Below, piece by piece: positions 1 to 64,000 of a DNA stretch of 64,000 nucleotides. Positions within the stretch are counted from its first letter, which is position 1. Each line of letters opens with the position of its first letter. This DNA comes from Thiobacillus denitrificans DSM 12475. Its GTDB lineage: Bacteria; Pseudomonadota; Gammaproteobacteria; Burkholderiales; Thiobacillaceae. Made by a program: the position numbers and the translations under genes. Location: assembly GCF_000376425.1 (NCBI RefSeq), contig NZ_AQWL01000004.1, positions 142,251 through 206,250 of the forward strand, read 5' to 3'. Under the pieces are notes generated by a model that saw only the letters and a program-made list of their open reading frames with translations, searched no databases and was not told where the DNA came from.

Positions 1-1271
1 TCGACTTTGCCAACGGAGTCTTCAATCAGGGCCTTGATCTCCTTGGCAGCACCGGCGCTGCGCTGGGCAAGGTTCCTCACCTCAGAGGCGACGACGGCAA
101 AGCCGCGCCCCTGCTCGCCCGCCCGCGCGGCTTCGACCGCCGCGTTCAAGGCAAGAATGTTGGTCTGGAAGGCAATGCCGTCGATGACGCCGATGATGTC
201 GGCAATCTTGCGCGAGCTGTCCTTGATCGAGGCCATGGTGTCGACGACCAGGCCGACGACCTGGCCGCCCTTGACCGCAACGTCGGCGGTGGAGACGACG
301 AGTTGGTTGGCCTGGCGCGCGTTCTCGGCGTTCTGCCTGACGGTGCTGGTCAGCTCTTCCATCGAGCTGGCGGTCTCTTCCAGGCTCGAGGCCTGTTGTT
401 CGGTGCGCGAGGAGAGGTCGAGGTTGCCGCTGGAAATCTGGCTCGACGCAGTGGCCACGCTGTCGGTACCGGTGCGAACCTGGCCAACTATCCGGACCAG
501 GCTCTCGTTCATGTCCTTCAGCGCCTGCATCAGCTGGCCGGTCTCGTTCGTCGAGCGGACTTCGATGCGCTGCGTCAGGTCGCCGGCGGCAACAGCGCGC
601 GCAAGATTCACCGCGTGTTCGATCGGACCGGTGATGGAACGGGTGAGGCGCCAGGCGACCAGACCGCCCAGAACCAGCGACAAACCCGCCATGGCAAGCA
701 CGAGCGCACGCGCGCTGGCATAGGCTGCCTCGGCGTCTGCCAGCGCCTGGGCGCTGGCCTTTTCCTGGAACCTCGCCATGTCTTCCAGCGCCTTGATCCA
801 CAGGCTCTGCGCCGGATGAACCTCGTCGATCAGCGTCTGCGTCGCGGCGATGGGGTTGCCGAGCGCGAAGCCCATCGCCTTGTCGAGCGAGGGGTCGGTC
901 TGCGCACGTGCCGCGACGATCCTGGCGAGCAGCGCCTTTTCCGCCTCGCCCGTCACCAGGGCAGTCAGCTTCCCGCTCGCCTCCGCATAGCGTTTGCGCT
1001 GTTCCTGAACATGCTTCGCAGCAGCCTCCATGGCCTCCTCATCCGTCAGTAGGACAAGATTGCGGGCCGAGATGGCGGCAGTTTGCAGGGCATCGCGCAT
1101 TTCGCTGACCCGCTTGATCTTGACCATGTGGCTGCCGGCGACCCGGTCGAGATGACCCTGGATCGTCGCCATGCGCAGCAGGCCGAGCCCTGCCGCCAGC
1201 AGCGTCAAGGCCAGAATCAGACCGAACCCCAGGCCCATCCGGACTCTGATTTTCATGTTTTCGAACGACAT
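1..1271 (-). CDS. Methyl-accepting chemotaxis protein (3' truncated by window edge)
   Basis: Transmembrane chemoreceptor that would signal to CheA/CheW. Reading the minus strand from ATG 1271 gives an open frame to the window edge with no stop. In order: a short cytoplasmic start, TM1 at about residues 10-32, a helical periplasmic domain of roughly 155 residues (four-helix-bundle type), TM2 at about 190-208, a HAMP linker rich in the usual RSITGPIE pattern, then the signalling helix with the conserved hairpin-tip stretch ([15 protein letters not shown]). Paired Glu/Gln sites ([15 protein letters not shown]) look like methylation sites. GGGG lies five bases before the start. The C-terminal part lies outside the window. 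The ligand cannot be predicted. Confidence 0.92.
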
Positions 1272-1478
1272 TTTTTCCCCAGGCATAGCAGCCCTTGCAT
1301 GGCTTGATGGCTTGTCCCGCCAATCCCGGCAGACCCAAGTATGAAAAGCGGCGGACGTGCCGCAGCGCAGGGAAGGGAATTTAGCGGCGCCGCATGACGG
1401 CAGTGTTACTGGCCCGGAAGGCCTCGCGGGAAGTCTGGAACCTGTCAGCCGATAAGCACGGAAGACTTCGCCTGTTCC

Positions 1479-1497
1479 TATAATGGATCGGCCGATC
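1479..1497 (+). promoter_or_regulatory. Possible -10 box and palindrome before sodC
   Basis: A perfect TATAAT at 1479-1484 is followed at once by the 12-base palindrome GATCGGCCGATC (1486-1497), about 75 bases before sodC. No good -35 is visible at 16-18 bases spacing, so an activator-dependent promoter, or chance, are both possible. The rest of 1272-1570 (299 bases between the divergent chemoreceptor and sodC) shows no gene. Confidence 0.3.
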
Positions 1498-1570
1498 GAG
1501 GGGAAGGCCTGTCTGCCCCTGCCCCTGGGTTGTCGCGTAGACGTTTCCACTTTCCCCTGAAGGAGTAGAC

Positions 1571-2092
1571 ATGAAAATCAGATCGCTGGCATACGCGATG
1601 GCCTTGAGCCTCGCCCCTCTGGCCGCTGCCGCCGACAGCGTGGTGACGATGCATCTCGTGGACGAGAAGGGCATCGGCGCCGCCATCGGCATGGTGACCA
1701 TCAGCGAATCCAGCCATGGCCTTGTATTCACCCCTGCCCTCAGCGGCCTGACGCCTGGAATGCACGGCTTCCATGTGCACCAGAACCCGGACTGCCAGGC
1801 CAAGGAAAAGGACGGCAAGATGGTTCCGGCGCTCGCTGCAGGCGGCCACTACGATCCCGAAAAGACCAATCGCCACGGCACCCCGTGGGGCAACGGACAC
1901 CTGGGCGACCTGCCGCCTCTTTTCGTCGATGCGACCGGAAACGCAACCCAGCCCGTGCTGGCGCCGCGCCTGAAGATGGCCGACATGAAGGGACGCTCGC
2001 TGATGATCCACGTCGGTGGGGACAACCATGCCGACCATCCGGCGCCGCTCGGCGGCGGCGGTGCGCGCATGGCTTGCGGCGTGGTGAATTAA
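1571..2092 (+). CDS. sodC: Periplasmic Cu/Zn superoxide dismutase
   Basis: Converts superoxide to oxygen and hydrogen peroxide in the periplasm. The 173-residue protein starts with a clear Sec signal peptide (positively charged start, hydrophobic core, cleavage near ALAAAAD-type residues 20-22). Metal-site motifs are present: the HVH pair in [10 protein letters not shown], the bridging-His region GGHYDP, and the C-terminal metal/disulfide region with [12 protein letters not shown]. The two cysteines (NPDC and MACG) can form the conserved disulfide. GAAGGAG sits seven bases before the ATG. It stands alone between a divergent chemoreceptor and a convergent rRNA modification gene. Its need for copper is of interest next to the copper efflux locus, but there is no direct link. 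Confidence 0.95.
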
Positions 2093-2103
2093 AGCACTCG
2101 TCC

Positions 2104-2150
2104 GCGTTCGAGCGTCCGCCCCGTCAAAACGGCGCCGGGCTCTCGAACGC
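2104..2150. terminator. Hairpin at the sodC/rluA convergence
   Basis: GCGTTCGAG (2104-2112) pairs exactly with CTCGAACGC (2142-2150), enclosing a second short stem CCGT/ACGG. It lies where the two convergent genes end, and its right arm is inside the last codons of rluA. There is no T-run, so termination is only inferred from position. Confidence 0.3.
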
Positions 2151-2804
2151 AAGCGCGTCTCCCGTCAATGGATGCGCGAAACGCAGCGACCAGGCGTGCA
2201 ATAGCAAGCGCCCGGCTCGGGCCTGCACCTCGGGCGGCGCATACAGCGCGTCCCCCAGGATGGGATGACCCAGTTCCCGCAGATGAACACGCAACTGGTG
2301 CGAACGGCCAGTGACGGGTTCGAGTTCGACGCGGGTGCTTGCGCCGGCTTCGTCGACCCCCAGCACGCGCCAGCGGGTGAGGCTCGGCTTGCCGCGGATG
2401 CGGTCGACGATCCGTAACGGCCGCCTGGGCCAGTCGACGACGATCGGCATATCGATGATTCCCCACTCTTCCGGCGGCACCTCCAGCCGCCCGGCCACCA
2501 CTGCGATATAGCGCTTCGTCACCGCGCGCGCGGCAAACGCTTGGGAGAGTTCGCGCTGTGCCGCCGCACCGCGCGCCATCACCATCAGTCCGGAGGTAGC
2601 CATGTCGAGCCGATGCACGACCAGAGCGTCGGGATAGCGGGCCTGCACCCGCGCGGCGAGGCAATCCTGCTTGTCCACACCGCGCCCTGGCACCGCCAGC
2701 AGGCCGCTGGGCTTGTCGAGCACCAGCAGGGTGTGGTCGGCATAGCGTGGCTCGATGGCAGAGCAGGCAGATTCGGCATCATGGTCAGCGGGGTGGTTTT
2801 TCAT
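2124..2804 (-). CDS. rluA: RluA-family 23S rRNA/tRNA pseudouridine synthase
   Basis: Isomerises uridine to pseudouridine in structured RNA. It carries the family catalytic motif HRLDMATSG (catalytic Asp in RLD), the start motif VLDKPSGLLAVPGRG and the late motif GRSHQLRVHLRELGHPI typical of RluA. At about 226 residues and without an S4 domain it fits RluA (dual 23S U746/tRNA32) rather than RluC or RluD. Two in-frame ATGs exist. The one at 2804 has GGGA seven bases upstream, while the one at 2819 has its purine run directly abutting, so 2804 is preferred. The exact RNA target is inferred from family size only. Confidence 0.85.
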   Translation of the reverse strand: MKNHPADHDAESACSAIEPRYADHTLLVLDKPSGLLAVPGRGVDKQDCLAARVQARYPDALVVHRLDMATSGLMVMARGAAAQRELSQAFAARAVTKRYIAVVAGRLEVPPEEWGIIDMPIVVDWPRRPLRIVDRIRGKPSLTRWRVLGVDEAGASTRVELEPVTGRSHQLRVHLRELGHPILGDALYAPPEVQARAGRLLLHAWSLRFAHPLTGDALAFESPAPF

Positions 2805-2904
2805 TGCGGAATCCCGCATTCCTTTCCTTTTCCGGCATTTCTTTCGAGTTCAGCCTGGAGCTCGACTAAAGTGAAATTCCCAGGGGCCTAATTTGGAGGA
2901 TCTC

Positions 2905-3225
2905 ATGTCGAAGGAAAAATTCCCCGAGCATTATCTGCTCGAGAAAAAAACGCACCAGGCGTTCATCGATGCGGTTGAAGGCCTCGGCAAGGTTCTCAAA
3001 AAACAGGGGCCACTCGACGGGAAGACTGCGAACCTCATCCAGCTCGCCGCGGCTATCGCGATACATTCCGAGGGCGCCGTTCACAGCCACGTCAGAAGGG
3101 CGATCGATAACGGGGCAAGCCCCGAGGAGGTTTACCACGCCATCGTCCTCCTCACCAGCACCCTTGGGTTTCCTACGGTTTCGGCCGCATTGAGCTGGGC
3201 CGGCGACATCCTGCGGAAGGCATGA
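2905..3225 (+). CDS. Carboxymuconolactone decarboxylase/AhpD-fold protein lacking the CxxC pair
   Basis: A 106-residue all-helical protein of the CMD/AhpD fold. The core reads AIHSEGAVHSHVRRAIDNGA, which matches the family pattern CEGCxxxHVRRAxxxGA except that both cysteines are replaced (Ser55 and Ala58); His62 and the following helix are kept. Redox members of the family need the cysteine pair, so a thiol peroxidase activity is unlikely. The start is set by GGAGGA at 2896-2901, four bases before ATG 2905; a TTG at 2893 in the same frame overlaps that ribosome site and is rejected. It sits alone between two minus-strand genes. The substrate is unknown. Confidence 0.8.
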   Translation: MSKEKFPEHYLLEKKTHQAFIDAVEGLGKVLKKQGPLDGKTANLIQLAAAIAIHSEGAVHSHVRRAIDNGASPEEVYHAIVLLTSTLGFPTVSAALSWAGDILRKA

Positions 3226-3236
3226 AAGAAGGGCGG

Positions 3237-4700
3237 CTAGCCCTTCAAGCCGTCCAGCAAGGCCATCGCCCACGCCACGCCGAAGCCGTTGGCGTCGCTC
3301 ATCACCGCGCCGAGCCCGCCCTTGCAGCTATGGCCGGAAAGATCCATGTGCAGCCACGGCATGTCGCCGACGAAGCGCGACAGGAAGCGGGTGGCGAGGA
3401 TGTGGTCGGCTTCGCCTTCCATGCTGCACTGCTTGACGTCGGCAACGGTCGAATCGAGGCTCGCGTCGTAGTCATCCGGATAGGGGAAGACGACGATGCG
3501 CTCGCCGCTTGAGGTGGCGGCGCGCGAGGCCTGGTGTGCAATCGCGCTGGTGCTGGCGAACACGCCGGACATGCGGCTGCCGAGCGCGTAGTGCATGGAA
3601 CCGGTGAGCGTGGCGAAGTCGGCGATGAGATCGGGCTTGCCCCTGGCCGCCAAGGTCAGCGTATCGGCCAGCACCATGCGGCCTTCGGCGTCGGTGTGGA
3701 CGACTTCAATGGTGGTGCCGTTGAGCGCCGTGACCACTTCGTTCTGCCGGTAGGCCTGCGGGCTGATGTGGTTCTCGGCCAGCGCGACCCAGCCGTCCAG
3801 CGCGACCGGCAGCTTCAGCTTCGACGCGGCGGCAAGGATGCCGAGCACCACCGCCGAGCCGTTCATGTCCTCGTGCATGCCCTGCATGTACTTGGCCGGC
3901 TTGAGGTTGTGGCCGCCGGTGTCGAAGCAGATGCCCTTGCCGACGAAGGCCACTTTTTTCAACCCTTTGCCCTTCCCCTTTCCCCCTTCCCAGCGGATCC
4001 GCACGATCGCCGCATCCTTCGACGGCGAACCCTGCGCCACCGCGCAGAAGGCGCCGGCGCCCATCTTCTTCAGCTTGTCGAAGCCGTATTCCTCGACCGT
4101 CCAGCCGTACTGTTTCGCCAGCGCCTTGATGCGCTTGCGGTAGACGCCGGGAGAGAGCTCATCCGGTCCCTGCACGGTGAGGCTGCGGGTGAGAATATTG
4201 CCTTCGGCCAGCGCCTGGGCGCGGGCGAAGCCGTCGGCCGATTGGTGGCCGAACAGCTGCACGGTTTTCAGCACCGGATCGGGCTTGGATTTGCGCGACG
4301 GCAGCGGCACGGCATTGACCAGCGCGGTGTACACCGCCGCTTCCGCTGCACGCGCCTTGAATGCATCCTCGCCGAACACGGCCAGCGCCAGCGACTTGGG
4401 ATGCTCGCCCAGCAGCAAGGCCAATGCCTTGCGCACCAGTTCGTGGGTTTCGAAGGCGCCGGCGTCGGCCTTGAGCATCGCGTAGACCGCAAGGGTGCCG
4501 CCGGGCAGCTGCGCCGCCACCGGCGACTTGGCCAGCGCATCGATCTTGAGATCGCGTCGCTTCATCGCGGCCTTGAGTTCAATGCTGCCCGGCACCTCGG
4601 GCAGGGATTTCGACACCGGTAGCAGCAACAATGCATGCGCCACCGCTCCCAGCGATTTAACGGTTATTTCCTGTTTGTTTTCAGTGAGTTTAGGCAGCAT
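3237..4700 (-). CDS. M17 leucyl aminopeptidase family protein
   Basis: Cytosolic two-metal aminopeptidase removing N-terminal residues from peptides. The 487-residue product has the complete M17 metal and catalytic set in its C-terminal half: GKGICFDTGG (Lys and Asp ligands), LKP lysine, HEDMNGSA (Asp), and HTDAEGRMVLAD (Asp, Glu and the catalytic Arg). The usual Asn of the last motif is His here. The N-terminal half is the divergent regulatory domain. The start at 4700 is chosen because the longer frame to 4829 would run into the divergent pdhA gene, and AAGGAA lies just before this ATG. The motif set is closer to the PepB/M17 group than to a plain PepA, so no symbol is given. Confidence 0.88.
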   Translation of the reverse strand: MLPKLTENKQEITVKSLGAVAHALLLLPVSKSLPEVPGSIELKAAMKRRDLKIDALAKSPVAAQLPGGTLAVYAMLKADAGAFETHELVRKALALLLGEHPKSLALAVFGEDAFKARAAEAAVYTALVNAVPLPSRKSKPDPVLKTVQLFGHQSADGFARAQALAEGNILTRSLTVQGPDELSPGVYRKRIKALAKQYGWTVEEYGFDKLKKMGAGAFCAVAQGSPSKDAAIVRIRWEGGKGKGKGLKKVAFVGKGICFDTGGHNLKPAKYMQGMHEDMNGSAVVLGILAAASKLKLPVALDGWVALAENHISPQAYRQNEVVTALNGTTIEVVHTDAEGRMVLADTLTLAARGKPDLIADFATLTGSMHYALGSRMSGVFASTSAIAHQASRAATSSGERIVVFPYPDDYDASLDSTVADVKQCSMEGEADHILATRFLSRFVGDMPWLHMDLSGHSCKGGLGAVMSDANGFGVAWAMALLDGLKG

Positions 4701-4812
4701 GGCGATTCCTTGCGAATGGCGTTTTTCTTGATGGTTGGCGGGGTTTCCCGGATAATTACGCGTTTGATTTTTTTCCAGCGCGTTTTCCGCCCCATCCAAC
4801 AAGGGTAACCGA

Positions 4813-5814
4813 ATGAAGATTGAAGACAAGAAACGTGTGCTGCGCGAAATGGTGTTGCACCGCCGTTTTGAAGAGCGCTGCTACCAGGCCTATATCGAAC
4901 GCAAGATCGGCGGTTTTCTGCACCTCTACCCCGGCCAGGAAGCCTGCTGCAACGGCGTGATGGAAGCCGCGCGCCCCGGCCACGATTACGTGATCACCGG
5001 CTACCGCGACCACGTCCACGCGATCAAGTGCGGCGCCGATCCGAAGGAAGTGATGGCCGAACTGTACGGCAAGGAAACCGGGTCGAGCAAAGGCCGCGGC
5101 GGCTCGATGCACATCTTCGACACCGACAAGCGCTTCATGGGCGGCTACGCGTTGGTGGGCGGCCCGTTCCCGCTGGCGGCCGGCATCGCCAAGGCGATCC
5201 AGCTGAAAGGCGGCGACGAGATATCCATCTGCTTCCTCGGCGACGCCGCCAACAACCAGGGCGTGTTCCACGAGACGCTGAACATGGCTGCGCTGTGGAA
5301 GCTGCCGGTGCTGTTCGTGTGCGAGAATAATCTCTACGGCATCGGTACCTCGATCGAGCGCTCCACCGCCGTGGTGCACCAGCACAAGCGCGTCGCCGCC
5401 TACAACATCCCGGCCGACGAGTGCGACGGCCAGGATATCGAAGTCGTCTACGAGCATGCGCGCAAGGCGGTCGACCATGTGCGCGCAGGCAACGGCCCCT
5501 ACTTCCTCGAACTCATGACCTACCGCTATCGCGGCCACTCGATGTCCGATTCGCGCGGCTACCGCTCGCGCGAGGAAGAGGAGCTGTGGAAGCAGCGTGA
5601 CCCCATTTTCATTCTGCGCGACCGCCTGATCAAGGAAGGCGCGCTGACCATGGCCGAATTCGAGGCTCTGGAAAAGGAAACCGACGCCTACATCGAGAAC
5701 GAGGTGATCAGGTTCGCCGAGGAGTCCCCCGAGCCGCGCATCGAGGATCTCGAAAAATACGTGCTCGCCGAGCGTGACACCCAGCTCCCGTGGCTCACGG
5801 GCAAAGCCGCTTAA
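4813..5814 (+). CDS. pdhA: Pyruvate dehydrogenase E1 component, alpha subunit
   Basis: Thiamine-diphosphate half of the heterotetrameric (alpha2beta2) E1, which decarboxylates pyruvate and passes the hydroxyethyl group to the lipoyl arms of E2. The 333-residue product has the ThDP/Mg motif as GDAANNQG followed by the usual ENNLYGIGT, the GGSMHIFD loop, and the phosphorylation-loop-like YRYRGHSMSDS. Bacterial PDH in betaproteobacteria is usually the homodimeric AceE type; this two-subunit form resembles plastid/cyanobacterial and Gram-positive enzymes (family knowledge from memory). It is first in a same-strand run with E1 beta and the E2-E3 fusion, 19 bases from the next gene. A branched-chain or acetoin substrate cannot be excluded by sequence reading alone. 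Confidence 0.9.
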   Translation: MKIEDKKRVLREMVLHRRFEERCYQAYIERKIGGFLHLYPGQEACCNGVMEAARPGHDYVITGYRDHVHAIKCGADPKEVMAELYGKETGSSKGRGGSMHIFDTDKRFMGGYALVGGPFPLAAGIAKAIQLKGGDEISICFLGDAANNQGVFHETLNMAALWKLPVLFVCENNLYGIGTSIERSTAVVHQHKRVAAYNIPADECDGQDIEVVYEHARKAVDHVRAGNGPYFLELMTYRYRGHSMSDSRGYRSREEEELWKQRDPIFILRDRLIKEGALTMAEFEALEKETDAYIENEVIRFAEESPEPRIEDLEKYVLAERDTQLPWLTGKAA

Positions 5815-5833
5815 GGTTCAAGGAATACACAAC

Positions 5834-6817
5834 ATGGCAAACATCATGTACTGGGAAGCGATCCAGCGCGCCCACGACGAAGAAATGGCGCGTGACCCGC
5901 TGGTCATCTGCATGGGCGAAGACATCGGCGTGGCCGGTGGCACCTACAAGGCCACCAAGGGCCTGTACGAAAAATACGGCCCGCTGCGCGTGATGGACAC
6001 GCCGATTTCCGAAGGCGGCTTCACCGGGCTGGGCATCGGCGCCTCCTTCCTCGGCGTGCGTCCCGTCATCGAAATCATGTCGGTCAACTTCGCCTGGCTG
6101 GCGATGGACCAGATGTTCAACTCCGCCGCCAAGGTGCGCTACATGTCGGGCGGTCAGCTCACGGCGCCGTGCGTGTTCCGTTCCGCCGGCGGCGCCGCGC
6201 ACCAGCTCGGCGCGCAGCACTCGGCGCGCATGGAAAAGGTGTTCATGGGCATTGCCGGCCTGCGCGTGGTGACGCCGTCCAGCCCCAGGCAGGCCTATGG
6301 CCTGTTGAAGTCGGCGATCCGCTGCGACGACCCGGTGTTCATCAACGAACACGAGCTGATGTACAACATGAAGGGCGAAGTGCCCGACGGCGAATACTTC
6401 CACCCACTGGAAGGTTCGGAGATCGCTCGCGCCGGTACCGACGTGACGCTGTTCGGCTACAACGTCTCGGTGCACTGGTGCCTCAAAGCGGCCGAAATCC
6501 TCGACAAGCAGTACGGCATCTCGGCCGAGGTCGTCGACCTCTATTCGCTGTCGCCGTTGGACCGCGAAGGCATCAAGAAATCGGTCAGCAAAACCCACCG
6601 CGCCGTCATCGCCGAGGAAGACGAAGCGCCGGTCGGTGTCGGCTCCGAAGTGATCGCCATCATCAACGAGGAATGCTTCTTCGAACTGGACGCCGCGCCG
6701 GTGCGCGTGCACTCGGCGCTGGTGCCGCAGCCCTACAACCACACGCTGGAAAAAGCGGCGATCCCGGATCACGAGGATGTGGTCAAGGCAGTACTGAAGC
6801 TGTTCGGAAAAGCGTAA
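5834..6817 (+). CDS. pdhB: Pyruvate dehydrogenase E1 component, beta subunit
   Basis: Partner of the alpha subunit; supplies the second half of the ThDP site and the E2-binding surface. The 327-residue product begins MANIMYWEAIQRAHDEEM and shows MGEDIGVAGG, the PISEGGFTGLGIGAS region, the AHQLGAQHS active-site loop (His) and VVTPSSPRQAYGLLKSAI, all family hallmarks. The ATG at 5834 is chosen over an in-frame codon at 5774 that would overlap the alpha gene; AAGGAA lies upstream. It is followed by a 112-base gap filled by a palindromic repeat before the E2-E3 gene. Confidence 0.93.
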   Translation: MANIMYWEAIQRAHDEEMARDPLVICMGEDIGVAGGTYKATKGLYEKYGPLRVMDTPISEGGFTGLGIGASFLGVRPVIEIMSVNFAWLAMDQMFNSAAKVRYMSGGQLTAPCVFRSAGGAAHQLGAQHSARMEKVFMGIAGLRVVTPSSPRQAYGLLKSAIRCDDPVFINEHELMYNMKGEVPDGEYFHPLEGSEIARAGTDVTLFGYNVSVHWCLKAAEILDKQYGISAEVVDLYSLSPLDREGIKKSVSKTHRAVIAEEDEAPVGVGSEVIAIINEECFFELDAAPVRVHSALVPQPYNHTLEKAAIPDHEDVVKAVLKLFGKA

Positions 6818-6827
6818 ACCCTTTTTT

Positions 6828-6907
6828 TCCGCGAAGGACGCGAAGGGACGCGAAGGAAAACGTCATCCCGGTGTGCCTTCTTCGCGTTTCTTCGCGTCCT
6901 TCGCGGA
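6828..6907. repeat. GCGAAGGAC-type inverted repeat, copy 1
   Basis: Left arm starts TCCGCGAAGGACGCGAAG; the right arm ends CTTCGCGTCCTTCGCGGA and is its reverse complement, with further imperfect CGCGAAG units inside. It can fold into a long stem with a loop around 6862-6880. A related copy lies at 58719-58834, so this is a dispersed element. It separates E1 beta from the E2-E3 gene and could stabilise the 3' end of the E1 message or weaken readthrough. Confidence 0.75.
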
Positions 6908-6929
6908 TGAAAGTTTTTCAGGAATAAAC

Positions 6930-9900
6930 ATGTCCCAACATTACGCCATTACGATGCCGCAACTCTCGGACACCATGACCGAGGGCGTGGTCGTCACCTG
7001 GGAAAAACAGCCCGGCGACCGCGTCGAGCGCGGCGACATCGTCGCCACGGTCGAGACCGACAAGGCGATCATGGACGTCGAAGTGTTCAAGGCCGGCTAT
7101 CTCGCTGGCCCGCTAGCCGACGTCGGTGCGACCATCGCCGTCGGTGCAGCGCTCGGCTACATCACCGACACCGCCGGCGACGTGGCGATTGCCGCCGACG
7201 AAGTGGTGGCGGAAAAGGCGCAGACCGAGATGATCCCGCACCACGCCGGCACCCCGGTGGTGATGCCGCAGCTGTCGGACACCATGACCGAAGGCGTCGT
7301 CGTCACCTGGGAGAAGCAGCCCGGCGAGGCGATCAGGCGCGGCGACATCGTCGCCACGGTCGAGACCGACAAGGCGATCATGGACGTCGAGGTGTTCCAG
7401 GAAGGCTTCCTCTCCGGCCCGATCGCCGATGTCGGCAGCGTGGTCGAGGTCGGCCATCCGATGGCCTTCATCGTCGACGATGCCGCCAAGGCCAACGACA
7501 CCGGCGTGACGATTTCCGCCGAGCACAAGGTCAAGGACATCCACAAGGTTGCCCCGCATGCGGCCGACAAGCCGGCGCATATTCCCATGCCCAAGGCTGC
7601 GCCCGCGCAGGTGTCCGCCGCCGGCAACCTGCCGCCGGTGGCGCGCCCGCAGGGCCGCCAGGCCAGCCCCTATGCGCGCAAGGTGGCGGCGCAGCTCGGC
7701 GTGAATCTCACTGGCCTTGCCGGCAGCGGCCCGTCCGGCGTGATCGTCGCCGCCGACGTGGCGCGCGCACGGCCCTCGATGCAGGAGGTCGCGCACTCGC
7801 TGCCGCAGGTCGACGTGCCGGGCCAGGGTCGTGCGATGACCTCGATGGAAAAGGCGGTGAGCCACGCGATGACCGCCTCGCTCACCCTGCCGACCTTCAA
7901 CGTCACGGTGAACATCGACACCGCGAAGCTGACCGCTGCTGCCAAGGCGAACAAGGTCTCGGTGACGGTGGCGATCGCCAAAGCGTGCTCGGTGGCGATG
8001 GCGAAGTTCCCGCGCATGAACTGGGCCTACCAGCCGGTCGACAAGCTGGTCGAGCGCGCGAACCACGACTTCGGCGTGGCGGTGATGTCGAACGACGGCG
8101 GACTGGTGGTGCCGATCCTGCACGGCATCGAGAAGAAGCCGCTGGAGGCGCTGCAGGCCGACTGGACGGGCCTCGTCGAGCGCGCCCGCGTGCGGAAGCT
8201 CGCGCCGGCCGAATATTCCAACCCCACCTTCACCATTTCCAACATGGGCATGCTGGGCGTGTCGCACTTCACCGCGATTCCCACCCCCGGCATCTCGGCG
8301 ATCCTGGCGATCGCCGCCAACGGACCGCAGGGCACGCCGTTCACCATCACTGGCGACCACCGCGTGCTGAACGGCGCCGACGTCGCGCTGTATCTCGCCA
8401 CGCTGAAGCAGACCATCGAGGCGCCTGAAGGCTGGATGGCTGGCGGCGCGGCCGCTGAAACCGTCACGGGTACGGCCGCGACCACCAGCGCCCCCGTCTC
8501 GCCGATTCCCGAGGGCAACTGGGATGTCCAGGTCGTCGTCGTCGGCGGCGGCCCCGGCGGCGAGGACTGCGCACGCGATCTCGCCGACCATGGCGTCAAG
8601 GTGATGATGGTCAACAACGAGCCCTTCCCCGGCGGCGAATGCCTGTGGCGCGGCTGCATTCCATCCAAGGCCTGGCGCGCCGCGGCGGACAATATTCGCA
8701 ACCGCGCGCACGACGCCGAGATGGGCGTCGACGGCACCAATACACCCAGGCTCAACTGGGAACAGGTCGAGAAGCACCGGCGCTGGGTACAGACCAGCCG
8801 CGGCGACATGGCGCTGAAGGCCGACAAGGGTATGAAGATCGACGTGCGCGAAGGCTACGGCGAATTCGTCGACGCCCACACGTTGAAGGTCACTCCGGTC
8901 GAGGGCGAGCCCTACACCGTTTCCTTCGGTGCCGCGGTGATTGCAACGGGCGCCCCCGCCTTCGTGCCGCCGATTCCCGGCGCGCGCGAGAACCTGGCCT
9001 CCGGCGGCGTGGTCACCTCCGACACCATCTGGAACCTCGCCGCGCCGCCGAAGAAACTCGGCATCGTCGGCGGCGGCGTGATCGGCGTCGAGATGGCGCA
9101 GATCTTCCGCGACTTCGGCACCGAGGTGCTGATGCTCGAACGCCATGACCGTATCCTCGCCGAAACCGAGGAAGAGATCGCCAAGCACCTGATCGCCTTG
9201 CTGGAAAAGGAAATCACCGTCGTCACCGGTGCCGCCATCAACGAGGTCTCCGGCAAGCCCGGCGCGATGAAGCTGCGCTACGCGAACAAGGACGGCGTCG
9301 AGTCCACCTTTGAGTGTGACGTCGTGCTGATGGCCACCGGCAAGCGTCCCGACACCAGCCGGCTGAATCTGGACAAGATCGGCGTCGAACTCGACGGCGC
9401 TGCGATCAAGGTCGACGCCCGCTGCTGCACCAGCGCGCCGAACATCTACGCGGTCGGCGACGTCATCGGCGGCTACATGCTCGCCCACACCGCCGCGACG
9501 CAAGGCCGCGTCACGGCCGACAACCTGTTGGGCCACGCAAGCGAATACGACCAGGATAAGGACTGCGGCGTCACCTTCTCGCGCCCGCAGGCCGGCTTCG
9601 TCGGCCTCTCGGTGGCGCAGGCCAAGGCCAAGGGCATCGACGCGGTGGAGGCGAAGATGCCGATGAGCATCGACGCCAAGGCGATGATCACCGGCGAGAC
9701 CGAGGGCATGATCAAGCTGGTGGCCGACAAGGCCAGCGGCCGCATCATCGGCGTGCATTACCTCGCCGACCACACCGACACCCTGATCGGCATCGGCGTG
9801 ATGATGGTCGCCGGCGAGATGACGCTGACCCAGGTCGCCAAGGCAATCTTCCCGCATCCGACCCAGACCGAGCTGTTCGGCGAACTGGCGCGGCGGCTGT

Positions 9901-9932
9901 TGAACCGCCTGCGGCGCACGGCAAAGCGATAA
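6930..9932 (+). CDS. Fused dihydrolipoamide acetyltransferase (E2) - dihydrolipoamide dehydrogenase (E3)
   Basis: One 1000-residue polypeptide carries both remaining PDH activities. Order: lipoyl domain 1 (lysine K45 in VETDKAIMD), lipoyl domain 2 (K148), E1/E3-binding domain about 245-285 (ASPYARKVAAQLGV), acetyltransferase domain about 300-510, a short Ala/Thr/Pro linker, then a complete flavin disulfide reductase from about 529 (VVVVGGGPGGEDCARDL; redox pair C571/C576 in ECLWRGCIPSK; NAD motif GIVGGGVIGVEMA; C-terminal His976-Glu981 dyad in HPTQTE). The catalytic E2 motif is HRVLNG: His477 is kept but the usual Asp is Asn481. The frame is unbroken across the junction. The ATG at 6930 has AGGAA upstream; an upstream in-frame ATG at 6873 lies inside the repeat and is rejected. 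A single sequencing error cannot explain the join because the linker is also in frame and of normal composition. Confidence 0.93.
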   Translation: MSQHYAITMPQLSDTMTEGVVVTWEKQPGDRVERGDIVATVETDKAIMDVEVFKAGYLAGPLADVGATIAVGAALGYITDTAGDVAIAADEVVAEKAQTEMIPHHAGTPVVMPQLSDTMTEGVVVTWEKQPGEAIRRGDIVATVETDKAIMDVEVFQEGFLSGPIADVGSVVEVGHPMAFIVDDAAKANDTGVTISAEHKVKDIHKVAPHAADKPAHIPMPKAAPAQVSAAGNLPPVARPQGRQASPYARKVAAQLGVNLTGLAGSGPSGVIVAADVARARPSMQEVAHSLPQVDVPGQGRAMTSMEKAVSHAMTASLTLPTFNVTVNIDTAKLTAAAKANKVSVTVAIAKACSVAMAKFPRMNWAYQPVDKLVERANHDFGVAVMSNDGGLVVPILHGIEKKPLEALQADWTGLVERARVRKLAPAEYSNPTFTISNMGMLGVSHFTAIPTPGISAILAIAANGPQGTPFTITGDHRVLNGADVALYLATLKQTIEAPEGWMAGGAAAETVTGTAATTSAPVSPIPEGNWDVQVVVVGGGPGGEDCARDLADHGVKVMMVNNEPFPGGECLWRGCIPSKAWRAAADNIRNRAHDAEMGVDGTNTPRLNWEQVEKHRRWVQTSRGDMALKADKGMKIDVREGYGEFVDAHTLKVTPVEGEPYTVSFGAAVIATGAPAFVPPIPGARENLASGGVVTSDTIWNLAAPPKKLGIVGGGVIGVEMAQIFRDFGTEVLMLERHDRILAETEEEIAKHLIALLEKEITVVTGAAINEVSGKPGAMKLRYANKDGVESTFECDVVLMATGKRPDTSRLNLDKIGVELDGAAIKVDARCCTSAPNIYAVGDVIGGYMLAHTAATQGRVTADNLLGHASEYDQDKDCGVTFSRPQAGFVGLSVAQAKAKGIDAVEAKMPMSIDAKAMITGETEGMIKLVADKASGRIIGVHYLADHTDTLIGIGVMMVAGEMTLTQVAKAIFPHPTQTELFGELARRLLNRLRRTAKR

Positions 9933-9944
9933 TCCTGCCATCCC

Positions 9945-9988
9945 CATCAATAGCAAGGGCCGCATTTGCGGCCCTTGCTATTGATGGA
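9945..9988 (+). terminator. Perfect 20-bp hairpin after the PDH operon
   Basis: Arms 9945-9964 and 9969-9988 are exact reverse complements (CCATCAATAGCAAGGGCCGC) around the loop ATTT, twelve bases after the E2-E3 stop. No T-run follows on either strand, so it may act as a 3'-end stabiliser or a factor-assisted terminator rather than a classic intrinsic terminator. Confidence 0.65.
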
Positions 9989-10101
9989 TGCGAAATCATA
10001 CCGTCCACGCCAATCTGAAAAACTTAGCCGTCGAATTACCGGGCATGGGATTTTCCCGGACGCATACGGCCGGGAGAATGCAAAAACATACGAGCAGTGG
10101 A

Positions 10102-10692
10102 TTAGCGTAAGCGTGGATGCTTATCTGCCGGTTTGAAGCGATCGGGCCGATGGTCTGGAATGAATCCACCGCGATTCGGCATGGAGACTTTTACCAGACT
10201 TTCCGCAGTGACCGGCTCATCGCCGCTCATGATATTGGCCTCTGAGAGGATATATCCGGTTACCGAATATACCTCGTCATTCGTCAATGTCCCTGGCGTA
10301 TAAAATGGCATTGCCCGCTTGATGTAGTCAAACAATGTCGTTGCATAGGGCCAGTAGCTTTCAACAGTCTTGACCGGCGCTTTCTTGGGGTCATTGTTCA
10401 CCAGCGTTCCCCTCCCGCCGATCAATCGATCACCTATGCCACCTTCCAGTTTTTGTCCATGACAGGATGCACATTGCTCGTCGTAAATTTTCTTGCCCCG
10501 TGCAATCGTGCCGCTGCCTGCCGGTAGACCGCGGCCATCCGGCAAAGACGAGACGAAATCCTGTAGATCACTTGCAGATGCCGGCGCGCCAAATCCATAC
10601 CGAATCGGGTCTGCGCTCACGGTATAGGTATTAAGTGCGAACAAGGCACTGCACGCCGTGACGTGCAAAAAGAGTTTAGTAGTAGTGAACAT
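10102..10692 (-). CDS. soxD: SoxD-like c-type cytochrome subunit of sulfite/sulfane dehydrogenase
   Basis: Periplasmic electron acceptor for the molybdenum subunit encoded just upstream. The 196-residue product has a signal peptide (cleavage near TVSADP), then the SoxD N-terminal signature (PIRYGFGAPASASDL, LPDGRGLPAGSGTIARG) and one haem-binding site CASCH; Met ligands are available in RAMPFYTPG. Well-known SoxD proteins have two haem domains and are nearly twice as long; only one is present here and the frame ends naturally. It overlaps the end of soxC by 17 bases on the minus strand, so the two are translated together. Base composition is AT-richer than in neighbours (28 of 60 bases are G/C at 10261-10320, against 41 of 60 at 9061-9120). 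Confidence 0.8.
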   Translation of the reverse strand: MFTTTKLFLHVTACSALFALNTYTVSADPIRYGFGAPASASDLQDFVSSLPDGRGLPAGSGTIARGKKIYDEQCASCHGQKLEGGIGDRLIGGRGTLVNNDPKKAPVKTVESYWPYATTLFDYIKRAMPFYTPGTLTNDEVYSVTGYILSEANIMSGDEPVTAESLVKVSMPNRGGFIPDHRPDRFKPADKHPRLR

Positions 10693-12142
10693 TGCTTACC
10701 CTCCCTGCGGTATCAACCTTCCAGCTCTGGATTGCATTGAGGTGGTAAATTGAACCGATAGGCCCATTCAAACCCCGCACTTCGATAAGCTGCCCAAGCG
10801 TTGGCTGGACATACCCTGTTTCATCCACGCAACGGCTTTGCAAAATCGCATCCTTACCGTTCCACACCCAAGGAAAACGAAAACGTGTCTGGCAAATCGG
10901 CAGGATCGGGCCCTGCAAATCCGCAGGTTTCCACGTTCTCCCTCCATCGGTGGAGACATCGACACGTTTTATGCGGCCGCGTCCAGACCACGCCAACCCG
11001 CTGATCTCATAAAAACCGGGTCCGGAGAGCGTCATTTCCCCGGATGGTCGCGTAATGACCGACTTGGCATCCATGACCAGAGAGAACTGCACCGCCTTGC
11101 CACTGGGAAGCAGATCGGTATATTTTGAAGTTTCTTCGCGTGTCATGAACGGTTTGTCGGACAACTCGATCCGGCGAACCCACTTGATATGCATATTCCC
11201 CTCGTATCCTGGAACGATCAGGCGTATTGGGTACCCCTGTTCAGGGCGAATCGCTTCTCCATTCTGCCCATAGGCAAGGAAACAATCTTTCATTGCCTTG
11301 CTGATTGGGATGCTCCGCGTCATTACCGCAGAGTCACCTCCCTCTACGAGCAGCCATTTGGCACCCGATTTGACGCCGACTTCGTTCAGGATTGTCGACA
11401 GTGGAACGCCTGTCCATTCGGAAGTTGAGACGAGACCGTGCGTACCTTGTACGGTTTTCAGCGTGGGTTTCGACCATTCGGTAAGGCCATTGCCGGAACA
11501 TTCAATGAAATGGATTCGAGATATCGACGGAAAGCGCTTCACGTCCTGCATCGAGAATTTCTTTGGCTGTTTCACCATGCCATGCACGAACAGCTTATGC
11601 GTAGCTGGATCAATGGTGGCGATACCCCCATGGTGCCGCTCGAAATGCAGTCCTGACGGGGTAATGATGCCAACCCCCTGCTCCAGTGGCGTCATCGACC
11701 AGGAGGAGATGGGGGTCTTGGTGCCAAAGCGCCAACGAACCTCGGTTTCAAACTGAGAGCGCGTCCCATAGCCCCCGTCTTCGCCAATGGCGACGCCTGC
11801 AATCTTTGTGGCATCTTCCGGAACCGACCGCCATACCGCGCCTGCAGGGGCCTTGTTGTCCGGAGACAGGCCGGCGGTTTGCGCGATGGCCCTCCCCGCC
11901 ACGCCCGAACTGGCGAGCGCTGCGACGGAAGCCAGGAAATGGCGTCGGTTTTGTGGCTGTCGAAGACGATCAACCTCTTCGGCATGCCCATCTTTTACTA
12001 CCGCTGCCGGCTCAGCATGCTGGCTGAAATACACCGAATCGGCGTTTGTTCTGGCTTTGTCGATGAAGGCTTCCTCGGCCTCGACCAAAGACGCTATTTT
12101 CAATGTGTTCTTGGCGTCGTTATCCGGATCAAAGATAGACAT
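10676..12142 (-). CDS. soxC: SoxC-type sulfite/sulfane dehydrogenase, molybdopterin subunit
   Basis: Molybdenum enzyme of the sulfite oxidase family that oxidises protein-bound sulfane sulfur (SoxCD) or sulfite in the periplasm. The 488-residue product has a Tat signal (NRRHFLASVAA) after an unusually long 60-plus-residue acidic leader, the Mo-ligand cysteine in FIECSGNG, and a long stretch typical of SoxC: AKWLLVEGGDSAVMTRSIP, NGEAIRPEQGYPIRLIVPG, REETSKYTDLL, MDAKSVITRPSG and the dimerisation domain ending VDETGYVQPT. GGAGG lies seven bases before ATG 12142; an ATG two codons earlier abuts it. It is followed by soxD. No other sox genes are in the window, and the base composition is lower in GC than its surroundings. 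Confidence 0.88.
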   Translation of the reverse strand: MSIFDPDNDAKNTLKIASLVEAEEAFIDKARTNADSVYFSQHAEPAAVVKDGHAEEVDRLRQPQNRRHFLASVAALASSGVAGRAIAQTAGLSPDNKAPAGAVWRSVPEDATKIAGVAIGEDGGYGTRSQFETEVRWRFGTKTPISSWSMTPLEQGVGIITPSGLHFERHHGGIATIDPATHKLFVHGMVKQPKKFSMQDVKRFPSISRIHFIECSGNGLTEWSKPTLKTVQGTHGLVSTSEWTGVPLSTILNEVGVKSGAKWLLVEGGDSAVMTRSIPISKAMKDCFLAYGQNGEAIRPEQGYPIRLIVPGYEGNMHIKWVRRIELSDKPFMTREETSKYTDLLPSGKAVQFSLVMDAKSVITRPSGEMTLSGPGFYEISGLAWSGRGRIKRVDVSTDGGRTWKPADLQGPILPICQTRFRFPWVWNGKDAILQSRCVDETGYVQPTLGQLIEVRGLNGPIGSIYHLNAIQSWKVDTAGRVSNVHYY

Positions 12143-12180
12143 CTTCATTCCTCCATTTTTATGGATAAGCCATTGAGCTC

Positions 12181-12230
12181 GACAGTTTCTGTCCCGGCTT
12201 GTATTTAAGTCGTAAAACCTGACAATGCAA
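12181..12230 (-). promoter_or_regulatory. Candidate soxC promoter with inverted-repeat operator
   Basis: On the minus strand TTGCAT (12225-12230) and TAAATA (12202-12207) are separated by 17 bases. Just downstream lies the perfect inverted repeat GACAGAAACTGTC (12181-12193), well placed for a repressor acting near the start of transcription. About 40 bases then remain to the soxC start codon. Confidence 0.4.
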
Positions 12231-12486
12231 TATCAGGATTTCCCTTATTCTGACTGCCGGTTCTTGCTGGATAACGGGTGCACGATGCCTGGGAGGCTTG
12301 CGGTGCCATCCCTGCACGCATCGGTAAAAATCCGCTGGAAGCGCTGCAGAGCGACTGGAACGGCCTGTTTTCGATTCAGCTGGCGCACACACGCTGTACA
12401 GGCGACAGCTTGTGCCATGCTGGCCTTGCTCCAGCCCTGGACGCCCAGCGCTGGCGCAGGCCGCTCACTTCAAATCGCCACGGTTT
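12231..12486. other. Non-coding stretch between soxC promoter and cusA, with E2-like remnant
   Basis: No convincing gene is present here. The only feature is the E2-like fragment at 12308-12367, described separately. The composition rises back towards the GC-rich background across this stretch, which suggests one boundary of the AT-rich sox insert. Confidence 0.5.
12308..12367 (+). pseudogene. Short decayed fragment resembling the E2 acetyltransferase domain
   Basis: Sixty bases here match 8115-8174 of the E2-E3 gene at 44 of 60 positions counted by hand without gaps, with most mismatches at the left end. In frame it reads PLEALQSDWNGL against PLEALQADWTGL in the intact protein, with 13 of 20 residues identical overall. 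Upstream similarity continues only with small deletions, and downstream similarity is lost. It may be the relic of another copy of an E2 gene or of a recombination event. Confidence 0.4.
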
Positions 12487-15400
12487 TCATGATCGGGGCG
12501 CCATTGGGTCGATAGCCGTGCCGGAGCGGATTCGTCTCGCCAGTTCCCATTGCTTGACCATTGCATAGATCGCCGGGATCACGGCCAGCGTCAGCACGGT
12601 CGAGGACACCATGCCGCCGATCATGGGCGCCGCGATACGGCTCATGACTTCCGATCCGGTCCCGGTTCCCCACATGATGGGCAGCAGGCCGGCCATGATC
12701 GCGACCACCGTCATCATCTTGGGGCGGACGCGTTCCACCGCGCCCTCCATCACTGCCGCGTACAGATCGGCCGCGCCAGCGGGGCGGTTTTCCGCACGGC
12801 ACCGGGCCTGCGCCGATGCCCAGGCGTGATCCAGGTAGATCAGCATCACCACGCCGGTCTCGGCGGCGACGCCGGCCAGCGCGATGAAGCCCACTGCGAC
12901 CGCGACCGACAGGTTGTAATCCAGGGCCCACATCAGCCAAATACCCCCCACCAGGGCGAAAGGCACCGAGAGCATGACGATCAGCGTTTCGGTCAGCCGT
13001 CGGAAGTTGAGATAGAGCAGAACGAAAATGAGCAGCAGCGTCAGCGGAATGACGATCTTCATCTTGTCGATGGCGCGCTCCATGTACTCGAACTGGCCGC
13101 TCCAGGTGATGTAGTAGCCGGGCGGGAATTTCACCTGCTCGCTGACCGCCTGGCGTGCCTCGGCCACGTAGGAGCCGATGTCGCGGTCGCGGATGTCGAC
13201 GAAAATATACGCCGACAACAGCGCATTCTCGGTGCGGATGCCCGGCGTGCCCTTGACGATTTTCATTTGCGCCACCTGGCCGAGCGGAATCATCGCCCCG
13301 TCCATGGTGGGCACCAGCACCTCCCGTGCGATCTGCTGCGGATTGGACCGCAACTCGCGCGGATAGCGTACCTGCACGCCGAAGCGCTCCCGCCCCTCCA
13401 CCGTGGTCGTCACCACCTCGCCCCCGAGCGCGGTACCGATCACCTCCTGCAGATCGCCGACCGCGAGGCCGTAGCGGGCCAGTTGCTCGCGGTCCGGCTC
13501 GATGTTGAGATAGTAGCCACCGGTGATGCGTTCGGCGTAGGCCGAAGTCGTGCCGGGAACGGCCTTCACCACGGCCTCGATTTGCCGGGCCAGCTTTTCC
13601 ATCTCGCCCAGATCGCGACCGAAGACCTTGATCCCGATGGGCGTGCGGATGCCGGTGGAAAGCATGTCGATGCGTGCCTGGATGGGCATGGTCCACGCGT
13701 TCGACACCCCGGGAAACTGCAGGGCCTTGTCCAGTTCGGCGATCAACCTGTCCGTCGTCATGCCGGGTCGCCATTCGGATTCGGGCCGCAGGTTGATCAG
13801 CGTCTCGAACATCTCGAGCGGCGCCGGGTCGGTCGCGGTGTTGGCCCGTCCGGCCTTGCCGTAGACCGAGGCGACCTCGGGAAAGCTCTTGATGATCCTG
13901 TCCTGGGTCTGTAGCAGTTCGGCCGCCTTGGTGATCGACATGCCGGGCAGCGAAGACGGCATGTAAAGCAGCGTGCCCTCGTTGAGCGTCGGCATGAATT
14001 CGCTGCCGAGCCGTGACGCCGGATAGACCGAAACGGCCAGTACCGCCAGCGCGGCGAGGAGGGTCGTCTTCTTCCAGCGCATGACCCAGGCGATGACGGG
14101 GCGGTAGGTCCAGATGAGAAAGCGGTTCACCGGGTTTCTCGCCTCCGGCACGATCCGGCCGCGAATGAACAGCAGCATCAGCACCGGAACCAGCGTCACC
14201 GACAGCAGCGCTGCGCCGGCCATGGCGAAGGTCTTGGTGTAGGCGAGCGGGGCGAACAGCCGGCCCTCCTGCGCCTCCAGCGTGAACACCGGCAGGAAGG
14301 ACACGGTGATGATAAGCAGCGAGAAGAATAGCGCCGGCCCCACCTCCTTGCACGCCACGATCATCGCCTCGGCGCGCGATTCCCCCTCTTTCAGCCGTTC
14401 CAGGTGCTTGTGGGCGTTCTCGATCATCACGATGGTGGCGTCTATCATCGCGCCGATGGCAATCGCGATGCCGCCCAGGCTCATCAGGTTGGAATTCATG
14501 CCGAGCAGACGCATGGTGATGAACGCGATCAGCACCCCCACCGGCAGCATCAGGATGGCGACCAGCGCCGAGCGCACGTGCAGCAGGAAGATCACGCACA
14601 CCAGCGCGACGATCAGGCTTTCCTCGATCAGCGTGGTCTTGAGGGTCTCGACCGCGCGCAGGATGAGGTCGGAACGGTCGTAGACCGGCTCGATCGTCAC
14701 CCCTTGCGGCAGACCGGCGGAAATCTCGGCGAGCTTGGCCTTGAGATTGCCGATGACCTCCAGGGCGTTGGCGCCGTAACGCGCCATCGCGATACCGGAC
14801 ACCACCTCGCCCTCGCCGTTGAGCTCGGCGAGGCCACGCCGCTCGTCCGGCGCCAGCTCGACCCGGGCAATGTCGCGAATCAGCACCGGCGTTCCCGCCT
14901 CGCTCTTCACCACCAGCATCTCGAGGTCGTCCTTGCCGCGCAGATAGCCCTTGCCGCGCACCATGTATTCGGTTTCGGCCATTTCGACGACGCGCCCGCC
15001 GACGTCGCGGTTGGAATCGCGGATGACCTGCGAAACCGTGCGCAGCGGAATTCCGTAGGCGCGCAGCTTCACCGGATCGACGGTCACCTGGTAGGTCTGG
15101 ACGAAGCCGCCGACGGAGGCGACCTCGGCCACGCCCTGCGCCTTGGTCAGCTGGTAGCGCACATACCAGTCCTGGATCGCACGCAGTTCGGCCAGCGTCC
15201 GATCCTTCGCCAGCACGACGTACTGGTAGACCCAGCCCACGCCTGTGGCGTCCGGCCCCAGTGTCGGCGTCACGCCTTTCGGCAGTCGGCTGGAGGCGAA
15301 GTTGAGGTACTCCAGCACCCGCGAACGGGCCCAGTAGATGTCGGTACCGTCCTCGAAGATCACATAGACGAAGGATGCGCCGAAGAAGGAAAACCCGCGC

Positions 15401-15645
15401 ACCACTCTGGACCGGGGCACGGCGAGCATGGACGTGGTGAGCGGATAGGTGACCTGGTCTTCCACCACCTGCGGCGCCTGGCCCGGATATTCGGTGTAGA
15501 TGATGACCTGCATATCCGAGAGGTCGGGCAGCGCGTCGAGCGGCGTCTTCGCGATAGCGTAGATGCCGCCGATGACGGTGAACAGGGCGGCGAGCAGGAC
15601 GAGGAAGCGATTCCGGCCCGACCACTCGATGATGCTGGCCAGCAT
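12487..15645 (-). CDS. cusA: Cu(I)/Ag(I) heavy-metal RND efflux pump, inner-membrane subunit
   Basis: Proton-driven pump that moves Cu(I)/Ag(I) from periplasm or cytoplasm through CusB and CusC to the outside. The 1052-residue product has the RND plan of twelve transmembrane segments with two large periplasmic loops. HME-RND signatures include GFSFFGASFVYVIFEDGTD, the TM4 region GGIAIAIGAMIDATIVMIEN (acidic proton-relay residues), and RIDMLSTGIRTPIGIKVFG, whose Met corresponds to a metal-binding methionine of CusA. The ATG at 15645 follows the cusB stop by 11 bases with GGGGG as ribosome site. It is last of the minus-strand cus operon. The Cu/Ag assignment over zinc/cobalt (CzcA) rests on the Met motif and neighbours. 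Confidence 0.95.
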   Translation of the reverse strand: MLASIIEWSGRNRFLVLLAALFTVIGGIYAIAKTPLDALPDLSDMQVIIYTEYPGQAPQVVEDQVTYPLTTSMLAVPRSRVVRGFSFFGASFVYVIFEDGTDIYWARSRVLEYLNFASSRLPKGVTPTLGPDATGVGWVYQYVVLAKDRTLAELRAIQDWYVRYQLTKAQGVAEVASVGGFVQTYQVTVDPVKLRAYGIPLRTVSQVIRDSNRDVGGRVVEMAETEYMVRGKGYLRGKDDLEMLVVKSEAGTPVLIRDIARVELAPDERRGLAELNGEGEVVSGIAMARYGANALEVIGNLKAKLAEISAGLPQGVTIEPVYDRSDLILRAVETLKTTLIEESLIVALVCVIFLLHVRSALVAILMLPVGVLIAFITMRLLGMNSNLMSLGGIAIAIGAMIDATIVMIENAHKHLERLKEGESRAEAMIVACKEVGPALFFSLLIITVSFLPVFTLEAQEGRLFAPLAYTKTFAMAGAALLSVTLVPVLMLLFIRGRIVPEARNPVNRFLIWTYRPVIAWVMRWKKTTLLAALAVLAVSVYPASRLGSEFMPTLNEGTLLYMPSSLPGMSITKAAELLQTQDRIIKSFPEVASVYGKAGRANTATDPAPLEMFETLINLRPESEWRPGMTTDRLIAELDKALQFPGVSNAWTMPIQARIDMLSTGIRTPIGIKVFGRDLGEMEKLARQIEAVVKAVPGTTSAYAERITGGYYLNIEPDREQLARYGLAVGDLQEVIGTALGGEVVTTTVEGRERFGVQVRYPRELRSNPQQIAREVLVPTMDGAMIPLGQVAQMKIVKGTPGIRTENALLSAYIFVDIRDRDIGSYVAEARQAVSEQVKFPPGYYITWSGQFEYMERAIDKMKIVIPLTLLLIFVLLYLNFRRLTETLIVMLSVPFALVGGIWLMWALDYNLSVAVAVGFIALAGVAAETGVVMLIYLDHAWASAQARCRAENRPAGAADLYAAVMEGAVERVRPKMMTVVAIMAGLLPIMWGTGTGSEVMSRIAAPMIGGMVSSTVLTLAVIPAIYAMVKQWELARRIRSGTAIDPMAPRS

Positions 15646-15656
15646 GGCGACCCCCG

Positions 15657-17237
15657 TCAGTGACCGGCGCGAGGGCTGGAATGCGCAGCCGGGTCGCCCA
15701 TCGGTTTGATGCCGGTGATCACCCATTCCCCGGGCTGCCGCTCGACGAACTCGAACGACACCGCTGTTCCGGGATTGATGCCCTTGAGCAGGGATTCATT
15801 CGCGACCGTGAATTCCATGGTCATGGCGGGCCATTGCAGCGATTTCACCGGACCGTGATTGATGCTGATCCCGCCGCTCCTGGAATCCACGCTGTCCACC
15901 GTTCCTTCGGCCCGGTGCCCCGCTCCTGGCGGCTTATTCCCGGGCGCGCCGCCCGCTGCGGCCGGCCCCTCCATGCCCCCTAGCACCGTGCTCAGGTTGC
16001 TTTCGGCGTCGATCAGGAAGTTGGCCGCGACCACGATCTGCTCGCCTTCGTCGATCCCGTCCAGCACCTCCACGTAACGGTCGCCGCGCCTGCCGAGCCT
16101 GACTTCGCGTGGCTCGAAGCGGCCGGCTTCAAGCTGCACCAGCACGATGCGGCGGGTGCCGCTGTCGATTACGGCCGAATCGGGGATGGCCAGCACCGGC
16201 TTTCCATCGCCGACCGGCAACTCCACCTGGGCGAACATCGCCGGTTTCAGCAGCATGCCGGGATTGGCGAGCTCGAGCCGAACCGGGACCGTGCGCGTCG
16301 CGGGCGTCAGCGTCGGGTAGACGTAAGTGACCCGGCCCTCGAACACCCTGTCCGGGTAGGCGCTGATCGACACACGGGCCTGGGCGCCGGTCCTGACAAG
16401 CCCGATGTCCTGCTCGAACACGTCCGCCACGACCCAGACCGAAGACAGGTCGGTCACCTGATACAGCGTCTCGCCGGGCATGAAGCGCATGCCCTGCACG
16501 GCTTTCTTCTCCGTCACGATGCCGGATACCGGCGAGCGGAAGGTGAGCGAGCGTTTCGCCTCGCCCGTCTTTGTCAACGCCTTCACCTGCGCATCGGGAA
16601 TATCCCAGTTCCTCAGCCGCGCCAGGCTCGATTCGGCGAGTTGCTGCATGGCGTTCCGCGTCTCGCTGTCGGCATCCTTCATGGCCTGCACCCCCTCGGC
16701 GGCGAGCGCGAATTCGCGCTGGGCCGAAACCAGCTCGGGACTGTAGACCTCGAACAGCGGCTGCCCCCTCGCGACCCGCTGCCCTGTGACATTGACGTGC
16801 AGGCGCTCAATGTAACCTTCGAACTTGGGGGCGACCGCGACGATGCGCCGTTCGTCCGGTTCGATGCGGCCGGCGGCGCGCACGATCCGGTCCAGCGTCC
16901 GCAGGGCGGCCGCCTCGGTCTTCACGCCCAGTTTCTGCACCTTGTCCGGGCTGATCCTGACCTGCGCGGCATCGTCGTTGCCCTGCCCATCGCCTTCATA
17001 GACCGGGATATAGTCCATCCCCATCGGATCCTTCTTGGGAACCGGCGAAGTATCGGGGAGCCCCATCGGGTTGCGGTAATAGAGGAGTTTGCGTGGCTGC
17101 TGCGCGCCTTCGCGCGCTGGCGAATGAATAGCCGAACCGGCGACCGGAGCCACGGTTCGCACCCCCAGCCAGTAGCCGCCGCCCGCCAGTCCCGCAGCAA
17201 GCGCCAGCCCCATCGCCCCCATCATGCCCCGCTTCAT
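15657..17237 (-). CDS. cusB: Efflux RND periplasmic adaptor with heavy-metal-binding N-domain and fused CusF C-domain
   Basis: Membrane-fusion protein linking CusA to CusC and binding metal in the periplasm. The 526 residues contain, in order: an N-terminal membrane anchor/signal, a heavy-metal-binding motif (YYRNPMGLPDTSPVPKKD, then PMGMDYIPVYEG), barrel-sandwich and hairpin domains with the RIEPDERRIVAVAPKFEG start, beta-barrel domains, and a C-terminal CusF-like domain from about 445 with the Cu/Ag site HGPVKSLQWPAMTMEF (His, Trp, Met, Met). Its start overlaps the cusC stop by four bases (ATGA). Many CusB proteins lack the CusF part, so here metal delivery and adaptor roles are in one chain. 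Confidence 0.94.
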   Translation of the reverse strand: MKRGMMGAMGLALAAGLAGGGYWLGVRTVAPVAGSAIHSPAREGAQQPRKLLYYRNPMGLPDTSPVPKKDPMGMDYIPVYEGDGQGNDDAAQVRISPDKVQKLGVKTEAAALRTLDRIVRAAGRIEPDERRIVAVAPKFEGYIERLHVNVTGQRVARGQPLFEVYSPELVSAQREFALAAEGVQAMKDADSETRNAMQQLAESSLARLRNWDIPDAQVKALTKTGEAKRSLTFRSPVSGIVTEKKAVQGMRFMPGETLYQVTDLSSVWVVADVFEQDIGLVRTGAQARVSISAYPDRVFEGRVTYVYPTLTPATRTVPVRLELANPGMLLKPAMFAQVELPVGDGKPVLAIPDSAVIDSGTRRIVLVQLEAGRFEPREVRLGRRGDRYVEVLDGIDEGEQIVVAANFLIDAESNLSTVLGGMEGPAAAGGAPGNKPPGAGHRAEGTVDSVDSRSGGISINHGPVKSLQWPAMTMEFTVANESLLKGINPGTAVSFEFVERQPGEWVITGIKPMGDPAAHSSPRAGH

Positions 17238-18517
17238 AGATCCTCCCCCAGCAGTCGCTCGATTTCCGCCAGCCGTACCTGGACCTCGACCTGGGCCTTG
17301 AGCTGGTTCAGCCTTGCCTGCAGGATCTGGCGCTGCGCGTCCAGCAGCGTGGCGAAATCGAGACGTCCGTTTTCGTAGCCTGCCAGCGCGGCCCGGAAGG
17401 TAAGCTCGGCCTGCGGCAGCAGGCTGCTGGCGATCAGCGTGTCGGTGCGGCGCGCCGCCTCGATGCCTGCGAGATGCCCGGCGAGCTCGGCGAGGATCTG
17501 GTTGGAAACAGCTTCCGCGCGCGCCCTGGCGGCGCGCAGCAGGGATTCCGATTCACGCTCCCGGGCGCGGCGTGAGGTTTGCTGCAAGGGCAGGTTGAGC
17601 TCGACCATCAGTTCCCATTCCCTTACCGCGTTCTGGTACTGGATGGGAGACACGCCCAGGGTGAAATCCGGGTAGCGGTTCCGGTAGGCGAGCTCACGGC
17701 TAGTTTCGGCCGAGCGGATGCGCGCCTCCTCGCTGAACAATTGCGGATTGCGGGCGCGGACGCGTGCATCGAGCGTGGAATGATCGAGCTTCGCCGCGAT
17801 GGGCACAGGCCGCAGTTGTTCCGGCTCGCCCAGCGGCGCGCCAGCGGGGCGGGCAAGCAAGGCATTCATGCGAACCTGAAGCTGGCGGCGTTCGTTCTCG
17901 AGGGAGACCAGTTCGGTCTTCATGCCGGTCTGCTCGACCTGGGCCCGGATGGCATCCTGCTGGGCCGAGAGGCCGCCGGCGTAGCGCACCCGGGCGATCT
18001 TTTCCAGGCGCGACAGGAGATCGAGGACTTCACGCGTGTACCGCTCGTTGCGATGCACGTAGTACAGCTGGGCATAGGCCGATTTGATGCGGGCCGAGAG
18101 TTCCGCCCAGTTCCCCATGACCTGCCCCCTGACGCCCTCGGCATCAAGTTCCGCTACCTGCCGTTTCAGCGCACGCTTGCCGAACCAGGGGACATCCTGC
18201 ATCAGCAGATAGCGGGTGCTGCCGACATTGCCCGGGGACAGGCTCGGGTTTTGTTCGCCGAATCGGGTGATGTCGCGCAGCTCGATGCGTAACTTCGGGT
18301 CGGGCAAGGCAGATGCGGACGCCGCGCGCTCGCCCGCGGCGTCCGCTTCCAGGCGCATTGCTGCGTATTCGGGGTTGTGTTCCCGGGCATACGTGAGGAG
18401 CGAATCGACACTCCCCCCCGGCAGCGGCGCTTCCTGTGCCCAGGCAGGCAACGCCAGGATCGAGGCCGCGATGGCCCACAGAAGCCGCAGCGAGCCAGCT
18501 GTTCTTCCCCTACTCAT
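17234..18517 (-). CDS. cusC: TolC-family outer-membrane efflux protein
   Basis: Outer-membrane channel of the Cu/Ag exporter. The roughly 427-residue product has a signal peptide (LPAWAQEAP cleavage region), and two repeats of the outer-membrane efflux helical hairpin with long coiled helices (for example AEAVSNQILAELAGHLAGIE and the final QILQARLNQLKAQVEVQVR). The start at 18517 is chosen for the GGGGGG run directly upstream; an earlier in-frame ATG at 18568 lacks one and precedes the signal peptide. No lipobox cysteine is seen, unlike E. coli CusC. It overlaps cusB by four bases, indicating translational coupling. Confidence 0.9.
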   Translation of the reverse strand: MSRGRTAGSLRLLWAIAASILALPAWAQEAPLPGGSVDSLLTYAREHNPEYAAMRLEADAAGERAASASALPDPKLRIELRDITRFGEQNPSLSPGNVGSTRYLLMQDVPWFGKRALKRQVAELDAEGVRGQVMGNWAELSARIKSAYAQLYYVHRNERYTREVLDLLSRLEKIARVRYAGGLSAQQDAIRAQVEQTGMKTELVSLENERRQLQVRMNALLARPAGAPLGEPEQLRPVPIAAKLDHSTLDARVRARNPQLFSEEARIRSAETSRELAYRNRYPDFTLGVSPIQYQNAVREWELMVELNLPLQQTSRRARERESESLLRAARARAEAVSNQILAELAGHLAGIEAARRTDTLIASSLLPQAELTFRAALAGYENGRLDFATLLDAQRQILQARLNQLKAQVEVQVRLAEIERLLGEDL

Positions 18518-18604
18518 ACCGCCCCCCGGTTGTATGCCCGTTGCGCCCCGCGTGCGCTTCAGGACCACGATGATGCGGCACGCATGCCCGTTTCAGCTAT
18601 AGGG

Positions 18605-18817
18605 TTATACAGACAGATCGGCACGCCGCTTGTGGAATTCATCCTGATCGATCTCGCCGCGGGCATAGCGCTCTTCCAGGATGTCGAGTGCCGTGCGCCG
18701 GGGTTTTTCATTCCGGTCGCGTACGCCATAGAGGATGACCAGTGCGACCAGCAGGATCGGAACCAGCCAAACCAGGATCATTCCCCATCCCATACCGTAG
18801 TGTTCGAATCCCCACAT
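18605..18817 (-). CDS. Small SHOCT-domain membrane protein
   Basis: Seventy residues: one N-terminal transmembrane helix (MILVWLVPILLVALVILYG), a basic turn (RDRNEKPRR), then a C-terminal SHOCT motif (ALDILEERYARGEIDQDEF). SHOCT proteins are oligomerisation modules often found beside metal-resistance genes; the precise job is unknown. It lies 88 bases upstream of cusC in the same direction and is probably co-transcribed. The N-terminus WGFEHYGMGWGM has His, Met and Trp residues that could face the periplasm. Confidence 0.8.
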   Translation of the reverse strand: MWGFEHYGMGWGMILVWLVPILLVALVILYGVRDRNEKPRRTALDILEERYARGEIDQDEFHKRRADLSV

Positions 18818-19037
18818 TTCCGTTCTCCAGACTGGCAGTGCGACACAAACCTGGCGTCCGCAGGGATGTGCTCGCGGAATAGATCCCTGTCTTTTTGCAG
18901 ACCCGTTGTTGAGCCCCTACCCGCAGGTCTCCCCGCTGCCTTTTTCCGGCGCATGGCCGTCGCCGGCCGCACGTGGGAAATGGCTTTCATGCATGCTGTT
19001 TTTCAACGGTGCAATGGACGGCCAGCTGCGCCATTCC

Positions 19038-19517
19038 TCATTTGGCCGGTGTTGCGGCGGGGGGCGGCGGCATGCCCATGCCCTTCTGCATCATCATCTG
19101 CATCATGTCCATGCGCTTTTCCATCATCTCCATGCGCCTGTTCATCATGTCGCCGTTACCGGGCATGCCCTGGCCACCCATCATGCCCATGCCGCCGCCC
19201 ATCATGCCCATGCCGCCCGGCGCCTGGCCGGCCATCGGGCAGCCGGCCTCCATGTTCTTCATCACGGCATCCATCTGGTTCATCTGCGTTTCCATCATCC
19301 GCATGCGCTGGGCGGGGTCGCGCGTACGGCGCATTTCCTGCATGCGTTCGCGCAGGGCTTGCATGTCGGTAGCTGTCGCGGGCTTGGCCTGTGTCGCTGC
19401 AGGCGCCGCCGCAGGGGCCGGATCCGGATGATGGCTGCTCTCGGCGCGCGCGGCGGAGGACAGCACCATGGCGGCTGCCAGGGAAAACATCAGGGTGTTG
19501 CGTTGCATTGCCTGCAT
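19038..19517 (-). CDS. Periplasmic methionine-rich protein of the cus operon
   Basis: A 159-residue secreted protein with a signal peptide (cleavage near SAARAES), a low-complexity Ala/Pro spacer, a charged helical part (MQALRERMQEMRRTRD and RMMETQMNQMDAVMKNM) and a Met/Gly-rich tail (GGMGMMGGGMGMMGG, then MMEKRMDMMQMMMQKGMG). It has one cysteine, in EAGCPMAG. Dense Met motifs are typical of periplasmic Cu(I)/Ag(I) chelators, so metal buffering for the pump is inferred. AAGGAG lies seven to eight bases before ATG 19517. It follows cusF by 21 bases. It does not match a named family that I can recall. Confidence 0.8.
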   Translation of the reverse strand: MQAMQRNTLMFSLAAAMVLSSAARAESSHHPDPAPAAAPAATQAKPATATDMQALRERMQEMRRTRDPAQRMRMMETQMNQMDAVMKNMEAGCPMAGQAPGGMGMMGGGMGMMGGQGMPGNGDMMNRRMEMMEKRMDMMQMMMQKGMGMPPPPAATPAK

Positions 19518-19538
19518 GAATCGCTCCTTGAAGTTGGG

Positions 19539-19871
19539 TTATTGAACGATCTCGAGCCGGGTTACGGCGAGCACGCCGTTCACCCTTTCAGCCTGGAACC
19601 GTATGGTGTCGCCGGGCTTGACCTGGTCGAGCCAGCCGGCATCCTGCACGCGGAAAACCATGGTCATGCCCGGCATGTCGAGGTTTTCCAGCGGGCCGTG
19701 CTTGATCGTGAGCTTGCCCTGTGCTTTGTCGATTTTCTTCACCACCCCATCGGACAGGGAAACCGTCTGCGCCGCCGTTTTCACGTACGTCGCATGCTGG
19801 ATCCCGGCCCAGGCCGGCAGGCCCAGGCTGAGACCCACGAACAGAGTGGTCAGGGTGAGGTTCTTTCTCAT
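19539..19871 (-). CDS. cusF: Periplasmic Cu/Ag metallochaperone, CusF family (Trp-to-Met variant)
   Basis: Carries Cu(I)/Ag(I) to CusB. The 110-residue product has a signal peptide (cleavage near LPAWAG) and a single OB-fold CusF domain. The metal site reads HGPLENLDMPGMTM: the His and both late Met ligands are present, but the Trp that shields the metal in E. coli CusF is replaced by Met. It is first in the minus-strand cus operon, 113 bases downstream of the inverted-repeat box at 19984-19999. Confidence 0.92.
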   Translation of the reverse strand: MRKNLTLTTLFVGLSLGLPAWAGIQHATYVKTAAQTVSLSDGVVKKIDKAQGKLTIKHGPLENLDMPGMTMVFRVQDAGWLDQVKPGDTIRFQAERVNGVLAVTRLEIVQ

Positions 19872-19983
19872 GCCTATTCCTTTCGGTGCCAGGTTCGGGG
19901 GTCAACAGCGGTATCGCGGGGAAATCCTGCTGATGAATGACGTCAGTATGGAAGGCGGTTCACTACGACAAGCTGACGGATGG

Positions 19984-19999
19984 GTTACATTTGTGTCAT
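19984..19999. promoter_or_regulatory. Putative CusR box upstream of cusF
   Basis: Read on the minus strand, ATGAC-N6-GTAAC has the same 5-6-5 layout as ATTAC-N6-GTAAT at 20383-20398 before cusR. The two boxes lie in front of the two divergent arms of the locus, which fits binding by the CusR response regulator encoded here. Confidence 0.5.
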
Positions 20000-20083
20000 C
20001 TTTGCCATCGTTACAGCTACCGCACGCGGCGATGGCAAGACGCCGCCGTGATTTTTACCCACTGTCGGAGACAGGACACCCGC

Positions 20084-20302
20084 ATGAACGAAAACCGCAC
20101 CGAACCCGCCGAGCTCTGCTCCGGTTGCGTCTACTTTCCACCGAATCTGCCGCCCCAGGCCTACGCGCAGGACGACTGGGCGATGCTGCAGGCACGATCC
20201 TGTTCGTTTGAGCATCACCCCGGCGACGACGCATGCCTGACCACGCGGAAAACCAGCTGCAGCGTGGTTGACCTCGCCATCATGAAGCGCGGCATGGCCT
20301 GA
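20084..20302 (+). CDS. Small cysteine-rich protein of unknown function
   Basis: Seventy-two residues with five cysteines: CSGC near the N-terminus, then single Cys in ARSCSFEH, DDACLTTR and TSCSVVD. The core GCVYFPPNLPPQAYA is distinctive. No signal peptide or membrane segment is seen, so it is probably cytoplasmic; zinc, copper or cluster binding is possible. GGAG with further purines precedes ATG 20084; an in-frame ATG at 19937 lies before the operator and is rejected. It sits between the divergent cusF operator and cusR, in the same direction as cusRS. I do not recognise the family. Confidence 0.7.
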   Translation: MNENRTEPAELCSGCVYFPPNLPPQAYAQDDWAMLQARSCSFEHHPGDDACLTTRKTSCSVVDLAIMKRGMA

Positions 20303-20382
20303 GTCCATCGAGGCCCGCAGGCTGGAACACCCGGCGGCATGTTCGCGCAGGCGCCCAGGACAAACATGAAGCCGACTCGCAC

Positions 20383-20398
20383 ATTACAAACCCGTAAT
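20383..20398. promoter_or_regulatory. Putative CusR box upstream of cusR
   Basis: Perfect inverted repeat ATTAC-AAACCC-GTAAT, 60 bases before the cusR start. Spacing and half-sites resemble copper response-regulator boxes, and a related imperfect copy lies before cusF. Autoregulation of cusRS is inferred. Confidence 0.55.
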
Positions 20399-20457
20399 CC
20401 GCGCCATCCGTGGCGATTTGTGCGGCAGGATGGGCCGCTCGATCTACCATCATAGCC

Positions 20458-21147
20458 ATGAAGATCCTGATCGTCGAAGACGAGCCCAAGACGGGCGCTT
20501 ACCTGAAACAGGGCCTCAGCGAGGCCGGATTCGTCACGGACCTCGCCCGCGATGGCTGGGAAGGTCTTCAGCTCGCCAAGGAAGGGCACTACGACCTGAT
20601 CATCCTCGACGTGATGCTTCCCGGACTCGATGGCTGGCAGGTGCTCGAAGGCCTGCGCCGCGCCGGCATCGAAGGGCCGGTATTGTTCCTGACCGCACGC
20701 GACCAGGTCGAAGATCGGGTCAAGGGACTGGAACTGGGGGCCGACGACTATCTGGTGAAGCCCTTCGCCTTCGCGGAACTGCTGGCCAGGGCGCGAACGC
20801 TGATGCGCCGCGGGCAGGCCGGTCTTGAAGCCGCGGTTCTCAGAGTGGGCGACCTCGAACTCGATCTGTTGCGGCGCCGGGCCACACGGGCCGGCCGCCG
20901 GATCGACCTGACCGCCAAGGAATTTGCCCTGCTGGAGCTGTTTCTCCGCCGCAAGGGCGAAGTGCTGCCGCGCAGCCTGATCGCTTCCCAGGTCTGGGAC
21001 ATGAATTTCGACTCGGACACCAATGTGATCGACGTGGCGATACGCCGGCTGCGGGTCAAGATCGACGACGGCTTCGAGTCCAAACTCATCCACACCGTGC
21101 GGGGCATGGGCTATGTGCTGGAAAACGACCTGGAGAATCAGACCTGA
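20458..21147 (+). CDS. cusR: Copper/silver-responsive OmpR-family response regulator
   Basis: DNA-binding partner of the CusS kinase. The 229-residue product has a receiver domain with acidic pocket E7/D8, phospho-acceptor D51 ([10 protein letters not shown]), Thr/Lys switch residues in LFLTAR and LVKPFAF, and a C-terminal winged helix ending [12 protein letters not shown], typical of the CusR/CopR/PcoR subgroup. ATG 20458 is chosen because it begins the conserved [10 protein letters not shown]; the longer frame from 20410 adds non-conserved residues. Its stop TGA overlaps the CTG that appears to start cusS. Confidence 0.93.
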
Positions 21148-22538
21148 AGGCCCTGTCGCTGACCACCCGGATCAGCCTGCTCTTCGCAGTCGCCGCATCG
21201 CTGGTCCTGCTCGCAACGGCCTATGTCCTGACGCAGGCGGTGGAGGCGCACTTCGAGGAGGAGGATCACCACGAGCTGAATGGCAAGCTTGATCTCATCC
21301 AGAACCTGTTCCGGCATGCCTCCAGCCAGAGGGAACTGGATCGCCTGCCGCAGCAACTGGACGACGCACTGGTCGGGCATCATGGGCTTGCCGTCGTCGT
21401 GACGGACGGGACAGGAAACATCTGGTTCGCGACTTCGGGGGCAGATTTCCCGCACCGGCTGTTGCAAGTCTGCCAGGCCCGGCCGGCAGCATGCACTGAA
21501 GAAACCTTGCACCAATGGCAGAAAAACGGCGTGAGCAACCGGGGAATCGCCGCGTCGATCACGGCGGGCGACGGCACGCCATACATCGTGGCGCTGGTGC
21601 AGGACATCCAGCACCATGAGCTTTTCATGGACACATTCCGCTCGCTCCTGGGTATCGCCATCGCCCTGGCAGCCCTGGCCACCGCCAGCCTCGGCTGGGC
21701 CGTGACCCGATGGGGTCTCTCGCCGCTGCGTAAGGTCACCGACACGGTGGCGGGCATCTCAGCCGAACGTCTCGGTGCGCGCCTCCCGTCCGCGGGCCTG
21801 CCGGCCGAACTCATGCCACTTGCCACTGCCTTCAACGCCATGCTGGCCCGCCTCGATGACGCCTTTCGCCGGCTTTCGGAGTTTTCCTCCAACATCGCGC
21901 ACGAATTGCGCACGCCCATCTCCAACCTCATGACCCAGACCCAGGTGGCGCTCTCCACTGCGCGCAACAGCGATGAATACAAGGAGATTCTGTACTCCAG
22001 CCTGGAAGAATACGAGCGCATGGCCCAGATGGTCGGAGACATGCTGTATCTCGCACAGGCCGACAATGGATTGCTGAGACCCGGTCTGGAGACGGTCGAC
22101 CTGAGTAGCGAAACCACCAACCTGTTCGACTATTTCGAGGCGTGGGCGGAAGAGCGTGGCGTTTCTCTGCTACAGACCGGCTCGGCCTCAGTCCCGGGCG
22201 ACCGGCTGATGCTGCGGCGCGCACTGAGCAACCTCATCTCCAACGCCATCCGGCATACCCCACAGGGCCACACGGTGCGCGTTACGCTGGAAACGCCCGG
22301 CGACAAGGCCGTCGTTGTCGTCGAGAACCCGGGCCCGGAAATCCCGGCCGGGCACATCCCCAGACTCTTCGACCGCTTCTACCGGGTCGACCCTTCACGC
22401 GAACGCAAAAGCGACGGCGCCGGGCTGGGGCTTGCCATCGTCAAGTCGATCGTTGAAGCACACGGCGGGGTCCTGTCCGTGACCTCCGCCAATGGAGTCA
22501 CGCGGTTCCAACTCACGTTGCCAATGCCAGGAGGTTGA
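21144..22538 (+). CDS. cusS: Heavy-metal sensor histidine kinase
   Basis: Membrane kinase sensing periplasmic Cu(I)/Ag(I) and phosphorylating CusR. With the start at CTG 21144 the 464 residues are: TM1 about 12-32, a periplasmic sensor loop, TM2 about 165-185, HAMP, HisKA with His253 ([16 protein letters not shown]), and an ATPase domain with [32 protein letters not shown] and [14 protein letters not shown]. The first GTG (21240) would remove TM1; no ATG, GTG or TTG lies upstream in frame, while GGAG is eight bases before CTG 21144, giving [14 protein letters not shown], the normal family N-terminus. The CTG overlaps the cusR stop (CTGA), indicating coupling. Confidence 0.9.
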
Positions 22539-22611
22539 ACGCGCCCGAGGCGCCGGTGAATCCCTTTCTGGCCGTGTGCCTGGGGGCGCTTCCGGAGCGG
22601 CAGCCTTGCTG

Positions 22612-22652
22612 CAAACAAAAAGGCGACCGCTCGCGTTCCAGGGGTCGCCTTT
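22612..22652 (-). terminator. Intrinsic terminator of dacA
   Basis: AAAGGCGACC (22619-22628) pairs with GGTCGCCTTT (22643-22652). On the minus strand the stem is followed by TTTTGTTT, a typical intrinsic terminator 19 bases after the dacA stop. It also faces the end of convergent cusS. Confidence 0.85.
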
Positions 22653-22670
22653 AACGTGCGCGCTTGAGCC

Positions 22671-23837
22671 TCAGCCGAACAGGCCCCGGAACAGCAGCCG
22701 GATGCCATCCCACATCCGGCGGAAGAAGCCGCCCTCCTCGACCGCTTCGAGCGCGACCAGCGGCGCCTGCATGACGACCTTGCCGTCGCCGCCCACCAGT
22801 TCGACACGGCCCAGCGGTGCGCCGGCGGCGACGGGCGCGACGATGTTGCCTTCCTTCAGCACGACGCGCGTCTTGTATTCGCTGCTGGCGCGCTTGGGCA
22901 GCGCGGCGGCGAAGTCGGCAGCAACCCCGGCCTTGACCGTGCGCGCGGCGCCTTTCCAGACGGCTACGGCCTGTATCGTTTCGCTCTTCTTGAAGAAGGT
23001 CTTGCTGTCGAAGAAGTTGAAGCCGTAGGTGAGCAATTTGGCGGTCTCGGTCGCCCGTTCGGATTCGCTGTTGGTGCCGAATACCGCCGCGATCATGCGC
23101 TGGCCATCGCGCTGGCTCGACGCCACCAGACAGTAGCCGGCTTCCTCGGTGTGGCCGGTCTTGAGGCCGTCGACAGTGGGGTCGCGCCACAGCAGCAGAT
23201 TGCGGTTCGGCTGCTTGATGTCGTTCCAGACGAACTCCTTCTCCTTGTATAGCGAGTAGTGCTCTGGATCCTCGATCACGATGGCCCGCGCCAGTTTGGC
23301 CATGTCGAGCGCGCTCGAATAATGGCCTTCGGCCGGCCAGCCGGTGGCGTTGACGAAATGGGTATCGGCAAGGCCCAGTCGTTTCGCCTCCTGGTTCATC
23401 AGCGCGGCGAAGGTGTCCTCGCCGCCCGCGAGATGCTCGGCCAGCGCGATGCTGGCGTCGTTGCCCGACTGCACGATGATGCCGCGCAAGAGATCGCTCA
23501 CCGCGACCTGATTGCCGACCTTGACGAACATCTTCGAGCCGCCCATGCGCCACGCCTTCTCGCTGATGGTGACGAGGTCATTCTCCTTGATGCGGCCGCG
23601 CTGAAGTTCCAGCGCAGCGACGTGCGAGGTCATCAGCTTGGTCAGGCTGGCGGGAGGCAGGCGCTGATTGCCCTGGTGGTCGACCAGCACGTTGCCGCTG
23701 ACGGCGTCCATCAACACCCAGGATTTGGCTGCCAGTTGCGGGGGCGGCGGGATGACGGCGGAGGCGCTCCACGCAGCCGGCGCGAGCAGAAAACCAAAGA
23801 GCAATACGAGTCGTTGCAGGAAATACGGGATAGTCAT
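22671..23837 (-). CDS. dacA: D-alanyl-D-alanine carboxypeptidase (PBP5/6 type)
   Basis: Trims the terminal D-Ala from peptidoglycan pentapeptides in the periplasm. The roughly 388-residue product has a signal peptide and the three penicillin-binding motifs: SLTK (PPASLTKLM), SGN (VQSGNDASIAL) and KTG (GLKTGHTEEAG). A PBP5-type beta domain and a C-terminal amphipathic membrane anchor (RRMWDGIRLLFRGLFG) follow. The start at 23837 is chosen because the signal peptide MTIPYFLQRLVLLFG begins there; earlier in-frame ATGs add a non-signal extension without a ribosome site. An intrinsic terminator follows the gene. Confidence 0.93.
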   Translation of the reverse strand: MTIPYFLQRLVLLFGFLLAPAAWSASAVIPPPPQLAAKSWVLMDAVSGNVLVDHQGNQRLPPASLTKLMTSHVAALELQRGRIKENDLVTISEKAWRMGGSKMFVKVGNQVAVSDLLRGIIVQSGNDASIALAEHLAGGEDTFAALMNQEAKRLGLADTHFVNATGWPAEGHYSSALDMAKLARAIVIEDPEHYSLYKEKEFVWNDIKQPNRNLLLWRDPTVDGLKTGHTEEAGYCLVASSQRDGQRMIAAVFGTNSESERATETAKLLTYGFNFFDSKTFFKKSETIQAVAVWKGAARTVKAGVAADFAAALPKRASSEYKTRVVLKEGNIVAPVAAGAPLGRVELVGGDGKVVMQAPLVALEAVEEGGFFRRMWDGIRLLFRGLFG

Positions 23838-24042
23838 GGGCTTATCGATGAGTAGGAACAGAATGGGCATTGGAACAGGCGGGTGCGCGCAAACGCGCAC
23901 CCGTTCAGGATAACATCGCACGCCGCCCGGCGGCAGCCCGGCGGCAACGGTCCTGTTAAACTCGCGTCATGCCGACGATCGTACCGCGCCCACCCGGCCG
24001 CCCCTGAAACCCGCCGCCTCCTTCCGCCCGGCTGCCTGAACC

Positions 24043-25053
24043 ATGCTCTATACGCTGATCCGCCCCGCCCTCTTCTCGCTCGACCCCGAGGATGCCCACC
24101 GCTTCACCCTCGCCAGCCTCGATCTCGCGCACCGGATCGGCCTGCTGGGCCTGCTGCCGCGCGCAACCGGCACGCCGGTGCACGCGCTGGGCATCGACTT
24201 CCCCAACGCGGTGGGCCTCGCCGCCGGGCTCGACAAGGACGGCGCACACATCAATGCGCTGGCCGCGCTGGGCTTCGGCTTCATCGAAATCGGCACGGTG
24301 ACGCCGCGCCCGCAGCCCGGCAATCCGCAGCCGCGCATGTTCCGCCTGCCGGTAGCCGACGCCATCATCAACCGCATGGGCTTCAACAACCTTGGCGTCG
24401 ACAACCTGGTGCGAAACGTCGCGGCCAGCGGCTTCACCGGCGTGCTCGGCATCAACATCGGCAAGAACAAGGACACCCCCAACGAGCATGCGGTGGACGA
24501 TTACCTGGCCTGCCTCGACAAGGTCTACGCACACGCCAGCTACGTGACGGTGAACATCTCCTCGCCCAACACGCAGAACCTGCGCGAGCTGCAGAAGGAC
24601 GCAGCGCTCGACGCGCTGCTCTCGGCGATCAAGCTCAGGCAGTCCGAACTGGCGCAACGACACGGCAAATACGTGCCGGTCGCGCTGAAGATCGCACCCG
24701 ACCTCGACGACGCGCAGATCGCCGCCATCGCCGCGCTGCTGATGGTACACCGCATCGACGCGGTGATCGCCACCAACACCACCATCGCCCGCGACGCAGT
24801 GGCCGGCCTGCCCAACGCCGACGAGGCCGGCGGGCTGTCGGGCAGACCGGTGCGCGCGGCGTCGACCCGGGTGATCCGCGAACTGGCGCGCCACCTGAAG
24901 AACGCGGTGCCGATCGTCGGCGTCGGCGGCATCCTGTCGGGCGACGATGCGCAGGAAAAAATCGCCGCCGGCGCCTCGCTGGTGCAGCTCTACTCCGGTC
25001 TGATCTACCGCGGCCCGGAACTGGTGCGCGAGTGCGTGCAGCGCCTCGCCTGA
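24043..25053 (+). CDS. pyrD: Dihydroorotate dehydrogenase (quinone), class 2
   Basis: Fourth step of pyrimidine synthesis, oxidising dihydroorotate with quinone at the inner membrane. The 336-residue protein has the class 2 N-terminal amphipathic membrane-binding helices ([19 protein letters not shown]), the FMN/substrate motif [31 protein letters not shown], the catalytic-base loop [15 protein letters not shown] (Ser as base), and [15 protein letters not shown] near the end. The length is normal. A signal-peptide-bearing TIGR03790 gene follows almost directly. Confidence 0.95.
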
Positions 25054-25067
25054 CGAAACTGAAGCGA

Positions 25068-26312
25068 GTGCGCGGGCTCGTCCTTGGCCTGCTGGTGCTG
25101 GCCGCCGCCGCGCACGCCGCGCCGCCCGGGCACGCCGTCGTCACCCGCTTTGCCCAGCCGGGACTCGCGGCCGGGCAACTGGGCGTGATCGTCAACGACG
25201 ACGATCCCGACAGCGTGGCGATTGCCGCGTATTACCTCGAAAAGCGCGGCATCCCCGCCGCCAACCTGATCCACGTGCGCTTCAAGCCCGGACGCAGCAC
25301 GCTTTCCCGCGAGGAATTCGCCGCGCTCAAACGCCGGGTCGACCGCATCACGCCCGGGAATATCCAGGCCTACGCCCTGACCTGGGCCCAGCCCTACCGG
25401 GTCGACTGCATGTCGATCACCTCTGCCTTCGCCTTCGGCTTCGATCCCGCCTGGTGCGCCAGCAGCTGCAAGCCGACGCAACCCAGCCCGTATTTCAACA
25501 GCAGCGCGGCACGCCCCTTCGACACCTACAGGATGCGCCCGGCCATGAGCCTGGCCGCCACCAGCGTGGCCGAGGCGAAACAACTCATCGATCGCGGCGT
25601 CGCCGCCGACGGCAGCAACCCGGCGGGCACCGCCTATCTGGTCAGTACCGGCGACAAGGCGCGCAACGTGCGCGCCGCCGGCTACGCGGCGCTGCGCACG
25701 CAGATGCAGCGCATCCTGCCCACTAAAATCGTCGCGGCCGACGTCCTCGAAAACAAGTCCGACGTGATGTTCTATTTCACCGGGCTGACCCATGTGGCGT
25801 CGCTCGACAGCAACCGCTTCCTGCCCGGCGCCATCGCCGACCACCTCACCTCGGCCGGCGGCGAACTATTCGGCGGCTCGCAGATGAGCAGCCTCGCCTG
25901 GCTGCAGGCCGGCGCCACCGGCAGCTACGGCGCCGTGGTCGAGCCGTGCAACTTCCCCGCCAAGTTTCCGCTTCCCGGCATCGTCATGGCGCACTACCTG
26001 CAGGGCGAAACCCTGCTCGAAGCCTACTGGAAAAGCGTGCAGATGCCGGGGCAGGGTCTCTTCATCGGCGAACCGCTGGCGCGCCCGTTCGCCGGCGTCG
26101 CCCACCATGCGCGCGACGGCGGCCTGACCCTCTCGGCGCGCCTGCTCGCCCCCGGCGATTACGAGATGCAGGCCGCGCCGTCGATGCTGGGGCCCTATCG
26201 CAGCGTCGGCCGCATCCGCATCGGCTGGGGCACCAGCGAACTCAAGTTCAACCGGATTCCGCCGGCGTACTACCGCTTCGAGCGTCGCGCCGACCTCCGC
26301 CCGGCCCGCTAG
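25068..26312 (+). CDS. TIGR03790 family secreted protein
   Basis: About 414 residues of unknown function. A signal peptide (RGLVLGLLVLAAAAHAAPP) is followed by a domain with IVNDDDPDSVAIAAYYLEKRG, YALTWAQPYRVDCMSITSAF, FYFTGLTHVASL and SYGAVVEPCNFPAKFP, the pattern I associate with the TIGR03790 family of sporadic distribution. Three cysteines (CMS, CASSC) lie near each other and may form a disulfide. GTG 25068 is taken as the start; GTG 25032 inside pyrD is an alternative, and neither has a strong ribosome site. It lies 14 bases after pyrD in the same direction, though no functional link is known. Other family members occur in genomes with PEP-CTERM sorting (from memory). Confidence 0.75.
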   Translation: MRGLVLGLLVLAAAAHAAPPGHAVVTRFAQPGLAAGQLGVIVNDDDPDSVAIAAYYLEKRGIPAANLIHVRFKPGRSTLSREEFAALKRRVDRITPGNIQAYALTWAQPYRVDCMSITSAFAFGFDPAWCASSCKPTQPSPYFNSSAARPFDTYRMRPAMSLAATSVAEAKQLIDRGVAADGSNPAGTAYLVSTGDKARNVRAAGYAALRTQMQRILPTKIVAADVLENKSDVMFYFTGLTHVASLDSNRFLPGAIADHLTSAGGELFGGSQMSSLAWLQAGATGSYGAVVEPCNFPAKFPLPGIVMAHYLQGETLLEAYWKSVQMPGQGLFIGEPLARPFAGVAHHARDGGLTLSARLLAPGDYEMQAAPSMLGPYRSVGRIRIGWGTSELKFNRIPPAYYRFERRADLRPAR

Positions 26313-26376
26313 CGCTCGCCAGCACACGGCCGCTTTGGTTATGCTGCGCGGGTATCCATCCTGCGCGAGACCCACC

Positions 26377-27459
26377 ATGCACATCGGCATCCCCAAGGAA
26401 ATCAAGAACCACGAATACCGCGTCGCCCTCACGCCCGACGGCGCGCGCGAACTGGTCCAGGCAGGGCACCGGGTCAGCATCGAAACCGGCGCCGGCGCCA
26501 CCGCGGGATTTGACGATGCCGCTTATCACGCCAGCGGCGCCGACATCGTCGCCACCCCCGCCGAGACTTACGCCGCCGACCTGGTGGTCAAGGTGAAGGA
26601 ACCGCAGCGGGACGAGCTGGCCGCTTTGCGTGCCGGACAACTGCTGTTCTGCTACCTGCACCTGGCCGCCGCACCTGCGCTGGCGCGTGAGCTGATGACG
26701 CGCGGGGTGACGGCGATCGCCTACGAAACCGTGACCCGCCCGGCCGGCGGCCTGCCGCTGCTGCAGCCGATGTCCGACATTGCCGGGCGGCTGGCGCCGC
26801 AGATGGGCGCACTCGGGCTGCACACCTCCCACGGCGGCAACGGCAAGCTGATCAGCGGCATGCCCGGCGTGCCGCCGGCGCATGTGCTCATCATCGGCGC
26901 CGGCGTCGTCGGCATGAGCGCCGCACGCGCGGCCACCGGCGTGGGCGCGCAGGTCACCCTGCTCGACCAGCAGGCCGACAAGCTCGCCCACGCCGAAGCG
27001 CTGTTCGGCGCGCGAGTGACAACGCGGTTTTCCTCGCCGCGGGCGATTGCCGACGGCCTCGCGCAAGCCGACATCGTCATCGGTGCCGCCCAGGTTCCCG
27101 GACGCCACACGCCGCGCCTGATCAGCCGCGCATTGTTGAAGCAGATGTCGCCGGGATCGGTACTGGTGGACGTGGCCATCGACCAGGGCGGCATCGCCGA
27201 AACCTCCCGCCCCACCACCCACAGCGCCCCGTTTTTTGTTGCCGAGGGCGTCGTCCACTACTGCGTCACCAACATGCCCGGCGCTGTCGCCCGTACCGCC
27301 ACCGACGCGCTCACCCATGCCACCCTGCCCTATGTGCGGGCGCTGGCGGCCCAGGGCCTGGCCGCACTGGACGCGGACGCAGGGCTGCGAACGGGACTGC
27401 AGGTGCACGCAGGCAAGATCACTCATGCCGGACTGGCGCAGGATCTGGGGTTCAGCTAA
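26377..27459 (+). CDS. ald: Alanine dehydrogenase
   Basis: NAD-dependent interconversion of L-alanine with pyruvate and ammonia. The 360-residue product starts MHIGIPKEIKNHEYRVALTP, the family's N-terminal signature (catalytic Lys and Arg region), continues with VKVKEPQRDE, the cofactor-binding loop VLIIGAGVVGMSAARAATG, and ends with NMPGAVARTATDALT. ATG 26377 begins the conserved region, so the longer frame from 26335 is rejected. It is a single gene, 65 bases after the TIGR03790 gene and followed by the long non-coding region before ccoN. Confidence 0.95.
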   Translation: MHIGIPKEIKNHEYRVALTPDGARELVQAGHRVSIETGAGATAGFDDAAYHASGADIVATPAETYAADLVVKVKEPQRDELAALRAGQLLFCYLHLAAAPALARELMTRGVTAIAYETVTRPAGGLPLLQPMSDIAGRLAPQMGALGLHTSHGGNGKLISGMPGVPPAHVLIIGAGVVGMSAARAATGVGAQVTLLDQQADKLAHAEALFGARVTTRFSSPRAIADGLAQADIVIGAAQVPGRHTPRLISRALLKQMSPGSVLVDVAIDQGGIAETSRPTTHSAPFFVAEGVVHYCVTNMPGAVARTATDALTHATLPYVRALAAQGLAALDADAGLRTGLQVHAGKITHAGLAQDLGFS

Positions 27460-28070
27460 ACCGGGCCGCGGCTGGCACAGGCCGCCTCTCGCCTGCAGGG
27501 GAAATCGCGCGCGCCAATGTCCTGCAACGCACCGCCATACCGCACATTCAAGCGCACACAAAATCGAGCAAGCAGCGTCAGTGCTGTTCGAACTCGTCTG
27601 CAAAACCGTCTGTTGCTGTGAACGCGAGTTCTTCGAGATATCAGTCAACTGCCGCGTCGAAGTTTTTCTGTGCCTCGCTGGAAAGGCTAATCCGCACTGG
27701 CGGCTTTGGCCTTTGCGAAACTGATTCTGGTGTAAATCCCAGCGCCTCACGCCACGCACGGTCGGGTACAGATTGAGACCCCGTAGCTACCCAACCCGAT
27801 CATTCGGGCCAGAAGCATCACACGATCGAGTAATCCACCCAACAATATCGACGCATATCAATCGCGTGCTAACTGGGCTATACAAAATCCAGATCCGGCA
27901 ACGAGCAGGGATGGCTTTTTCCCAGCCAAACAACACTTGGCCTCATTGTTCGCTCACGCCCGAACATGCTTCCTTGACACATTCAATATTAAATGGATAT
28001 ATTTATCCGCATATGCGCATATCATCGTATCCGCATGTGTTAATCCAGTTATCAATCACGGGAGACGTGT
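27460..28070. other. Long non-coding region between ald and the cco operon
   Basis: No gene with a ribosome site or sensible composition was found. The last 250 bases are much more AT-rich than the rest and hold the promoter described separately. The perfect 12-base palindrome ATATGCGCATAT lies at 28011-28022. An FNR-like site TCGAC-N4-ATCAA (27848-27861, 8 of 10 consensus bases) lies before a possible TATACA at 27879, but the spacing is about five bases short of the usual layout. Confidence 0.5.
27974..28003 (+). promoter_or_regulatory. Sigma-70 type promoter before ccoN
   Basis: Consensus TTGACA (27974-27979) and TATATT (27998-28003) are separated by 18 bases, about 65 bases before the ccoN start. 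The palindrome ATATGCGCATAT follows at once and could bind a regulator. Confidence 0.5.
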
Positions 28071-29492
28071 ATGGAAGCGACAACCTACAACTATAAGGTC
28101 GTCCGCCAGTTCGCCATCATGACGGTGGTGTGGGGGATCGTCGGGATGCTGGTCGGGGTGACCCTGGCGACGCAGCTGATCTGGCCGGAATTAACCTATG
28201 GGATCGAATGGCTGTCGTATGGCCGTCTGCGTCCGCTGCATACCAACGCCGTCATCTTCGCCTTCGGTGGCTCGGGCCTGTTCGCGGTGTCGTACTACAT
28301 CGTGCAGCGCACCTGCCAGGTAAGACTGTGGGCCGAGAAGCTGGCGGCCTTCACTTTCTGGGGCTGGATGGCGGTGATCGTGCTGGCGGCCGTCACCCTG
28401 CCGATGGGCTATACCAGCACCAAGGAATACGCCGAGCTGGAATGGCCGATCGATATCCTGATCACGCTGGTGTGGGTGGCCTATGCGCTGGTGTTCTTCG
28501 GCACCATCGCCAAGCGCAAGACCAAGCACATTTATGTCTCGAACTGGTTCTTCGGCGCCTACATCCTGACCATCGCGATCCTGCATATTGTCAACAACCT
28601 GGAACTGCCGGTGACGCTGACCAAGTCCTACTCGCTGTATGCCGGCGTGCAGGATGCGATGGTGCAGTGGTGGTACGGCCATAACGCGGTGGGCTTCTTT
28701 CTCACCACGGCCTTCCTCGGCATGATGTATTACTTCATTCCCAAGCAGGCCGGCCGTCCGATCTATTCCTACCGCCTGTCGGTGGTCCACTTCTGGTCGC
28801 TCAACTTCATCTACATGTGGGCCGGTCCGCACCACCTGCAGTACACCGCGCTGCCGGACTGGGCGCAGTCGCTCGGCATGGTGTTCTCGCTGATGCTGCT
28901 GGCGCCTTCGTGGGGCGGCATGATGAACGGCATCATGACGCTGTCGGGCGCCTGGCACAAACTGCGCACCGACCCGATCCTGAAGTTTCTCGTCACCGCG
29001 CTGTCGTTCTACGGCATGTCCACCTTCGAAGGTCCGATGATGGCGATCAAGACGGTGAACGCGCTGTCGCACTACACCGAATGGACGGTCGGCCACGTGC
29101 ATTCCGGCGCGCTCGGCTGGGTGGCGATGATCACGATCGGCTCGATGTACTACCTGATTCCGCGCCTGTACGGCCGCGAATCGATGTACAGCACCAAGAT
29201 GATCGAATGGCATTTCTGGCTCTCCACCATCGGCGTGGTGCTGTATATCGCCTCGATGTGGATCGCCGGGGTGGCGCAGGGCCTGATGTGGCGCGCGGCC
29301 AACGCCGACGGCACGCTGACCTACAGCTTTGCCCAGGTGCTCAACACCATGTATCCGTTCTACGGCATCCGTCTGCTGGGCGGCGTGCTGTTCTTCAGCG
29401 GCATGCTGATGATGGCCTGGAACGTCTGGAAGACCGTGCGCATCGGACGGGTCGTCAATGACGCCGCCATTCCGCAAGCCGTCCACGCCTAA
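28071..29492 (+). CDS. ccoN: cbb3-type cytochrome c oxidase subunit I
   Basis: Catalytic subunit of the high-affinity terminal oxidase, reducing oxygen to water with proton pumping. The 473-residue product has twelve predicted membrane helices and the conserved haem/copper ligands: low-spin haem His in [10 protein letters not shown], CuB ligands in [10 protein letters not shown] and AGPHHLQYT, and the haem His pair in [15 protein letters not shown] precedes ATG 28071. It heads ccoNOQP, followed 11 bases later by ccoO. Expression under low oxygen is expected for the family. Confidence 0.97.
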
Positions 29493-29503
29493 GGAGACCG
29501 AAC

Positions 29504-30109
29504 ATGATTTCGCATGAAACTATCGAAAAGAACCTCGGCCTGCTGATCGTGCTGACCATTCTCGTCGTCAGCGTCGGCGGCCTGGTGCAGATCGTGCCGC
29601 TGTTTTTCCAGACCTCCACCACCACCCCGGTGGCAGGCCTGAAGCCCTACACGGCGCTGCAGCTGTCGGGACGCGACATCTACATCCGCGAAGGCTGCGT
29701 CGGCTGCCATTCGCAGATGATTCGTCCGTTCCGCGCCGAAACCGAACGCTACGGTCACTATTCGGTGGCGGGCGAATTCGTCTACGACCGTCCCTTTCTG
29801 TGGGGCTCCAAGCGCACCGGCCCCGACCTGCATCGCGTCGGCGGGCGCTATTCCGACGCCTGGCATACGGCTCACCTGATGAATCCGCGCGACGTGGTGC
29901 CGGAATCCAACATGCCCGCCTACCCCTGGCTCGACCGTCCGCTGAAGGACACCGCGATCCAGGCCAAGATGCGCACGCTGAACATCGTCGGCCACGGCTA
30001 TAGTGCGCAGGAAATCGCCGAGGCACCGGCCGCGCTGGAAGGCAAGACCGAGCTCGAGGCGCTGATCGCCTACCTGCAGGTGCTGGGCACCCACGCCCCC
30101 AGGATCTGA
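29504..30109 (+). CDS. ccoO: cbb3-type cytochrome c oxidase subunit II (monohaem)
   Basis: Membrane-anchored c-type cytochrome passing electrons to CcoN. The 201-residue product has one N-terminal membrane helix ([18 protein letters not shown]), a haem site CVGCHS followed by [17 protein letters not shown], and the conserved [16 protein letters not shown] stretch. Axial Met is available in [17 protein letters not shown] lies eight bases before the ATG. It is second in ccoNOQP. Confidence 0.97.
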
Positions 30110-30116
30110 GGCTGCC

Positions 30117-30284
30117 ATGGACAGCGGAACGATCAGCGGCATCGTCACAGTCGTCTTCATCCTGGTGTTCATCGGCATCGTCTGGTGGGCCTACAGCAAA
30201 GGCAACAAAAAGCGTTTCGAAGACGCCGGCAAGCTGCCTTTCAGCGAAGACGACGCTCCCACCAAGCAAGGAGACAAGCAATGA
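30117..30284 (+). CDS. ccoQ: cbb3-type cytochrome c oxidase subunit CcoQ
   Basis: A 55-residue single-span membrane protein that stabilises the oxidase. It reads MDSGTISGIVTVVFILVF and continues with a WWAYSKGNKKRFEDAG turn and an acidic tail, as in known CcoQ proteins. It starts eight bases after ccoO, and its stop overlaps the ccoP start (ATGA at 30281-30284). Confidence 0.93.
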   Translation: MDSGTISGIVTVVFILVFIGIVWWAYSKGNKKRFEDAGKLPFSEDDAPTKQGDKQ

Positions 30285-31201
30285 GCGATTTCACACACGG
30301 CTTCTGGCCGATTTACATCAGCGTCATCACCGTGGCGAGCATCGTCGGCACCTGGGTGTTTCTCCGCTCGCAGACCACCCGCAAGCTGGCGCCCGGCGAA
30401 AAGCCCGAGTTGATGGAGCACACCTGGGACGGCGACCTGCGGGATCTGAACAACCCGCTGCCGCGCTGGTGGCTGGGGTTGTTCTACGGCACCCTGGTAT
30501 TTGCGGTGGCCTATCTGCTGCTGTGGCCGGGGCTGGGCAACTTTGCCGGCGTGCTGGGCTGGACCTCAAGTAACGCGTACGAGGCCGAGGTGAAGGCCGC
30601 CGAAGCCAAATTCCAGCCGGTGTACGCCGGGTTCATGAAGCAGGACATCGCCAGCGTGGCCGCCGACCCGGAGGCGCGCGCCATCGGCAGGAACCTGTTC
30701 CTGACCTACTGCTCGCAGTGCCACGGCTCCGATGCGACCGGCGCCAGGGGCTTTCCCAACCTGACCGACCACGACTGGCTCTATGGCGGCGACCCCGACA
30801 CCATCGTCGCCACCCTCACCGGCGGCCGCAGCGGGATCATGCCCGCATTGGGCGAAGCGCTCGGCCCGCAAGGGACGAAGGAAGTGGCCAACCATGTGCT
30901 GTCGCTGTCGGGCCGCAAGCACGACGCCGCGCTGGCAGCCGCAGGCAAGGTGAAATTCGCCGAAAACTGCGCCGCCTGCCACATGCCCGACGGCACCGGC
31001 ATGCAGGCCCTGGGAGCGCCCAACCTCACCGACAAGGTGTGGCTGTACGGCGGCAGCGAAGCCACGATCATCGAGACCGTTACCAAAGGCCGCAACGGCG
31101 TGATGCCAGCCATGACGCAAACCCTCGGCACCACCTCGAACAAGGAAGCCAAGCTGCACCTGCTGGCGGCCTACGTGTACGGCCTGTCGCAAAAGCAGTA
31201 A
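30281..31201 (+). CDS. ccoP: cbb3-type cytochrome c oxidase subunit III (dihaem)
   Basis: Dihaem electron-entry subunit. The 306-residue product has two N-terminal membrane helices (FWPIYISVITVASIVGTWVF and WWLGLFYGTLVFAVAYLLL) with the conserved HTWDGDLRDLNNPLPRWW between them, then two cytochrome c domains with CSQCHG and CAACHM. The start at 30281 overlaps the ccoQ stop. Two tandem hairpins follow the stop before ccoG. Confidence 0.97.
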   Translation: MSDFTHGFWPIYISVITVASIVGTWVFLRSQTTRKLAPGEKPELMEHTWDGDLRDLNNPLPRWWLGLFYGTLVFAVAYLLLWPGLGNFAGVLGWTSSNAYEAEVKAAEAKFQPVYAGFMKQDIASVAADPEARAIGRNLFLTYCSQCHGSDATGARGFPNLTDHDWLYGGDPDTIVATLTGGRSGIMPALGEALGPQGTKEVANHVLSLSGRKHDAALAAAGKVKFAENCAACHMPDGTGMQALGAPNLTDKVWLYGGSEATIIETVTKGRNGVMPAMTQTLGTTSNKEAKLHLLAAYVYGLSQKQ

Positions 31202-31214
31202 GCAACGGGCGCTC

Positions 31215-31270
31215 GCCGGAATATTTCCGGCGCGCCGCCTGAGCGTATTGTCCCAGTACGCTCAGGCGGC
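31215..31270 (+). terminator. Two tandem hairpins between ccoP and ccoG
   Basis: GCCGGAA-TAT-TTCCGGC (31215-31231) is followed by GCCGCCTGAGCGTA (31234-31247) pairing exactly with TACGCTCAGGCGGC (31257-31270). There is no T-run and ccoG starts 14 bases later, so an mRNA processing/stability element or partial attenuator is more likely than full termination. Confidence 0.55.
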
Positions 31271-31283
31271 TCAGCCTTAACGG

Positions 31284-32708
31284 ATGAAAGCAGTGACAGA
31301 CGACAAGCAGCCCGCCCCCGCCGACACGCCGATCGAGCAGCAGCTCTACGCGATCCGGCAAAAGATCCAGCCGCGCTCGGTGCACGGCGTGTTCGCCAGC
31401 TGGCGCATCGCGCTGGTGTTGCTGACCCAGGTGCTGTATTACGGCCTGCCTTGGCTGCAATGGGACAGCCGCCAGGCGGTGCTGTTCGATCTGGCCGCGC
31501 GCAAGTTCTATATCTTCGGCCTGGTGTTCTGGCCGCAGGATTTCGTTTATCTCACCGGCCTTTTGATCCTGTCGGCGCTGGCGCTGTTCCTGTTCACCGC
31601 GGTGGCCGGACGGCTGTGGTGCGGCTATGCCTGTCCGCAGACCGTGTACACGGAAATCTTCATGTGGGTGGAAAACTGGCTGGAAGGCGACCACCTCGCG
31701 CGCAGGAAGCTCGACCAGTCGCCGTGGAACGCCAACAAGCTGCGCCGGCGCGGCTTCAAGCACCTGGTCTGGATGCTGATCGCGCTGTGGACCGGCTTCA
31801 CCTTCGTCGGCTATTTCACCCCGATCCAGACGCTCGCCGCCGAAGTGGCGAGCGCCAGCCTCGGCCCGTGGGAAAGCTTCTGGATCCTGTTCTACGGCTT
31901 CGCCACCTGGGGCAACGCCGGCTTCATGCGCGAGCAGGTGTGCAAGTACATGTGCCCCTACGCGCGCTTCCAGAGCGTGATGTTCGACTCCGACACGCTG
32001 ACCGTGACCTACGACAGCTCGATCGGCGAACCGCGCGGGCCGCGCAGCAAAAAGACCGACTACAAGGCGGCCGGGCTGGGCACCTGCGTCGACTGCGAAG
32101 TCTGCGTGCAGGTCTGCCCCACCGGCATCGACATCCGCAACGGCCTGCAGTACGAATGCATCGGCTGCGCCGCCTGCATCGACGGCTGCGACCAGATCAT
32201 GGACAAGATGGGCTACCCGCGCGGCCTGATCCGCTACACCACCGAGAACGTGGTGAAAGGCAACTACCCGGACAGCGGCATCCTCAAACACGTGCTGCGC
32301 CCGCGCACCATCATCTACAGCGTGCTGCTGGCGCTGATCTCCGGCGCCTTCGTCTGGAGCCTCGCCACCCGTGTGCCGCTGCGCGTCGACGTGGTGCGCG
32401 ACCGCGTGGCGCTGTCGAAGGAAACCGACGAGGGCATGATCGAGAACGTCTATCGCCTGCAACTCATCAACAAGGACGGCCGGCCGCATCGCTACACGAT
32501 CGGCGCGCAGGGCATCGCCGGCCTGCAGGTGGTGGCCGCCACGCGCGAAATCGCCGCCGCGCCCCTGCAGACGGTGGACATCCCGGTCAGCCTGATTGCC
32601 GATCCTGTCGACCTGAAAGGCCGCTCGATCGAGGTGACCTTCACGGTGCAGGCCATCGACGATCCGCGCATTCGGCAGGCCGTCGCAACCAAATTCTTCA
32701 ACCGGTGA
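31284..32708 (+). CDS. ccoG: Cytochrome c oxidase accessory protein CcoG (FixG/RdxA), ferredoxin-like
   Basis: Membrane iron-sulfur protein needed for cbb3 assembly, thought to reduce Cu(II) for CuB insertion. The 474-residue product has several membrane helices, the CGYACPQTVYTEIFMW motif, CKYMCPYARFQ, and two ferredoxin-type clusters (CVDCEVCVQVCPTG and CIGCAACIDGCD). An Ig-like C-terminal domain follows the last helix. It lies just after the hairpins downstream of ccoP. fixH follows six bases later. Confidence 0.95.
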   Translation: MKAVTDDKQPAPADTPIEQQLYAIRQKIQPRSVHGVFASWRIALVLLTQVLYYGLPWLQWDSRQAVLFDLAARKFYIFGLVFWPQDFVYLTGLLILSALALFLFTAVAGRLWCGYACPQTVYTEIFMWVENWLEGDHLARRKLDQSPWNANKLRRRGFKHLVWMLIALWTGFTFVGYFTPIQTLAAEVASASLGPWESFWILFYGFATWGNAGFMREQVCKYMCPYARFQSVMFDSDTLTVTYDSSIGEPRGPRSKKTDYKAAGLGTCVDCEVCVQVCPTGIDIRNGLQYECIGCAACIDGCDQIMDKMGYPRGLIRYTTENVVKGNYPDSGILKHVLRPRTIIYSVLLALISGAFVWSLATRVPLRVDVVRDRVALSKETDEGMIENVYRLQLINKDGRPHRYTIGAQGIAGLQVVAATREIAAAPLQTVDIPVSLIADPVDLKGRSIEVTFTVQAIDDPRIRQAVATKFFNR

Positions 32709-32713
32709 GCGCC

Positions 32714-33244
32714 ATGACGAACCGTGCCTTGCAGTCCAAACCCTGGTATCGCGAACCCTGGCCCTGGTTTCTCATCAGCCTGCCCGCCAGCGCGGTTGTC
32801 GCCGGGATCGTCACCGTGTGGATCGCGGCCACCAGCGCCGATGGCCTGGTGGTCGGCGACTACTACAAGGCCGGGCTGGCCATCAACCAGACGCTGGCGC
32901 GCGACGACGCCGCCCGCGCGCTGGCGCTGACCGCCACCGTGCAAAACGGAAACGCCGGCCTGGCGCTGGCATTGGACGGACGCATGCAGACGTATCCCGG
33001 GCAATTGACGCTCACCCTGGCGCACCCCACCCGCCAGGGCATGGACCGGACCCTCACCCTCGTTCACACCGGCGGCGGCCGCTATCGCGCGGCGCTGCCC
33101 CTGCTGCCCGCCGGCAAATGGCAGGTCCAGCTGACCGACCATGAAGCCACCTGGCGCCTGGGCGGCGTGCTGCATACCCCGCTAGACCGGGCCGTCACGC
33201 TGACGGCTTCCGGATCTACCGTTCATCAACCAGAGGGAGACTGA
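32714..33244 (+). CDS. ccoH: FixH/CcoH family cbb3 assembly protein
   Basis: Single-span membrane protein (176 residues) helping cbb3 oxidase assembly. It begins with the family region PWYREPWPWFLISLPASAVV (membrane helix), then SADGLVVGDYYKAGLAINQ, the FixH hallmark, and an immunoglobulin-like periplasmic domain ending in a tail about 50 residues beyond the LTLVHTGGG strand. It starts six bases after ccoG. The copper-ATPase ccoI and ccoS genes are not in the window. Confidence 0.92.
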   Translation: MTNRALQSKPWYREPWPWFLISLPASAVVAGIVTVWIAATSADGLVVGDYYKAGLAINQTLARDDAARALALTATVQNGNAGLALALDGRMQTYPGQLTLTLAHPTRQGMDRTLTLVHTGGGRYRAALPLLPAGKWQVQLTDHEATWRLGGVLHTPLDRAVTLTASGSTVHQPEGD

Positions 33245-33245
33245 A

Positions 33246-33380
33246 ATGGACGTCGTACTCGATTTGTTGTTTACCAGCCCGATCGGCCTGTTGAGCCTGT
33301 TCACCATCCTCTTCATCATCGGCATGGCGATCACCCTGCTGGGCTGGTACAAGCGCAAGATGAACAGCCCGGAAGAATGA
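33246..33380 (+). CDS. DUF3149-type small membrane protein
   Basis: Forty-four residues with one membrane helix (SLFTILFIIGMAITLLGWY) and a short KRKMNSPEE tail, too short for standard ORF lists. It starts two bases after fixH, with GGGAGA within the end of that gene as ribosome site. Short proteins of this pattern are commonly found with cbb3 clusters and annotated DUF3149 (from memory). A role in oxidase assembly is possible but not shown. Confidence 0.75.
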   Translation: MDVVLDLLFTSPIGLLSLFTILFIIGMAITLLGWYKRKMNSPEE

Positions 33381-33405
33381 CCGCCGCCGCCACGAGGAGC
33401 ACGCC

Positions 33406-33705
33406 ATGCTGAAGCGCCTGATCCACATACTGTGGCCGTCCTTTCTCGTTGCCGGGGTGGCCGACATCGTCTTCACCACCCTGTTCGACCCGCTGGAAAT
33501 CACCTATCACGGCGAGACGCTGTTCGATCAGCGCATCGCCGCCTACACCGTCGGGTTCTTTGCATTCTGGCTGCTGGGCATCGCTTCCAGCGCCATGACC
33601 TGCTACTTCCAGCGCAGCGCCGACGAGATCAACCGCTGTCCGCTGCCTCCCCGCAGCCGGCCCGAGGGCTGCCCCAAGCGCGACGACGGCAGCGGCTGCT
33701 GCTGA
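33406..33705 (+). CDS. Two-span membrane protein with cysteine-rich C-terminus
   Basis: Ninety-nine residues: TM1 (IHILWPSFLVAGVADIVFTTL), a loop containing FDPLEITYHGETLFDQ, TM2 (AYTVGFFAFWLLGIASSAMT) with Cys at its end, then a tail with NRCPLPPR, EGCPK and a terminal SGCC. GAGGAG precedes the ATG. It lies 25 bases after the DUF3149 gene and ends the cco cluster. The clustered tail cysteines suggest metal (perhaps copper) binding during oxidase assembly; I do not recognise a named family. Confidence 0.75.
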   Translation: MLKRLIHILWPSFLVAGVADIVFTTLFDPLEITYHGETLFDQRIAAYTVGFFAFWLLGIASSAMTCYFQRSADEINRCPLPPRSRPEGCPKRDDGSGCC

Positions 33706-33724
33706 TTTTCCGTGACGCGGCGGC

Positions 33725-35293
33725 CTACGTGCCAGCGAGCCTGTCCGGCGGCATACCCTGCCCCAGGCAGACCTGGTTGCGGCCCTGGCTCTTGGCGCGA
33801 TAGAGCCCCTGGTCGGCGCGCCGCAGCAGGTCGTCGATTTCTTCCGCCTCGTTTTCCAGACCTGCCACACCGGCACTGACCGTGACGTGGACCGGATAGT
33901 CCGGCACCGCGTTTTGCGCAATCAGCAGGCGCAGCCGCTCGGCCATCTGGAAGGCTTCGGAGATTCCCTGGCCGGGTAGCATGACAATGAACTCCTCGCC
34001 GCCCAGGCGGGCGAAGATGTCGCCGCTGCGCAGCGCGGCGTGGATGGTGTCGGCAAGCGTCACCAGCACCTTGTCGCCGGCTTCATGGCCGAAGCGATCG
34101 TTGATCGACTTGAAGAAATCGATATCCAGCATGATCACCGACAGCGGAAGCGCTTGCCGTTTGGCACGGCTGATCTCGATCCCGGCCTGTTCGAGGAAAT
34201 GACGCCGATTGCTGACGCCCGTCAACGGATCGATCGAAGCCAGCGCCTCCAGGCGCTGGTTGGCCTGCTGCAATTCTCGCGTGCGCGCCGCCACCCGCGC
34301 CTCGAGCTCGCGGTTGAGGCGGTCGAGCTCGTCATGCGTGGCATGCAATTCCATTTCGCGAATGCGCAGACGTTCATTGCGCTCGCGCAACTCCTGCAAC
34401 AGCGCAGCCAGCGCGAGGGACGAAAACGTCAGCACGGCCAGATATTCCTGCAGCAGCAGAACGGTGTCCGCCGGCGTGGCGACAAGCAGTGGACCCACGT
34501 CGTTGAGGGTGGCCGTAATAGCAATGGCCGAGATCAGCAGCCCGATGCTGGCCGTACCCCTCACCCCGAAGCGGATGGCCGCCCAAAGGGAGAGTGGAAA
34601 CAGCAGAAAAGGCCTTCTGGGAAAGTTGTCGGTGCCGGCCTGCGAAAAAATCCAGATCGCAAGCAGCAGCGTCAGCGCAAACAGCACCGTGGCTTCCAGG
34701 CGACGCTGTTCGGCCGGTTGCGCGGGGCCGCGCAGCCAGCCGAGCAGGAGCGGCGTAATCAGCAGAACACCCATGCCATCGCCCAGCCACCATATTGCCC
34801 AGAAAGCCCAGAACGAGGTAGTGGTCGCCTGGCCGCTCAGCGTATAGATCGATGCGCCCAGCACGGCGGCCAGCCCGCAGGCCACCCCCAGCGCATAGAC
34901 GCCGAACAGGACGACATGGCGCAGCCGGTCGAGCGCAAACGGGCGGGCGGCCCGCTGCAGCAGCCAGGCGGCCAGCAGGCATTCAAGCAGGTTGACGGCG
35001 GCGAAGCCGAGGGCCTGCGCAAGGGTGAAGGCCGGCAGGTCGGCGGCAATTTCCGCCACCACGGCCGCCAGCAGGACAGGCGGCCATTCGCGCCGGGATA
35101 CCAGCAACAGGGCCGCCAGCAGGATGCCGTTCGGCAGCCAGAAGATCGCGATGCCCTCGGACATCGTCGAGGCCGCCACGCCGAGCGCGGCACCCAGGTA
35201 ATAGCCCAGCCCGGTCGCAAGCGGAAACAGCAGGCGATGCTGCCACAGCCGCAACCGGTTCACTGCAGCGACATCCTGGCCGTTCGGCGCCAT
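33725..35293 (-). CDS. MASE1-sensor diguanylate cyclase
   Basis: Makes cyclic di-GMP from GTP under the control of a membrane sensor. The 522-residue product has an N-terminal MASE1 domain with about eight membrane helices (EGIAIFWLPNGILLAALL and FWAIWWLGDGMGVLLITP are typical), a coiled-coil linker (LHATHDELDRLNRELEARVA), and a GGDEF domain with active-site GGEEF. The inhibitory I-site RSGD is present five residues before it, so product inhibition is likely intact. It converges with the cco cluster and starts divergent from nothing nearby; hemN lies upstream on the same strand with a 152-base gap holding no visible feature. Confidence 0.93.
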   Translation of the reverse strand: MAPNGQDVAAVNRLRLWQHRLLFPLATGLGYYLGAALGVAASTMSEGIAIFWLPNGILLAALLLVSRREWPPVLLAAVVAEIAADLPAFTLAQALGFAAVNLLECLLAAWLLQRAARPFALDRLRHVVLFGVYALGVACGLAAVLGASIYTLSGQATTTSFWAFWAIWWLGDGMGVLLITPLLLGWLRGPAQPAEQRRLEATVLFALTLLLAIWIFSQAGTDNFPRRPFLLFPLSLWAAIRFGVRGTASIGLLISAIAITATLNDVGPLLVATPADTVLLLQEYLAVLTFSSLALAALLQELRERNERLRIREMELHATHDELDRLNRELEARVAARTRELQQANQRLEALASIDPLTGVSNRRHFLEQAGIEISRAKRQALPLSVIMLDIDFFKSINDRFGHEAGDKVLVTLADTIHAALRSGDIFARLGGEEFIVMLPGQGISEAFQMAERLRLLIAQNAVPDYPVHVTVSAGVAGLENEAEEIDDLLRRADQGLYRAKSQGRNQVCLGQGMPPDRLAGT

Positions 35294-35445
35294 GCGTTAC
35301 GGGCGCGGGGGCCGATTCTCCCAGCCAGCATCTTCCACTGTCCTCCGCTTGTTATGGGCCGACTATTGCGAAGTCACGGCTATTCTGTCAACAGCCTGCG
35401 CGCCTCATGCCGCCGGCTTTTACCCTGCAAGCCCCTGCCCGGGCT

Positions 35446-36816
35446 TCAGGCCGTGCGCGAATAGCGCGGCTTTTCGCCGGCGGCCTCCTTCAAATAGCGG
35501 TCGAAGCACATGCCGATGTTGCGCAGGAACAGGCGGCCGCTGGGGGTGACGCTGATCTTGTCGGGGGCGATCGTCACCAGCCCGTCGTCCGCCAGCGGGC
35601 GCAGGCCGGCCAGCGCGTCGGCGAAATAGTCGCTGAACCCAATATCCCACTCCTTGCCGAAGGCGGCGAAGTCGAGTTCCAGGTCGCACATCACGCGGGT
35701 GATGGCATCGCGCCGGATCTGGTCGTCACGGCTGAGCTTCAGGCCGCGTTCGACCGCAAACCCGGTCGCCGCGATGCGCTCCTCGTAGCGCTTGAGGTTC
35801 TTTTCGTTCTGCATGTACACGTCCGCCGTCTGGCTGATGCCGGACACGCCGAAGGCAAGGATGTCGCAGTCCTTGTGCGTGGTGTAGCCCTGGAAATTGC
35901 GCCACAGCGTCTTGTTCCGCTGCGCGCGCACCAGTTCGTCCTCGGGGCGGGCAAAGTGATCGAAGCCGATGTTGACGTAACCCGCCGCCCCCAGCGCCTC
36001 GTTCACCGCCTGATGCAGGCCCAGGCGCATCGCGGAATCCGGCAGATCGGCCTCCTGGATCAGGTTCTGATGCTTTTTCAGCCATGGCACGTGGGCATAG
36101 GAAAACACCGCAAGGCGGTCGGGCGCCCACGCCACCACCTGTTCCAGGGTGCGGGAAAAACTCGCCACGGTCTGCTTCGGCAGCCCCACGATCAGATCCA
36201 GGTTGATGCTGGAGAAGCCCAGTTCGCGCGACCAGTCGAGTACCTGCTGGATCAGGGCCGCAGACTGGATGCGATTGACCGCCTGCTGCACCGCCGGGTC
36301 CATGTCCTGCACGCCGAACGACAGCCGGTTGAAGCCGGATTCGCGCAGCGCCTCGAGATGCGCGCGGGTCAGTTCGCGCGGATCGACCTCGCAGCTGATT
36401 TCGGCATCCGGGGCGAGGGTGAAATGCCGGCGCATCATCGCCATCAGGCGGCGGATGTCGTCGGGATTGAGATAGGTGGGCGTGCCGCCGCCCCAGTGCA
36501 GCTGGCGCGCCACCCGCGCCGGATCGACCCGCTGCGCAGTGCGCGCCATTTCCTGATCGAGATAGGCCAGATAGGGCTGGGTTTTACTGTAGTCGCGCGT
36601 CGCCACCATATTGCAGCCGCAGTAGTAGCAGAGCGAATCGCAGAACGGGATATGGGCATACAGCGACAGGCCGCGATCCACCGCCGACGCCGTCAGCGCC
36701 GCGTCCCAGTCCGCCTCGCCAAAATCGGTGCGGAAATAGGGCGCGGTCGGATACGACGTGTAGCGCGGACCAGGCACGCTGTATTTCTGAAGCAGTTCCA
36801 GTGTCGTCGACGTCAT
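35446..36816 (-). CDS. hemN: Oxygen-independent coproporphyrinogen III oxidase (radical SAM)
   Basis: Anaerobic haem synthesis: oxidative decarboxylation of coproporphyrinogen III. The 456-residue product starts near the HemN signature KYSVPGPRYTSYPTAPYF, has the [4Fe-4S] radical-SAM motif CDSLCYYCGC, the WGGGTPTYL motif and FGVQDMDPAVQQAVNR. The start at 36816 has AAGGATG upstream; the frame extending to 36966 adds non-conserved basic residues. It fits the low-oxygen lifestyle implied by the cbb3 oxidase nearby. No clear FNR box was found in front of it. Confidence 0.96.
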   Translation of the reverse strand: MTSTTLELLQKYSVPGPRYTSYPTAPYFRTDFGEADWDAALTASAVDRGLSLYAHIPFCDSLCYYCGCNMVATRDYSKTQPYLAYLDQEMARTAQRVDPARVARQLHWGGGTPTYLNPDDIRRLMAMMRRHFTLAPDAEISCEVDPRELTRAHLEALRESGFNRLSFGVQDMDPAVQQAVNRIQSAALIQQVLDWSRELGFSSINLDLIVGLPKQTVASFSRTLEQVVAWAPDRLAVFSYAHVPWLKKHQNLIQEADLPDSAMRLGLHQAVNEALGAAGYVNIGFDHFARPEDELVRAQRNKTLWRNFQGYTTHKDCDILAFGVSGISQTADVYMQNEKNLKRYEERIAATGFAVERGLKLSRDDQIRRDAITRVMCDLELDFAAFGKEWDIGFSDYFADALAGLRPLADDGLVTIAPDKISVTPSGRLFLRNIGMCFDRYLKEAAGEKPRYSRTA

Positions 36817-36976
36817 CTTGGCATCCTTAATAGGGGACTTTTTTGTCTTTTTATCATAGGCAAACCCTGAAATCCAGCGCAGCGCCGGAGCCCGGCGCCT
36901 GTGCCGGCGCGGTCGGTGCCTACCCGGTTTTGCGGTAAAGTTCGGGGCTGGCGATCCGTTGGTCATAAGGTATCAC

Positions 36977-37804
36977 GTGCGCGTAAAACCCATGGCACCT
37001 CCAAGCCCCCTGCTGGACTTCATCCGTTTCCTGATGCTGGCGCTGCTGCTCGGCGCCGCCGCCGCGCAGGCGGATGAAGCCGCGGACCTTGCGCAAAAAG
37101 TCTACGACCGCCCCAACGGCCGCGATCTCACCACGCTGGGCCGCATGGTGCTCACCGAAAAAGGCCGCGCACCGCGCATCCGCGAACTCGTCACCTACCG
37201 TCTCGACAAGTCGGGCGGCGAAACCGCCAACCTGATCCGCTTTCTCGATCCCGAAGACATCGCGGGAACCGGCCTTCTCAGCATAGACAAGGCCGACGGC
37301 AGCACCGACCAGTGGCTGTACCTGCCGGCGCTCGACCGGGTACGGCGCATCTCCAGCGACCGCAAAGGCGGGCGCTTTGTCGGCTCCGACCTGTATTTCG
37401 AGGATCTGCAGGAGCGCAAGCCATCCAGTGACCGCCACCGGCTGCTCGGCAGACAGGCCGAAAACGGCCTCCTGTGCGACGTGCTCGAAAGCGTGCCGCT
37501 GGACACCGGCGATTCGGTATACCGGAAGCGCATCAGCTGGATCGATCCCGCCACCGCGATCCCGCAACGGGTGGATTATTTCGAAAAGGACGCCAGCACC
37601 CCCAGCAAGCGCTGGCTGCTGCGCAGCAAAAAACGCAACCAGGGCTACTGGACGATCACCGACAGCCGCATGATCGATCTGGCCAGTGGTCACGAAACCC
37701 GCCTGGTGGTCGACAGCGCGCTGTACGACCAGAAACTGCCCGCCAAACTCTTCACCTCGCAAGCCCTGGCCGACGAAAGCCTGGAATCGGAATATCGCCC
37801 ATGA
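36977..37804 (+). CDS. LolA-like outer-membrane lipoprotein-sorting protein
   Basis: Secreted 275-residue protein of the COG2834 LolA-like type (signal peptide ending near AAAAQADEA). It shows TANLIRFLDPEDIAGTGLL, WLYLPALDRVRRISS, GSDLYFEDL and KRNQGYWTITDSRMIDL, as in proteins coupled to MMPL transporters. GTG 36977 has ATAAGG six bases upstream and is chosen; ATG 36992 is an alternative. Its stop overlaps the next start (ATGA). It probably ferries a hydrophobic molecule, not confirmed lipoproteins, through the periplasm for the exporter encoded downstream. Confidence 0.85.
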   Translation: MRVKPMAPPSPLLDFIRFLMLALLLGAAAAQADEAADLAQKVYDRPNGRDLTTLGRMVLTEKGRAPRIRELVTYRLDKSGGETANLIRFLDPEDIAGTGLLSIDKADGSTDQWLYLPALDRVRRISSDRKGGRFVGSDLYFEDLQERKPSSDRHRLLGRQAENGLLCDVLESVPLDTGDSVYRKRISWIDPATAIPQRVDYFEKDASTPSKRWLLRSKKRNQGYWTITDSRMIDLASGHETRLVVDSALYDQKLPAKLFTSQALADESLESEYRP

Positions 37805-39237
37805 AAAAGCTGCTGCTGTCCCTGAGCCTGTCGCTCATCGCCCTGCCCGTTTGCGCCGCCGACGAGCTGCCGCCACCGCGCGCCGTCTCCGCCCAGGACA
37901 CGGCGGACGAGTTGCCGCCGCCGCGCGCCACCACGCGCAAACCGCGCCCGGTTGCCGCCGCGGCGGCAACGCCGCAGGCCGGAATGGCCGACGATCTGCC
38001 ACCGCCCACCGCGCGCAGCCGCAAGCCCGCCGCGCGCGGCTTCCAGCCCACGCTCAAGGCCGGCATCGACGACTTTCTGCTGGAAGCGGGCGGCCTGCCC
38101 GACGCCGCCGAGGCCGACCGCTATTCCACCCTGCGCACCAGCGCCTACGTGCTGTGGCAGCCCAGCCGCAACTGGGAATTCCGCGCCGGCGCCCGCCTCG
38201 ACGGCATGACGCAGGCCGGTGGCCGCGCCGATCACGACGAGATGCTGGCCGACTACGGCGATACCTATGTGCGCTACCGCAACGGCGATACCCGCCTGAC
38301 CTTCGGCGCGCAAACCATCATCTGGGGCCGTGCCGACGAAATCCCGCTGGCCGACCGCGTCAGCCGCGCCGACCTGACGCGCTTCGTGCTGGACGACCTG
38401 CCCGACCGCCGCCGCGCACAGCTGGCCGCGCGCTGGGAGCAGACTTTCGGCGAGTACAAGCTGGACGCGGTCTGGCTGCCGCTGTTCCGTGGTGCGCAAT
38501 TGCCGGACGCCGCCAGCATCTGGAGCCCGGTCAATCGCACCAGCCGCCAGATCATCGGCATCGATCCCGCGCTCACCTCCTGGGTGAATGCCGCGCGCAT
38601 CGACGAGGACGAACACGGCAGTGGCGGCGGCGCCCTGCGCCTGACCCGGACCGGCAGCGCGCTCGACTTCGGCATGACGCTGGCGCGCACCCGGCAGTCG
38701 CTGCCGTACTACCGGCTCGACCTGCCCACCGCCACGCTCACCGCGGTGCATCCGTTCAACACCTTCGTCGGCGCCGATGTCGAACTGGTGCGCGGCGGCC
38801 TCACCTGGCGCATGGAAGCCGGCTACACCGACAACGTGCCGGTGACCCTGGCCACCACCGCGCTCGACACGACGCATTCGCTCGACTGGATCGGCGCGCT
38901 GGAATTCTTCCCCGGCGGGGCGGACACCCGCGTCAACCTGCAACTGGTGGCGCACGCGCTGCAGACCGACCGCAGCATCCTCGAACTGAAGGAGTATTAC
39001 GGCGCCAACGGCGAAATCGAGACCCGCTTCGGCCAGGGCCGCTGGAAAGCCGGGATGCGCTTTGCCGCCGGCTTCAACGTGAACGACGTCTATCTCAGCC
39101 CCAAACTCGGCTATGTCGGCTGGGAGCCGCACGAGATCTACGTCGCCGCCCACTACTTCGACGGCGAAGCGCGCACCCTGGGCGGCTTCCACCAGGATCA
39201 TTCGCTGATCACGCTGGGGCTGCGCAGCAAATTCTGA
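37801..39237 (+). CDS. Outer-membrane beta-barrel protein of an MMPL export operon
   Basis: A 478-residue secreted protein. After the signal peptide (LPVCAADEL) comes a Pro/Ala-rich stretch with three repeats (DELPPPRA twice, then DDLPPPTA), followed by a long region of alternating strands (for example WEFRAGARLDGMTQAGG, TRLTFGAQTIIWGRADE, LSPKLGYVGWEPHEIYVA) and a C-terminal Phe, the usual barrel-assembly signal. The WGRADE-type motif is shared with DUF1302/DUF1329-associated barrels. It overlaps the LolA-like gene by four bases and precedes the MMPL gene by 29. Confidence 0.8.
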   Translation: MKKLLLSLSLSLIALPVCAADELPPPRAVSAQDTADELPPPRATTRKPRPVAAAAATPQAGMADDLPPPTARSRKPAARGFQPTLKAGIDDFLLEAGGLPDAAEADRYSTLRTSAYVLWQPSRNWEFRAGARLDGMTQAGGRADHDEMLADYGDTYVRYRNGDTRLTFGAQTIIWGRADEIPLADRVSRADLTRFVLDDLPDRRRAQLAARWEQTFGEYKLDAVWLPLFRGAQLPDAASIWSPVNRTSRQIIGIDPALTSWVNAARIDEDEHGSGGGALRLTRTGSALDFGMTLARTRQSLPYYRLDLPTATLTAVHPFNTFVGADVELVRGGLTWRMEAGYTDNVPVTLATTALDTTHSLDWIGALEFFPGGADTRVNLQLVAHALQTDRSILELKEYYGANGEIETRFGQGRWKAGMRFAAGFNVNDVYLSPKLGYVGWEPHEIYVAAHYFDGEARTLGGFHQDHSLITLGLRSKF

Positions 39238-39266
39238 TTGCCTGACGCCGCCATGCCGACGCTCCT

Positions 39267-41549
39267 ATGCTGAAACCCTGGCTCAACGGCAGCCGCATGC
39301 TGCCACCCTGGCTGGCGCTGGCGATCCTGCTCGGCATCCAGCTGGCGGCGCTGCCGTTTCTGCTGCAGCTGCATTTCAACAACGCGCCGGACATCTATTC
39401 GCCGCCGGATTCTTCCACCATCCAACTGCGCGAATCGCTGTTCAGGGAATTCCCCAACGACGAAGCCGTCATCGCGCTGTTCGAGGGCGATGCGCTCTAC
39501 ACCCCGGAATTTCTCGCCGCACTCGACCGCGCCGCGCAGAAAATGGCGGCGCACCCGGCGGTCGACCGGGTGCTGACGCTGACCACGGTGGAGCACATCG
39601 ACGCCACCGACGACGGCTTCGCCGTCTCGCTGCTGGTCGACCCCGACGACCTCGCCACCCGCACGCCCGCCGAATGGAAGGCCCGCGTGCTGGGCGACAG
39701 CTTCGCACCGGGGCTGCTCGCCTCGCGCGACGGCCGTGCGGTCGCCCTGGTGGTGCGCCCCAAGATCCTGAAGGAAAGCCTGGCCCGCCGCGATATCCAG
39801 ATCGCGCTCGACGCCGCCATCGCTGCCGAAAAACTCACGCCCTATCACACCGCCACCGCCGGCACAGTGGCGCAGACGGTCGAAGAGCTGCGCTCGCTGT
39901 GGCGCGACAGCGCCATCTTCATCCCGCTGACCTTCGTCATCGGCATGGCATTGCTATGGTGGGTGGTGGGGCGGGTGCGCCCGATGGTGGTGGGTGGTCT
40001 GGCCATGGGCACGGTCGTGTCGGCCAGCGTTGCCGGGCTGGTGCTGTCCGGCCAGCCCTATACCCCGATCACCGCGATGATTCCCACCCTGATGGCGGCC
40101 TACACCACGGCCACGCTGCTGCATTTGTATGCCGCGATCCAGCGCGCCCGCATCGCACTGCTGCCGCGTCCGAAACGCATCGCGCGCGCACTGAAGGAAA
40201 CCTTCGTCCCCGGCCTGTTCAACGTGCTGACCACCGGCGCGGGCATGCTGAGCCTGCTGTGGGTGGACATTCCTCCGGTGCAGGCCTTCGGCCTGGCGGG
40301 CGCGATCGGCACCCTCATCGTGTTTCTGGTGGTGTTCATCCTGGTACCGCCGATCATGCTGAAATGGGATACGCCGCGGTGGCCGCGCCACCGTTCCGGC
40401 TTGGCGCACGCACGCCGCATCGCGGCAGCCGTGGCCGTGTTCAGCCTGCGGCACGCAAAAGCCGTGCTGACGGCCACCGCGCTGCTGGTGCTGGCAGCCA
40501 TCCCGCTGGTGATGCAGGTCAAGGTCGAATCCAACATCATCGAGTTTTTCGCGCCCGACCACAGCATCAGCCGCAGCACCGCCAGAGTGGAGAGCACGCT
40601 TTCCGGCGTCACCGGGCTGGAAGTCGTCCTCACCGGCACGGCCCGCGACAGCCTGAAGAATCCGGCGACGCTGGCGCAGATCAAGGCGCTGCAAACCTGG
40701 CTCGAACAGCAGCCGGAAGTCGACCGCAGCTTCTCCCTGATCGACGTGCTGGAGGAAATGAACCGCGCCCTCAGCGGCGAGGATCTGGGAGCGGATGCGC
40801 TGCCGACCAGCCGCAAGCTGGTCGAACAGCTGCTGCTGATCTACGACGGCAAGGATTTATACGAGCTGGTCAACCGCGAGTTCCAGCGCGCCCGCATCCC
40901 GATGAGCCTCAACGTGCACGGCGCCAACGAAATCGGCGAGGTGATCGACAGGGTGCGCGCGCACGTCGCCGCGCAGCCGATTGCGGGCGTGGAAATCGAC
41001 CTCGCGGGGTATGGGCGGCTGTTCTCGGACCAGGAAGACCGCATCGTCGACGGCCAGGTCAAGAGCTTTGCCTCGGCCTTCCTGCAGATTCTGCTGCTAA
41101 TGGCGCTGCTGTTCCGCTCGTTCCGCGGCGCGCTGATCTGCCTGGTGCCCAACCTGGCGCCGCTGTTCTTCATTTTCGTGGTGATGGGGACGGCGGGAAT
41201 TTCGCTCGACGTCGCCACCGTCCTGATCGCCGGCGTCATCCTCGGCATCACGGTGGACGACACCATCCATCTGTATCACGGCTACCTGCACCGCATCCGC
41301 CGCGGCGTCAGCCCGGTGTTCGCCATCATCCGCAGCGTGGAGGCCTCGGGCCGCGCGGTGATCGCCATTTCGGTGGTGTTGATCTCGCAGTTCAGCCTGC
41401 TGGGGCTGTCCGACTTCCGCCCCACCGCTCACTTCGGCATGCTGTGCGCGGTCGGCCTGTTCGCCGGCCAGGTGTTCGAGTTGCTGCTGATGCCCGCGCT
41501 GCTCGGCCTGAAATTGCCGAAGCCACGCCCTGCCGTTACGGCACCGTGA
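39267..41549 (+). CDS. MMPL/RND-superfamily hydrophobe exporter
   Basis: Inner-membrane transporter, 760 residues, with two RND repeats of six helices (helix groups around residues 220-390 and 610-750) and two soluble domains. The N-terminal domain has the FREFPNDEAVIALFEGD stretch typical of MMPL/sterol-sensing exporters, and GVILGITVDDTIHLYHG carries the acidic proton-relay residues in the second half. With the LolA-like protein and the barrel it forms a transenvelope set for a lipid-like cargo. Its last 14 bases overlap the convergent gene at 41536-42108. Confidence 0.9.
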   Translation: MLKPWLNGSRMLPPWLALAILLGIQLAALPFLLQLHFNNAPDIYSPPDSSTIQLRESLFREFPNDEAVIALFEGDALYTPEFLAALDRAAQKMAAHPAVDRVLTLTTVEHIDATDDGFAVSLLVDPDDLATRTPAEWKARVLGDSFAPGLLASRDGRAVALVVRPKILKESLARRDIQIALDAAIAAEKLTPYHTATAGTVAQTVEELRSLWRDSAIFIPLTFVIGMALLWWVVGRVRPMVVGGLAMGTVVSASVAGLVLSGQPYTPITAMIPTLMAAYTTATLLHLYAAIQRARIALLPRPKRIARALKETFVPGLFNVLTTGAGMLSLLWVDIPPVQAFGLAGAIGTLIVFLVVFILVPPIMLKWDTPRWPRHRSGLAHARRIAAAVAVFSLRHAKAVLTATALLVLAAIPLVMQVKVESNIIEFFAPDHSISRSTARVESTLSGVTGLEVVLTGTARDSLKNPATLAQIKALQTWLEQQPEVDRSFSLIDVLEEMNRALSGEDLGADALPTSRKLVEQLLLIYDGKDLYELVNREFQRARIPMSLNVHGANEIGEVIDRVRAHVAAQPIAGVEIDLAGYGRLFSDQEDRIVDGQVKSFASAFLQILLLMALLFRSFRGALICLVPNLAPLFFIFVVMGTAGISLDVATVLIAGVILGITVDDTIHLYHGYLHRIRRGVSPVFAIIRSVEASGRAVIAISVVLISQFSLLGLSDFRPTAHFGMLCAVGLFAGQVFELLLMPALLGLKLPKPRPAVTAP

Positions 41550-42108
41550 GCTTGAGCGCGCCGAAGTCGTCGTTGAACAATCCCACTTCGTCGCCCGAGG
41601 CAAACTGCCAGCCTTCCATGTGTCCGAAGTCGGTGCTGGACCTGGGTTCCAGCTTGAGTTCGAAGCGCCGCGCCAGGGACAGGGTCGGGTTGCGCACGGC
41701 GAGGACCACGGTCAGATAGCGGTCGCTGGTGTTTTCGATCACCGCCACCAGCCCCTTGCCCAGCATCGACGAACGAAAACCGATCACCACCGGCAGCGCG
41801 GGCTTGGCCGCCACCGCCGTCTGGATGTCGGTTTCCTTATAGGCAAGCTGCGCCTTGAGCTGTTCGATTTCACGCAGGCTGTCGGTCAACTGGTTGCGCG
41901 TTTCGACCAGGTAGCGCTCAGCTTGCTGGCGGGTTTCGCTTTCCTTCGACAGCCGCCGCTTCACATCGCCCAGATCGACATTCAGCATGAAGGCATACAG
42001 GGCGAGGCCGCATACCAGCAAAACCAGCACGGCATTCAGGCCGATGGAAATGGCCAGCCCACGCCGCTTCGGTCGTGTCGGAGAGGATGCGGCCATATCC
42101 TTATCCAT
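41536..42108 (-). CDS. Single-span coiled-coil inner-membrane protein
   Basis: A 190-residue protein of unknown function: short basic cytoplasmic start (RPKRRG), one helix (LAISIGLNAVLVLLVCGLAL), coiled coil (KESETRQQAERYLVETRNQL and following), then a beta-rich domain (GFRSSMLGKGLVAVIENTS, VVLAVRNPTLSL, FELKLEPRSSTDFGHMEGW). A TTG two codons earlier at 42114 is rejected because it overlaps the ppc stop; ATG 42108 starts two bases after it. It is downstream of ppc on the same strand. No family is recognised with certainty. Confidence 0.75.
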   Translation of the reverse strand: MDKDMAASSPTRPKRRGLAISIGLNAVLVLLVCGLALYAFMLNVDLGDVKRRLSKESETRQQAERYLVETRNQLTDSLREIEQLKAQLAYKETDIQTAVAAKPALPVVIGFRSSMLGKGLVAVIENTSDRYLTVVLAVRNPTLSLARRFELKLEPRSSTDFGHMEGWQFASGDEVGLFNDDFGALKLTVP

Positions 42109-42110
42109 GC

Positions 42111-44930
42111 TCAACCGGTGTTGCGCATCCCGGAGGCGATCGCATTGATCGAGCGCATCAGCGGCGTCAGCCAGCTATCCTGTTCGGACTCCCACACGCT
42201 CTCCGAGCGATAACGTTTCAGCAGGCGCACCTGGATGTGGTTGATGGGATCGATGTAGGGGCGGCGGCGCGAAAGCGACAGCGCCAGCGTCGGGTTGTCT
42301 TCCAGCAGGGTCTCGATCTGCGCGACTTGCTTGACCCACTCCACCGTCAGCGCGAACTCATCGGCAATGGCGCGGTAGATTGCCATGGTGTCGGGGTGGT
42401 CGCACAGGCGCGCGTATTCCTCGGAAATTTCCATGTCGGCCTTGGTCAGCGCCATCTGCACGTTGGACAGCAGACCGCGGAAGAACGGCCATTCGCGGTA
42501 CATGATTCGCAACTGATCGAGCCCCGCCGGAGCGGACCCGATGAAATCCTTCAGCGCAGTTCCGATTCCATACCAGGCAGGCAGGGTATGGCGCGACTGG
42601 GCCCAGCCGAACACCCACGGAATGGCGCGAATCGACCCGAGCGAGCGGTCGGCCTTCTTGCGGTGCGACGGACGGCTGCCCATGTTGAGCAGGCCGATTT
42701 CGGTGACCGGCGTGGTCTCGTAGAAATAGTCGATGAAGCCCGGCATGCCGATCAGCGCACGGTAGCTTTTCTCGCCATCGGCGGCGATCCGGCTCATCCC
42801 GTCGAGGTATTCCTGCGGGTAGCGCACATCGATCTGCGCAAGCGCAGTCGTACTGGCTTTGAGCAGTCCGGTGACACCCATGCCGATCTCGTAGTTGGCG
42901 GTTTCTGGATTGCTGTATTTGTAATACAGCATCTCACCCTGCTCGGTGAACTTGATCTCGCCGTTGACCGTGCCCGGCGGCTGCGACAGGATCGCCTCGT
43001 GAGTCGGCCCGCCGCCGCGGCCCACCGTGCCGCCGCGGCCATGAAACAGACGGCATTCGACGCCATAGCGCTGGGTCAGCGCGATGATCGACAGTTGCGC
43101 CTGATACAAATTCCAGTTCGACGCCAGAATGCCGCCATCCTTGCACGAATCCGAATAGCCCAGCATGACTTCCTGGTGGTTGCCGTTGGCGGTAACCAGC
43201 GCACGGTATACCTTGTTCGACAGCAGCTGGTCGAGGATGGTCTCGCTGCGCTGCAGGTCGTCCACCGTCTCGAACAGGGGGGCGACCTGGATGCGGCAGA
43301 ACCAGTCGCGGCCATTGTGGCCGCACAGGCCCACCAACCGCGCCAGCAGCATCACTTCCATCACGTGGGACGCGCTGTGCGTCATCGAAATCACGTAGGT
43401 GCCGAAGACCTCGTCGCCCACTTCGGCCTGCAGCTTGACCATGCGCCGGAACACCGCGAGCGCTTCACGCGCCTCGTCGTCCAGCATGCCGTCGTCCACC
43501 TCGATCGGATCGATATGGCCGATCCAGGCAGCCAGGCGCTGCAGCCGCTCGGTCTCGTTCGCAGCCAGGTAATCGAAATCGGGATCGATCTGCTGCAGTA
43601 GCGCCGCCACCGTGCGCGTATGCACGGTCGATTCCTGGCGGATGTCGAGCTGCAGCAGGTGAAAACCAAAGCTTTCGACCAGCCGGATCAGCGCCTGCAG
43701 ATCCTGCATGGCGACGATGCGGTCGCCATGGCTGATCAGCGAGTCACGCACCAGGTAGAGGTCGGCGAGGAAGGCGGCAGCATTCTCATACGCCAGATGC
43801 GGCGTAAAGCTCGGCACGTCGGCCAGACACTGGTGGATGTAGGACAGGTTGGCGTCCAGCCGCGCCAGCATCATTGCCGCCATGCGACGGTAGGGTTCGC
43901 GGCTGTATATCTGCACCGCGGTGCCGCGGAACACCTGTTCGCCGAATTCGGCCTCGTATTCCGACAGGCGCTCCAGGAACAGGTCGGAAGGCGTGCACCA
44001 GTCGCTGCTGTGGGTCAGCGTCTGGCGCAGTTCCAGCACGCGCGAACGGTATTCTTCGAGTGCGGCCTGCATCTGCTTATGCACCGTCCATTCGGTGACG
44101 TCCGCGGTCACGAACGGGTTGCCGTCACGGTCGCCGCCAATCCACGAGCCGAAACGGATGAAGCTCGGCACGCGGACGGTGGCGGTGCCGTCGACATTCA
44201 CGCCGTAATGCTTGCGCAGCGCCTTCTCGAAGAAGGAATACGCCTTCGGCACCGCCTCGAACAGGCTTTCCCGCACATAGTAGAGGCCGTTGCGCACTTC
44301 GTCGCGCACCTCGAGCTTGGCGCTGCGCAGTTCGTCGGTACGCCACCCCACCTGGATCTCGGCGGCCAGCTGCGCTTCCAGTTCGCGGCGGTCGTTCACC
44401 CCCAGGGCGGGGTTGTACAGTTCGTCGCAGATCAGGAATATCCGGCGCATGCCTTCCATCACCGCACGACGGCGCGCCTCGGTGGGATGGGCGGTGAATA
44501 CCGGCGCGTAGTGCAGACGGTTGACCATCTCCTGCAGTGTGGCGACCGGCATATCCTGCGCCTTGAGATCCGCCAGGGTGCGGTCGAACGAGCCTTCCCA
44601 CAGCCGCATGCCGTGCGACAGCATGCGGCGGCGGTTGCGGTGGGCAAAGCTTTCCTCCGCCACATTGACCAGCTTGAAATAGCCGGCGAAGGCACGCACC
44701 ACCAGCTCCACCTTGGCGGCGGGCATGGCGTCGATCATCGCCATCAACTCGGTGCGGCGCTGCTGATCTTCCTGCTGGTGCAATTCAGCGAAACCGCGGC
44801 GCAGGGTTTCCACTGCATCGAACACGTCTTCGCCGGCAAACTGCAGCAACACCTGGCCGAGCAGGGTGCCCAGCAGCTTGACCTGCGCGCGCAGGTGGTC
44901 ATCCGTCAGCAGATTTTCAGGTGCATTCAT
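42111..44930 (-). CDS. ppc: Phosphoenolpyruvate carboxylase
   Basis: Carboxylates PEP to oxaloacetate, an anaplerotic step. The 939-residue product has both catalytic signatures: VFTAHPTEARRR and GYSDSCKDGGILASN, then FHGRGGTVGRGGGPTHEAIL, and the conserved C-terminal RNTG. ATG 44930 (MNAPENLLTDD) is chosen; the frame extends to 44972 but that part is unlike known enzymes. Together with PEP synthase and enolase in this window, it marks PEP as a hub for CO2 fixation and gluconeogenic flux. Confidence 0.96.
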   Translation of the reverse strand: MNAPENLLTDDHLRAQVKLLGTLLGQVLLQFAGEDVFDAVETLRRGFAELHQQEDQQRRTELMAMIDAMPAAKVELVVRAFAGYFKLVNVAEESFAHRNRRRMLSHGMRLWEGSFDRTLADLKAQDMPVATLQEMVNRLHYAPVFTAHPTEARRRAVMEGMRRIFLICDELYNPALGVNDRRELEAQLAAEIQVGWRTDELRSAKLEVRDEVRNGLYYVRESLFEAVPKAYSFFEKALRKHYGVNVDGTATVRVPSFIRFGSWIGGDRDGNPFVTADVTEWTVHKQMQAALEEYRSRVLELRQTLTHSSDWCTPSDLFLERLSEYEAEFGEQVFRGTAVQIYSREPYRRMAAMMLARLDANLSYIHQCLADVPSFTPHLAYENAAAFLADLYLVRDSLISHGDRIVAMQDLQALIRLVESFGFHLLQLDIRQESTVHTRTVAALLQQIDPDFDYLAANETERLQRLAAWIGHIDPIEVDDGMLDDEAREALAVFRRMVKLQAEVGDEVFGTYVISMTHSASHVMEVMLLARLVGLCGHNGRDWFCRIQVAPLFETVDDLQRSETILDQLLSNKVYRALVTANGNHQEVMLGYSDSCKDGGILASNWNLYQAQLSIIALTQRYGVECRLFHGRGGTVGRGGGPTHEAILSQPPGTVNGEIKFTEQGEMLYYKYSNPETANYEIGMGVTGLLKASTTALAQIDVRYPQEYLDGMSRIAADGEKSYRALIGMPGFIDYFYETTPVTEIGLLNMGSRPSHRKKADRSLGSIRAIPWVFGWAQSRHTLPAWYGIGTALKDFIGSAPAGLDQLRIMYREWPFFRGLLSNVQMALTKADMEISEEYARLCDHPDTMAIYRAIADEFALTVEWVKQVAQIETLLEDNPTLALSLSRRRPYIDPINHIQVRLLKRYRSESVWESEQDSWLTPLMRSINAIASGMRNTG

Positions 44931-45002
44931 GACTGGAGAATTGATCCCGGCACAGCGGGATTCATGCGACAAAGCCAGTTATTTTCGCATAGTCGGCGCG
45001 CA

Positions 45003-48000
45003 TCACCCAAGCGCGCGCCGCGCGTTGCGGAACAGCCGCAGCCACGGGGCGGCACCGGTCACGTCGTCCGGTTTCCACGACAGCTGCGCGGCGCGGAACA
45101 CGCGTTCCGGATGCGGCATCAGAATGCCGAAGCGGCCGTCCGCGGTGGTAAAACCGGTCTGCCCGCCGGCCGAACCGTTGGGGTTGGCCGGATAGGTCGC
45201 GGCCGGCGCGCCCCGGTGATCGACGTAGCGCAGCGTGGGATGCGCCTGCGCGGCGTGCACCGGGTCACGGAAAGCGACCCGGCCTTCGCCGTGCGACACC
45301 ACGATCGGCATCACCGAACCCGCCATGCCGGCGAAAAAAATTGACGGCGAGGCCAGCACCTCGACCTGGGCGAAACGCGCCTCGAACTGCTCCGACAGGT
45401 TGCGTTCGAAACGCGGCCAGGCGTCCGCGCCCGGTATCAGTTCGTGCAGCTGGCTCATCATCTGGCAGCCGTTGCAGACACCGAGCGCGAAGGTGTCGCC
45501 ACGCCCGAAAAACGCCGCGAACTGGTCGCGCGCGCGCGGGTTGAACAGGATCGACTTGGCCCAGCCGCCGCCCGCGCCCAGCACGTCGCCGTAGCTGAAG
45601 CCGCCGCACGCGGCGAGGCCGCTGAAATCGCCGAGGCTGACCCGGCCGGACAGGATGTCGCTCATGTGGACGTCGACCGCCGCAAAGCCTGCGGCATCGA
45701 ACGCGGCGGCCATCTCGATCTGGCCGTTGACGCCCTGTTCGCGCAGCACCGCCACCCGCGGCCGCTTACCGCTGGCAACGAAGGGAGCGGCGACATCCTC
45801 ATTCACGTCGAAGCTCGGGGCATGGCGCAGACCGGGGTCCGCAGCGTCGGCATGGGTCGCGAACTCCTGCTCGGCGCACGCCGGATTGTCGCGCAGCTTC
45901 GCCATTTCGTAGCTGGTGCGCGCCCACGCGCTTTGCAGATCGGTGCGCGCCTCGTCGAGGATGACCCGTTCGCGGCGCAGCACCCGCACGCGGTCGCTCG
46001 TATCGAGCTGGCCGATGATGTAGAACTCGCCGCGCAGGCCGGCATCGAAGAAAGCCTGCATCACCGTCCGGGTATCGGCGCGGCGTACCTGCAGCAGCGC
46101 GCCGGCCTCCTCGCTGAACAGCACGTTGAAGACGCGTTCGGAGTAGCCGCGCGGATCCCGCATGTCCGGCTCGGGCACGCCTTCATTCTCGGCGTCGAGA
46201 CGGATCTTCTCCGAGCACAGCTCGTCGACGTCGATCTCCACGCCGCAATGGCCGGCAAAGGCCATTTCACACAAAGCTGCGAACAGGCCGCCGTCGGAAC
46301 GGTCATGGTAGGCGAGCAGCATGCCTGCTGCATTGAGCCCCTGTACGGTGTCGAAAAAGGCTTGGAGTGCGTCGGCAACCGGCGCGTCCGGGCAACGCTC
46401 GCCCACCTGTTTGAAAGCCTGGGCGAAGCTCGATGCGCCAAGACGGTTCTTGCCGCGACCGAGATCGATCAGCACGAGGTCGGTGTCGCCGGCATCGGTA
46501 CGCAGTTGCGGCGTCAGATGCCGCGTGGCGTCGGGGGTGACGGCGAAAGCCGAGATCACCAGCGAAACCGGCGAGGTTACCGCCTTTTTCTCGCCGCCTT
46601 CCTGCCACACGGTCTTCATGCTCATCGAATCCTTGCCGACCGGGATCGACACACCGAGCGCCTGGCAGTACTCCGAAACCGCCGCCACCGTATCGAACAG
46701 CGCGGCATCCTCGCCCGGATGGCCGGCCGGAGCCATCCAGTTGGCCGACAGTTTGACACTGCCCAGGCCATCGACACGCGCGGCCGCCAGGTTGGTGATC
46801 GCCTCGGCGATCGCCATGCGTCCCGACGCCGGGGCATCGATCAGCGCCAACGGCGCTTTCTCACCGATGGAAAACGCCTCGCCCAGCGTGGTCTGGTAGC
46901 CGGCCAGGGTGATCGCGCAATCGGCGACCGGCACCTGCCACGGCCCCACGCACTGGTCGCGCGCGGTCAGCCCGCCGACGCTGCGGTCGCCGATCGATAT
47001 CAGGAACATCTTCGACGCCACCCCCGGCATCGCCAGCACGCGGTAGGCCGCATCCTTCAGATCGATTCCGTCGAGCAGCAGCGGCGCCGGTGCGGCGGGC
47101 TGATGCTCGACGTCGCGCGTCATCCTGGGCGGCTTGCCGAGGATGACGTCGAGGCTCACGTCTACCGGCGCATTCTGGAAATGGCTGTCGGTCACCAGCA
47201 GGTGATTGTCCTCGGTCGCTTCGCCCAGCACCGCAAACGGGCAGCGCTCGCGCTCGCACATCGCGCGGAATTCGCCGATTCGCTGCGGCGGGATCGCCAG
47301 CACATAACGCTCCTGCGCTTCGTTGCACCAGATCTCGCGCGGCGACATGCCGGACTCTTCCGACGGCGCGGCGCGCAGCTCGAAGCGGCCGCCGCGGCCG
47401 CCGCCGTGCACCAGTTCCGGCAATGCGTTCGACAGGCCGCCGGCGCCGACGTCGTGGATCGACAGGATCGGATTGGCCTCGCCCAACTGCCAGCAGCGGT
47501 CGATGACTTCCTGCGCGCGCCGCTCCATTTCCGGGTTGCCGCGCTGCACCGAATCGAAGTCGAGGTCGGCGGCGTTGGCGCCGGTGTCCATCGACGATGC
47601 GGCGCCGCCGCCCAGTCCGATCAGCATGCCGGGGCCGCCCAGCTGGATCAGCAGCGTGCCGGCCGGCAGCATTTTCTTCTCCACGTGATCGGCACGGATG
47701 CTGCCGACGCCACCTGCCAGCATGATGGGCTTGTGGTAGCCGCGCCGTTGCCCCGCCACGGTCTCTTCGAAGGTGCGGAAATAGCCTGCCAGATTGGGGC
47801 GGCCAAATTCGTTGTTGAACGCCGCGGCGCCGATCGGGCCTTCGAGCATGATCGCGAGCGGGGTGACGATGCGCTCGGGTTTGCCATAGGCGCCCGACTC
47901 CCACGGCTGCTCGAAGCCGGGAATGTTGAGGTTGGACACCGAGAATCCGCACAAACCGGCCTTGGGCTTGGAGCCGATGCCGGTCGCGCCCTCGTCGCGG

Positions 48001-48959
48001 ATTTCGCCGCCGCTGCCGGTGGCGGCGCCCGGGAAAGGCGAGATCGCGGTCGGATGATTGTGCGTCTCCACCTTCATCAGCACGTGGGTCAGCTCGCTGC
48101 TGTAGGCGTAGCTGCCGTCGGCGCGCGGGTAGAAGCGGTCAATCTGCGCTCCTTCGATGACCGAGGAGTTGTCCGAATACGCCACCACCGTGCCTGCGGG
48201 GTGCGCGGCATGGGTATCGCGGATCATGCCGAACAGCGACTTGGCCTGTTCCGCGCCGTCGATCACCCAGCTGGCGTTGAATATCTTGTGGCGGCAGTGC
48301 TCGGAGTTGGCCTGCGCGAACATCATCAGTTCGACATCGGTGGGGTTGCGCCCGATGCGGGTGAAGTTGTCGACCAGGTAGTCGAGTTCGTCGTCCGACA
48401 GTGCCAGGCCGAGGCTGCGGTTGGCTTCGGCAAGCGCGGCGCGGCCGCCGGCCATGACATCGATTGCGCTCAGTTCGCGCGGCGGCACATGCCGAAACAA
48501 CGCGCGGGCGGCTTCCAGCGAGGTCATCACGGCTTCCGTCATGCGGTCGTGCAGCAGCGGCAGCAGCACCGTTAGCGCCTGCCCCGAAAGCGCGGCGCCC
48601 TGCGGATCGCACAGGCGGTAGGCCACCCCGCGCTCGATGCGGCGCAGCTGGGCCAGGCCGCTGTTCCTGAGAATATCCGTCGCCTTGGACGACCACGGCG
48701 AAATCGTGCCCGGACGCGGCGTGACCAGCACCTGCATGTCGTTCGCCGTCGGACTGCCGGTGGGGGTGCCGTAATCCAGCGTTTTGTCGAGCTGCTGCGC
48801 GGCCGCTGCGTCCAACTCGGCTTCCAGCTCCAGGAAATGCCAGTGGCGCGCCGTCAACTCGCCCAACGCAACGCCCAGCCGGCCAGCCTCCTGACGGATT
48901 TTATCGATGCGGAAAGACGACAGCGCAGCACTGCCGGGGAGCGATACGATGGAAGACAT
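45003..48959 (-). CDS. purL: Phosphoribosylformylglycinamidine synthase (large, single-chain PurL)
   Basis: Fourth step of purine synthesis, converting FGAR to FGAM with ATP and glutamine. The 1318-residue product is the fused proteobacterial type: N-terminal PurS-like domain, linker, FGAM synthetase core ([16 protein letters not shown] with the catalytic His, [16 protein letters not shown] and the [10 protein letters not shown] loop), and C-terminal glutaminase with nucleophile Cys in [10 protein letters not shown] and the PHPERVFR end. AAAGG lies a few bases before the ATG. Confidence 0.97.
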
Positions 48960-49109
48960 GAGCGCCTTTGCGAACAGGGCAAAGGCGCTATTTTATCCGA
49001 TTGGAGCGCCTGACCGGACGGGCTGACCCACTCTGCATCCGAATCCGCGGGCTTGCGCCAGTGCCATTCGTCCCTGGCCCCGGATCGCGCGCGCCGGCGA
49101 CGCGTGCCC

Positions 49110-50147
49110 TCAGTCAAGGAAGCCAGTGAGCGCCTCGATGTAGGCGTCCCAGGCCTCGAACTGCGGGAGGTGGCCGATGCCCTCAAGCTCAACGAGGCTG
49201 CCGTTGGGAAACGCTGTGGCGGCGGCGCGGCCGAGCGATTCGTACAGACCCATCGTCTTTGCCACTTCGGGCGCGACCAGGTTCTTGCCCAGCGCAGTGC
49301 GGTCGCGCAGGCCGATGATGAGCAGCGTGGGGGCCGTGACCTGGTCAAACTCGTAGAGCACGGGCTGGGTGAAGACCATGTCGTAGGTGAGGGCAGAGAC
49401 CCAGGCGAGCTGCTCGCGGTCGGCGCTCTCGCTCCATCCCATCTGGATGTCGGCAAACTTTTCGTACTCGGGCTTCCACTTGCCGTCGAAGTAGCTCGCC
49501 TTCATGTATTCGCGCACGCCGCCGGGGGTCTGCCTGAGCTCGTTCTGGTACCAGGCCTGCACATCGACGTAGGGTACCTTGCGTTTCCAGTCTTCCAGGC
49601 CGATCGGGTTCACCAGCACGAGCTTGTCGGTGCGATCGGGGAACATCAGCGCGAAGCGTGTTGCGAGCATGCCCCCCATCGAGTGGCCCACGACGGTCAC
49701 CCTGTGAACGCCGATTGCGTCGAGCAGCGCCGCCGTGTTGCGCGCGAGCGCCTGGAACGTAAATTGGTAGCGGGTTGGCTTCGCCGACTTGCCAAAGCCG
49801 ATCTGGTCAGGTGCCACCACGCGGTAGCCCCGCTTGCTCAGCGCGTCGATGGTCCTGGCCCACGAGGCGGCGGAGAAATTCTTCCCGTGCATGAGCAGCA
49901 CCGTTTTGCCGTTGGCCTCGCCCGCGGGTGCCACGTCCATGTAGGCCATCTCCAGTGCTTGGCGCTGCGACGCGAACGCGAAGATCTTCACCGCATACGG
50001 ATAGGCATACAGCGAGAGGCGGGCGTCGAACTGCGCGGGTGCCGCCTGGTCGAGGGGCATCGGCGCCGCGCGGCGTTCGGGCCCGACCGGCCCGGTGGAA
50101 GCGCAGGCAGTGAGCAGCAAGGCGAGACCGCAGAAGGCGTATTTCAT
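49110..50147 (-). CDS. Lipoprotein alpha/beta hydrolase
   Basis: A 345-residue envelope hydrolase of unknown substrate. The N-terminus is a lipoprotein signal with lipobox LLTAC (Cys about residue 15). The alpha/beta-hydrolase core shows the oxyanion region [14 protein letters not shown], nucleophile GHSMGGM, a loop [12 protein letters not shown], an acid-bearing LIIGLRDRT and the final His in [20 protein letters not shown] precedes ATG 50147; an ORF continuing to 50465 reads through unrelated sequence and is rejected. It is a single gene followed upstream by the DUF3330 gene on the same strand. Confidence 0.88.
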
Positions 50148-50206
50148 ATTTTTCCCGCTGTGTGACCTAGCGCGGTTCGCGGCGCCCGGTCGCCGACGTT
50201 GACGCC

Positions 50207-50413
50207 TTAGCGGCGAATCCGTGTCTGCTTCTGCCAGGCTTCGAGGCAGTCGAGCCCGCAAAAATGGTGGACGTAATCCTGAGCATCCGTCAGTTTGACC
50301 GCATCGGCGGGGATTTCCCGCAAGCAGACTTCGCAGTTGAAAACCGTACAACGGTCTTCGTCGGTGCATTGCGCCACCAAAGCGCCGGCCGGGGTGCGAT
50401 GACGGGTATCCAT
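50207..50413 (-). CDS. DUF3330-type zinc-ribbon protein
   Basis: Sixty-eight residues with paired cysteines: [19 protein letters not shown], then [12 protein letters not shown], which could bind zinc; two more Cys occur near the N-terminus ([11 protein letters not shown]). This layout is that of DUF3330 proteins, often found in metal/mercury-resistance or transposon contexts (from memory), but no transposon genes are visible here. ATG 50413 is preferred over 50419 because a GGA lies at normal distance. Confidence 0.7.
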
Positions 50414-50496
50414 GCGCATTCCAGAAAGTTTCGCAGTACTTTCCAGTATATGCCGCCGCAGGCATCCCGCAAGCCGGCCGGACCGGTTCGCGCGGG

Positions 50497-51294
50497 TCAG
50501 TACCCGGCCTCCCGGATCGCCTGCTTGATCAGCTGGTAATCCGCCTGTTTGTCGATCACGAATCCCGTCACCTTGCTGTGGATGGTTTTTTGCAGGGACT
50601 GGATGACGTCCGGGCCGAGCGCGGCGGCAGCCCTGCCCAGTTTGTCCTGCTCGGCGACGGCGAAACGATCGCTCGCCATCAGGGTGAAATCCGGGGTTGC
50701 GGGCAAGGCATACCAGGTCTCGAACCCGCCCCTGGCGACCAGTTCGTCGGCCAGCTTGCTGCGCAGGCTGCCGGCCTGGGCAAAATCGCGCTGCATCGCC
50801 AGCACCACCTCCTCCTGGGTTTTCAGATTGAGGATCTGCGCTGCTTCCTGCTTGTTGCGCTTGAGCGTGTGGCGCGCCATCACGTCGAGCCAGGACTCCT
50901 TTTCGGTGAGCGCCACCGTCGCCACCGCCGCGCCCTTGCGGCGCACGAGAACGCCCGTGGCCTGGTCGCGCACCCGTGCCACCGGCGAGTAGCGGTGGTC
51001 CAGCGCGGCCACCGCCACCGACGGCGGCACAAGATACAGATCCAGCCGCCCGCCCGCCATGGAGCGGGTGACGCTCTTGATGCTGCGGAACAGGGTAAGC
51101 CCCGGTTTCGCGCCCACGGCCGCGCCAAGGGCCTGGGCAAAGGGCATCGCCCAGGCGCGGAAATCCCCCATGATCACGTCCGCCTTGCCGGTACCCGGGT
51201 ATATACCGATGTTCAGTTCCGTCCTGGCTGCATGCGCCGCCAATGGCAGCGCGGGAAGCAGTGCCAGAGCGGTCAGGAAGCGTCGTCGTTGCAT
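50497..51294 (-). CDS. PhnD-like periplasmic substrate-binding protein
   Basis: A 265-residue secreted protein of the PhnD/TauT-like ABC-binding-protein class. It has a signal peptide ([20 protein letters not shown]; the RRRF start is Tat-like) and the PhnD pattern [47 protein letters not shown], and C-terminal [26 protein letters not shown] lies seven bases before ATG 51294; an ATG two codons earlier abuts it. No ABC ATPase or permease is adjacent, so it may be an orphan sensor or binding protein. The substrate (phosphonate, phosphite or other) is unknown. Confidence 0.8.
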
Positions 51295-51484
51295 CTTCAT
51301 TCTCCTTTTTCCGGGCTGGGCGCGCGGCAAAGCATCAACGGCATTGCGGAAGCTGCGCTGGATACCAGGCGGCGTAGTCATTTTCGACCAGTCCGGCATG
51401 CCGCCGCGGGAACGGTTCACGCGATCGCGCCGCCGCCGGGATTAAGATGTCCGCTGCGCCCGACTCGAATTCCCCTGTCTGCCC

Positions 51485-52897
51485 ATGCCGACCGCTCCCA
51501 GTTCCCTCGTTTCTCCGCCGCTGTTCACGGCCGCCGACATCCGCCTCATCGACCGGCATTGGGCAGACGCCCACCCCGCAACCTCGTTGATGGAAAGGGC
51601 GGGCGCGGCCGCCGCCGAACTGGCGGGCACGCTGGCCAGCGAATCGGGCGCCCCCGTCCTGATCCTGGCCGGCCCCGGCAACAACGGCGGCGACGCCCTG
51701 GTCGCCGCGCGCCTGCTCGCGCTTCAGGGGTGTCGCGTGCTCGTCGTCAGTCGCGCCGACCCCGCGCGCCTGCCGGCGGACGCCGCGCGCGCCTGGGCCG
51801 CCTGGCGCGAAAGCGGCGGCGTGATCCAGGCGGACATTCCGCCGTCGCAGCGATACAGCCTCGTCATCGACGGCCTGTTCGGCGTGGGGCTGCAGCGCGA
51901 CGTCGGCGGCGAGGAGGCACGCTGGATCGCGCAGGCCAATGGCCTGGACTGCCCGAAACTGGCGCTCGACGTGCCGAGCGGCCTCGACAGCGACAGCGGC
52001 CGGATTCGCGGCTGCGCCCTGCGCGCCGACCACACGCTCACCTTCCTCGGACTCAAGCCGGGCCTCCTCACCGCCGATGGCCCCGACCACGCCGGCGAAT
52101 TGCACCTCGACACGCTCGGCGTCGACCCGGCCACCCTGCCCGCCACCCCGGGCATCGCGCTGACGCAGCTGGAAGCCCGTCATTGCCTGCCTGCGCGCGC
52201 ACGCAACAGCCACAAAGGCCAGTTTGGCCATGTCGGCATCGTCGGCGGCGCCCCCGGCATGGTAGGCGCCTGCCTGATCGCCGGGCGCGCCGCGCTGCGG
52301 CAGGGCGCCGGCATGGCGACGCTGGGAGTTCTGGACGAGCGCATCGCGGTCGATTACGGCGAGCCGCGGCTGATGTTTGCCGTGCCGGAAAAGCTGGCGG
52401 ATGCGCAATTGAACGGGCTGGCAATCGGCCCCGGGCTGGGGCACAGCGCGCGTGCACGGTACTTGCTGGAAACCGCCCTCGCGGCGCCCTGCCCGCTGCT
52501 GCTGGATGCCGATGCGCTGAATCTGCTGGCCGGCGATTCCGCAGTGGCCAGGCAGATCGGCCGCCGCGCCCACCCGACCCTGCTCACCCCGCATCCCGGC
52601 GAGGCTGCGCGCCTGCTCGGTCTGAGCAATGCCGACATCCAGGCCAGCCGTATCGAAGCCGCGCAGCAGCTCAGCGCACACTATCGCGCGCACGTCGCGC
52701 TCAAGGGCGCCGGCACCGTGATCGTCCACCCCGGCGGCCGTTATGCCATCAACACCAGCGGCGGCCCCTGGCTGGCGCAGGCCGGCTCCGGCGATCGCCT
52801 GACCGGCATGGTCGTCGCGCTGCTGGGCCAGGGAATGGCTGCGGGAGACGCGCTGGAAGCCGCCGTCTGGCTGCACGGCAGCGGTGCGGCGGCCTGA
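51485..52897 (+). CDS. nnr: Bifunctional NAD(P)HX epimerase/dehydratase
   Basis: Repairs hydrated NADH/NADPH. The 470-residue product fuses a YjeF_N epimerase (ILAGPGNNGGDALVAARLL) with a C-terminal ADP-dependent dehydratase of the carbohydrate-kinase fold (HKGQFGHVGIVGGAPGMVGA, AIGPGLG, LTPHPGEAARLLG, AGSGDRLTGMVVALL). It converges with galU, and the two stops abut with no spacer. Confidence 0.94.
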   Translation: MPTAPSSLVSPPLFTAADIRLIDRHWADAHPATSLMERAGAAAAELAGTLASESGAPVLILAGPGNNGGDALVAARLLALQGCRVLVVSRADPARLPADAARAWAAWRESGGVIQADIPPSQRYSLVIDGLFGVGLQRDVGGEEARWIAQANGLDCPKLALDVPSGLDSDSGRIRGCALRADHTLTFLGLKPGLLTADGPDHAGELHLDTLGVDPATLPATPGIALTQLEARHCLPARARNSHKGQFGHVGIVGGAPGMVGACLIAGRAALRQGAGMATLGVLDERIAVDYGEPRLMFAVPEKLADAQLNGLAIGPGLGHSARARYLLETALAAPCPLLLDADALNLLAGDSAVARQIGRRAHPTLLTPHPGEAARLLGLSNADIQASRIEAAQQLSAHYRAHVALKGAGTVIVHPGGRYAINTSGGPWLAQAGSGDRLTGMVVALLGQGMAAGDALEAAVWLHGSGAAA

Positions 52898-53767
52898 TCA
52901 GCAGACGCGATTTTTCAGGTATGCCGCGAAGTCGTCGCTGACTTCGCTGTGCTTCAACGCATATTCGACCGTCGCCTGCAGATAGCCGAGCTTGCTGCCG
53001 CAGTCGTAGCGGATGCCGTCGTACGCGTAGGCCAGCACCTGCTGCTCCTTCAGCAGCGCGGCGATCGCATCGGTGAGCTGCAGTTCGCCGCCGGCGCCGG
53101 GCTTCAGGTGCTGGATGTGGTGAAAGATGCGCGGGGTGAGGATGTAGCGGCCGACCACCCCGAGGGTCGACGGCGCGTCCTCGGGCTTCGGCTTCTCGAC
53201 GATGGCGTTGACGCGCGACACGCGCTCGGCCATGGGGCTGGCGTCGACGATGCCGTAGGACGCGGTGTCCTCGGGCGCCACCTGCTGCACCCCGAGCAGC
53301 GAGCACTGATAGTAGTTGTACTGGTCGACCATCTGCTTCATCACCGGCGGCTCGCCGTCGAGCAGATCGTCAGCGAGGATCACGGCGAAGGGCTCGTTGC
53401 CGACCACCGGCTGCGCGCACAGCACAGCATGACCGAGCCCGAGCGCCTCGGCCTGGCGGATGTAGATGAAGTTGACGCCGGCCGGGCGGATCGACTGCAC
53501 GGCCTCCAGCACGCGGTCCTTGCCACGCGCGGCCAGCTCGGTTTCCAGTTCGTAGGCCTTGTCGAAGTGGTCCTCGACGGTGCGCTTGGTGCGGCTGCTG
53601 ATGAAGATGATGTCGGTGATGCCGGCGGCCATCGCCTCCTCGACCGCATATTGGATCAGCGGCTTGTCGACGATGGGTAGCATTTCCTTTGGGCTGGCCT
53701 TGGTAGCGGGCAGAAAACGGGTGCCCAGGCCGGCCACCGGAAATACGGCTTTTTTTACTTTTTGCAT
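52898..53767 (-). CDS. galU: UTP-glucose-1-phosphate uridylyltransferase
   Basis: Makes UDP-glucose for envelope glycans. The 289-residue product has the N-terminal nucleotidyltransferase signature [20 protein letters not shown], the [15 protein letters not shown] stretch, [19 protein letters not shown] and the metal-site [18 protein letters not shown] precedes the start. It follows ligA by 25 bases on the same strand and is probably the last gene of the pyrG-to-galU run. Confidence 0.95.
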
Positions 53768-53792
53768 ATCGCTTCCCTGTCTGTCCTTTGGC

Positions 53793-57071
<3,279 letters not shown>

Positions 57072-57079
<8 letters not shown>

Positions 57080-57356
57080 TCGTTTTTCCCGACTGAACGG
57101 TGTGGGCAGACACCACCCGGACGAACCATTCGTCCGACGCAATCATGCCCAGCTCATTGCGCGCGCGCTCTTCGATGGCGTCGCGTCCCTGCTTGAGGTC
57201 GCCAAGCTCGGCCAGCAGGCCGGCATTGCGGGTCTGCAGACGCAGGTTCAGCGCCTGCTGGGTGTCGATTCTGTTCGCACTTTCACGCACTTTCAACCAT
57301 CCGCCTTCGCCCAGCCACAGCGGGTATTGCAACAGCACGATCGCCACGGCCAGCAT
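57072..57356 (-). CDS. ftsB: Septum formation initiator FtsB
   Basis: Divisome protein forming a coiled-coil complex with FtsL and FtsQ. About 94 residues: one membrane helix (MLAVAIVLLQYPLWLGEGGW), a coiled coil (LNLRLQTRNAGLLAELGDLK) and the FtsB motif AIEERARNELGMI near the end. ATG 57356 gives the normal length and a start just before the helix; ATG 57431 is possible but would overlap eno and add an unusual N-terminal extension. The end overlaps zipA. Confidence 0.85.
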
Positions 57357-57408
57357 CCAGGTCAAGCCCTGGCTGCGAATACGCGCGACCAGCCTGACTG
57401 CGTTGAGG

Positions 57409-58695
<1,287 letters not shown>

Positions 58696-58718
58696 CTATC
58701 CTTCAGATTCAATTCTTA

Positions 58719-58834
58719 TCCGCAATACCCGAAGGGCATGAAGGACGCTAAGGGGCGCGAAGGGAAAACAAGACAAAACTCCGGGTTTTCTTCGCGTTTC
58801 TTCGCGCCCTTTATGCCCTTCGGGCATTCGCGGA
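58719..58834. repeat. GCGAAGGAC-type inverted repeat, copy 2
   Basis: Imperfect inverted repeat with arms of about 45 bases: the left arm starts TCCGCAATACCCGAAGGGCA and the right arm, reverse complemented, starts TCCGCGAATGCCCGAAGGGC. Internal CTTCGCGTTTCTTCGCG matches copy 1 at 6828-6907. It fills the gap between eno and kdsA and its right end touches the kdsA stop codon. Confidence 0.75.
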
Positions 58835-61607
<2,773 letters not shown>

Positions 61608-63950
61608 CTATTGTGCACGGGCCAGCCGCCGCCAGGTCGCCACCACCGTATCCGGGTTCAGCGACATCGAGCCGATGCCCTGCGCCACCAGCCAGTCGGC
61701 CAGGTCGGGATGGTCGCTCGGCCCCTGGCCGCAGATGCCGATGTACTTGCCGTTGCGCTTGCACGCGGCGATTGCCTCGACGAGCAGTTTCTTCACCGCC
61801 GGGTTGCGCTCATCGAAGCTCTCGGCCACCAGACCCGAGTCGCGGTCGATGCCGAGCGTGAGCTGGGTGAGGTCGTTGCTGCCGATGGAGAAGCCGTCGA
61901 CGTACTGCAGAAAATCGTCGGCCAGCAGCACGTTGGAGGGGATCTCACACATCATGATCAGGCGCAGGCCATTGTCGCCGCGCGCAAGGCCGTTGAGCGC
62001 CAGCAGGTCGACCACCGCCGCGCATTCCTCGACGGTGCGCACGAAGGGAATCATGACCTCGACGTTGGTGAGCCCGATGACGTCGCGCACTTTTTTCAGC
62101 GCACGGCACTCCAGCTCGAACGCCGGGCGGAACAGTGGCGACACGTAGCGCGCTGCGCCGCGCAGCCCCAGCATGGGATTCTCCTCCTTCGGCTCGTAGC
62201 GGCCGCCGCCGAGCAGGTTGGCGTATTCGTTGGACTTGAAGTCGCTCAATCGCACGATCGCCGGCTGCGGCCAGAACGCGGCCGCCAGCGTGGCGATGCC
62301 CTCGGCCAGCTTGTCGACGTAGAAGGACACCGGATCGGCGTAGCCGGCGGTACGCCGTTCGATCTCGTCGCGCAGCTCGGGCGTCTGGCCGGCATGGTCG
62401 AGCAGCGCCAGCGGATGCACACCGATCATGCGCGCGATGATGAATTCGAGGCGCGCGAGGCCGATGCCGTGGTTCGGAATCTGCGCGAATTCGAAGGCGC
62501 GCTCCGGGTTGCCGACGTTCATCATCAGCTTGACCGGGGGCTCGGCCAGGGTTTCGCTCATCAGCGTTTCCACCGTGAACGGCAGCTTGCCCGCATAGAT
62601 CCTGCCGGTATCGCCCTCGGCGCACGACACCGTCACCGTCTCGCCGTCCTTCAGCACCGTGGTCGCCGCGCCGGTACCGACCACGGCGGGGATGCCCAGT
62701 TCGCGCGCCACGATCGCGGCGTGGCAGGTGCGGCCGCCGCGGTTGGTGACGATCGCCGCGGCCCGCTTCATCACCGGCTCCCAGTCGGGATCGGTCATGT
62801 CGCTCACCAGCACGTCGCCCGGCTGCACACGATCCATTTCCGCCGGGCTGGCGATCACCCGCACCACGCCGGCACCGATTTTCTGGCCGATGGCGCGGCC
62901 GCTGATGCGCACCTCGCCGGTGGCCTCCAGCACGTAGCGCTCGCCGCCACTTTTCTCGCGCGTCTTCACCGTTTCCGGCCGCGCCTGCACGATGAAAAGT
63001 TCACCGGTTTCACCATCCTTGGCCCACTCGACGTCCATCGGCCGGGCATAGTGGCGTTCGATCTGCACCGCCTGGCGCGCCAGTTCCAGCACTTCGGCGT
63101 CGGTCAGCGCGAACTGCCGGCGCAGCTCCAGCGGAGTCTCCTCGACCGCGGTGGCGCCATCGCGCCAGACCATGCGGATGGCTTTTTCGCCCAGCTCGCG
63201 CCGCACCACGGCGGGAAAGCCTTGCGCCAGCGTCGGCTTGTGCACGTAGAACTCGTCCGGGTTGACCGAGCCTTGCACCACGGTTTCACCCAGCCCGTAG
63301 GCGGCGGTGATGAACACCACGTCGCGAAACCCGGATTCGGTATCGAGCGTGAACAGCACCCCCGAACACGCGATGTCGGAACGCACCATGCGCTGCACCC
63401 CGGCCGACAACGCCACCTCGGCATGGTCGAAGCCGTGATGCTCACGGTAGGCGATGGCACGGTCGTTGTAGAGCGAGGCGAACACCTTTTTCACGTGTGC
63501 CAGCAGCGCGTCTTCGCCACGTACGTGCAGATAGGTCTCCTGCTGGCCGGCGAACGAGGCGTCGGGCAGATCCTCGGCGGTGGCCGATGAGCGCACCGCC
63601 ACCGATACTGCATCGCCGAGCGCCGCATAGGCGGCGCGCAGACCGCTTTCCAGTGCGGGCTGCAGGCTGGCTGCTTCCACCCAGGCGCGAATCTCCACGC
63701 CGGCCGCGGTCAGCGCCGTCACGTCCGCCACGTCGAGCGCCGCCAGCCGCGCATGGATGCGCGCGCGCAAATCGTTATGATCGAGAAAATCCCAGAACGC
63801 CTGTGCGGTGGTGGCGAACCCGCCCGGCACCTTGACTCCCGCTCCCGCCAGATGGCGGATCATTTCGCCGAGCGAGGCATTCTTGCCGCCCACGCGCGGC
63901 ACATCCGCGATCGACAAGGCATCCAGCGGCACAATATAGTCAGCAGACAT
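61608..63950 (-). CDS. ppsA: Phosphoenolpyruvate synthase
   Basis: Converts pyruvate, ATP and water to PEP, AMP and phosphate for gluconeogenesis. The 780-residue product has the N-terminal ATP-binding domain ([12 protein letters not shown]), the phosphohistidine loop [17 protein letters not shown], and the C-terminal PEP-binding barrel ending in [17 protein letters not shown] with the catalytic Cys. ATG 63950 has GGAG nine bases upstream; the frame extending to 63998 overlaps the divergent gene and is rejected. Confidence 0.96.
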
Positions 63951-63962
63951 TAGGTGAGCTCC

Positions 63963-64000
63963 ATGAATAATTGCAGCGTATTTTGCGTGTCCGACCACAC
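63963..64000 (+). CDS. ppsR: 5' end of a divergent gene, probably PEP synthase regulatory protein
   Basis: Only 12 codons are in the window. They read [12 protein letters not shown] and then Thr (incomplete), which resembles the start of PpsR/DUF299 kinase-phosphorylases (typically xxRTVFFISDRTGITAE). AGGTGAG precedes ATG 63963. Genes for PpsR are commonly divergent from ppsA, which fits the position. The fragment is too short for certainty. Confidence 0.55.

Follow-up and report, generated by a model that had tools for sequence, protein, structure and literature searches.

Does the pyruvate dehydrogenase locus in a 64,000-nucleotide stretch of Thiobacillus denitrificans DSM 12475 (contig NZ_AQWL01000004.1, positions 142,251 to 206,250; the whole stretch analysed is called the window here) encode a genuine fusion of the acyltransferase E2 with the dihydrolipoamide dehydrogenase E3, and what would such a subunit do? 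E3 is the textbook shared component, and one pool of it can serve the pyruvate, 2-oxoglutarate and glycine systems. The initial annotation, made from the letters of the window, described one uninterrupted frame in which a pair of lipoyl domains is followed by an E1/E3-binding domain, the acetyltransferase domain and a full E3, and both the open frame and Pfam bear this description out (Table 1). On the 1000-residue chain, Pfam finds two Biotin_lipoyl domains, E3_binding (residues 244-277), 2-oxoacid_dh (302-503), Pyr_redox_2 (534-859) and Pyr_redox_dim (881-986), all above the gathering scores; the lipoyl, E3_binding and 2-oxoacid_dh matches are those of a 2-oxoacid dehydrogenase E2 at the Pfam level. 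The annotated redox pair C571/C576 and the His976-Glu981 pair are also correct and are invariant in 48 aligned fusion chains, as is Lys148 of the second lipoyl domain.

Table 1. Features of the pyruvate dehydrogenase locus (positions in the window)
Feature	Position	Strand	Basis
pdhA, pyruvate dehydrogenase E1 alpha, 333 aa	4813..5814	+	E1_dh 5.2e-84; TIGR03182 415.3 bits, cut-off 393.85
pdhB, pyruvate dehydrogenase E1 beta	5834..6817	+	Transket_pyr, Transketolase_C; NF006667 359.1 bits, cut-off 321; start codon picked by reading the sequence
REP-like inverted repeat in the gap between pdhB and the fusion gene	6823..6912		33-nt arms, 88% complementary
Fused E2-E3 gene, 1000 aa	6930..9932	+	Open from ATG to TAA; same chain in relatives
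Lipoyl domain 1, residues about 5-79, lipoyl Lys45 in ETDKA	6942..7166	+	Biotin_lipoyl; strands in model; Lys by motif
Lipoyl domain 2, residues about 109-183, lipoyl Lys148	7254..7478	+	Biotin_lipoyl
Peripheral subunit-binding domain, residues 244-277	7659..7760	+	E3_binding 8.3e-11; PDB subunit-binding domains by sequence
E2 acyltransferase domain, residues about 297-503, DHRVLNG (His477, Asn481)	7818..8438	+	2-oxoacid_dh 3.1e-41
E2-E3 junction, residues 504-531, with Ala/Thr-rich insert	8439..8522	+	Structure model
E3-type domain, residues 532-1000: FAD motif, C571-x4-C576, NAD domain, H976-E981	8523..9929	+	
Palindrome 3' of the fusion gene	9946..9985	+	Read directly in the sequence

An assembly or sequencing error that merged two adjacent genes is virtually ruled out, refuted by the comparison itself, for the same chain occurs in 121 distinct sequences, single-contig genomes included, and nothing in favour of an error was found, the broken frames (pieces of the chain spread over several frames) belonging to a 70% complete draft, G008. 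The relatives examined at the joint have neither a stop nor a frameshift. These 121 chains (143 loci minus 22 duplicates) came partly from a scan requiring [FL]PGGECLW or IG[VML]EMAQI and were then filtered for [FL]PGGECLW; the invariance of this stretch is therefore a product of selection, whereas the Asn and the spacing described below are not so biased. Lipoyl sites are absent in seven chains and single in 13, for which cut contigs are partly the cause, and the first alignment leaves out rows L001, L018 and L019. Within the genus, the whole chain from residues 1-3 to 1000 is stop-free in 23 of 37 genomes. Twelve of the remaining 14, G008 among them, have partial pieces, and two, G007 (82% complete) and G022 (75% complete), have weak best matches only (6.7e-16 and 5.7e-45, respectively). 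Beyond the genus, the fusion is widespread: 79 of 369 genomes of the class have matches, and at least 64 carry them as one chain. These 64 are called full-span carriers, meaning that a single row without a stop begins no later than residue 165 and ends no earlier than residue 942. The carriers belong to many families and are mostly RuBisCO-bearing, carbon-dioxide-fixing bacteria.

The genes for E1 alpha and E1 beta lie directly upstream of the fusion gene, and both products score above their NCBIfam cut-offs. All 90 fused loci that have at least 2.3 kb of upstream sequence show the same two genes there, in the orientation of the fusion gene (94 loci have that much, four of them unfused). With pyruvate-type E1 alpha and beta genes adjoining the E2, the locus belongs to a pyruvate dehydrogenase complex. 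The 16-nt arm core of the REP-like repeat occurs 15 times in the genome, and the reversed-pattern control gave none. The palindrome downstream is a possible transcription end; it was not among the matches of a scan for T-tailed terminators.

In the E2 half, the DHRxxNG motif and its catalytic His are kept in all 121 chains, and the Asp of the HxxxDG-type E2 motif is replaced by Asn in every one of them. In an alignment with stand-alone E2s (row F_L043 being blank in it), 12 residues are missing from the fused E2 just ahead of the active-site motif. The tail of the E2 part differs as well: 102 of the 121 chains have a P-x-x-W end where a hydrophobic stretch is usual. The window's protein reaches 277.8 bits for the pyruvate dehydrogenase E2 equivalog TIGR01349 against a cut-off of 445, and four relatives score between 239.6 and 327.0 bits. 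A particular Arg of the subunit-binding domain, which we take to have a role in E3 binding, is replaced by another residue in all of the 112 chains, out of 121, that are readable by pattern. The loss of this Arg as a sign of lost E3 binding is weakened by the E2 binding domain of PDB entry 1w4i, which has the same Val. The idea that the change from Asp to Asn makes the E2 inactive was dropped because the E2p of Azotobacter vinelandii naturally has Asn at the position of the active-site Asp (PMC8421416).

The E3 half has the Cys pair, the His-Glu pair and the FAD and NAD folds of a dihydrolipoamide dehydrogenase. CLWRGC is found in all 121 chains, partly by selection, HPTxxE in 120 (the remaining chain is cut), and the NAD strand ends with Glu in 115, five being unread and one having another residue. 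For the window's E3 half, the best-scoring model is TIGR01350 (dihydrolipoyl dehydrogenase, equivalog), with 366.3 bits against a cut-off of 408.8, and every fused chain scored falls between 355 and 391 bits. As both halves lie below their NCBIfam equivalog cut-offs, they are called E2 and E3 here on account of their domains and motifs, the structure model and the neighbouring genes. The low score, together with a deep clade of its own outside the stand-alone E3 rows, could mean that the complex carries another disulfide reductase in place of a dihydrolipoamide dehydrogenase. In the tree, the fused E3s form a long branch on the side of the glutathione and mercuric reductases, with midpoint rooting and weak deep support (92/78). 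The 18 rows labelled E3 in this tree comprise three above the cut-off, 13 from loci with neighbouring E2 and E3 genes, and two without a family assignment, L169 and L179; L169 groups with the mercuric reductases. However, TIGR01350 remains the best model, both catalytic pairs and the NAD-strand Glu are kept, and the 50 best Foldseek matches of the fused-chain model are E3-type structures, the top-ranked solved structures being lipoamide dehydrogenases. Moreover, the carriers G185 and G192 would have no other E3 left for pyruvate dehydrogenase. We therefore hold a different reductase to be very improbable.

A second way to explain the single frame without a fused enzyme is separation of the chain during or after translation, by an internal start or by proteolysis, which would leave an ordinary E2 and an ordinary E3 in the cell. 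The junction of the window's protein is indeed a flexible Ala/Thr-rich stretch, with pLDDT below 50 at residues 506-523 of the structure model; this predicted disorder fits a loose tether, and the insert may be what loosens the joint. In many members of the family, the joint is shorter than in the window's protein and less variable. Against separation, the spacing from E2 to E3 is exactly 40 residues in 77 of the 121 chains, and in the one such chain that was modelled, L027, the joint is predicted to be ordered (block means 77-91). Of the 121 chains, 14 have a Met in frame at some point after the P-x-x-W end and before the FAD motif of E3, and the residue after the Trp varies among the 102 P-x-x-W chains (Met in 67, Ile in 19, Leu in 16), so that, as far as ATG starts are considered, an internal start codon is not conserved. 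Separation of the two halves is thus improbable.

The fusion probably arose once, because each half forms its own clade: the fused E3s group together with support of 100/100 (28 rows), and so do the fused E2s (100/100). An unfused E2 from G269 is nested inside the latter and seems to have lost its E3 half. The identities of the E2 halves and the E3 halves correlate moderately (Spearman 0.59 for 110 chains, that is, 121 minus ten without the core motif and one too short), which is weak evidence. The stand-alone E2s and E3s compared share 24-33% identity with the two halves of the window's protein, and the best later row is L191 with 34%. This protein, from the carrier G272, is the nearest unfused E3-like protein seen (34-36% identity) and still distant. 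Plasmid searches brought up no unfused protein close to the E2 or the E3 half: the best records listed have 35.6% and 34.9% identity, and every record is below 60%.

The distribution of separate E3 proteins suggests what the fused one is for. We called a separate E3 clearly canonical when its best TIGR01350 E-value was below 1e-127, a line set after the scores were seen. By this measure, a canonical separate E3 is present in 33 of the 33 full-span carriers with 2-oxoglutarate dehydrogenase versus none of the 31 without it; for all 79 carriers the counts are 41 of 43 and 1 of 36, and among non-carriers without 2-oxoglutarate dehydrogenase it is present in 35 of 53. These counts come from draft genomes, with related genomes not independent and four candidates scored per genome, and Fisher tests of them take no account of kinship. 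Counting L190 of G093, a partial E3 that is 53% identical to a canonical one, in a genome with 2-oxoglutarate dehydrogenase, turns 41 of 43 into 42 of 43. If the bare TIGR01350 cut-off is used as the line, the count of separate homologues among the 31 full-span carriers lacking 2-oxoglutarate dehydrogenase rises from none to three.

Two simplifications had to be given up. The supposition that best TIGR01350 scores of 1e-115 to 1e-125 are the fused chain itself was wrong in most of 16 genomes examined, and the absence of a canonical E3 could not be equated with the absence of any other E3-like protein, further homologues having turned up in carriers. Among the 31 full-span carriers lacking 2-oxoglutarate dehydrogenase, 15 had their homologues listed in depth, with part of those matches named. 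In G204, G317 and G412, the top match (L187) is 711 residues long and has a membrane domain of the VTT kind; it reaches 414 bits for TIGR01350 but 530 bits for NF004991. G272 (L191) and G105 (L194) have stand-alone proteins of 397 and 391 bits, below the cut-off with TIGR01350 as the best model, and G079 has an E3-like protein, L179, also below it. Further top-scoring homologues include L198, a Si-specific transhydrogenase, and L192, L193, L197 and L207, which are NF004991-like, all below the NF004991 cut-off. Eight homologues from G079, G182, G185 and G192 were named. Seven of them pass the cut-off of one of three other families (glutathione reductase, Si-specific transhydrogenase or mercuric reductase), and the eighth, L179, has no such assignment. 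All further full-length homologues found in G185 and G192, which are complete genomes, belong to these same three kinds.

Because a canonical separate E3 accompanies 2-oxoglutarate dehydrogenase, the fused one appears to serve pyruvate dehydrogenase alone. That it is both dedicated and the sole E3 is not certain for all carriers without 2-oxoglutarate dehydrogenase, namely for G204, G317, G412, G105, G272 and G079. In some carrier genomes, the fused E3 is the only E3-type protein found, even though glycine cleavage is present, and a free copy of E3 may be missing from the cell in some species.

Taken together, we consider it likely that this locus encodes a genuine E2-E3 fusion, conserved among relatives, which serves as the pyruvate dehydrogenase core subunit and brings its own E3. 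This is the best explanation because of the one uninterrupted chain, the E1 genes upstream, the intact catalytic residues, the common descent of the halves and the pattern of separate E3s. From what is known of the family, E1 (alpha2-beta2) would dock on the subunit-binding domain, the lipoyl arms on Lys45 and Lys148 would take over the acetyl group from E1 and deliver it to the active site of E2 (His477/Asn481), and they would then present the reduced dithiol to the E3 that terminates this same subunit, where NADH would be made. The E2:E3 stoichiometry would be fixed at 1:1, a point of the initial annotation that follows from the construction, with one E3 per E2 chain. Its suggestion that the subunit-binding domain has become partly redundant finds no support, since this domain of pyruvate dehydrogenase can bind E1 or E3 (PMC8421416); the fusion of E3 would leave it available to E1.

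How such subunits assemble is a matter for more tentative reasoning. An E2 trimer would be combined with an E3 dimer that starts about 14 residues after the E2 C-terminal helix, and because this helix lies on the two-fold axis between trimers (PMC8421416), the E3 dimers would probably sit on the two-fold axes, bracing or even forming the trimer-trimer joints. For the trimer-trimer contact of a 24- or 60-subunit E2 cage, the structure predictions have a short helix where the C-terminal knob would lie (residues 500-503 in the window's protein and 514-517 in L027), and the usual hydrophobic tail is replaced. As the tail differs in this way, assembly into a cage is unproven. The fused chain may instead form a small closed hexamer of two E2 trimers and three E3 dimers with the same function, a reading that we regard as possible but lean against. 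Its model is OdhA, a fusion of trimeric E2 with dimeric E1 that forms an 800-kDa homohexamer held by both symmetries (PMC10415282). The present chain is likewise a trimer-dimer fusion with the P-x-x-W end in place of the hydrophobic tail; on the other hand, the predicted knob helix means that cage contacts may persist. Returning to the core subunit with a built-in E3, a bolder extension is an architecture of its own kind, in which E3 dimers built into the core hold the E2 trimers together and, in carriers of the G185/G192 type, the sole E3 also reoxidises the H protein of glycine cleavage and, in sulfur oxidisers, the lipoate-binding protein LbpA. We think this unlikely; if true, the complex would be a shared lipoyl-oxidising station in carriers without 2-oxoglutarate dehydrogenase.

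With E3 tied to the pyruvate dehydrogenase core and a canonical free E3 kept chiefly with 2-oxoglutarate dehydrogenase, these bacteria offer a natural test of E3 sharing, and a trimer fused to a dimer poses a tractable assembly problem. Among the open-access papers searched, judged by title and abstract, none was found to describe this fusion. Compared with standard pyruvate dehydrogenase, the fusion locus has the same gene order, domains and catalytic residues, but E2 and E3 are one chain, and the E2 is without the 12 residues before its motif and has Asn for Asp. The E3 of the Neisseria type also carries extra parts of pyruvate dehydrogenase, but it is not known to gain more than a lipoyl domain, whereas the complete E2 is attached here. 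The E2p of A. vinelandii is a stand-alone E2. It shares the Asn for Asp in the E2 motif (PMC8421416). A parallel in construction is the actinobacterial OdhA of 2-oxoglutarate dehydrogenase, where an acyltransferase that forms trimers is likewise joined to a partner that forms dimers. In contrast to the present fusion, OdhA joins E1, and not E3, to the acyltransferase and takes its lipoyl groups in trans (PMC10415282), whereas here E1 is encoded by two separate upstream genes.

Pyruvate dehydrogenase E2 and E3 are encoded in the window by one uninterrupted gene (see table), and a domain search recognised in its product two lipoyl domains, a subunit-binding domain, the E2 acyltransferase and a complete class I pyridine-nucleotide disulfide oxidoreductase. 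The residue pairs C571/C576 and H976/E981, named in the initial annotation, are correct and invariant across 48 aligned chains. Upstream sequence of 2.3 kb or more was available for 94 loci: 90 fused ones, some of them the same genome fetched twice, and four unfused ones included for comparison (L145, L150, L158 and L160). E1-alpha and E1-beta matches lie upstream on the same strand at all 90 fused loci, with the E1-beta end at most 935 bases ahead of the first aligned fusion residue. The REP-like element that separates pdhB from the fusion gene has a 16-nt arm core with 15 copies genome-wide, often as opposed pairs; the reversed pattern has none.

Features in the window and in loci fetched from other genomes
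Feature	Sequence	Position	Strand	Remark
E1-alpha	window	4813-5814		directly upstream of fusion gene; above NCBIfam pyruvate dehydrogenase cut-off
E1-beta	window	5834-6817		directly upstream of fusion gene; above NCBIfam pyruvate dehydrogenase cut-off
REP-like palindromic element	window	6823-6912		
Fused E2-E3 gene	window	6930-9932	+	ATG to TAA, 1000 residues
Lipoyl domains	window	6942-7478		
Small c-type cytochrome gene	window	10102-12148	-	SoxC/sulfite-dehydrogenase-like neighbour on opposite strand; labels read from translations
Fused-type E2 alone	L184 (G269)	1584-6541		GGDEF-EAL gene and small HicB/HicA-like frame between E1-beta and E2; labels by reading
VTT membrane domain (N-terminal) plus E3-like flavoprotein	L187	1429-3561	-	711 residues
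Stand-alone E3-like protein	L191 (G272)	1480-2889	-	

The fusion is real and represents a variant of a known complex with a wide distribution, beyond what a single window could reveal. A stop-free chain runs from residue 1-3 to 1000 in 23 of 37 same-genus genomes; 12 more contain fragments of the chain, and the last two, both incomplete, give weak matches only. An even sample of 369 genomes from 272 genera of the class gave matches at 1e-80 or better in 79 genomes (57 genera), and our own reading of these matches gave a single stop-free row across both enzymes in at least 64. When a phylum draw of 398 genomes was queried with the relative L027 (match line 1e-75), 33 matched and three of these carried one chain; the other 30 had one to three stops inside the match, the pattern that separate adjacent genes would give. 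Scanning the species genomes of GTDB yielded 438 pattern stretches, of which 376 were confirmed as relatives; the best 80 were kept, and what is said here on fusion covers those 80. By title they are mostly uncultured Gammaproteobacteria, and those named include Thiohalophilus thiocyanatoxydans DSM 16326, Thiohalomonas, Thiohalobacter, Thiogranum and one betaproteobacterial assembly; two odd labels, Desulfobacteraceae and Spirochaetia, may be binning errors.

Among carriers, the presence of a clearly canonical separate E3 largely follows that of 2-oxoglutarate dehydrogenase. The window's genome encodes a 2-oxoglutarate dehydrogenase E2 on another contig (C3) and one stand-alone E3 on contig C7, which scores 449.5 bits against the 408.8-bit cut-off of the NCBIfam E3 model TIGR01350. 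We called a separate E3 clearly canonical at a TIGR01350 E-value of 1e-127, a line set after the scores were seen. With kinship ignored, as in all our co-occurrence counts for E3, 2-oxoglutarate dehydrogenase and RuBisCO, such an E3 was found in 41 of the 43 carriers (among 79) that have 2-oxoglutarate dehydrogenase E1, versus 1 of the 36 that lack it; one of the two exceptions among the 43, G093, carries an E3 fragment. For the 64 full-span carriers the split is 33/33 versus 0/31. Absence of 2-oxoglutarate dehydrogenase does not by itself explain the split, since 35 of 53 non-carriers without that enzyme have a clearly canonical separate E3. Two observations weigh against so clean a statement: at the bare TIGR01350 cut-off 3 of the 31 genomes (G204, G317 and G412, one genus) do match through a VTT-domain membrane protein, and G105, G272 and G079 have E3-like proteins below the cut-off without family assignment. 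The VTT-domain proteins (L187, L188, L189), all at or above the cut-off, represent a different fusion, which may anchor a disulfide reductase to the membrane. RuBisCO was detected in 71 of the 79 carriers versus 103 of the 290 other genomes.

For the specialist, the surprise is an E3 that is fixed to the complex and tied to 2-oxoglutarate dehydrogenase status, which makes one ask what serves the other lipoyl proteins. Of the 36 carriers that lack 2-oxoglutarate dehydrogenase, 34 have a GcvH of the glycine cleavage system that scores above its cut-off, and GcvP adjoins GcvH in all four single-contig genomes tested. In two of these four, G185 and G192, every other full-length E3 homologue found is a mercuric reductase, glutathione reductase or Si-specific transhydrogenase. 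The fused E3 is the sole E3-type candidate to reoxidise GcvH there. Further GcvH-like matches below the cut-off in several carriers may be the lipoate-binding protein LbpA. In nine genomes (G079, G086, G149, G181, G216, G232, G267, G296 and G340) GcvH-like matches number four per genome; several form close pairs with about 1 kb between them and might be the LbpA pairs known from sulfur oxidation.

In the E3 tree the fused chains group as a single clade (28 rows, support 100/100) outside the 18 stand-alone rows labelled E3, in a deep position on the glutathione/mercuric reductase side that has weak support (92/78). The nearest unfused relative among those compared, at 34-36% identity, is the stand-alone E3-like protein of the fusion carrier G272. 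The fused E2s likewise form one clade (100/100), within which the stand-alone E2 of G269 is nested as sister to the fused chain of G372 from the same family (100/100). This E2 ends a few residues past P-x-x-W; no E3 half follows it on its contig, which leaves a small chance of a piece elsewhere in this draft genome, and a canonical separate E3 (539 bits) is present. The arrangement suggests an operon that was disrupted and lost its E3 half. The simplest reading would be a single fusion event, with the E3 half lost at least once afterwards. In G345, E2-like and E3-like pieces of the fusion (L182, L183) are separated by about 2.1 Mb on a scaffold that contains N runs; misassembly is the probable cause, a true split the less likely one.

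The E2 motif reads DHRxxNG in all 121 distinct fused chains and DHRxxDG in the stand-alone E2s compared. The Asn need not impair catalysis, because Azotobacter vinelandii E2p has the same residue in its active-site motif (excerpt of PMC8421416). Alignment with eight or nine stand-alone E2s showed that the fused E2s miss 12 residues immediately ahead of the motif and that a P-x-x-W end (102 of 121 chains) replaces the usual hydrophobic tail. In E. coli E2p, a short C-terminal helix on the two-fold axis is the main trimer-trimer contact (same excerpt). Between the E2 motif and the FAD motif of E3, 77 of the 121 chains have a spacing of exactly 40 residues and the others one of 41 to 66. For L027, whose spacing is 40, the AlphaFold2 model predicts an ordered joint (block means 77-91), with values below 50 in the linkers 89-115, 209-236 and 288-306; the window's protein has an Ala/Thr-rich insert at the joint, with confidence below 50 at residues 506-523. 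These models carry no relative-placement confidence, and the mutual seating of the two enzymes is not readable from them. In the window's chain and across the 101 chains with two lipoyl sites, lipoyl domains of the same chain resemble each other (median 0.79) as much as first domains of different chains do (0.79), a hint of homogenisation or strong constraint.

The E2:E3 ratio is 1:1 by construction. Beyond the observed chain, its conservation, its operon and the co-occurrence pattern, we infer an assembly that would use E3 pairs across two-fold axes; E3 is a dimer, and such pairs would suit a cage or a hexamer alike. In ordinary complexes the subunit-binding domain can take E1 or E3 (PMC8421416, in excerpt); here it would be a docking site for E1. 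The two lipoyl arms would take acetyl from E1, deliver it to the E2 site and afterwards bring the reduced dithiol to an E3 of the same core. The main structural rival is a hexamer by analogy with OdhA, the actinobacterial trimer-dimer fusion of E2 and E1 described in part of PMC10415282 as an 800-kDa hexamer.
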